IMG/VR virus record: IMGVR_UViG_3300027754_004715
Coordinates: 1 to 28,123 of that record
Source of the DNA: a virus
DNA length: 28,123 nucleotides
Reading direction: 5' to 3' (one strand)
Shown here in pieces: positions 1 through 28,123 of this stretch. Positions within the stretch are counted from its first letter, which is position 1, and each line of letters begins with the position of its first letter. Both the position numbers and the translations under genes were made by a program. Below the pieces are notes generated by a model that saw nothing but the letters and a program-made list of their open reading frames with translations, was not told the origin of the DNA and did no database searches.

Positions 1-414
1 TTTTTGTTCTTCTGTAAGTTTATCTCCCCGAAGCATAATTTCTTTAGAGCGTAAATGAGCAATAGTAGTATTAATATCTATTTTTTTCTTTTCTTGAGTT
101 ATTTCATATATACCATAATTTAATTGGCTGATAACATTAAAATTTTCATTATCTTTTTTAGTTTTATCATCATACACTTTCTGTAAATCTTCTCTAAATT
201 TAGCATAATCTAGTTCTAACTTTTTACGAGCTTCATCTACTTTTTTATCAGCATCGGTTATTTGTTTAACGTTTTCATTTACCTTTTGAGCTGCAACTAC
301 CGAGCCTGTGCTACCGTTAATTAAGCTCTTCCATTGTTCAGGCATTTTTAATCCAGGTATCATTGAACAACTAGAGGTTAGCAACATTAAAAGTATAAAT
401 GGCGTATAACGCAT
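1..414 (-). CDS. Putative phage lipoprotein with coiled-coil region (C-terminus outside window)
   Basis: Reading the minus strand from the ATG at 414-412 gives an open frame of 138 codons that runs off the window at base 1. Residues 1-16 (MRYTPFILLMLLTSSC) look like a lipoprotein signal: a short charged start, a hydrophobic core, and Cys16 after T-S-S. The box is slightly atypical because -3 is Thr, not Leu. After Cys16 the chain is rich in Lys, Glu and Asp (about residues 45-100), which suggests a long helix or coiled coil. No Shine-Dalgarno sequence is visible; a TATTAAATA box ends 5 nt before the ATG. I do not recognise the family. An outer-membrane lipoprotein, or a spanin if the missing C-terminus holds a membrane segment, are both possible. 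Confidence 0.6.
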   Translation of the reverse strand, partial: MRYTPFILLMLLTSSCSMIPGLKMPEQWKSLINGSTGSVVAAQKVNENVKQITDADKKVDEARKKLELDYAKFREDLQKVYDDKTKKDNENFNVISQLNYGIYEITQEKKKIDINTTIAHLRSKEIMLRGDKLTEEQK

Positions 415-419
415 AAAAG

Positions 420-428
420 TATTTAATA
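420..428 (-). promoter_or_regulatory. T4-late-like promoter box TATTAAATA
   Basis: On the minus strand TATTAAATA is followed by 5 nt and the ATG of the lipoprotein gene. It resembles the T4 late box TATAAATA. If it works as such, transcription would begin at about the ATG. Such words are common in AT-rich DNA; support comes from similar placement before other virion-type genes. Confidence 0.4.
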
Positions 429-463
429 GATATAAGTTATTGACTAAGACTTTTGCAGCACCC

Positions 464-472
464 TATTAAATA
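464..472 (+). promoter_or_regulatory. T4-late-like promoter box TATTAAATA
   Basis: TATTAAATA lies 6 nt before the ATG at 479, back to back with the minus-strand box at 420-428 in the divergent intergenic region. A TTGACT at about 441-446 could also act as a -35 for a hybrid sigma70 promoter, so early or late use cannot be decided by eye. Confidence 0.4.
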
Positions 473-478
473 ATTAAT

Positions 479-862
479 ATGAACAAAGACGGGTATTCAA
501 TTTTTGAAAAATATAAGAATAAATCAGCTAAACAAGAGATCGTACATGAAGGTGTAATTGATGTTCTTAAATTACGTGATAATCAAGTTATTACTGAAGC
601 AGAAGCATTGCCTTTGCAACCAGTAAAAGGCCGTTATATATACTTTGTAGATACAAACGAACTCTATCAAACAAAACCTTATAAACAACTTCAACCAGAA
701 GGTATGATTATGAACATGTCCAATAACTGGACCAAAGCAACTATCATACAAGGAGAGGATGCAAGGGATGTATTAGGGATGGAAGTAAAAGATATTAGTA
801 GTTGGTATATAGTTAATAATGCTCCAGGTGATCATACTTTTGCAGTATATATAGGTGTCTAA
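479..862 (+). CDS. Unknown protein with shared N-terminal leader; possible head-internal protein
   Basis: 127 aa, no recognised domain. The first 25 residues match those of the protein starting at 1669: M1, N2, D4, S7, I8, F9, E10, Y12, K13, S16, A17, V22, E24 and G25 are identical (14 of 25), after which the two differ completely. This looks like a removable leader. T4 internal head proteins carry N-terminal capsid-targeting sequences cut by the gp21 prohead protease after (L/I)-x-E; here V22-H23-E24|G25 would be the matching site. The rest (residues 26-127) looks like a small globular beta-rich domain. The start has no Shine-Dalgarno sequence and is preceded by a late-like box. Packaging into the head is inference. 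Confidence 0.65.
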   Translation: MNKDGYSIFEKYKNKSAKQEIVHEGVIDVLKLRDNQVITEAEALPLQPVKGRYIYFVDTNELYQTKPYKQLQPEGMIMNMSNNWTKATIIQGEDARDVLGMEVKDISSWYIVNNAPGDHTFAVYIGV

Positions 863-889
863 GAAATAATAAAGGATTACTTACTTAAT

Positions 890-910
890 TTGAAATTGGT
901 TCGATTTCAA
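890..910. repeat. Short inverted repeat after the first leader-protein gene
   Basis: TTGAAAT, a 7-nt loop, then ATTTCAA form a perfect 7-bp stem in the gap between the genes ending at 862 and starting at 1000. No T-run follows directly, so a terminator role is weak. The rest of this gap holds no convincing gene; AATAAATA at 958-965 is another late-like word, 34 nt before the next ATG. Confidence 0.3.
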
Positions 911-999
911 TAATTACCGATAATAATATTAAAGGTATAAAGCGCGTATATGTATCTAATAAATATATACAACTGGCACACCACACTAGCTAGTTAACT

Positions 1000-1659
1000 A
1001 TGCCTAAAAAGATTAAAGTAAAATATCAAGAAATTAAAAACAGCCCATTATTTGTAGGTATACCTGATAAAGTAATTAAAAAAATTGCAACGTATTGCAT
1101 AGGCCAAATTGTGCCGCAAAACACGGTAATATTTAAAGAGAATGATACCGGCGATAGTATGCTTATAATTATAAGCGGTAATATTGACGTTACCAAAGGT
1201 GAAAAAAACATTAAATTAGCCAGTTTAGGTTCAGGTGTATTTTTAGGCGAAGGGGCATGTGTTTCAGGCTCACCTAGAAATGCCACTTTAACTGCAACTA
1301 CCGATACTAAAATAGCTTTGTTTAATAAGGATGCTTTTAATAAATTAGTAATAGCTCATCCATCTATTCCCTTAACGTTAATGAAAGTACACAACCAAAG
1401 GTGTAAAGATACGGTAAGTAAGATGAATATTGTTAAAAGTAAAGGATTTATGGTTATTGTTGCGTTTGGCACATTAATGTTATTAAAAAATTCACCGAGC
1501 TTAATACCTATACCAGCTCTGCAGCCTTTATTATTGCAATTAACCTCATTAATACCTAACGAATTGATGGCGTTAGGTGGTCCAGGAGCAATTGCTGCAT
1601 TTTTAAAATTTCAGAAAATGGATATAGGAGACATGGTTTCTAAACTAGAAAAACTATAA
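1000..1659 (+). CDS. Cyclic nucleotide-binding domain protein with C-terminal hydrophobic region
   Basis: 219 aa. Residues about 15-135 form a Crp/PKA-type cyclic nucleotide-binding domain: the N-terminal 'SPLFVGIPDKVIKKIA' start, the IFKENDTGDSMLIIISG strand-turn-strand (44-60), and the phosphate-binding cassette at 81-96 (FLGEGA..., SPRNAT). Glu84 and Arg93, the residues that hold the ribose and phosphate in this family, are both present, so ligand binding looks intact. No helix-turn-helix follows, so it is not a Crp-type regulator. Instead residues about 149-163 and 166-203 are hydrophobic and Pro/Gly-rich, suggesting membrane or protein contact. It lies between the two leader-protein genes. 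Possible roles include a virion or membrane sensor or a sink for cyclic nucleotide signals; none is proven by the sequence. Confidence 0.75.
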   Translation: MPKKIKVKYQEIKNSPLFVGIPDKVIKKIATYCIGQIVPQNTVIFKENDTGDSMLIIISGNIDVTKGEKNIKLASLGSGVFLGEGACVSGSPRNATLTATTDTKIALFNKDAFNKLVIAHPSIPLTLMKVHNQRCKDTVSKMNIVKSKGFMVIVAFGTLMLLKNSPSLIPIPALQPLLLQLTSLIPNELMALGGPGAIAAFLKFQKMDIGDMVSKLEKL

Positions 1660-1662
1660 ATA
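1655..1662 (+). promoter_or_regulatory. T4-late-like promoter box TATAAATA (exact consensus)
   Basis: TATAAATA overlaps the stop codon of the upstream gene and lies 6 nt before the ATG at 1669. It is identical to the T4 late core. A T4-like start 5-7 bp downstream would fall on the ATG, giving a leaderless mRNA. Confidence 0.5.
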
Positions 1663-1668
1663 ATATAT

Positions 1669-2268
1669 ATGAATAACGATGCACGGTCAATTTTTGAAGC
1701 TTATAAACATCAATCAGCTGATAACCAGCTAGTTAATGAAGGTATGCTTAATAGGGCTGGTGCAAGAGTGATGGGTGCATTAGGTAGTGTAGTTGGTGCT
1801 GATAAACAAACTACCAAAATAACGTATATGAAAAATATAGCTAATAATAAAATACAAAAATTAGCTAAAGAAATTTCTGATGATTTTACAAAATTAGGTA
1901 TACCTAATCAAGCAGATAATTTTGCAAAAAATATGCAAGCTGCTGTTGATAGTATAATTGATAAAGTTGCAACTACTCCGGCAGCTGGTACAGCCCCAGT
2001 TGCTGCAACTGCCCCAGTTGCTGCAACTGCCCCAGCGGCCGCTCCGACTACCCCAGTTGCTGCAACTGCACCGGCGGCTGTACCACCTGTCGCGACTACT
2101 GCGGCCGCTCCAACCGCTCCAGCAGCGCAGCCTAAAAGAGGTATAGAAAATACAGATAAAATTGCAGGGTTATTTAAACCAAAGACACCACCAACACCAA
2201 GTCCTAAAAAAATAGCAGCAGATAAAGCAGCTGCTAAAGTAGCACCTAAAACAGTAGCAAAAAAATAA
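1669..2268 (+). CDS. Ala/Pro-rich basic protein with shared N-terminal leader; possible head-internal protein
   Basis: 199 aa in three parts. Residues 1-25 are the leader shared with the protein at 479, ending V22-N23-E24|G25. Residues 26-105 are predicted helical and include a small Gly/Ala-rich stretch (ARVMGALGSVVGA). Residues about 105-150 are a low-complexity Ala/Pro/Thr/Val linker, followed by a Lys/Ala/Pro-rich basic tail to 199. This arrangement would suit a DNA-associated virion protein made as a precursor, like T4 internal proteins, but there is no family match that I recognise. The linker is encoded by repeated, unusually GC-rich DNA. The start at 1669 is fixed by the match of its leader to the 479 protein and by the late-like box upstream. 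Confidence 0.7.
   Translation: MNNDARSIFEAYKHQSADNQLVNEGMLNRAGARVMGALGSVVGADKQTTKITYMKNIANNKIQKLAKEISDDFTKLGIPNQADNFAKNMQAAVDSIIDKVATTPAAGTAPVAATAPVAATAPAAAPTTPVAATAPAAVPPVATTAAAPTAPAAQPKRGIENTDKIAGLFKPKTPPTPSPKKIAADKAAAKVAPKTVAKK
1993..2067 (+). repeat. 18-bp coding repeats for the Ala/Pro linker
   Basis: GCCCCAGTTGCTGCAACT occurs at 1993-2010 and again directly at 2011-2028; a third copy with one changed base lies at 2050-2067. The unit encodes A-P-V-A-A-T. GCGGCCGC occurs at 2035-2042 and 2101-2108. The stretch is much richer in G+C than its surroundings and probably grew by slippage or unequal recombination. Confidence 0.85.
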
Positions 2269-2278
2269 AAAGTTAGTA

Positions 2279-2298
2279 AACTATAATTAATTATAGTT
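2279..2298. promoter_or_regulatory. Perfect 20-bp palindrome between genes
   Basis: AACTATAATTAATTATAGTT reads the same on both strands. It lies 10 nt after the stop codon of the Ala/Pro protein and 33 nt before the next start. It could be an operator for a dimeric protein or a weak AT-only hairpin; no T-run of terminator type follows directly. Confidence 0.45.
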
Positions 2299-2331
2299 GA
2301 TTTAATTATTAAAATAGATTAAATCTTTTAA

Positions 2332-3099
2332 ATGAGGATTGCAATTTCTGGTACATCAAATCAAGGTAAGTCTACTTTAATTAGAGATTTTTTACTCGAG
2401 TGGCCTACGTATAAGTTTGTAGGCAATAATTATAGAGAATTAATCGATAAAGAAAAAATACCGCACAGTAAATCGACTACTAAAGAATCTCAATGGAAGA
2501 TTCTTAATTGTATATTAGATGAAATGCAAAAATATACATCTAAAGATAATGTTATATTTGATAGATGCACATTAGATAATTTAGTGTATTCTCTTTGGAG
2601 TTTTGATAAACAAACTTCAAATATAGATAAAGAATTTATAGATAAATGTATACCATTAGTTCGTGAAAGTTTAAAGTTTCTGGATATTATATTTTTCTTA
2701 CCTATAACAAAAGCTGCACCAGTATCTATAATTGAAAATGGTACCCGTGAAACAGATAGTATATATGTTAATGAAATAGACTCTCTTTTTAAGAGTTTAA
2801 ATATTCAATATAAACATAATTTAGGCAAAACTCCATTTTTTCCTGCAGAAGATTGCCCGGGTATTATTGAAATTTTAGGATCACCATTCGAACGTGTTCA
2901 AATGATTAAATGGTATCTCAATAAAGATGGTGAGTTAGTTGGTGGGGATGTTAATGACCCGAGTAATCTTTTTAACCCACAAAATCTTGAAGCGATGGCA
3001 GATTTATTAAAGACACAAAAACAAGATTTAAACAAAGAAGTGTCTTATAAGACAGAACTTAAAAAGATAAAAGATTTCGTTAAAAAGACGAAACGTTAA
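2332..3099 (+). CDS. P-loop nucleotide/nucleoside kinase-like ATPase (AAA_28/NadR-like)
   Basis: 255 aa. The Walker A motif GTSNQGKST is at residues 7-15, and FDRCTLDNLVY at 76-86 supplies the Asp-Arg pair typical of thymidylate/deoxynucleoside-kinase-like folds. The kinase-like core runs to about residue 190; a further 65 residues form an extra, charged, probably helical C-terminus (about 200-255). The protein at 27221 has the same plan and shares 8 of 11 residues in the FDRC...LVY motif, so the two are paralogues. Substrate is unknown; a modified or unmodified deoxynucleotide or NAD-type ribosyl group are possible. The gene converges on the tail-fibre gene, and the two stop codons overlap in TTAA. 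Confidence 0.65.
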   Translation: MRIAISGTSNQGKSTLIRDFLLEWPTYKFVGNNYRELIDKEKIPHSKSTTKESQWKILNCILDEMQKYTSKDNVIFDRCTLDNLVYSLWSFDKQTSNIDKEFIDKCIPLVRESLKFLDIIFFLPITKAAPVSIIENGTRETDSIYVNEIDSLFKSLNIQYKHNLGKTPFFPAEDCPGIIEILGSPFERVQMIKWYLNKDGELVGGDVNDPSNLFNPQNLEAMADLLKTQKQDLNKEVSYKTELKKIKDFVKKTKR

Positions 3100-3875
3100 G
3101 CTGTACGCTTCCAAACATACATACCATACACCGGTGGAGTGTTGTTATGTTTAATACCGAGAGGAGCAGCTAAAGAACCTGAACCAACTGTTAAAGGTGG
3201 GACTGGCGGGTTATGTATATTAGGTTCAGTCCCTTGATCTTTATTGTCCAATGAACCAGCTGTTTGATTACCAGTTGTTAAAGAGCTTGATGTTGGTAAA
3301 AAGCCATAATTAGTACCACCTGCTGTAGGAGCATCGGGTGGCTGGTGATTATGCGCAGGTAATTCGGTAAGAGTTAATGAATGATTGAATTCAGTATTAG
3401 GCTTATTTGAAGTCCATTCTGAGTAAATTGATAAATAATCATTATTTTTATCACCACCCGCCACAGTACCTACACCACCAACAAATAAACCTTCTGCAAT
3501 ACTAGTCCAGGTAGTACCGATAATAGTGGTACTCGGATTAACATTAGTTGCAGTATACTTGATACTATCAATAGGGTATAAAATATTAATAAATGCTGCA
3601 GTTGCAGATTGAACGGATGTTCTAATTAACCCAACTAAATATGTATAATCTGTGCTTTCTTGCGCAGATAATGCTATAACATCTGCAGATATAGTTTGAA
3701 TTTCTGTAGAATGCGATGATATAGTTGATGCAAAAGTTACGTTATTCAGCCCAAAAATTATATTATTAAAATCAATTTTTTTAGTTACTGTAACATCATC
3801 AATAATAAAAAAGTCACCACTCTTAACTTCATCTGCGGTGGGTAATTGAGATATATTAATTTTTGCACTTGACAT
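3096..3875 (-). CDS. Short tail fibre / receptor-binding-type protein
   Basis: 259 aa. The N-terminus (about 1-45) opens with the 'ISQLPTADEVKSGDFFIIDD' start common in phage fibre proteins. Residues 45-100 look like a thin alpha-helical or coiled shaft. From about 100 the chain reads as a gp12/tail-collar-type head: YPIDSIKYTATNVNP (100-114), GTTWTSIAEGLFVGG (120-134), ELPAHNHQ (171-178) and the ending PPVYGMYVWKRTA (247-259). The HNH at 175-177 matches the His-x-His used by T4-type fibres to bind metal in the trimer. It is an isolated minus-strand gene facing the glycan island, consistent with a swapped host-range module. Receptor unknown. Confidence 0.75.
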   Translation of the reverse strand: MSSAKINISQLPTADEVKSGDFFIIDDVTVTKKIDFNNIIFGLNNVTFASTISSHSTEIQTISADVIALSAQESTDYTYLVGLIRTSVQSATAAFINILYPIDSIKYTATNVNPSTTIIGTTWTSIAEGLFVGGVGTVAGGDKNNDYLSIYSEWTSNKPNTEFNHSLTLTELPAHNHQPPDAPTAGGTNYGFLPTSSSLTTGNQTAGSLDNKDQGTEPNIHNPPVPPLTVGSGSLAAPLGIKHNNTPPVYGMYVWKRTA

Positions 3876-3896
3876 ATATCAATTATTTATTATAAT
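3869..3896 (+). promoter_or_regulatory. Strong sigma70-like promoter for the glycan island, leaderless
   Basis: TTGACA (3869-3874), a 16-bp spacer and TATAAT (3891-3896) match the sigma70 consensus exactly. The ATG at 3902 lies 5 bp after the -10 box, so transcription should start at about the ATG. The -35 overlaps the start codon of the divergent tail-fibre gene. Confidence 0.7.
3884..3891 (-). promoter_or_regulatory. T4-late-like box AATAAATA before the tail-fibre gene
   Basis: On the minus strand AATAAATA sits 8 nt before the ATG of the tail-fibre gene. Spacing is slightly longer than for the other late-like boxes. It overlaps the plus-strand early-type promoter at 3869-3896. Confidence 0.35.
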
Positions 3897-3901
3897 ATGT
3901 T

Positions 3902-4750
3902 ATGGTTAAAATCGGAGTTGGAATTATAACTTGTAACAGACCTAATTATTTAGAAAATTTGGTAAACACGCTGCCTTTAAAGGCAATTAATGAACTTGTT
4001 GTGATTAATGATGGTAAAGACATCGATCTACCAAGTTGCCTTAAAGATTACCCTTGTAAATACATACTTAACTCAGTTAATTTAGGGGTAGGTAAATCAA
4101 AAAATAAAGCTATAAAGCATTTATATGATGCAGGATGTGATTATATTTTTATAATTGAAGATGATATGTTAATTAAAGACATTACGATATTTGACAGATA
4201 TATACAGGCCTATTTAAAGTCCGGTATACATCATTTTAATTACGGGCCAGGCTCACCGTTTAATAGAGTTCAGACAATTAAAAACTTTGATCTACATAAT
4301 AGACATTTATTGGACCAGCACACCCAACCGAACCCTAAAATTATAATAGATTATGGTAACGATATAAAGATTGCGTTATATGAACATACTGTTGCGATGT
4401 TTTCATTCTTTACAAGACACGTAATAGAAAAGGTTGGGTATATTGATGAAGAATTTTTCAATGCTTGGGAACACGTTGATCATACGTACCGTATTATTAA
4501 AGCTGGGTATCATCCACCATTTTGGTGGTTTGCAGATATAGCAGATAGTGATAAATATTTAACTGAAGCCCCGGGAGCAATCGACAATTCATCTATAGCT
4601 AATAAAACTGAGCAATGGGAAAAAAATGTATACGGTGGCAGAGAGATATACTTAAAAAAGCATGGCCATTATCCAAACCAACCCCCATTTGTATCTAAAG
4701 ACGAAGTCATTTCAATAATTAAAACACTTAAATCCAATGGTAAAAAATAG
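3902..4750 (+). CDS. GT-A glycosyltransferase, family 2-like
   Basis: 282 aa. It opens with the GT2 signature VGIITCNRPNYLENLVNTL (5-23), followed by VVINDGKD (33-40), NLGVGKSKNKAI (60-71) and the metal/nucleotide-binding EDDM (86-89). Further on, FFNAWEHVDHTYRIIKAGY is the usual acceptor/catalytic-base region (E/D-H-D) of such enzymes. It should move a sugar from a nucleotide sugar to a glycan or protein acceptor in the cytoplasm. First gene of the island, directly behind a strong leaderless promoter; its end overlaps the next gene by 14 bp. Donor and acceptor are unknown. Confidence 0.8.
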   Translation: MVKIGVGIITCNRPNYLENLVNTLPLKAINELVVINDGKDIDLPSCLKDYPCKYILNSVNLGVGKSKNKAIKHLYDAGCDYIFIIEDDMLIKDITIFDRYIQAYLKSGIHHFNYGPGSPFNRVQTIKNFDLHNRHLLDQHTQPNPKIIIDYGNDIKIALYEHTVAMFSFFTRHVIEKVGYIDEEFFNAWEHVDHTYRIIKAGYHPPFWWFADIADSDKYLTEAPGAIDNSSIANKTEQWEKNVYGGREIYLKKHGHYPNQPPFVSKDEVISIIKTLKSNGKK

Positions 4751-5510
4751 TTGTATATTTTATTTAGTTAATAATAATCCTATTCATTTGAGTAGGCTTT
4801 ATAATAGTCTAGACTGTTTAAAAGAAAATTTTTTAAACGACTACCCATACCCAGTTGTATTTGGGCATGAAGGCATATCACAAGATATTATTGATGCTAT
4901 TAAAATAAAGGCTCCCACGAACCATTATTTTTATAACGTTAAATTTAAAACGCCGGATTATTCTAAAGATATATTATCTAAAATACCGGAAAAATTTAAA
5001 GGTCATTGGGATGAAAATGCTTTTTTCTCTCTTGGTTATAGACATATGTGTAATTTCTTTTCTGGAGATATGTATACACAAGAATTCTTTTCAAAAGTTA
5101 AATATCTATTAAGGTTAGATTGTGATTCGTATATTACAGGCAAAATAAATAAAGATATTTTTGAAATAATGCAGACAAATAAAGCAATTTACGGGTCTGT
5201 AGGTTCGAAAGTAAATGAAATGGATTATGTTATAGAAGGGTTTGAAGATCACTGCAAACAGTATTTTAAAGGAAAATTTAAAGGAGCTGATATCCATACT
5301 ACGTATGATACGCATTTTGAATTAGTAGATGTGCAATGGTTTAAAGATCCTCTATATATGGATTATTATAATAGTATACAAAAGACGGGCAACATCTATA
5401 TTAAAAGATGGGGAGATGCACCAATTAAATATCAAGGAGTTAATAATCTTATTAGTGAAGAGAATATATATCTTTTTGATATACCGTATAAGCATGGAGG
5501 TGACTTGTAA
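4737..5510 (+). CDS. GT15-like (Kre2/Mnt1-type alpha-1,2-mannosyltransferase-like) glycosyltransferase
   Basis: 257 aa. Several blocks match the fungal GT15 family in order: GYRHMCNFFSG (100-110), YLLRLDCDS (123-131, the family's Y-x-R-[LV]-[DE]-x-D region), HFELVDVQWF (193-202, holding the conserved NFE-like Glu195), GNIYIKRWGDAPI (218-230) and YLFDIPYKHGG (245-255). Kre2/Mnt1 enzymes add mannose from GDP-mannose with a metal ion in the yeast Golgi; here there is no signal anchor, so the enzyme would be cytoplasmic. It is shorter than the fungal proteins, which carry N-terminal stem regions. A GDP-mannose 4,6-dehydratase-like gene downstream makes a GDP-sugar donor plausible. Actual donor not shown. 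Confidence 0.75.
   Translation: MVKNSCIFYLVNNNPIHLSRLYNSLDCLKENFLNDYPYPVVFGHEGISQDIIDAIKIKAPTNHYFYNVKFKTPDYSKDILSKIPEKFKGHWDENAFFSLGYRHMCNFFSGDMYTQEFFSKVKYLLRLDCDSYITGKINKDIFEIMQTNKAIYGSVGSKVNEMDYVIEGFEDHCKQYFKGKFKGADIHTTYDTHFELVDVQWFKDPLYMDYYNSIQKTGNIYIKRWGDAPIKYQGVNNLISEENIYLFDIPYKHGGDL
5496..5503 (+). promoter_or_regulatory. Strong Shine-Dalgarno GGAGGTGA
   Basis: GGAGGTGA lies 6 nt before the ATG at 5510, inside the end of the upstream gene. It fixes that start and is unusual here, since most genes lack such a site. Confidence 0.75.
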
Positions 5511-6121
5511 TGCAATATAACTATGTAGATTGGGAGATTAGAAAAAAACCTTACCCGTCGTTAATAAAAGCTATAGAACTTTTTAAGTCTATAAACGGTA
5601 AAGTTATAGTAGAAGTCGGTTCAATGCGTAAACCTGCATTGCATGATATACACGATTATAGCCATGAATGCTGTATGGAAGGGCACAGCAGTATGCTATT
5701 TGCTTTAAGTAGTCAAGAATTTCACACAGTTGATATAGATATGCCAACTTCAAAAATAACCCACAAAGCATTAAAAGCTTTAAACATAACAAATAATTGG
5801 AATGTATATAATGGTGACGGTATTAAATTTTTAAAAGAATTTAAAGGGGTGATAGATTTATTATTTTTAGACGCTTGGGATATTGGAGTTAATAATTATG
5901 CAGAAAATCATCTTGAAGCATATAAAGCAGCAGAACCAAAGTTAAACAAACGACACATAATCTTAATAGACGATACAGATATTAATCATACTGCAGAAAG
6001 AGGATTTCATAATGACGAGGACAGTATGGGTGGTAAAGGATCAGTAGTTATCCCTTATCTTATAAAAAACGGATATACTGTAGTATTTAAAGGTCGTCAA
6101 ACATGCTTAATTAAACAATAA
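5510..6121 (+). CDS. Class I SAM methyltransferase-like protein
   Basis: 203 aa. The Rossmann pattern of a SAM-dependent methyltransferase is visible: VIVEVGSMR (32-40) as motif I, HTVDID (72-77) as the acidic end of strand 2, DLLFLDAWD (116-124) as motif II, and ILIDDTD (151-157). The DAWD/IDDTD pattern resembles the Methyltransf_24 group often found with sugar-biosynthesis genes. Motif I lacks the usual third Gly (GSMR, not GxGxG), so SAM use should be checked. Its ATG overlaps the upstream stop (TAATG) and has a strong Shine-Dalgarno. Likely substrate is a sugar or glycan in this cluster; inference from position. Confidence 0.6.
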   Translation: MQYNYVDWEIRKKPYPSLIKAIELFKSINGKVIVEVGSMRKPALHDIHDYSHECCMEGHSSMLFALSSQEFHTVDIDMPTSKITHKALKALNITNNWNVYNGDGIKFLKEFKGVIDLLFLDAWDIGVNNYAENHLEAYKAAEPKLNKRHIILIDDTDINHTAERGFHNDEDSMGGKGSVVIPYLIKNGYTVVFKGRQTCLIKQ

Positions 6122-6122
6122 T

Positions 6123-6869
6123 ATGAAAATTGCAATACTAGTACCATCAAGAGAAAGAATGAATAGACGTCTAACCATGTTGATGTCTATTTTAACATCA
6201 GTTAAAGATATTAATAACGTTAATATTTATCTAGGTGTAGATGAAGATGATCCAACGAGAGATAGAATTAAAAAAATTGCTGCAGCTATACCGTGTGTTA
6301 AAATTGTTGATATAAAAAATAACGGCAAATTTATTGGTTTAGGAAAAATGTGGAATATCTGCACAGACAATTCAACTGAAGAAATTATTTCTATGATAGG
6401 AGATGATATGGTTTTTGCAACTCCTGGATGGGATGAAATGATAATTGAAGAGTTTAAAAATGCACCTGCAGATAATATTAAAGCTGTCCATTGTAATGAT
6501 GGTTGCCATGGTAGTAAGTTAGCCGTTAATTTATTTTGTAATCGCAAATATGCACAAATAATGGGTAGATTTATGAGAGAAGAATTTAAAATAAATTGGG
6601 TGGACCAATGGCTTCATCAAGAATTTTCAGCTTTTAACCGTTTGACGTATCGCGGAGATATAATGATTGAGCACCGGCATTGGGTGTTAGGTAAAGATAC
6701 AAGAGACAGTGTTGCTGATAGAATGGCAGTTGCAGACAAAGATAAAATTAGCGATAAATTATGGCATGATTTAGTTCAAGAAAGAATTAACGATGTTAAT
6801 AAAATATCAAAATATTTAAATATTTTACCAGATTGGAGTAAGGTTGATACTGCTGGGGGGAAAATATAA
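6123..6869 (+). CDS. GT-A glycosyltransferase-like protein
   Basis: 248 aa. It begins with a GT2-like strand (MKIAILVPSRERMNRRLTMLM) and carries GDDM at 93-96 as the likely metal/nucleotide-sugar site, within IISMIGDDMVFATPGWDE. The remaining half includes WVDQWLHQEFSAFNRL and HRHWVLGKD, which could hold acceptor-side residues. Two bases separate it from the upstream gene and its stop overlaps the next start (TAATG), so it is part of the island transcript. Donor and acceptor unknown. Confidence 0.7.
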   Translation: MKIAILVPSRERMNRRLTMLMSILTSVKDINNVNIYLGVDEDDPTRDRIKKIAAAIPCVKIVDIKNNGKFIGLGKMWNICTDNSTEEIISMIGDDMVFATPGWDEMIIEEFKNAPADNIKAVHCNDGCHGSKLAVNLFCNRKYAQIMGRFMREEFKINWVDQWLHQEFSAFNRLTYRGDIMIEHRHWVLGKDTRDSVADRMAVADKDKISDKLWHDLVQERINDVNKISKYLNILPDWSKVDTAGGKI

Positions 6870-7513
6870 TGGGAGAGATAACAAACTTAGATAAATTTGG
6901 GCAAGCTATTATATCAACAGTAAAAAAATATAATATACAAACCGTGCTTGAAATAGGGTCTTGGGACGGTACAGGCTCTACTCAATGTTTTATTGAAGGA
7001 ATGGAAGACTTCGACAACAAACGTTTAATATGTTTAGAAGTATATATGGACAGATTTAAACAACTATGTAGCAATACCGCAAAACATAGTTGGGTGGAAT
7101 GTTATAATCAATCATCAATTAGCTATGGTAATATGATATATAAGAACTTTGATAATATCTGGGATTCCCCATATAACTTTATACCTAAAGAAGATGGTAA
7201 TGGTAGTACTAAGCCAATTGTATCTGAATGGTTTAAACAAGATATCGAGATGATGAATAAGTTTAAATCTGGGTATATTGAAGACCATCCAGATGAAACT
7301 TACGATGCAGTGTTAATTGATGGTGGGGAGTTTTCCGGTTATAGTGAGTTTAAGCTTTTAAGAAATAAATCTAAGTTCTTTATTCTTGATGATTATTACA
7401 AAGCTTTTAAGACTCGTCAAATTGCAGATGAACTTAATACAGATATTAATTGGGAGGCAATTGCTGGGGATAAACATACAAGAAACGGCTGGGCTATTTT
7501 TAAACGCAAATGA
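6869..7513 (+). CDS. Class I SAM methyltransferase-like protein
   Basis: 214 aa. VLEIGSWDGTGS (26-37) is a good motif I, LICLEVYMDRF (53-63) the acidic strand-2 end, YDAVLIDGGEFSG (145-157) motif II and FFILDDYYK (170-178) the following strand. The overall plan is like Methyltransf_24-type enzymes. A G-run (6855-6860) 8 nt before the ATG may serve as ribosome-binding site. Its last four bases (ATGA) form the start of the next gene. Probably methylates a sugar or glycan made by its neighbours, but nucleic acid or protein substrates are not excluded. Confidence 0.65.
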   Translation: MGEITNLDKFGQAIISTVKKYNIQTVLEIGSWDGTGSTQCFIEGMEDFDNKRLICLEVYMDRFKQLCSNTAKHSWVECYNQSSISYGNMIYKNFDNIWDSPYNFIPKEDGNGSTKPIVSEWFKQDIEMMNKFKSGYIEDHPDETYDAVLIDGGEFSGYSEFKLLRNKSKFFILDDYYKAFKTRQIADELNTDINWEAIAGDKHTRNGWAIFKRK

Positions 7514-8220
7514 AAAAGAAAACAATAGGTATTATACAACCTGGCAAGCTAGGCGATTTAATTATTTGCTTACCCATTGCAAAATATTATTATGATAAAG
7601 GATATGAAGTGTCTTGGCCAATTTTTCATAACTTTGTATCGATGATGTCTGAAGTAGTTGATTATGTTAATTATATTCCAATATCGAATAATGTATATCA
7701 ATGTGTACCTGATGCGTATAATTATTTTAAAATAAATAAACCTACTAAATTATTTGATATAGCTGCTACATTTCCAGGAAGTAAATGCACTGACGAATAT
7801 GTTAAACTCGGGGACGGGTTTGGAGATGAAAAATTTGATCAATTTAAATATAGGCTATGTAAGGTACCTTTTGATTTAAAATGGAAGTTAGAATATAACC
7901 GTAATTTAAATTTAGAGCAAAAAGTATATGATACAATGGTTAAAACTTTAAAATATGATGTGGTATCAACAAAACATTCTCGCGGAGAAGTAAATGTAAA
8001 ATTTGTTAGCAAACTTGATATCGTTAAAGTTAATGAAGATTATAATATATTTCATTGGAGAAAAGTTCTTGAAAATGCAAAATGTTTGGCTTTAGTAGAC
8101 AGTGCCATGGCAAATTTAGTTGAGCAATTAAATTTACCTAATAGAAAAATACTATTGAGAAAACCTGGACAACCTACGCCAGTTTTTAAAAATACTTGGA
8201 TGATTCAATCCGTACCGTGA
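7510..8220 (+). CDS. GT-B (GT9/heptosyltransferase-like) glycosyltransferase
   Basis: 236 aa. IGIIQPGKLGDLIICLPIAK (6-25) is the N-terminal signature of GT9/ADP-heptose:LPS heptosyltransferase-like proteins, with the G-x-x-G-D turn at 12-16. VDSAMANLVEQL (196-207) matches the second, donor-binding domain, where GT9 enzymes have a D-[ST] followed by a helix. It is clearly shorter than standard heptosyltransferases (about 320-350 aa), so the central part is reduced. It overlaps the upstream gene by ATGA. The transferred sugar is unknown. Confidence 0.65.
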   Translation: MKKKTIGIIQPGKLGDLIICLPIAKYYYDKGYEVSWPIFHNFVSMMSEVVDYVNYIPISNNVYQCVPDAYNYFKINKPTKLFDIAATFPGSKCTDEYVKLGDGFGDEKFDQFKYRLCKVPFDLKWKLEYNRNLNLEQKVYDTMVKTLKYDVVSTKHSRGEVNVKFVSKLDIVKVNEDYNIFHWRKVLENAKCLALVDSAMANLVEQLNLPNRKILLRKPGQPTPVFKNTWMIQSVP

Positions 8221-8999
8221 GAATTGCTTTTACGATTATTTTAAACGGTATACAGCATTTAAAACATGCTAATTATTACCAATTTATGACAACTCAGTTT
8301 GATCACTGGGTCATAGTTGAAGGCGTATCAAGGCCTACGGGATCAACATCATGGTGCAAAGAATTATCAACTAATTTCCATAATAATTACCTTTCAAACG
8401 ACGGTACAACTGAGTTTTTAGATACAATGAAGTCTAATAAGGTTACCATTGTAAGATGCAAAGATAAACCATGGGAGAACAAAGACGAGCAAGTTAATGC
8501 AGCTATTGACGTTATTAAAAGTATTACTAACGAGTGTATGTTATGGCAAGTTGATATAGATGAAAAGTGGACAGCCAAGCAATTGCATGAAGCTGAAGAG
8601 ATGTTACGTAAGAACAATGGCAAAACTGGATGTTTCTTATGCAATTACTATGTTGGAAAAAACCAAATTGCTTTAGGTGATTGGGGGGAAGGTAAACATG
8701 AGCCGTATAGGAGGCTATGGAATTGGAAAGGTGAAAAGTTTGCATCTCATGAACCACCTAAGCTTGAAGGTAAAAACGGACCCGGGCTATTATTACCGCA
8801 AAGGTTTAATCACTTTGCATATTACTATAAAGAAGATGTAATATTTAAAGAAGCATATTACGGAGGCTATCAAGGATTATATGAACGCTGGAATAATATT
8901 CAAAGTAATACTAATATATTACCTATAAAAGAGTTGTTAGGACCTGATGTCTGGTGGAGCTTTACAAATACTGTTATAAAATATACAGATGATTGTTGA
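8217..8999 (+). CDS. GT-A-like glycosyltransferase with D-x-D-E motif
   Basis: I place the start at GTG 8217, which overlaps the upstream TGA as GTGA and gives VRIAFTIILNG, a typical start; an ATG at 8196 in the same frame would add seven residues and overlap the upstream gene by 25 bp. From GTG the protein is 260 aa. Key stretches are FDHWVIVEGVSRPTGS (28-43), KDEQVNAAIDVI (89-100) and WQVDIDEKW (110-118) with D-x-D-E at 113-116, the likely metal site. The pattern resembles GT17/GT2-like enzymes. Its 3' end overlaps the next gene by 11 bp. Confidence 0.65.
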   Translation: MRIAFTIILNGIQHLKHANYYQFMTTQFDHWVIVEGVSRPTGSTSWCKELSTNFHNNYLSNDGTTEFLDTMKSNKVTIVRCKDKPWENKDEQVNAAIDVIKSITNECMLWQVDIDEKWTAKQLHEAEEMLRKNNGKTGCFLCNYYVGKNQIALGDWGEGKHEPYRRLWNWKGEKFASHEPPKLEGKNGPGLLLPQRFNHFAYYYKEDVIFKEAYYGGYQGLYERWNNIQSNTNILPIKELLGPDVWWSFTNTVIKYTDDC

Positions 9000-9819
9000 T
9001 GGTAATAATGTTATATCTCATTTCTTAAAAAACAATCTACCTTTATGTGCAGGTAAAATAGGCGTTACAGAACTTAATTTACTTTATTGCCACCATAATT
9101 TAGTTAATGCAGGTAAATTTCTTCCACATTTACAGCATGAAGCTGAAGATATTGCAGGGTTATATCCTTACAATAAAGATACAACAACACAGTTTGCGCA
9201 AGATATGCTTGAACGGCTTGTAACTTTAGATCTTATACCTAAATGGAATAGAGTACATCCAATGTTTGAAAAATTTATATTTGACAATTACTGTAAAAAT
9301 GCATATATTACAGACCTACAACATCTTGAACCATATTTTTTTGATAAACCTTGGACCGATCAGCTTGAAGGTAAAACGGTATTAGTTATAAGCCCGTTTG
9401 CAGAATCTATTGAACGCAATTATAAAAATTTAGATAAAATTTGGAACGGTAAAATAAAATCAAACTTTACATTAAAGGTATTAAAATATCCATTTGCGTT
9501 AAAAATATCACCTAATAGTAATTTTACTACTTCTGATGCTGTTTATAGATACTATTTTAATGCGTTACAACAAGAAAAATTTGATGTATGTATAACTGGT
9601 ACAGGGTATACATCATTATTATTAGCAGCTGAAGCAAAAAAAATGGGTAAAGCCGGTATACATTTAGGCGGTGCAACTCAAATACTTTTCGGTATTAAAG
9701 GTCAGAGATGGAGAGATATAAAAGAATTTCAACCGTTTTTTAATGAGCACTGGACAGACCCACTTGAATCAGAAAAACCAGAAAAGAGAAATTTAGTAGA
9801 AGGCGCTTGTTATTGGTAG
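8989..9819 (+). CDS. Putative GT-D-fold-like glycosyltransferase
   Basis: 276 aa. The N-terminal part has KIGVTELNLL (23-32), then GKTVLVISPFAESI (128-141), KFDVCITGTGYTSL (197-210), a Gly-rich AGIHLGGATQILFGIKG block (222-238) and the C-terminal ending EGACYW (271-276). I have seen this combination (VISPFxESI, IHLGGAxQxLFGIKGxRW, terminal CYW) in proteins of capsule and O-antigen gene clusters, often annotated as hypothetical; the GxxE start resembles the GT-D (DUF1792) type, but that link is uncertain. Island membership is clear from the 11-bp overlap with its neighbour. Confidence 0.55.
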   Translation: MIVDGNNVISHFLKNNLPLCAGKIGVTELNLLYCHHNLVNAGKFLPHLQHEAEDIAGLYPYNKDTTTQFAQDMLERLVTLDLIPKWNRVHPMFEKFIFDNYCKNAYITDLQHLEPYFFDKPWTDQLEGKTVLVISPFAESIERNYKNLDKIWNGKIKSNFTLKVLKYPFALKISPNSNFTTSDAVYRYYFNALQQEKFDVCITGTGYTSLLLAAEAKKMGKAGIHLGGATQILFGIKGQRWRDIKEFQPFFNEHWTDPLESEKPEKRNLVEGACYW

Positions 9820-9831
9820 TATATATTTAAA

Positions 9832-10593
9832 ATGAAAATTATAGTCAAATATGATCCTTATGGTAGAATGGGTAATAGACTCTTTCAGTATGCGTTTGGG
9901 TTAATTTTATCAAAATTAAAGAATGCAGAATTATATCAACCAGAATTACCTAATTTTAATATTATTAATAAAGAATGTAATTTTTATTCTTCAAACGTAT
10001 TCACAACAAAATCTTTCGGCAATCAAACCGTGGATATGGATTTTTTACTTAATCATGACGGCGATATTATTGTAGATTCATTTGTACAAAAAGCAGCATA
10101 TTATATACCACATAGACAGTTGCTAAGGAACAAATTATTACCTAATAATTATATGACAGGCAACGATAGCTTAGTGGTGCATATACGAGAAACAGATTAT
10201 ACATTAATTAATAGTTTCTTAGGATATGAATATTATAAAAAGCTTATTACTGATTCAGGTTATACTAATGTAATTATAGTTACAGACAATTCTGGATGTG
10301 ATACAGTTCAACGTTTATTATCTGAAGGTTGTAAATTAAACTCAGAAGGAAATGTTAATAAGTTCGAACATATTAGTGATTCAAGAGCTATGTCTGATTT
10401 TGATTTATTAGTTCAAAGTAAAAATATTGCTATATCTCAATCATCGTTTTCTTGGTGGGCTGCTTTTCTTAGCGACCATGATAAAATTATTTTTCCGTAT
10501 AAAAAAGAAGGCGGCGTATGGCCTTTAACCCCTGGTAAAGATGATATTGATTTATTTTTTGATTTAGGTTCATCACAAAAATTTATATATTAA
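9832..10593 (+). CDS. GT11-like (alpha-1,2-fucosyltransferase-like) glycosyltransferase
   Basis: 253 aa. GRMGNRLFQYAFG (11-23) matches the GT11 opening G-x-[LM]-GNQ-[LM]-FQYA; VVHIRETDY (115-123) matches the donor-binding H-[IV]-R-R-x-D-Y motif with the second Arg replaced by Glu120; SQSSFSWWAAFLS (202-214) matches the conserved SSFSWW block. GT11 enzymes move L-fucose from GDP-fucose. The Arg-to-Glu change is in a residue important for GDP binding, so donor specificity may be changed. A GDP-mannose 4,6-dehydratase-like gene two genes downstream would supply the first step toward GDP-fucose or another GDP-6-deoxyhexose. Confidence 0.75.
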   Translation: MKIIVKYDPYGRMGNRLFQYAFGLILSKLKNAELYQPELPNFNIINKECNFYSSNVFTTKSFGNQTVDMDFLLNHDGDIIVDSFVQKAAYYIPHRQLLRNKLLPNNYMTGNDSLVVHIRETDYTLINSFLGYEYYKKLITDSGYTNVIIVTDNSGCDTVQRLLSEGCKLNSEGNVNKFEHISDSRAMSDFDLLVQSKNIAISQSSFSWWAAFLSDHDKIIFPYKKEGGVWPLTPGKDDIDLFFDLGSSQKFIY

Positions 10594-10598
10594 AATAA

Positions 10599-11327
10599 AT
10601 GAGCGATATAAAGACAATATATCAGCCGTGGGGAGGGCTTGGCGATAATTTAGCTCATTCAATTATACCAGAACTCTGTAATATAAACGGCTATAAATGT
10701 TTTTTATCAAAAAATAATGCTTACCGTAATGAACAAATATATGATTTAATTTGGAAAGCAAATCCGTTTTTAGAGAAAGAACAACCAGACACGCATGACT
10801 TATCTTGGCTTGATAGATGTGGAGAGTATGAAAACCAAGGCCTTAATCATGTACAGGTAATCCAAAAAACTTACGGATTTAATACATCTTTCGAATATCC
10901 TAAAATTTATTATACTCCTAAATTTTTACCCGAATATAAAAACTCTACATTTATAGATTTTAATAGTATATCTGTAGGATATGATAAAGATATATTGCAA
11001 GATAAACTTAGACAGCTGATGATAGAAAATAACATGCGAGATAATGTTTTTATAGTAACGCATAGTAAGATTGATAATACTCAATATAAATTAGATTTTG
11101 CTACTGACATTATCGATATTAACGATTTATTTTTTTATAGCGATATTGTTTACTCCTGTAAGAACATTATAACACTTAATTCTGGGATGACTAATTTAGC
11201 TTCAACTATAAAGAACCAATTTCAGAATGATGCGCAGATATACACTTTTACGTATAGGAAGTATTTAAAAGAATCTGGGAGTAACGGGTATTTTTATAGT
11301 AATAATAATTACATCACTGTTGATTAA
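10599..11327 (+). CDS. GT-B-like (GT9-type) glycosyltransferase-like protein
   Basis: 242 aa. It starts with TIYQPWGGLGDNLAHSIIPE (6-25), where GGLGDN (12-17) is the Gly-rich turn of GT9-like proteins, and has LNSGMTNLASTI (193-204) in the position of the C-terminal donor-binding segment. The middle contains DRCGEYENQGLNHVQVIQ and a predicted beta-alpha run. It is short for the family. Five bases separate it from the GT11-like gene. Enzyme activity is inferred from the two motifs only. Confidence 0.5.
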   Translation: MSDIKTIYQPWGGLGDNLAHSIIPELCNINGYKCFLSKNNAYRNEQIYDLIWKANPFLEKEQPDTHDLSWLDRCGEYENQGLNHVQVIQKTYGFNTSFEYPKIYYTPKFLPEYKNSTFIDFNSISVGYDKDILQDKLRQLMIENNMRDNVFIVTHSKIDNTQYKLDFATDIIDINDLFFYSDIVYSCKNIITLNSGMTNLASTIKNQFQNDAQIYTFTYRKYLKESGSNGYFYSNNNYITVD

Positions 11328-11347
11328 TAATTAGGATCGTATATAAT
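11320..11347 (+). promoter_or_regulatory. Sigma70-like promoter before the dehydratase gene, leaderless
   Basis: TTGATT (11320-11325), 16 bp, TATAAT (11342-11347); the ATG at 11354 is 6 bp after the -10 box. It gives the second half of the glycan island its own transcription start. Confidence 0.6.
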
Positions 11348-11353
11348 ATCGTT

Positions 11354-12331
11354 ATGAAGTTTTTAATTACTGGTATCACTGGGTTTGCTGGCCCTAACAT
11401 GGCAAATCTTTTAATTAAGGAAGGTCATGAAGTATACGGGTTAGTTCGGCATAGTAATGGTAGAGAGACAGATATACTAGATATTGTACCACATAATAAT
11501 TTCGAAAGTATTAAATTTGTTAGAGCTGATTTAACGAATTTAAGGTCTTTACAGCAAGTATTTAAAGAAAATAAATTTGACGGGGTATTTCATTTAGCAG
11601 CTCAATCTCACCCACCAACTAGCTTTAAAGACCCTATAGGAACGATGCAAGAAAACGTAATAGGCTCTGCAAACTTAATCCAATGTATTGAAGACCATCA
11701 ACCGACTTGTAAGTTGATGTTTTGTAGTACTTCAGAAGTATATGGTAATGTTGGTATTGATGGTCGTAAAATTAAAATTACCGATGCATTAATGCCAGCT
11801 AATCCATACGGTGCAAGTAAAGCTGCAACAGATTTATATTTGCAAGAACGATTTACAAACAATAAAATTACAGGATTTATAACTAGAGCATTTTCTCATA
11901 CAGGTCCAAGGCGAGGTAAAACATTTTCTATATCATCAGACGCATATCAAGTTGCAAGTATGATGCTTGGTAAACAAAATAATAAATTACGTGTAGGTAA
12001 TCTATCAACGGTTAGAGTAGTTTTAGATGTTAGAGATATTGTAAATGCATATTATAAATTAATGATGACAGATAAGTCAAATGGTAAAATTTTTAATATT
12101 GGTGGCGACGTACCTCGTGAGATGGGATTTTATACAGACAAACTTATTGAGTTTAGTGGATTGACTAATGTAGAAAAAGTTATCGACCCATTAATTTATA
12201 GACCATATGATATTCAATATCAGTGGGGTGATATTAGTGAATTGCTTGAAATAACAGACTGGAAACAAACATACACTATAGACCAAACTATTCAAGATCT
12301 TCTTAACTATTGGGTAAAAAAGCTTAGTTAA
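11354..12331 (+). CDS. gmd: GDP-mannose 4,6-dehydratase-like extended SDR enzyme
   Basis: 325 aa, typical length. GITGFAG at 7-13 is the NAD(P)-binding G-x-x-G-x-x-G, DVR-type acidic residues follow, STSEVYG (125-131) matches the STSE-x-YG of GMD (Ser/Thr and Glu catalysis) and PYGASKAATD (151-160) gives the catalytic Tyr152-x-x-x-Lys156. RAFSHTGPRRGKTF is the GMD-type substrate loop (R-x-F-N-H-x-G-P-R-R-G-x-x-F) with Asn replaced by Ser. GMD turns GDP-D-mannose into GDP-4-keto-6-deoxymannose, the precursor of GDP-fucose, GDP-rhamnose and GDP-perosamine. No GDP-fucose synthase is in the window, so the host may finish the pathway. A related epimerase/reductase is the main alternative. Confidence 0.75.
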   Translation: MKFLITGITGFAGPNMANLLIKEGHEVYGLVRHSNGRETDILDIVPHNNFESIKFVRADLTNLRSLQQVFKENKFDGVFHLAAQSHPPTSFKDPIGTMQENVIGSANLIQCIEDHQPTCKLMFCSTSEVYGNVGIDGRKIKITDALMPANPYGASKAATDLYLQERFTNNKITGFITRAFSHTGPRRGKTFSISSDAYQVASMMLGKQNNKLRVGNLSTVRVVLDVRDIVNAYYKLMMTDKSNGKIFNIGGDVPREMGFYTDKLIEFSGLTNVEKVIDPLIYRPYDIQYQWGDISELLEITDWKQTYTIDQTIQDLLNYWVKKLS

Positions 12332-13173
12332 TGAACTTTGTTTTATTTCATATAGGAGTAGACTTTCCAATACATGTTGAACACTGTATTAGAAATATAC
12401 AACAATTTACCCCTAATAGTAAAATCTATTTCTTAACAGACAAACAAGTATCATTCGATAAAGTAGAAACCATTAATGTAGCAGACTTTAATAGTTATAA
12501 ATTGCTTGAATCGAATTTTTTTAAAAACTCATACCATGCTTCGTTATTTAGAAATTCGTTGTTTAGGTTTTTCTTTATAAATGAATTGATAAAGAAATAT
12601 AGCTTAAAAAATGTAACACATTTTGATAATGACGTGCTTATATACAATGATTATACGAAGTTTATAGATATTTTACAACAAAATAATATATCTATAACTC
12701 CGCATTCGAATGAAGAGTATGTTTGCGGTACTATGTATATAAGAGATAATATTGATGTCATCTGCGAGTTTTTTGAAAAATTAATTTTTAAAGACTCTTT
12801 CAGTTTAGATCAATATGCAGGGCAGGGATTTATGCCTAATGAAATGAGATTACTGAGTAAATTAAATAAAGAAACAAATTGTTTAAGTTTATTACCTATA
12901 CTCCCAGTAGGTGAGTTTTCAGTCAATTTTGATAAATTTAATTCTTTATTTGACCCGTCATCGTATGGGCAGCATGTGGGTGGTACACCAGATAGACCAG
13001 AAGGTGGCTGGGTTGCGGCGCAAAATAATCACAGATCTATAGATCAAATGTTAAATAAAAATACAATCGAAGTTGTGTTTGAGAATAAGTTGCCATACGT
13101 GAAATACGATAACAAGTTAATTAAGCTCAATAACTTACACATTCATAGTAAACAATTAAGTAAATATACGTAA
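12331..13173 (+). CDS. GT-A-like glycosyltransferase
   Basis: 280 aa. After an N-terminal strand (MNFVLFHIGVDFPIHVEHCIRN) and KIYFLTD (31-37), HFDNDVLIY (97-105) holds the D-N-D metal site at 99-101. YVCGTMYI and a C-terminal HIHSKQLSKY (about 270-279) fit the H-x-H/acceptor end of GT32/GT77-like enzymes. The ATG overlaps the stop of the dehydratase gene by one base (TAATG). Donor unknown. Confidence 0.65.
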   Translation: MNFVLFHIGVDFPIHVEHCIRNIQQFTPNSKIYFLTDKQVSFDKVETINVADFNSYKLLESNFFKNSYHASLFRNSLFRFFFINELIKKYSLKNVTHFDNDVLIYNDYTKFIDILQQNNISITPHSNEEYVCGTMYIRDNIDVICEFFEKLIFKDSFSLDQYAGQGFMPNEMRLLSKLNKETNCLSLLPILPVGEFSVNFDKFNSLFDPSSYGQHVGGTPDRPEGGWVAAQNNHRSIDQMLNKNTIEVVFENKLPYVKYDNKLIKLNNLHIHSKQLSKYT

Positions 13174-13989
13174 ATGATATCAGGCGAATTATTCCAATCT
13201 TTGTCACAAATAAGTTTTTGCACAGAAAAAAACTGCATTATTAATGATCAATTAAAACATATGCCGCAAAATGTGCATATTATAAAAGAGTTTCCGGTTG
13301 AAAACATAAAACAATATCAAAAAATATTTATATATTCTCATGATATACATGCATTTTTTAGTAAATTTTTAGACCATTTATCAAGCAACACAACTATAAT
13401 TACCCACAATTCAGATATAGGAGTCGATGAGTCATGTTTAAAATATCTTGAATCCCCTAATATTGACAAATGGTTCTGCCAGAACAGACACATCACACAT
13501 CAGAAGTTATTTTCCTTACCTATAGGAATTGCAAACGGTCAATGGCTGCATGGCAATATGCAAGCATTAAAGAGAGTTATAGATACAAAGCCTTTAAAAA
13601 ATAATTTAATATATAAAAATTTCGACATAGGTACCAATATCAATAAAAGAAATTATGTAAACCTGATAACAAACAACAACGGTATATATATGAATCCCAA
13701 TTATGAATTCTCGCGATATATTGAAGAATTATCTAAATATTTATTTGCTATATCGCCTCCAGGTAATGGAGTTGATTGCCACCGAATATGGGAATGTTTA
13801 TCATTAAATGTTATACCGATAGTTGAAGATAACGAATGTTTTAGTCAATTTAAACACTTACCGATTATGTTTATAAATAACTGGCAAGATGTAACGGTGC
13901 CAATGTTAAAAGATAAAATACCGCAATATATAGGTAAAAAATTCGACCTATCGGTTTTAGATATAAATTATTGGAGGAAAATTATATGA
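13174..13989 (+). CDS. Exostosin/GT47-like or related GT-B glycosyltransferase
   Basis: 271 aa. Residues 112-124 (LFSLPIGIANGQW) and 193-207 (ISPPGNGVDCHRIWE), followed by LSLNVIPIV (209-217), match the pattern of exostosin-like and FucT-like GT-B enzymes, in which the SPxGNGxDxHRxWE segment binds the nucleotide sugar. The start follows the upstream stop with no gap. Sugar and acceptor are unknown. Confidence 0.6.
   Translation: MISGELFQSLSQISFCTEKNCIINDQLKHMPQNVHIIKEFPVENIKQYQKIFIYSHDIHAFFSKFLDHLSSNTTIITHNSDIGVDESCLKYLESPNIDKWFCQNRHITHQKLFSLPIGIANGQWLHGNMQALKRVIDTKPLKNNLIYKNFDIGTNINKRNYVNLITNNNGIYMNPNYEFSRYIEELSKYLFAISPPGNGVDCHRIWECLSLNVIPIVEDNECFSQFKHLPIMFINNWQDVTVPMLKDKIPQYIGKKFDLSVLDINYWRKII
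13973..13977 (+). promoter_or_regulatory. Shine-Dalgarno GGAGG that fixes the next start
   Basis: GGAGG lies 8 nt before the ATG at 13986. It argues for that start over an in-frame ATG at 13971, which overlaps this site. Confidence 0.7.
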
Positions 13990-14825
13990 TTGGTATTATT
14001 AGTAGAGATGAAATAGAATTTGTAAGCCATGGGCTATTTCAAAATTTTAGATTTGCTTTAAAAAATTATTTAAATGTAGAATTCAAAAACGTTAATAGCG
14101 TTCAAGATTTAGACAACATTGAAATTCTCTTTATAATAGATGAACATTTTGGGCCGCATGTAGATATTTGGAAAAATGATGCATTTATAAACCAATTAAA
14201 CAGCCGTAATATAAGAACAATTATTTTTAATTTTGAAAAAATTTATGACGCTTTATTTCCATGGAATGTAGACCATCAACGTAATGTAGATCGAATTAAA
14301 AATCTTGTGCAGTTGGTGAGTGATATTAATGATGCCAAAATTTTAAATAGACCTATTATAAATAAACAACTTTTATCACGAGATACTATATTAGTTGAAC
14401 CTGGCGATAAAATTAACGAAATACTTTTTATAGGCCAAATAAATCCTCACGTTTACGTAAGACGTAGAGAGGTCTTAAATTATTTAACTAGTAAAAACTT
14501 ACCATTAAAAATTATAAATTCAGACAGAAAATATACATATAATGAATATCTTAAATTACTGGCAAGTTATAAGTACATACTTAACCCGCTCGGTACTGGA
14601 GATTTTTTAAATTTAAGATTTTACGAAGCATTAAAAGTAGGCAGTATTCCTATACAACAAGTTACTAATGATATGGTTTTAAGTTATAGCGAGTTAAATA
14701 ATGGATATTCTGTAAACTTTAAACATCCAGAACAATTAACTGAATTACCGGTATTAGACTACAAACCATTTAATTACTATCTAGAAGATTATTTCATAGA
14801 AATAAATTTAAAACAATATGTTTAA
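13986..14825 (+). CDS. GT-B-like glycosyltransferase (CgeB/GT10-like C-terminal part)
   Basis: 279 aa from ATG 13986, which has a good Shine-Dalgarno and overlaps the upstream stop as ATGA; an ATG at 13971 would add five residues. The C-terminal half has ILNPLGTGDF (198-207) and LRFYEALKVGSIPI (210-223), the donor-binding R-x-[FY]-E-x-[LM]-x-x-G-x-[IV]-P-[IV] pattern of GT-B enzymes such as CgeB-like and GT10 proteins. The N-terminal half (FIIDEHFGPHVDIWKND) is poorly conserved. Last gene of the island. Confidence 0.65.
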   Translation: MIGIISRDEIEFVSHGLFQNFRFALKNYLNVEFKNVNSVQDLDNIEILFIIDEHFGPHVDIWKNDAFINQLNSRNIRTIIFNFEKIYDALFPWNVDHQRNVDRIKNLVQLVSDINDAKILNRPIINKQLLSRDTILVEPGDKINEILFIGQINPHVYVRRREVLNYLTSKNLPLKIINSDRKYTYNEYLKLLASYKYILNPLGTGDFLNLRFYEALKVGSIPIQQVTNDMVLSYSELNNGYSVNFKHPEQLTELPVLDYKPFNYYLEDYFIEINLKQYV

Positions 14826-14842
14826 ACCTTATAGTCAAACAG

Positions 14843-14869
14843 TTGATATTATAAAATTTAAACTATAAT
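14843..14869 (+). promoter_or_regulatory. Sigma70-like promoter before the DUF366-like gene, leaderless
   Basis: TTGATA (14843-14848), 15 bp, TATAAT (14864-14869), then 5 bp to the ATG at 14875. The TATAATATCGT stretch is the same as before the dehydratase gene. Confidence 0.55.
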
Positions 14870-14874
14870 ATCGT

Positions 14875-15462
14875 ATGATTATTAGAGATGTACCGGTTTA
14901 TGATGGGATGTTAATTCATAAGCGATTTGCCTATACATATTTTCGTAAGAAGACTTTACCTATAGGCAATATCGTTGCATTTAGAGCACCAATGCATGTA
15001 CTTGCAAATGGTATGATTGATAGTGAAGATATCTTAAAGAATGATTTTATATATAGCGACGACGCAATTAACTTTTGCTGGGAGATACCAAATTTAGATC
15101 CATTCGGTGCAGTTGCTTGGCAAAGACTATTCAATACTCAAATTGCTAATATCCTATCTTCAATTCTTAAAAAACCAATTGAAGTAGATGGAGATGATCT
15201 TTTAGTTCATAATGAATTTGAAGGCAGCGACGGATCTTTACAGAAAGTAGGCAAGTGCAGTGTTAGTATAACATATTCAAAAAATAACGTAGCGATAGGT
15301 CATACAGGTATTAATGTCAATGCAGGACGTAAAGCTCCTAATTTTGCTTATAGTACTAAGCTTACTGATGAGCAGGTAGATAATCTTATGAAAGCTGTAA
15401 TTGATCTTTTTTATGCTTTAAATGATGACATTTTTATAGCTACTAGCAAAGTCATATGCTAA
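14875..15462 (+). CDS. DUF366-like protein
   Basis: 195 aa. The order of blocks matches the DUF366 family, mainly known from archaea: MIIRDVPVYDG at the start, NIVAFRAPMHV, MIDSEDILKNDFIYSDDAI, AWQRLF, a GDDLLVH-like stretch, KCSVSITYS, HTGINVN, and a final helix. Conserved polar residues (Asp, His, Gln-Arg, Gly-Asp-Asp-Leu) suggest an enzyme, but the reaction is not known to me. It has its own promoter of the same type as the DpdA-like gene at 26421, so a place in nucleobase modification is possible but only inference. Starts a run of genes that includes replication-type proteins. Confidence 0.6.
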   Translation: MIIRDVPVYDGMLIHKRFAYTYFRKKTLPIGNIVAFRAPMHVLANGMIDSEDILKNDFIYSDDAINFCWEIPNLDPFGAVAWQRLFNTQIANILSSILKKPIEVDGDDLLVHNEFEGSDGSLQKVGKCSVSITYSKNNVAIGHTGINVNAGRKAPNFAYSTKLTDEQVDNLMKAVIDLFYALNDDIFIATSKVIC

Positions 15463-15468
15463 TATTAA

Positions 15469-15834
15469 ATGACAATATTTGAATATATTAATTCGATAGT
15501 TTTTTCTAAGAAAAAAATTGAACTAAATTGCGATGATGCTTCCACGTTTAGTGTGTTTATGCTTAATCGTTGGATTTCTTTTTATTCTAACGAAACTGTC
15601 AATTATATAAACCAAACAACTAATAAATACAGCGGGCTATTTGATAATAAGCAAGACCAATATAATTTTTTATATAATATTATACCTGCGTTAAAATTTA
15701 AACGTATTAATTATATAAAGAAAACTAAAAAAGATAAAGATGCGGAGGAAGTAATTACACAAATAACTCCTGATTTTATAAGCAAAAAAGAACACAACTA
15801 TAACATTGAATTATTAAAACTGCTTAGTAAATAA
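15469..15834 (+). CDS. Putative clamp-loader small subunit, gp62-like
   Basis: 121 aa. The start IFEYINSIVFSKKKI and the FMLNRWISFYSNETVNYINQ stretch (about 30-49), followed by QYNFLYNIIPALKF, resemble gp62-type clamp-loader small subunits of marine T4-like phages (pattern: Pro/Tyr-hydrophobic-N-S-I, FMxNRxLSxF). T4 gp62 is longer (187 aa), so this would be a reduced form. In T4 the gp44/gp62 complex loads the gp45 sliding clamp. The large-subunit gene is not in the window, so this rests on sequence pattern alone. Confidence 0.5.
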   Translation: MTIFEYINSIVFSKKKIELNCDDASTFSVFMLNRWISFYSNETVNYINQTTNKYSGLFDNKQDQYNFLYNIIPALKFKRINYIKKTKKDKDAEEVITQITPDFISKKEHNYNIELLKLLSK

Positions 15835-15839
15835 AATAT

Positions 15840-16325
15840 ATGGCACAAGTATCTATAGACACATTAGAAACAAGAAAGAGTTTAATTGACCTTGATAGTT
15901 ACGGTAAAGGTAACTTTGGGTTAGGTGATGACTTTGAGTTATCGTTTATATTTGATGATATAGTATTGGTTGAGTTTATCGACGAAGCTAATGGCCCTCA
16001 AGGGGATGTTATAATCAGGAACGGTTTATATGTCCCAGTTAATGCTTTAATTAAAGCTTGGAGAAAAGCTAAAGTTGTTTTAGTAGGTCCTAGCGTGAAA
16101 TATTGCAAGCAAGGAGATATAGTAATTTTTCCGAATGATAAAGGAGCAGCAGTTTCGAATATAATTATACAAGGCTACGGTAAATTAACTAAAGGCGTCT
16201 TTTTAAATGAACAAAGACTATTCGGTATTTGTAAAAATATAAACTCAGATTCGTTAGCAGAAAATATACAACATGATAACAACACTAGAAAATCTACAAA
16301 CGCTTCTAAAAGAAAACGTTTGTGA
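15840..16325 (+). CDS. GroES-like co-chaperonin (gp31-type function)
   Basis: 161 aa. The core (about 35-130) reads as a Cpn10 beta-barrel: FDDIVLVEFIDEA, GDVIIRNGLYVPVN, KAKVVLVGPSVKYCKQGDIVIFPNDKGAAV and a final NEQRLFGI strand. In phages such as T4 (gp31) a co-chaperonin works with host GroEL to fold the major capsid protein. The mobile-loop region lies at about 48-65 but has no clear I-V-L tripeptide beyond VII. The last 25 residues are Asn/Lys/Ser-rich and overlap the next gene by 53 bp, so that tail may be dispensable. Confidence 0.6.
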   Translation: MAQVSIDTLETRKSLIDLDSYGKGNFGLGDDFELSFIFDDIVLVEFIDEANGPQGDVIIRNGLYVPVNALIKAWRKAKVVLVGPSVKYCKQGDIVIFPNDKGAAVSNIIIQGYGKLTKGVFLNEQRLFGICKNINSDSLAENIQHDNNTRKSTNASKRKRL

Positions 16326-16647
16326 ATTAATTATTGTAAGACGTAGACCTCGCGCAGGTAAGTCTGCAGCGCGACGTATGTTGTGTACTTTAGACCAGGA
16401 TATTTTAAATAGTACTAACGGTAGACTATCATTAAACTTTAAACCAGCTGGTCAACCATTACCATATAACGCAGTTTCAAAAAATTTATTACCAGTGTGG
16501 GATATATTAATGCAAGATTGGAGAATGGTAAATTTAAATAGTTGCGATATAGTTAAAACAATAAAAAGAACTGAATTTTGGGAGTACTTTAATAAAACAT
16601 TAATGACTATGTCACCACAAGAAAAAATAACTTACATGAACGTATGA
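16273..16647 (+). CDS. Small WYL_2/DUF2693-like protein
   Basis: 124 aa. TLENLQTLLKENVCELIIV (4-22), RRMLCTLD (34-41) and LPVWDILMQDWRMVNLNS (about 73-90) match the phage WYL_2/DUF2693 family, which has a small SH3-like barrel. Function unknown; a nucleic-acid or ligand-binding role is usually assumed. It overlaps the GroES-like gene by 53 bp and the next gene by ATGA. An N-terminal overlap this long is unusual, but the family match begins right at this ATG. Confidence 0.65.
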   Translation: MITTLENLQTLLKENVCELIIVRRRPRAGKSAARRMLCTLDQDILNSTNGRLSLNFKPAGQPLPYNAVSKNLLPVWDILMQDWRMVNLNSCDIVKTIKRTEFWEYFNKTLMTMSPQEKITYMNV

Positions 16648-16982
16648 CCGAAGAATCAGAAAAATTAATTAATAACTTTTTACAAAAAGATGTAGTTTTC
16701 TTTATTAATAAAGAAAAGCCAATAAAAACTGGTAAATTGTTAATTTTTAAATTTAAAGACTTTTATTTTAATTTTATACTCAAAAATAATAACGTAAATA
16801 AAATTTTTGAAATACCATATCCATTTAGCATAACTAAAGGAGTTAATAGTTTAATTTTTTCATATACGTTAGAAGATTTTTCACAAAAAAATATGGATTT
16901 ATATTATAAATCATTAATTTTGAAACCGAAAAAGAAAAATAAATTATATAATTCTATGGTTGTTTTATCCTCGTTAAACTAA
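16644..16982 (+). CDS. Unknown small basic protein
   Basis: 112 aa, not recognised. It is rich in Lys, Phe, Ile and Asn, with beta-strand-like stretches (GKLLIFKFKDFYFNFIL at 27-43) and a basic segment KPKKKNK near 93-99. No membrane segment or motif is clear. It overlaps the upstream gene by ATGA and precedes the helicase gene, so a replication- or transcription-linked role is possible. The reading frame is supported by the coupling and by tight packing. Confidence 0.6.
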   Translation: MTEESEKLINNFLQKDVVFFINKEKPIKTGKLLIFKFKDFYFNFILKNNNVNKIFEIPYPFSITKGVNSLIFSYTLEDFSQKNMDLYYKSLILKPKKKNKLYNSMVVLSSLN

Positions 16983-16988
16983 TATAAT
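16960..16988 (+). promoter_or_regulatory. Sigma70-like promoter before the helicase gene, leaderless
   Basis: TTGTTT (16960-16965), 17 bp, TATAAT (16983-16988), then 5 bp to GTG at 16994. The -35 is weak; the -10 and its distance to the start codon match the other promoters here. Confidence 0.5.
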
Positions 16989-16993
16989 AGGTA

Positions 16994-18622
16994 GTGTATA
17001 GTAAATACCTTTCGAAATTTCCGGCTAATTATGACCCGAATAGCCAGCAAATCGATCTTATAAAAAGGGTCGAACAAGCATACGCAGACGGTTATAAATT
17101 TGTTATATGTGCTGCTCCTACCGGCTCAGGTAAGAGTTTTTTAGCTAAAACTTTAGGCAATATATCAAATAAGTGTTCGACAGAGTTTAACGAGTTAATT
17201 ACATCGTATGATGCCTTTAGGCAAGACTATATGGGTAATTATATTAACGAAGTGGATTGTTTAAACCAACCACCATCAGGAGCATTTGCATTAACCATAA
17301 CTAAGTCATTGCAGGACCAGTATCATAAGTTATTTGACGACACTACATTATTAAAAGGTAAAAATAATTATCAATGTGCTGTTGATGTTAATGTAGATGT
17401 GGAGAATGCTCCATGCTTATTAACCCCTAAAATGAAAGAAAATTGCTGGTCGAATAATATATGCCCATATTATAATTCTCGGAACCGAGCGTTGACTAGC
17501 GAATTTGCAGTTTTAAATTACAAAATGTTTTTATCTTTACCTGGACATGTTAAACGTAAAAACTTTATAATTTGCGACGAAGCTGCTGAACTAGAAGATG
17601 AATTAGTAAAGCAATTTACTGTTTTTATTGACCCAGACAAGCTTAAACTTAATGGTATTAAAGTACCGTACTTATATACTACAGAGCATGAAGAAGTTTT
17701 AAAGTGGCAAAATCAAGTAATGGTATCTGTAAGTGAATATATAAACGTATTAATTGATCGGAATAATAATAAGTCTACATCTCTTAATATAAATGATAAA
17801 ACTAAGCTTAATTGGTTACGTAATTTACACCGTACATTAAGTCTTATAGATCAAACTTGGGATAAATGTGAATATATATGCCAGAGAGAAGGTAAAACAG
17901 TAAAATTAACTCCTTTCAAAGTAGATAACCTTTCAAAATATATTTTTGATTACGCAGATAATGTATTATTAATGTCTGCAACAATTGTCGATCATAAAAA
18001 TTATGCCAAAACTTTAGGCATTAAAGATTACAAGTTTATTGAAGTTGATAGCGTTTTTGATGCTAAAAAGGCGCCCATATATGTATCGGTAAATAATAAG
18101 CTAAACCATATTAATATGGAAAAAATGTTACCTAAAATTGTAGATCAAATTGAAAGTATTTGCAAAAGTCATGAAGGTGATAAAGGATTAATACATACCC
18201 ATACGATGCAAATTACAAAATATTTGCAAAAAAAATTAAAAGGTAGTCGATTTTTATTTAGAGACGCAGAATCTAAAAATGAAAATATTTTAAAAGATCA
18301 TTATAAATCAAAAGATGCAACAGTGATTGTAAGCCCGTCGATGACCCATGGTGTGGACTTAAAAGATGATTATGCTAGATTTCAGATAATAGTTAAAGCA
18401 GGGTATTTACCTTTAGGGGATTTAAGGATAAAACGGCTGTTCGATGATGATAAAGTATGGTATACTAATAAAATGCTTGGTAACCTTATACAAGCTTGTG
18501 GTAGAGGTATCAGAAGTAAAGATGATTACTGTATAACGTATATCTTAGATGGTGCTATTCATCAAGCAGTTGTAACAAATAAGTCAAAGTTACCGCAGTA
18601 TTTTATTGATAGATTTGTTTAA
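16994..18622 (+). CDS. XPD/DinG-like SF2 helicase with Fe-S cluster
   Basis: 542 aa, GTG start. Walker A APTGSGKS is at 41-48; Cys128, Cys141, Cys151 and Cys157 lie between motifs I and II, as do the four Cys that hold the 4Fe-4S cluster of XPD/DinG helicases; motif II is DEAA at 195-198 (DEAH in relatives). MSATIVD (motif III-like), VIVSPSMTHGVDLKDD (motif V) and LIQACGRGIRSKDD (motif VI with Q-x-x-G-R-x-x-R) follow. It should unwind DNA or DNA-RNA structures in the 5'-3' direction using ATP, in replication, recombination or R-loop removal. The final Ala in motif II is a departure to note. It has its own promoter and starts with GTG directly after the -10 box. Confidence 0.85.
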   Translation: MYSKYLSKFPANYDPNSQQIDLIKRVEQAYADGYKFVICAAPTGSGKSFLAKTLGNISNKCSTEFNELITSYDAFRQDYMGNYINEVDCLNQPPSGAFALTITKSLQDQYHKLFDDTTLLKGKNNYQCAVDVNVDVENAPCLLTPKMKENCWSNNICPYYNSRNRALTSEFAVLNYKMFLSLPGHVKRKNFIICDEAAELEDELVKQFTVFIDPDKLKLNGIKVPYLYTTEHEEVLKWQNQVMVSVSEYINVLIDRNNNKSTSLNINDKTKLNWLRNLHRTLSLIDQTWDKCEYICQREGKTVKLTPFKVDNLSKYIFDYADNVLLMSATIVDHKNYAKTLGIKDYKFIEVDSVFDAKKAPIYVSVNNKLNHINMEKMLPKIVDQIESICKSHEGDKGLIHTHTMQITKYLQKKLKGSRFLFRDAESKNENILKDHYKSKDATVIVSPSMTHGVDLKDDYARFQIIVKAGYLPLGDLRIKRLFDDDKVWYTNKMLGNLIQACGRGIRSKDDYCITYILDGAIHQAVVTNKSKLPQYFIDRFV

Positions 18623-18628
18623 ATAGAT

Positions 18629-19294
18629 ATGATGATACCGTTTAAAGAGTTTATTGAAAGTGACACTAAAAATGAGGGAGTTATGAATACACTTAAATCC
18701 TTAGCTCTTGCCGGGGCAGTTGCTGGATCTGCTGCTGCATCGCCTAATAACTTTAATGTGCCTTTTAAATCAGATAGACCTATTTTAACCCAGCAACAGC
18801 AAGCCAGAGCGTATCCGCTACCCACTAAAAAGGAATTATTCCATACACTAAAAAAGCATGAAGGTTTTGAAAGGAAAGCATATCCAGACGTAACTGGGAT
18901 GTCAATAGGTATCGGATTTCATTTATCCGACCCTTCAAATAAGGCAATTTTAAATAAATTACACATTACTAATAAGGATATAAAAAACGGATTAAATGAC
19001 TTTCAAATTGAAAATTTATTCTATGCACGGTTAGATGTAGCTGTAAAAGATGCAAAATCATTTATAGGCGCAAATACGTTCATAACATTACCTACCCAAG
19101 TTCAAGCAGCTTTAATTAATATGTCATATAATTTAGGTATAAATAGACTGAATAAATTTGTAGATTTAAAAGCTGCTTTAATTAAGTATGATTTTAAAGA
19201 AGCAGCGTTAGAAATGAAAGATAGTTTATGGGCCAGACAAACCGGTAACCGGGCTACAGAATTAGCTAATATAGTTAGGAATGCTAAGCTTTAG
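18629..19294 (+). CDS. GH24 lysozyme (T4 endolysin-like) with N-terminal extension
   Basis: 221 aa. The GH24 domain spans about 66-221: catalytic Glu78 in KKHEGF, Asp87 in YPDVTG and Ser92 in MSIGIGFH take the places of T4 E11, D20 and T26 (Thr to Ser). LINMSYNLGI and DSLWARQTGNRATELANIV are the usual C-terminal lobe motifs. It cuts peptidoglycan N-acetylmuramic acid-N-acetylglucosamine bonds. The first 65 residues are extra. They read FKEFIESDTKNEG (5-17), like a T4 capsid-targeting leader, then MNTLKSLALAGAVAGSAAAS (19-38), like a signal peptide. An in-frame ATG at 18683 with GAGG 5 nt upstream could start a shorter exported form. Either lysis or virion-carried lysozyme is possible. Confidence 0.85.
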   Translation: MMIPFKEFIESDTKNEGVMNTLKSLALAGAVAGSAAASPNNFNVPFKSDRPILTQQQQARAYPLPTKKELFHTLKKHEGFERKAYPDVTGMSIGIGFHLSDPSNKAILNKLHITNKDIKNGLNDFQIENLFYARLDVAVKDAKSFIGANTFITLPTQVQAALINMSYNLGINRLNKFVDLKAALIKYDFKEAALEMKDSLWARQTGNRATELANIVRNAKL

Positions 19295-19502
19295 TTTTTT
19301 TCTTTCTTCTTCGCGGTAAAGGTATTAATACGGCCGTGTTATGAATATTACCTTTAGTTGACTGGTCATTCATCGTAGTAGCCATTGACCCTTGAGCAGC
19401 ATCTCTTTTTTTACCATTAAATCGATTATCATAAGGCGCAACCCTGGATTCTTGCACATTAATTTTTTTTAATATACTATCTACTAATAGATTGAATTCC
19501 AT
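19284..19502 (-). CDS. Unknown small basic protein, late-promoter type
   Basis: 72 aa. I start at the ATG at 19502 (MEFNLLVDSIL), not at an upstream in-frame ATG (19553), because an exact TATAAATA box lies 5 nt before it and the longer version would cover the divergent promoter. The N-terminus could be a short helix; residues about 21-60 are polar, and the last ten are a Lys/Arg-rich tail (PRRRKKKTKA), which suggests nucleic-acid contact. VQESRVAP has an I/V-x-E-S pattern that might be cut by a prohead protease, a weak idea. It runs opposite to the surrounding genes and overlaps the lysozyme 3' end by 11 bp. Confidence 0.5.
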   Translation of the reverse strand: MEFNLLVDSILKKINVQESRVAPYDNRFNGKKRDAAQGSMATTMNDQSTKGNIHNTAVLIPLPRRRKKKTKA

Positions 19503-19519
19503 AATATTATTTATATAAT
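19492..19519 (+). promoter_or_regulatory. Sigma70-like promoter, leaderless
   Basis: TTGAAT (19492-19497), 16 bp, TATAAT (19514-19519), then 5 bp to the ATG at 19525. Confidence 0.5.
19508..19515 (-). promoter_or_regulatory. T4-late-like promoter box TATAAATA (exact consensus)
   Basis: On the minus strand TATAAATA is followed by 5 nt and the ATG at 19502. It overlaps the -10 box of the plus-strand promoter at 19492-19519, making a compact bidirectional control region. Confidence 0.5.
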
Positions 19520-19524
19520 GATAT

Positions 19525-19896
19525 ATGAATAACAGTAAAAAGCTTACTTGCATTATTACAGGTAAAAGCGTAACAATAAGTGGAGATTATTTAGATAAAA
19601 AAATAGAAGAATTTGGTAATGAACAGGTTTTAGAAAATTTGTATATCTGCAAAGAAGTGAAAAGTTTGCTTAAAAAAGGGTATAATGTTATAGATATAAG
19701 AAAAATATTAAATGTCTCGGAAGAAGAAGATTTACCTACAAAAGAAATTATAACTGCTTTAGAAGCGAGTTATCAAAAATCACCTTTTAAAACTAACGAT
19801 GCGACTAGTTCTATTGCTTCTTTAACTTCATTTACATATAATAAATCTGATTTAGATGTTGAAAATTTTATAAATAACCTTATACTAAAGCTATGA
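19525..19896 (+). CDS. Unknown protein starting with a C-x-x-TGK motif
   Basis: 123 aa. The start MNNSKKLTCIITGKSVTIS followed by GDYLDKKIEEFGNEQVLENLYICKEVKSLLKKGYNVIDIRKILN resembles small proteins I have seen in large phage genomes, but I cannot name the family. Cys residues at 9 and 42 are too few for a standard zinc ribbon. Most of the rest is predicted helical. It has its own leaderless-type promoter and overlaps the next gene by ATGA. Confidence 0.65.
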   Translation: MNNSKKLTCIITGKSVTISGDYLDKKIEEFGNEQVLENLYICKEVKSLLKKGYNVIDIRKILNVSEEEDLPTKEIITALEASYQKSPFKTNDATSSIASLTSFTYNKSDLDVENFINNLILKL

Positions 19897-20117
19897 ATCT
19901 TATATATTCGATGAACAAAAGAAGTGATAACACACTTGCAATTTATAACGCTACTACCGGCCAAACAACTAAAATTGTAAGTGTTGACGGGTCTATTATC
20001 GGTACCCCAAACGTGTCAGGCAGCACTGGCACGGTAAACGTTAAAAAAGGCACAACTACAAAAGTGTACGTGTATGATTTACGTAACGGATCAGTTCAGA
20101 AAATCTATAACGTATGA
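19893..20117 (+). CDS. Unknown small beta-rich protein
   Basis: 74 aa, rich in Thr, Val, Gly and Asn with alternating beta-strand-like stretches (NTLAIYNATTGQTTKIVSVDG, GTTTKVYVYDLRNGSVQKI). ATG 19893 overlaps the upstream stop as ATGA; an alternative ATG at 19911 would remove six residues. No Cys and no membrane segment. Not recognised; a small structural or RNA-binding barrel is possible. Confidence 0.55.
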   Translation: MNLIYSMNKRSDNTLAIYNATTGQTTKIVSVDGSIIGTPNVSGSTGTVNVKKGTTTKVYVYDLRNGSVQKIYNV

Positions 20118-20614
20118 TTACTATTGAACATTCATTTGAAGAAATTCAAGAAAAGGATTTTAGTCCAACTCCACCTAAACAATACCCAATACTGTTTTTA
20201 GGGTTTGTTATTAAAAATCAATATGATAATATGCGTATTGAATTGAATAGTAAATACAACCCGGTTAAATTTTATCATGTTCTTAAGTCAGGAGTTATAC
20301 CTTTAAACGGTATAGTTCTTACACCAAACGATAACTTAAAAAAGGTTATCGAATCTATCACAAATCAAGAGAAATCAAATAATATGAATTTAGTTATATA
20401 CGAAAACTTAATCTCGCAATTTAATTTTAGTTGCAAAGAGACATACGGATATTTTCAAAAAGGCATATACCCATTAGATTTTAATAATTTGAAATCTGTA
20501 TGCGATGATGATTTTAATTTAGATAAAAAAATATTTCAGCACCTTCTGTGCATCGATGATAGTATTTTTGACTTTCAGAAATTTGCAGCGTTAAAATTAT
20601 TTATTTTAACATAA
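20114..20614 (+). CDS. Unknown protein
   Basis: 166 aa, not recognised. The N-terminus (about 1-20) is acidic; the middle has YPILFLGFVIKNQYDNMRIEL and NPVKFYHVLKSGVIPLNGIVLTPND, and Cys residues occur at about 107, 130 and 146. It overlaps the previous gene by ATGA and ends 48 bp before the ribonucleotide reductase gene. Frame is supported by the overlap and by lack of another long frame here. Confidence 0.6.
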   Translation: MITIEHSFEEIQEKDFSPTPPKQYPILFLGFVIKNQYDNMRIELNSKYNPVKFYHVLKSGVIPLNGIVLTPNDNLKKVIESITNQEKSNNMNLVIYENLISQFNFSCKETYGYFQKGIYPLDFNNLKSVCDDDFNLDKKIFQHLLCIDDSIFDFQKFAALKLFILT

Positions 20615-20662
20615 TTTATCTTTTAAACTTAAATTCTTTCATTAAATAATTTTCAATAATTT

Positions 20663-22906
20663 ATGAGTCTAAAAGCATTGTCCGATTATACCGTCTACGC
20701 AAAATACGCAAGATATCTTCCAGAAAAAAAGCGTCGTGAATCATGGGAGGAAATGGTTGATAGAGTATTTCAAATGCACTTAAACCGGTTTGAATCTGCA
20801 ATATCTAAAAATGAAGATCTAAAAGCAGATATTTTATTTGCTAAGCAACAAGTTAAGAAGAAAAGAGTTCTCGGTGCACAACGTATTTTACAATTTGGTG
20901 GTGAACCAATATTAAAACATAACGCAAAAGTATTTAATTGTTCGTTTGGATATCTCGATCGAGTAAAAGCTTTTCAGGAAACAATGTATTTGCTGCTATG
21001 CGGATGCGGTGTCGGGTTTAGTGTTCAGTTTAAACATATTAAGAAAATACCAAATATTGCCACTCCTACTAAAGGAGTAAAAGTATTCAAACCTGAAGAT
21101 AGTATTGAAGGTTGGGCTGATTGTGTTGGAGTGTTAATGTCTTCTTTCTTTACTAAAGACGCGACGTTTCCAGAATATAAAGGACATGAAATTAAATTTA
21201 ACTTTTCTAATATCCGACCAGAAGGATCTTTAATTGCAGGTCAATTTAAAGCGCCTGGCCATAAAGGACTTGAATCCGCTTTAGAAAAGGTAAGAGAAGT
21301 TATTGTTAATAGACTCACTGCTGGTGAAACAAAATTACACGCTATTGATGTCTATGATATCATAATGCATTTTAGTAATGCTGTACTTAGCGGCGGGGTA
21401 CGTAGAAGCGCAACTATCTGTTTGTTTAGCAAGACAGATAAAGAGATGATGGGAGCAAAGACAGGTAACTGGTTTGTGACCCACCCTCAACGTGCTCGCT
21501 CTAATAATTCTGTTTTATTAGTTAAAGATGATATTACAAAAGAAGAATTTTCAACTATTATCGAATCAACTAAGCAATTCGGTGAACCTGGGTTTGTTTT
21601 TGCTGATAGTGAAGATTGCGGATACAATCCTTGTGTAGAAATCGGATTATATCCTCAAACAAAGGATGGGCGTTCTGGTTGGCAGTTTTGTAACCTGTGC
21701 GAGATTAATGGTAAATTTTGTGATACAGAAGAGAAGTTTATCCAAGCATGTCGAGCAGCAGCTATTATAGGTACTCTTCAAGCAAGCTATACAGATTTTA
21801 AGTATCTATCACCTGAAACAAAAGAAATTACAGATCAAGAAGCTCTTCTTGGATGTTCAATTACGGGTATTATGGACAACCCTGATATTCTTTTAAATCC
21901 AGAAATACAACGTAAAGGTGCTAAAGAAATTCGCAAAATGAATGATAAAATTGCGAAGTTAATTGGTATAAACCCTGCAGCAAGAACAACATGTGTTAAA
22001 CCGGCAGGATCAACTTCATGTGTATTAGGGACTGCATCAGGCATTCATCCGCATCATGCTAAACGTTATATTCGTAGAGTACAGGCTAACTATTTAGAAT
22101 ATCCTCTTAAAAAGTTTAGTGAAGTCAATCCTATTGCGATTGAAAAATCTGTATGGAGCTCATCCGGTACAGATATGGTAATATCATTTTTATGCGAAGT
22201 ACCAAAAGGTGCTGTTATTAAAAATAACTTAAGAGCTGTAGAGCTTTTAGAAAAAGTAAAAACTACCCAGCAAAATTGGGTCGAAGCAGGCACTAATAAA
22301 GAGCTCTGCTTATTACAATCATTAAGACATAATGTTAGCAATACAATAACCGTAAATGATGATGAGTGGGATGAAGTTAGAGATTATATTTACAACAATA
22401 AAAAATGGTTCGCTGGTATATCTCTATTATCAGCAGCAGGCGATTTAGATTATCCGCAAGCACCGTTTGCTACAGTATTAAATGCTAGAGAAATTGTTGA
22501 TGAGTATGGTGATGCCGCTGTATTTGCAAGCGGGTTAATTGTAGACGGGTTAAATGCGTATAAAAATAATCTCTGGGCTGCTTGCGATAGTGTTTTAGGA
22601 GTAGGTGAAAAAGTTAAAGATTTCGACTTTTTAATTATTCCACATGAACAAAGTGATGATTATAAACAATGGTTAAAGTGTGATTGGAATAGAAGAGCAA
22701 AGCAATTTGCTGATAGGTATTTCAATGGGAATATTCGTAAAGCTAGTCACTGTTTAAAGCACGTTTCCTTATGGAAGACCTGGTGCGATTTGCAGCGCGA
22801 ATATAAAGAGATTGATTGGTCACTAGTAGTTGAAGAAATTGAAACATATGTAGATGCAACAACGCTTGGTGCGCAAGCTTGTGCTGGCGGAGCATGTGCT
22901 ATATGA
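20663..22906 (+). CDS. nrdJ: Class II (adenosylcobalamin-dependent) ribonucleotide reductase, monomeric type
   Basis: 747 aa, close to the 739 aa of the Lactobacillus leichmannii enzyme. It reduces ribonucleotides (triphosphates in the model enzyme) to deoxyribonucleotides with a B12-generated thiyl radical. Visible features: Cys93 (FNCSFGYLD, one redox Cys), CGCGVGFSVQF (113-123), SGGVRRSAT (243-251), NPCVEI (322-327) with radical Cys324 and Glu326, QFCNLCEIN (341-349) with the second redox Cys, VKPAGSTSCVLGTASGIHPHHAKRY phosphate-loop region, and the C-terminal Cys740-x4-Cys745 relay. It lets the phage make DNA precursors without oxygen or an iron subunit, but needs host B12. Its stop overlaps a miniprotein start (ATGA). 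Confidence 0.92.
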   Translation: MSLKALSDYTVYAKYARYLPEKKRRESWEEMVDRVFQMHLNRFESAISKNEDLKADILFAKQQVKKKRVLGAQRILQFGGEPILKHNAKVFNCSFGYLDRVKAFQETMYLLLCGCGVGFSVQFKHIKKIPNIATPTKGVKVFKPEDSIEGWADCVGVLMSSFFTKDATFPEYKGHEIKFNFSNIRPEGSLIAGQFKAPGHKGLESALEKVREVIVNRLTAGETKLHAIDVYDIIMHFSNAVLSGGVRRSATICLFSKTDKEMMGAKTGNWFVTHPQRARSNNSVLLVKDDITKEEFSTIIESTKQFGEPGFVFADSEDCGYNPCVEIGLYPQTKDGRSGWQFCNLCEINGKFCDTEEKFIQACRAAAIIGTLQASYTDFKYLSPETKEITDQEALLGCSITGIMDNPDILLNPEIQRKGAKEIRKMNDKIAKLIGINPAARTTCVKPAGSTSCVLGTASGIHPHHAKRYIRRVQANYLEYPLKKFSEVNPIAIEKSVWSSSGTDMVISFLCEVPKGAVIKNNLRAVELLEKVKTTQQNWVEAGTNKELCLLQSLRHNVSNTITVNDDEWDEVRDYIYNNKKWFAGISLLSAAGDLDYPQAPFATVLNAREIVDEYGDAAVFASGLIVDGLNAYKNNLWAACDSVLGVGEKVKDFDFLIIPHEQSDDYKQWLKCDWNRRAKQFADRYFNGNIRKASHCLKHVSLWKTWCDLQREYKEIDWSLVVEEIETYVDATTLGAQACAGGACAI

Positions 22907-23049
22907 ACGACTTATTAACACATTGTATTACAGACCCGTACGGATATTACGATACTGATGGTAATAGATATTTTTGCTACTGTAAAAAAGAATATGAGGT
23001 TTTAATGTATCAAATTATTCTAAATACATTTAGAATAAATGGAAGATGA
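22903..23049 (+). CDS. Miniprotein with C-x-C, overlapping the reductase stop
   Basis: 48 aa. It starts at ATG 22903, overlapping the reductase TGA as ATGA, and ends at TGA 23047-23049, 11 bp inside the next gene. Residues MNDLLTHCITDPYGYYDTDG, then NRYFCYCKKEYEVLMYQI contain Cys8, Cys25 and Cys27. The overlap at both ends suggests a real coupled gene. It might be a small redox or metal-binding partner of its neighbours, or simply a short unknown; length is too small to decide. Confidence 0.5.
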   Translation: MNDLLTHCITDPYGYYDTDGNRYFCYCKKEYEVLMYQIILNTFRINGR

Positions 23050-23242
23050 ACTTGCAAAGCAATTAGTGGGCACATATTGCGTATGTTTTAATATAACATA
23101 TTCAGAGATATCATCAGTTGTCAAAAACATTAAGAGTATTAATTCTATAGAAGATTTAAACAGGTATATGGTTTGCTGCCAAAAATGCACTCTTTGTTGT
23201 CCAGATATTGAAAAAATTATAAACTTTCACAAGAAAAAATAA
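23039..23242 (+). CDS. BFD-like [2Fe-2S] protein
   Basis: 67 aa, almost the size of bacterioferritin-associated ferredoxin (64 aa). Cys14 and Cys16 (YCVCFNIT) and Cys47 and Cys50 (CCQKC) match the C-x-C ... C-x2-C arrangement of BFD-like [2Fe-2S] domains, with 31 residues between the pairs (about 32 in Bfd) and the usual helical YSEISSVVKN and SIEDLNRYM segments. Extra Cys46, Cys53 and Cys54 lie next to the second pair. It probably carries electrons; its neighbour is the class II reductase, which needs reduction of a disulfide, but a link is inference. The 3' part is duplicated directly downstream. Confidence 0.7.
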   Translation: MEDELAKQLVGTYCVCFNITYSEISSVVKNIKSINSIEDLNRYMVCCQKCTLCCPDIEKIINFHKKK

Positions 23243-23364
23243 AAAAATTAAGAGTATTAATTCTATAGAAGATTTAAACAGGTATATGGTTTGCTGCCAA
23301 AAATGCACTCTTTGTTGTCCAGATATTGAAAAAATTATAAACTTTCACAAGAAAAAATAAAAAA
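23129..23364. repeat. 118-bp tandem duplication
   Basis: Bases 23129-23246 are repeated directly at 23247-23364 with the same sequence. The unit contains the 3' part of the BFD-like gene from codon 31 to its stop. The identity of the two copies points to a recent event. The few A bases at the edges make the exact borders uncertain. Confidence 0.95.
23247..23360 (+). pseudogene. Duplicated 3' fragment of the BFD-like gene
   Basis: The second copy keeps the codons for the C-terminal 38 residues, including the CCQKC region and the stop TAA (23358-23360), but no proper start. An internal ATG could still give a 24-residue peptide with the CxxC but without the first Cys pair, so it should not hold a cluster by itself. 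It fills the gap between the BFD-like gene and the hub gene. Confidence 0.8.
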
Positions 23365-23380
23365 TTACTTTTTCTTGTGA
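23345..23380. terminator. Inverted repeat between convergent genes; possible bidirectional terminator
   Basis: TCACAAGAAAAA (23345-23356), a 12-nt AT-rich loop, then TTTTTCTTGTGA (23369-23380): a perfect 12-bp stem. Because the arms lie in the 3' ends of converging genes, both proteins end in H-K-K-K. The first duplicate at 23227-23238 is a second left arm. No strong U-run follows, so termination is possible rather than certain. Confidence 0.5.
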
Positions 23381-25755
23381 TATCTTTTAGTTGCAACTAC
23401 TCGAGTACCACCGTCATTTAATTTCTTAGCTTGATCTCTAACGGTTGTGTTAGAATCGTGTAGAGTTAATGGTAAGTTTTTAAATATATGAGAATGTTCA
23501 GGCACTAATATAGAGTTAAGTGAGGGTGTAGATAATGTAATAACAATAGGCGAAACTGTAGTACCTGTGATCACACCGGTATTGGCATTGACAGTTAACC
23601 CTGGAAATATTGGACCAATTGAAGCAGTTCCAAATATAGTTGCCCCTTGTAATATACTTCCTATAACTTTAGTAGCTTCGGTAACTTGATATTCTGTCGG
23701 AGCTGTTACATGCTGGACAAATAATTCACCTTCAACAGATAACCCACCACCTATTATAACATTTTTATTTACCCCTAAATTGTCATCAATATATATTTGT
23801 TTTTGCCGTTTATTCCTTAAACGTAATATTTCTGCAGATATATTAATAGTCTTTGCATCTATATTTATTTCATTTTCACTTCCAATATTTACTTGTTCAC
23901 CAGCAACATTCGTAATCGTACCTACTATGTTAGTGCTTCCTAAAGACTTTAAATTAAGCCCACCAGCTCCAACCATAACATTAAAACGGTTACATACATT
24001 TAAAGTATAATCACCACCTGGTAAATCTTGAACATGTACATATTCTACTAATGGACTCTTTTCATAATTAATAAACGTTCCTCTTGTATCGACTAGCATT
24101 TCATTTGATAACATCTTACCAACCGAATCATATCTAAAACTACCAAAATTATTAATTTCCATTCCAATTGTTTCAATTTTATGTTTTGTAATTTGAATTA
24201 TTTCACTACCACCGATACCTAATTCTTTTTCTATATCAGTTAAAGCTTGCATATTAGCTTGTATCAGCGTACCTAATAATTCTTTTCTAGGGTCAAGAGC
24301 CCATATACCGTCTTGCGAAGAAGTACTAAACCCTACACCACCTATACCCCATTGTATATTAGTATCAGCAGTATATCTTAAAACATCTAATGCAACACCA
24401 GGGGCAAATATAGGTTGCGGCACTGGCGGCAAGTCTGGTATATTTAAAGATGCAGGACCGTCTACTACACTTGTACTAGTATTGAGATTGTTTAAACTAA
24501 TAGCTTGAGGAATCCCAACCGAATTATTCGTTAATACAGTATACGAATCTAAACCATTTAACGCAGGGTGTATAGCAAACGTACCCACTCTAGTTTGCAT
24601 TGTGCTGTTTCTATTAATAATAATATTACCTTGCGTGTCAGTTATATTATCAGATATCGCTCTCTGTATTTCAAATAACATCTTATTATCTTGTATAGGA
24701 GCAATAATTTCTTTCCATTTTTGAAAGTACTCAGCGTTTAAAGTTCCAACTTTTTTATACTTATCTCTCTTAATATTCTCATCTAAATTTTTACCTACAT
24801 AAACATTTTTAAATCCTCTTACTGTTTCATATTGATCATTTAAAACTAACTTTTGATCGTTACTAGTAGCTAATTCGATATTAGCATTATTATTAAATTC
24901 TTTAAAAGAACCTGAATAGTGAGTTAATTTAATCTTTTCACTTAAATCAGTATTGACAATTTCAATACTGCCACCTTTTTGATTCAATACGTATTTATTT
25001 CGATACGTTTCTACGTTTGCATTATACTCTGTTTGAGCTGCATTTTTATTTTCAAATGTACCCGGGTAATCTATACCCTTACCGCTAAATGCTTCGTAAA
25101 TGCCATTCCAATCATTTCCACCAAAAGCAGTCGCAAAATAAACAGGCATTGTCGGGTTACCTTCTCTAAAAAATACCCAAACATGGCTACCAACAGCTGG
25201 TATACTAAATGAGCCTTTAGCCCTGTTTGAGTATGTGGATGGGACGTATTCGAATGCTAAAGGATTTGGCCTATTAATATTTTCAGCTGAACTAACAAAC
25301 GCGTCAGTTAAACGATTCGTTTCTTGTTCAAATACTGAACCAGGTTTGCCTGGTGTTTGATCTGCAGCAGATGTTGTTTGAGAAAACGTTGAATAAAAAT
25401 TAGAATCTGATATACTAGAAAAATTATTATAACTGTTGTAACGACCGCTTGAAGATTCACCAATTAATGGCGCAGCACAATCACACCATGGCAAGATTAT
25501 TTTTAATTCATCTATTATACCGTTAACTTGAGTTGTATTATTTTTACCTAAATCTCCTAGTGATTTAGTTATATCTGATTCGATATTGGCACCTAAAAAA
25601 TTAAACTGTTTATTATTCTTTTCTTCTACCCATTTTTTATAAACAGTAGCGGTTAAATGAGGAACAAAAACTTTAATTTTACCTGCGCATTCAGGATCAT
25701 TATTTTGTATAACAATTCCTATATAATTGCCGTAAATTTTTTCCATATTAGGCAA
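23365..25755 (-). CDS. Baseplate hub/spike, gp5-like
   Basis: 796 aa. The N-terminal OB-fold-like region has YGNYIGIVIQNNDPECAGKI (8-27) and continues with PAVGSHVWVFFREGNPTMPVYFATA (186-210), the standard gp5/VgrG-type pattern. A long middle part is followed by a beta-helix-like stretch (about 577-648: NVAGEQVNIGSENE, INIDAKTINISAE) and a C-terminal tip region with H-S-H at 754-756. No lysozyme domain is present, unlike T4 gp5 (575 aa). It should sit at the centre of the baseplate and pierce the outer membrane. An ATG at 25746 is an alternative start (three residues shorter). The gene overlaps the upstream minus-strand gene by 8 bp. Confidence 0.8.
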   Translation of the reverse strand: MPNMEKIYGNYIGIVIQNNDPECAGKIKVFVPHLTATVYKKWVEEKNNKQFNFLGANIESDITKSLGDLGKNNTTQVNGIIDELKIILPWCDCAAPLIGESSSGRYNSYNNFSSISDSNFYSTFSQTTSAADQTPGKPGSVFEQETNRLTDAFVSSAENINRPNPLAFEYVPSTYSNRAKGSFSIPAVGSHVWVFFREGNPTMPVYFATAFGGNDWNGIYEAFSGKGIDYPGTFENKNAAQTEYNANVETYRNKYVLNQKGGSIEIVNTDLSEKIKLTHYSGSFKEFNNNANIELATSNDQKLVLNDQYETVRGFKNVYVGKNLDENIKRDKYKKVGTLNAEYFQKWKEIIAPIQDNKMLFEIQRAISDNITDTQGNIIINRNSTMQTRVGTFAIHPALNGLDSYTVLTNNSVGIPQAISLNNLNTSTSVVDGPASLNIPDLPPVPQPIFAPGVALDVLRYTADTNIQWGIGGVGFSTSSQDGIWALDPRKELLGTLIQANMQALTDIEKELGIGGSEIIQITKHKIETIGMEINNFGSFRYDSVGKMLSNEMLVDTRGTFINYEKSPLVEYVHVQDLPGGDYTLNVCNRFNVMVGAGGLNLKSLGSTNIVGTITNVAGEQVNIGSENEINIDAKTINISAEILRLRNKRQKQIYIDDNLGVNKNVIIGGGLSVEGELFVQHVTAPTEYQVTEATKVIGSILQGATIFGTASIGPIFPGLTVNANTGVITGTTVSPIVITLSTPSLNSILVPEHSHIFKNLPLTLHDSNTTVRDQAKKLNDGGTRVVATKRYHKKK

Positions 25756-26368
25756 GTGCTTGGAGTTTATTTAAAACTGACGTTTGCTCTACAACAATTA
25801 TTTTATTTGTTTTTGCAGCTAAAGCAGCTGCACTTGCTTTAGTAATTGTACTATCTGTAATTGAATTTATATATAAATCTTTAGCAACTGGGTTTTCAGA
25901 AAAACTTTTTATAAGATTATTAGAAACAGCTGCAGTAGAACTTACTGCGGCCGCGGTAATTGTTGATTGTAAAATACAATTTTCGTATAAAGTCGAAACA
26001 CCATCAATAGTAGACGTTACCTCGCATTTTATTAGGTCCTTTACGTTTTTTAATTGAGTTGAGAACGCTTTCGCTGCATTATTAAACGCATTCTTAAAAG
26101 CGGATGGTAAACTACTAAAAACATTTTTTAAATTTTTAACCTGGTTAAAAGTCGCATCAAATTTACCAGTAATTTGACCTATAATATTATTAACCTGGTT
26201 TGTAATATTTTTCTTAATATCTCCAGCCACACTCTTTAAACTATCTTTAATAGCTAATTTTTTCTGACCTGTTGTAAGATCTTGTAAGCTTGAAGGTATT
26301 ATACCTTGTATAGCTTTATCAAAACTTGCCGCTACCGGGTTATTCTTTAATTTATCTAAACAAGACAT
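25748..26368 (-). CDS. Ala-rich helical protein encoded with the baseplate hub
   Basis: 206 aa, not recognised. It is rich in Ala, Lys, Asn, Ser and Thr and looks almost fully helical, with coiled-coil-like parts (SVAGDIKKNITNQVNNIIGQI, NAFNNAAKAFSTQLKNVKDLIK) and two Cys near the middle. Its stop overlaps the hub start and it has a late-like box, so it is probably a virion or assembly protein working with the hub, such as a baseplate or tail-tube-interior protein. Confidence 0.65.
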   Translation of the reverse strand: MSCLDKLKNNPVAASFDKAIQGIIPSSLQDLTTGQKKLAIKDSLKSVAGDIKKNITNQVNNIIGQITGKFDATFNQVKNLKNVFSSLPSAFKNAFNNAAKAFSTQLKNVKDLIKCEVTSTIDGVSTLYENCILQSTITAAAVSSTAAVSNNLIKSFSENPVAKDLYINSITDSTITKASAAALAAKTNKIIVVEQTSVLNKLQALA

Positions 26369-26374
26369 ATATTA

Positions 26375-26382
26375 TATTTAAA
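26375..26382 (-). promoter_or_regulatory. T4-late-like box TTTAAATA before the hub operon
   Basis: On the minus strand TTTAAATA lies 6 nt before the ATG at 26368. Spacing matches the other late-like boxes. Confidence 0.4.
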
Positions 26383-26388
26383 CATCTA

Positions 26389-26415
26389 TTGATTTTATCA
26401 AAGCTATATTATAAT
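26389..26415 (+). promoter_or_regulatory. Sigma70-like promoter before the DpdA-like gene, leaderless
   Basis: TTGATT (26389-26394), 15 bp, TATAAT (26410-26415), then 5 bp to the ATG at 26421. Likely drives the dpdA-kinase-queF operon. Confidence 0.6.
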
Positions 26416-26420
26416 ATGAT

Positions 26421-27224
26421 ATGCTTCATAAAATACTTGTTTCACATGAATCTCCTATATCTATTTTAAACGAATCTAAAGCGTATAATGATTATGATTA
26501 TGCGTTAGTACATTTATTCGAAACGTATCCGAAGTACTTAGAGTTTTTTAAAGAGTCTTTATTAACAGGGCGGCAAGTACTATTAGATAATAGTATATTT
26601 GAGTTAGGTGCAGCGTTTGATAGTAAGAAGTTTGCTGACTATATTAATATCTTAAAACCTTCCTTTTATATTGTACCGGATGTTCTCGAGGATGGTTATA
26701 ACACTGTCAAAGGGTTTGATAAATTTACAAATGAGTATAAAGGGTTACCAGGATTAAAGATCGGTGCTGTGCAAGGTAAAACATATGATGAATTAATTGA
26801 TTGTTACAAATATATGTCTGATTATGCAGATTATATTGCAATTAGTTTTGACTTTTCTTATTACCTTGTTAGTGGGATAGGTAAAACTAAATTAGAGCGG
26901 TGGTGTAATGGCCGTCAAAAATTTATTAATGATCTCATTCAAGACGGGCTGTGGGACTGGAAGAAACCGCACCATTTACTCGGTTGCTCGTTAGCTAAAG
27001 AATTTAAATATTATGTAGACAATAATGTATACAATATTAGATCTTGCGATACGTCTAATCCGGTCGTTGCAGGGTTAAAAGGATTGAGATATAACGGCGA
27101 TCTTGGCTTACAAGATAAGCCATCAGTTAAGTTAGCTGATTTAATAGATCATAAAGTTACGAAGGAAGAACTATATAATATAGAATATAATACGGCAATG
27201 TTTAAACAAATATTAAAAAGATGA
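26421..27224 (+). CDS. dpdA: DpdA-like DNA 7-deazaguanine transglycosylase
   Basis: 267 aa. It follows the tRNA-guanine transglycosylase plan in short form: LLDNSIFELG (54-63) at the place of the TGT DSGGFQ (Asp56, guanine/preQ binding or acid-base), VPDVLEDG (85-92), KIGAVQGKTYDEL (113-125) like GIVQGG, HLLGC (185-189) like HHLMGVG, and SCDTSNPVVAG (208-218), where Asp210 is the likely nucleophile. The lack of a zinc-binding C-terminus and the D-N-S/D-T-S pattern fit phage DpdA-type enzymes, which swap guanine in DNA for a 7-deazaguanine, rather than tRNA enzymes. QueF two genes on supports this. A tRNA target is the alternative. Confidence 0.75.
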   Translation: MLHKILVSHESPISILNESKAYNDYDYALVHLFETYPKYLEFFKESLLTGRQVLLDNSIFELGAAFDSKKFADYINILKPSFYIVPDVLEDGYNTVKGFDKFTNEYKGLPGLKIGAVQGKTYDELIDCYKYMSDYADYIAISFDFSYYLVSGIGKTKLERWCNGRQKFINDLIQDGLWDWKKPHHLLGCSLAKEFKYYVDNNVYNIRSCDTSNPVVAGLKGLRYNGDLGLQDKPSVKLADLIDHKVTKEELYNIEYNTAMFKQILKR

Positions 27225-27781
27225 TTATATCGTTTACTGGTGCGCAATCTTCAGGTAAAAGTACTCTTCTTTCTAAGATGAAAGAAGATGTGTACTTTAA
27301 TGGGTGGTCATTTGAGCCTGAAATTACGAGATCATTAAAAGAGAAGTATAATTTGGTTATAAACGAGCAGGGTGATAATTTTACTCAAATGATTACAATT
27401 AATAGTCATGTGGATAACTATTTAAAAAATTATAAAGTAGACTGCGTGTTTGATAGGTGTGCAATAGATAGTCTAGTATATACAACGTATTTGGTTAATA
27501 CAAATAAAGTGGATGAAGAGTTAGGAAGATATGCAGATTATGCTTGTAAAAAATTAGTAGATAAATATGATATTATTTTTTATACTGACCCTTCGATTCC
27601 TTTAACTGACGACGGGGTTAGAAGTATGGATATAAATTTTAGGAATACTATTATAAATCTTTTTAATCTATATATTGAACATTATAAACCGGTTAATCTG
27701 GTAATGTTATCTGGTAGTGTAGATGAGAGATATAATATATTAAAAGATAGTATTGAAAAACGTAAACAACAATTTAAATAA
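27221..27781 (+). CDS. P-loop nucleotide/nucleoside kinase-like ATPase
   Basis: 186 aa. Walker A GAQSSGKST is at 7-15, FEPEITRSL (31-39) and CVFDRCAIDSLVY (75-87) give the kinase-like substrate and Asp-Arg motifs. It lacks the C-terminal extension of its paralogue at 2332. ATG 27221 overlaps the DpdA-like stop as ATGA, and the gene is followed after three bases by queF. It could phosphorylate a nucleoside or act as a NadR/AAA_28-type enzyme; DpdA works on finished DNA with free base, so the need for a kinase in this cassette is not obvious. Confidence 0.65.
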   Translation: MIISFTGAQSSGKSTLLSKMKEDVYFNGWSFEPEITRSLKEKYNLVINEQGDNFTQMITINSHVDNYLKNYKVDCVFDRCAIDSLVYTTYLVNTNKVDEELGRYADYACKKLVDKYDIIFYTDPSIPLTDDGVRSMDINFRNTIINLFNLYIEHYKPVNLVMLSGSVDERYNILKDSIEKRKQQFK

Positions 27782-27784
27782 AAT

Positions 27785-28123
27785 ATGATTAACGATAATA
27801 CAAATATCAGTAAGCATTTAGGCAAAACTTCTGAGTATAAAAGTACTTACGATTCGACATTATTAGTTGCTGAACCTAGGCAAAGTAATAGAACATATTT
27901 AGGTATCCAAAATAATGCACTACCGTTTGTAGGTTTTGATACGTGGAATGCTTATGAATGTTCGTTTCTTCTTACCAATGGTTGTCCAGTAACTGGAGTA
28001 GTGAAACTTTCATACCCGGCTTCAAGCGAGTTTATTGTTGAGAGTAAATCAATCAAATTATATCTTAATAGTTATAATATGCAGAAGATGGGAAGTTCTC
28101 TTAGAGAGAGTATTGATAATTTT
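27785..28123 (+). CDS. queF: QueF, NADPH-dependent preQ0 reductase (3' end outside window)
   Basis: 113 codons are visible, open to the window end. The fragment matches the N-terminal half of long (E. coli-type) QueF: LGKTSEYKSTYDSTLL (12-27), PRQSNR (31-36), ALPFVGFDTWNAYECSFL (45-62) and the NADPH/substrate loop VESKSIKLYLNSYN (85-98). QueF reduces 7-cyano-7-deazaguanine (preQ0) to 7-aminomethyl-7-deazaguanine (preQ1). The catalytic Cys and Asp of long QueF are in the missing C-terminal half. Direct coupling to the DpdA-like gene suggests that preQ1 or a derivative enters phage DNA. Confidence 0.9.
   Translation, partial: MINDNTNISKHLGKTSEYKSTYDSTLLVAEPRQSNRTYLGIQNNALPFVGFDTWNAYECSFLLTNGCPVTGVVKLSYPASSEFIVESKSIKLYLNSYNMQKMGSSLRESIDNF

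Follow-up and report, generated by a model that had tools for sequence, protein, structure and literature searches.

Kinase-linked DpdA-like transglycosylases of phages and a possible nucleotide-pool route to 7-deazaguanine in DNA

The right end of a 28.1-kb viral record (28,123 nt, G+C content of 31%; this whole stretch is called the window below) carries three + strand genes packed head to tail. These encode a short transglycosylase of the DpdA/TGT superfamily (26421-27224, 267 aa), a P-loop nucleoside/nucleotide kinase of the AAA_28 family (27221-27781, 186 aa) and QueF, the reductase converting 7-cyano-7-deazaguanine to preQ1 (27785-28123, the first 113 aa of a frame left open at the contig end). 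The first two genes share an ATGA-type overlap of 4 nt. The initial annotation had seen here a TGT-like protein with D-N-S and C-D-T-S motifs, an overlapping kinase-like gene and a clear QueF, and each of these identifications withstood the comparisons given below. The question raised by this locus is what a kinase does between an enzyme of base exchange and an enzyme of preQ1 synthesis.

The cassette and its preQ1 supply

Leftward of the trio, the gene content is that of a T4-like phage, with structural and replication proteins that include a class II ribonucleotide reductase, a gp10-like baseplate protein, a helicase and a clamp loader; the carrier of the cassette is a marine-type, T4-like phage. 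A sister record (L005), which is 98.3–99.5% identical to the window at the DNA level across 11.8 kb, reaches beyond the window's end and contains a full QueF gene (L005:11365-12303, 312 aa) followed by a fibre-like gene. Among 84 loci of the window's clade, the majority keep the order transglycosylase–kinase–QueF (kinase at position +1 in 78, QueF at +2 in 74), and its occurrence in the window is therefore not a matter of chance.

The QueF fragment of the window matches QueF_N (1.4e-28) and TIGR03138 (6.5e-31), and the full copy of the sister record reaches 2.8e-71 with the latter model (240 bits against a cut-off of 293). The catalytic motif SNCxxTxQPDWG was found in 73 of the 74 QueF copies of the clade and FHE in all 74 (the window copy ends before both) and, since these motifs are retained, preQ1 is the expected base. 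A search for folE, queD, queE and queC located QueC two genes upstream of the cassette in a contig whose transglycosylase is 81% identical to that of the window (L024), and FolE, QueD-like and QueE-like genes about 25 kb from the cassette in an 81.5-kb relative (G001; 75% identity in the transglycosylase). FolE was not found in 16 of 17 related contigs, all of them fragments. Read together with these relatives, the sequence upholds the earlier view of a single operon and makes preQ1-type DNA modification by the cassette likely.

The same clade includes Flavobacterium phage immuto (vB_FspM_immuto_2-6A, protein immuto26A_65) and Campylobacter phage CP220 (CPT_0056), both having the same neighbouring AAA_28 kinase and both separated from the window's clade by long branches. 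Beyond DpdA and the kinase, immuto encodes QueF, QueD, QueE and FolE, and it differs from the window in a PurN-type formyltransferase placed between DpdA and the kinase; CP220 differs in an HD/P-loop gene beside the transglycosylase, and no QueF was found in the 20.7 kb inspected. Formyl-preQ1 modification has reportedly been described in immuto, and its PurN-type gene matches this. An immuto-like PurN-type formyltransferase also accompanies the kinase and QueF in a subset of the clade (L098-L100). Such genes next to a kinase and QueF (L098:14266-14781, L204:3098-3700 and L205:2619-3215) are candidates for formyl-preQ1 modification in uncultured phages.

Several other features of the window deserve mention. 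A second AAA_28/phrog_2107 kinase is encoded at 2332-3099 (+, 255 aa) and has paralogues in three relatives (G001, G007 and G015). A phage-borne glycan cluster occupies 3902-14825 (+); its run of roughly twelve genes, each of 200-325 aa, encodes a GDP-mannose dehydratase-like epimerase, a methyltransferase and several glycosyltransferases (GT2, GT15, GT11 and RXYLT1-like). At 14875-15462 (+) lies a gene for a DUF366 protein (PF04017, 2.9e-21), a member of a function-unknown family, here found in a phage; a literature look-up on it yielded nothing useful. A tandem duplication of about 120 bp (23124-23367), located in and after a BFD-like [2Fe-2S] gene and absent from the sister record, is either real variation or an assembly artefact.

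Fold, motifs and placement of the transglycosylase

The 26421-27224 protein matched phrog_19058 in a PHROG profile search (E = 8e-60), and tblastn revealed 51.6% identity (5e-69) to the annotated DpdA of immuto and 47% identity to CPT_0056 of CP220. Its best sequence matches are phage DpdA proteins and not the tRNA-specific TGT that the initial annotation had named as the contrary outcome. No match was obtained for it in Pfam (E up to 1), NCBIfam or PADLOC, the Pfam TGT model PF01702 matched neither this protein nor anything else in the window record, and the CxCxxC zinc motif of tRNA TGT was present in no member of the clade and, likewise, in none of 16 long phage DpdA.

In an alignment of 61 relatives, D56, D87, Q118, S142, R165, H185, G188, D210 and N257 were invariant, of which D56 and D210 belong to the catalytic-Asp motifs of the window protein (D56-N57-S58 and D210-T-S). 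The AlphaFold model (pLDDT 91.7) is a TGT-type TIM-barrel, similar to the archaeal TGT 1iq8 (VIA Z 18.0, 235 residues, 3.0 Å) and to the solved DpdA 7ui4 (VIA Z 17.4, 229 residues). TGT structures lead the fold list because TGT dominates the PDB, and the solved DpdA scores about equally. By its predicted fold and its motifs, the protein belongs to the TGT/DpdA superfamily.

The 9g-type DpdA1 and the ParB-linked DpdA are remote homologues with matching catalytic motifs (hhalign probability of 90, with D56 and D210 aligned to D72 and D215, which are invariant in phage DpdA1), and they share with the window's clade the FolE/QueD/QueE/QueC supply genes. Sequence profiles of the window clade and of the long/9g-type DpdA did not detect each other and, judged by sequence, the group of the window transglycosylase is a distinct clade. 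It is presumably DpdA3, a guess made from CP220 and immuto as likely members of that group, which was reportedly linked by Cui and co-workers in 2023 to complete guanine replacement in phages; to our knowledge, a kinase is not part of the DpdA3 description. Protein length was dropped as a clade criterion, as the DpdA of phiSM has only 240 aa and yet falls in the ParB-linked group. The pI or net charge was uninformative as a sign of DNA binding (median pI of 5.39 in the kinase-linked clade, 5.79 in long DpdA and 5.76 in the background), and the full alignment A1, with no conserved stretch, was unusable as a search query.

Nucleotide kinases beside the transglycosylase

The kinase of the window carries Walker A (GAQSSGKS), DR and DGxRS motifs and matches Pfam AAA_28 (3.3e-13), phrog_2107 'thymidylate kinase' as its best PHROG (1.5e-33) and, weakly, TIGR01526. 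Its model (pLDDT 91.3) has a predicted P-loop nucleoside/nucleotide kinase fold, the nearest structures being NadR ribosylnicotinamide kinase (Z 19.2), thymidylate kinase (16.4) and deoxynucleoside kinases (about 16).

To examine this partnership across the clade, 178 loci with a transglycosylase of the window's clade were gathered from phages and viral contigs and reduced to 95 at 90% identity. A nucleotide kinase is present in 94 of these 95 non-redundant members, and the lone exception (L080) is a locus truncated inside the transglycosylase gene. In 83 of the 95, the kinase lies no more than two genes away (DNMK in 28, AAA_28 in 26, DUF3310 in 23, AAA_18 in four and Tmk-like in two). Other placements comprise DUF3310 proteins missed by the ORF caller and found by six-frame search at or near the expected place (L121, L138, L147 and L179), AAA_18 kinases further upstream of the transglycosylase (L184 and L185), the kinase at +3 in immuto, a DNMK at +6 in MaInes, and AAA_28 kinases beside QueF about 8 kb downstream of the transglycosylase (L098 and L100). 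In Rhizobium phage RHph_I1_18 (L006:9962-11230), the transglycosylase is naturally fused to a T7 gp1.7-type DUF3310 domain; the fusion is annotated merely as a DUF3310 domain-containing protein.

By contrast, none of 12 long-DpdA controls has a kinase within two genes (nominal Fisher p = 1.1e-9, with relatedness ignored), and this difference strengthened the suggestion, made in the initial annotation, that the kinase may mark a new step. When 11 complete long-DpdA genomes were searched in full, no DNMK or AAA_28 exceeded the cut-off and one distant DUF3310 was found (in phiFN37). Long DpdA, of the 9g and ParB-linked types, have clamps, DNA polymerases or ParB-like proteins, and not kinases, as neighbours, and their modification is partial. 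No members of the BSTP12/Youna2 clade were found in viral contigs. Nearly every member of the window's DpdA clade has a kinase partner and no long-DpdA control does, and this partnership is what is new in this analysis; a literature search on DpdA3 and on kinases with 7-deazaguanine, whose reach excluded most subscription papers, returned no paper describing the link.

At least five types of partner kinase were distinguished: AAA_28, T4-gp1-like DNMK (PF21448), DUF3310, AAA_18 and Tmk-like. At position +1, A3-clade loci carry one of two kinases, a T4-gp1-like DNMK or a DUF3310 protein. On the transglycosylase tree, these two replaced each other at this position at least five times, with at least eight changes of kinase type overall; both counts are subject to tree error, as the tree was quickly built and has several long branches. 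Most A3-clade cassettes have a dCTP deaminase/dUTPase-like protein after the kinase (at +2 in 73 of 84, e.g. L011:9378-9872).

T7 gp1.7 itself matches DUF3310 (4.5e-23), and the DUF3310 proteins of the cassettes are shorter and linked to it solely via the Pfam domain. This T7 protein phosphorylates dTMP and dGMP (PMC7693777); T4 gp1, from an unrelated family, also phosphorylates dGMP, and dGMP and dTMP are the substrates shared by the two. Since unrelated kinases replace each other, the selected function is likely phosphorylation of a dGMP-like nucleotide, although dTMP is equally shared, and dGMP as a common substrate would fit a guanine-exchanging partner. In Aeromonas phage Ahp1, the DNMK adjoining the transglycosylase is a diverged second copy, a canonical gp1 being encoded elsewhere, which suggests a dedicated substrate.

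Guanine exchange before or after replication

The near-constant pairing with one of at least five kinds of kinase suggests that guanine is swapped before replication, in the pool of DNA precursors and not in finished DNA. This extends the initial annotation, in that the substrate of the enzyme may be a free nucleotide and not DNA. In the proposed mechanism, QueF would reduce free preQ0 to preQ1, as expected of its family, and the short DpdA would exchange the guanine of free dGMP, possibly of deoxyguanosine, for preQ1 by a TGT-type double displacement. The adjoining kinase, recognized by its fold, would phosphorylate the modified nucleotide, and the cellular nucleoside-diphosphate kinase would form the triphosphate, which the phage polymerase would then incorporate. 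A kinase of the phage's own would be required because the cellular guanylate kinase may reject a 7-substituted nucleotide. We lean slightly towards reading the trio as a 7-deazaguanine DNA-modification cassette whose insertion step works on the nucleotide pool, with the kinase charging the product and the polymerase incorporating it. The broader proposal, that the clade swaps guanine on free deoxyguanosine nucleotides in a pre-replicative route for which each lineage recruits an available dNMP/nucleoside kinase, appears to us evenly balanced. The AAA_28 kinase of the window's own clade is nearest in fold to NadR, a nucleoside kinase, so that it may act on the nucleoside or on the monophosphate, and this was counted against the pool model.

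T4 incorporates hydroxymethyl-dCTP through its polymerase, and the logic proposed here is the same: a monophosphate is modified, phosphorylated by a phage dNMP kinase (gp1) and incorporated. Some cassettes of the transglycosylase clade use a gp1 homologue, as T4 does. Unlike in T4, the modified nucleotide would arise by enzymatic base exchange, and no dedicated dGTPase is conserved. A dGTP-removing enzyme would be expected under complete replacement, and no conserved partner of this kind was found in the clade. MazG was ruled out as a general dGTP remover, being restricted to phi13:1 and, among the controls, S0112, in both cases below the cut-off; other candidates are PRA-PH in immuto and HD in CP220.

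The best-surviving alternative is that exchange takes place in finished DNA, as with DpdA1 and DpdA2, and that the kinase serves dNTP supply in general (e.g. for dTMP) and happens to share the operon. The pool-level proposal contradicts this post-replicative view, which Cui and co-workers are said to have inferred for 7-deazaguanines. TGT and the solved DpdA, with which the transglycosylase shares its fold and catalytic motifs, both act on polymers; the dCTP-deaminase/dUTPase of the A3-clade cassettes is a general nucleotide enzyme; and dNMP kinases are common in phages without DpdA, e.g. in many cyanophages with DUF3310. However, kinases adjoin this clade and not long DpdA, non-homologous kinases were repeatedly swapped at one position, and a transglycosylase-kinase fusion exists. 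Moreover, the trio of the window's clade sits among structural genes and not in a nucleotide cluster, and Ahp1 already has another dNMP kinase elsewhere. On this evidence, we consider post-replicative exchange rather unlikely.

A role of the AAA_28 kinase in feeding NAD(P)H to QueF, as a ribosylnicotinamide kinase of the NadR type, is improbable. NadR is its nearest fold, the TIGR01526 match points the same way and the neighbouring QueF is an NADPH enzyme, but CP220 has the same kinase type at its transglycosylase and no QueF in the region inspected, dNMP kinases are the partners of this transglycosylase in other clades, and the best PHROG is that of thymidylate kinase. Still less credible is phosphorylation of the inserted base within DNA, a hypermodification step like that of the phage 5-hydroxymethyl-dU DNA kinases, which the position of the gene between DpdA and QueF and the similar P-loop kinases generally known from hypermodified phages might suggest, but preQ1 carries an amine and lacks a hydroxyl, the T4 gp1-type and T7 gp1.7-type partners belong to families known for activity on free dNMPs, and kinases also lie beside transglycosylases with no QueF in the neighbourhood.

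Pool-level exchange followed by kinase charging would also bear on the extent of modification. In the long-DpdA (DpdA1/2) phages measured by Hutinet et al., at most about 32% of G is modified (PMC6884629, Table 2). CP220-type phages were described as 'highly modified', and a modified-dGTP route was raised for these Campylobacter phages without a gene for it, together with a possible DpdA-independent pathway (Hutinet et al. 2019, PMC6884629). The presence of the kinase-linked enzyme in highly modified CP220-type phages would fit the pool route. How some phages replace most or all of their guanine had been unclear, and the kinase link offers a concrete mechanism for a system whose matches, 512 plus at least 511, come from about 1,000 environmental viral contigs. 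If this mechanism is true, TGT chemistry would be extended from polymers to mononucleotides, and the clade would provide enzymes for making modified dNTPs.
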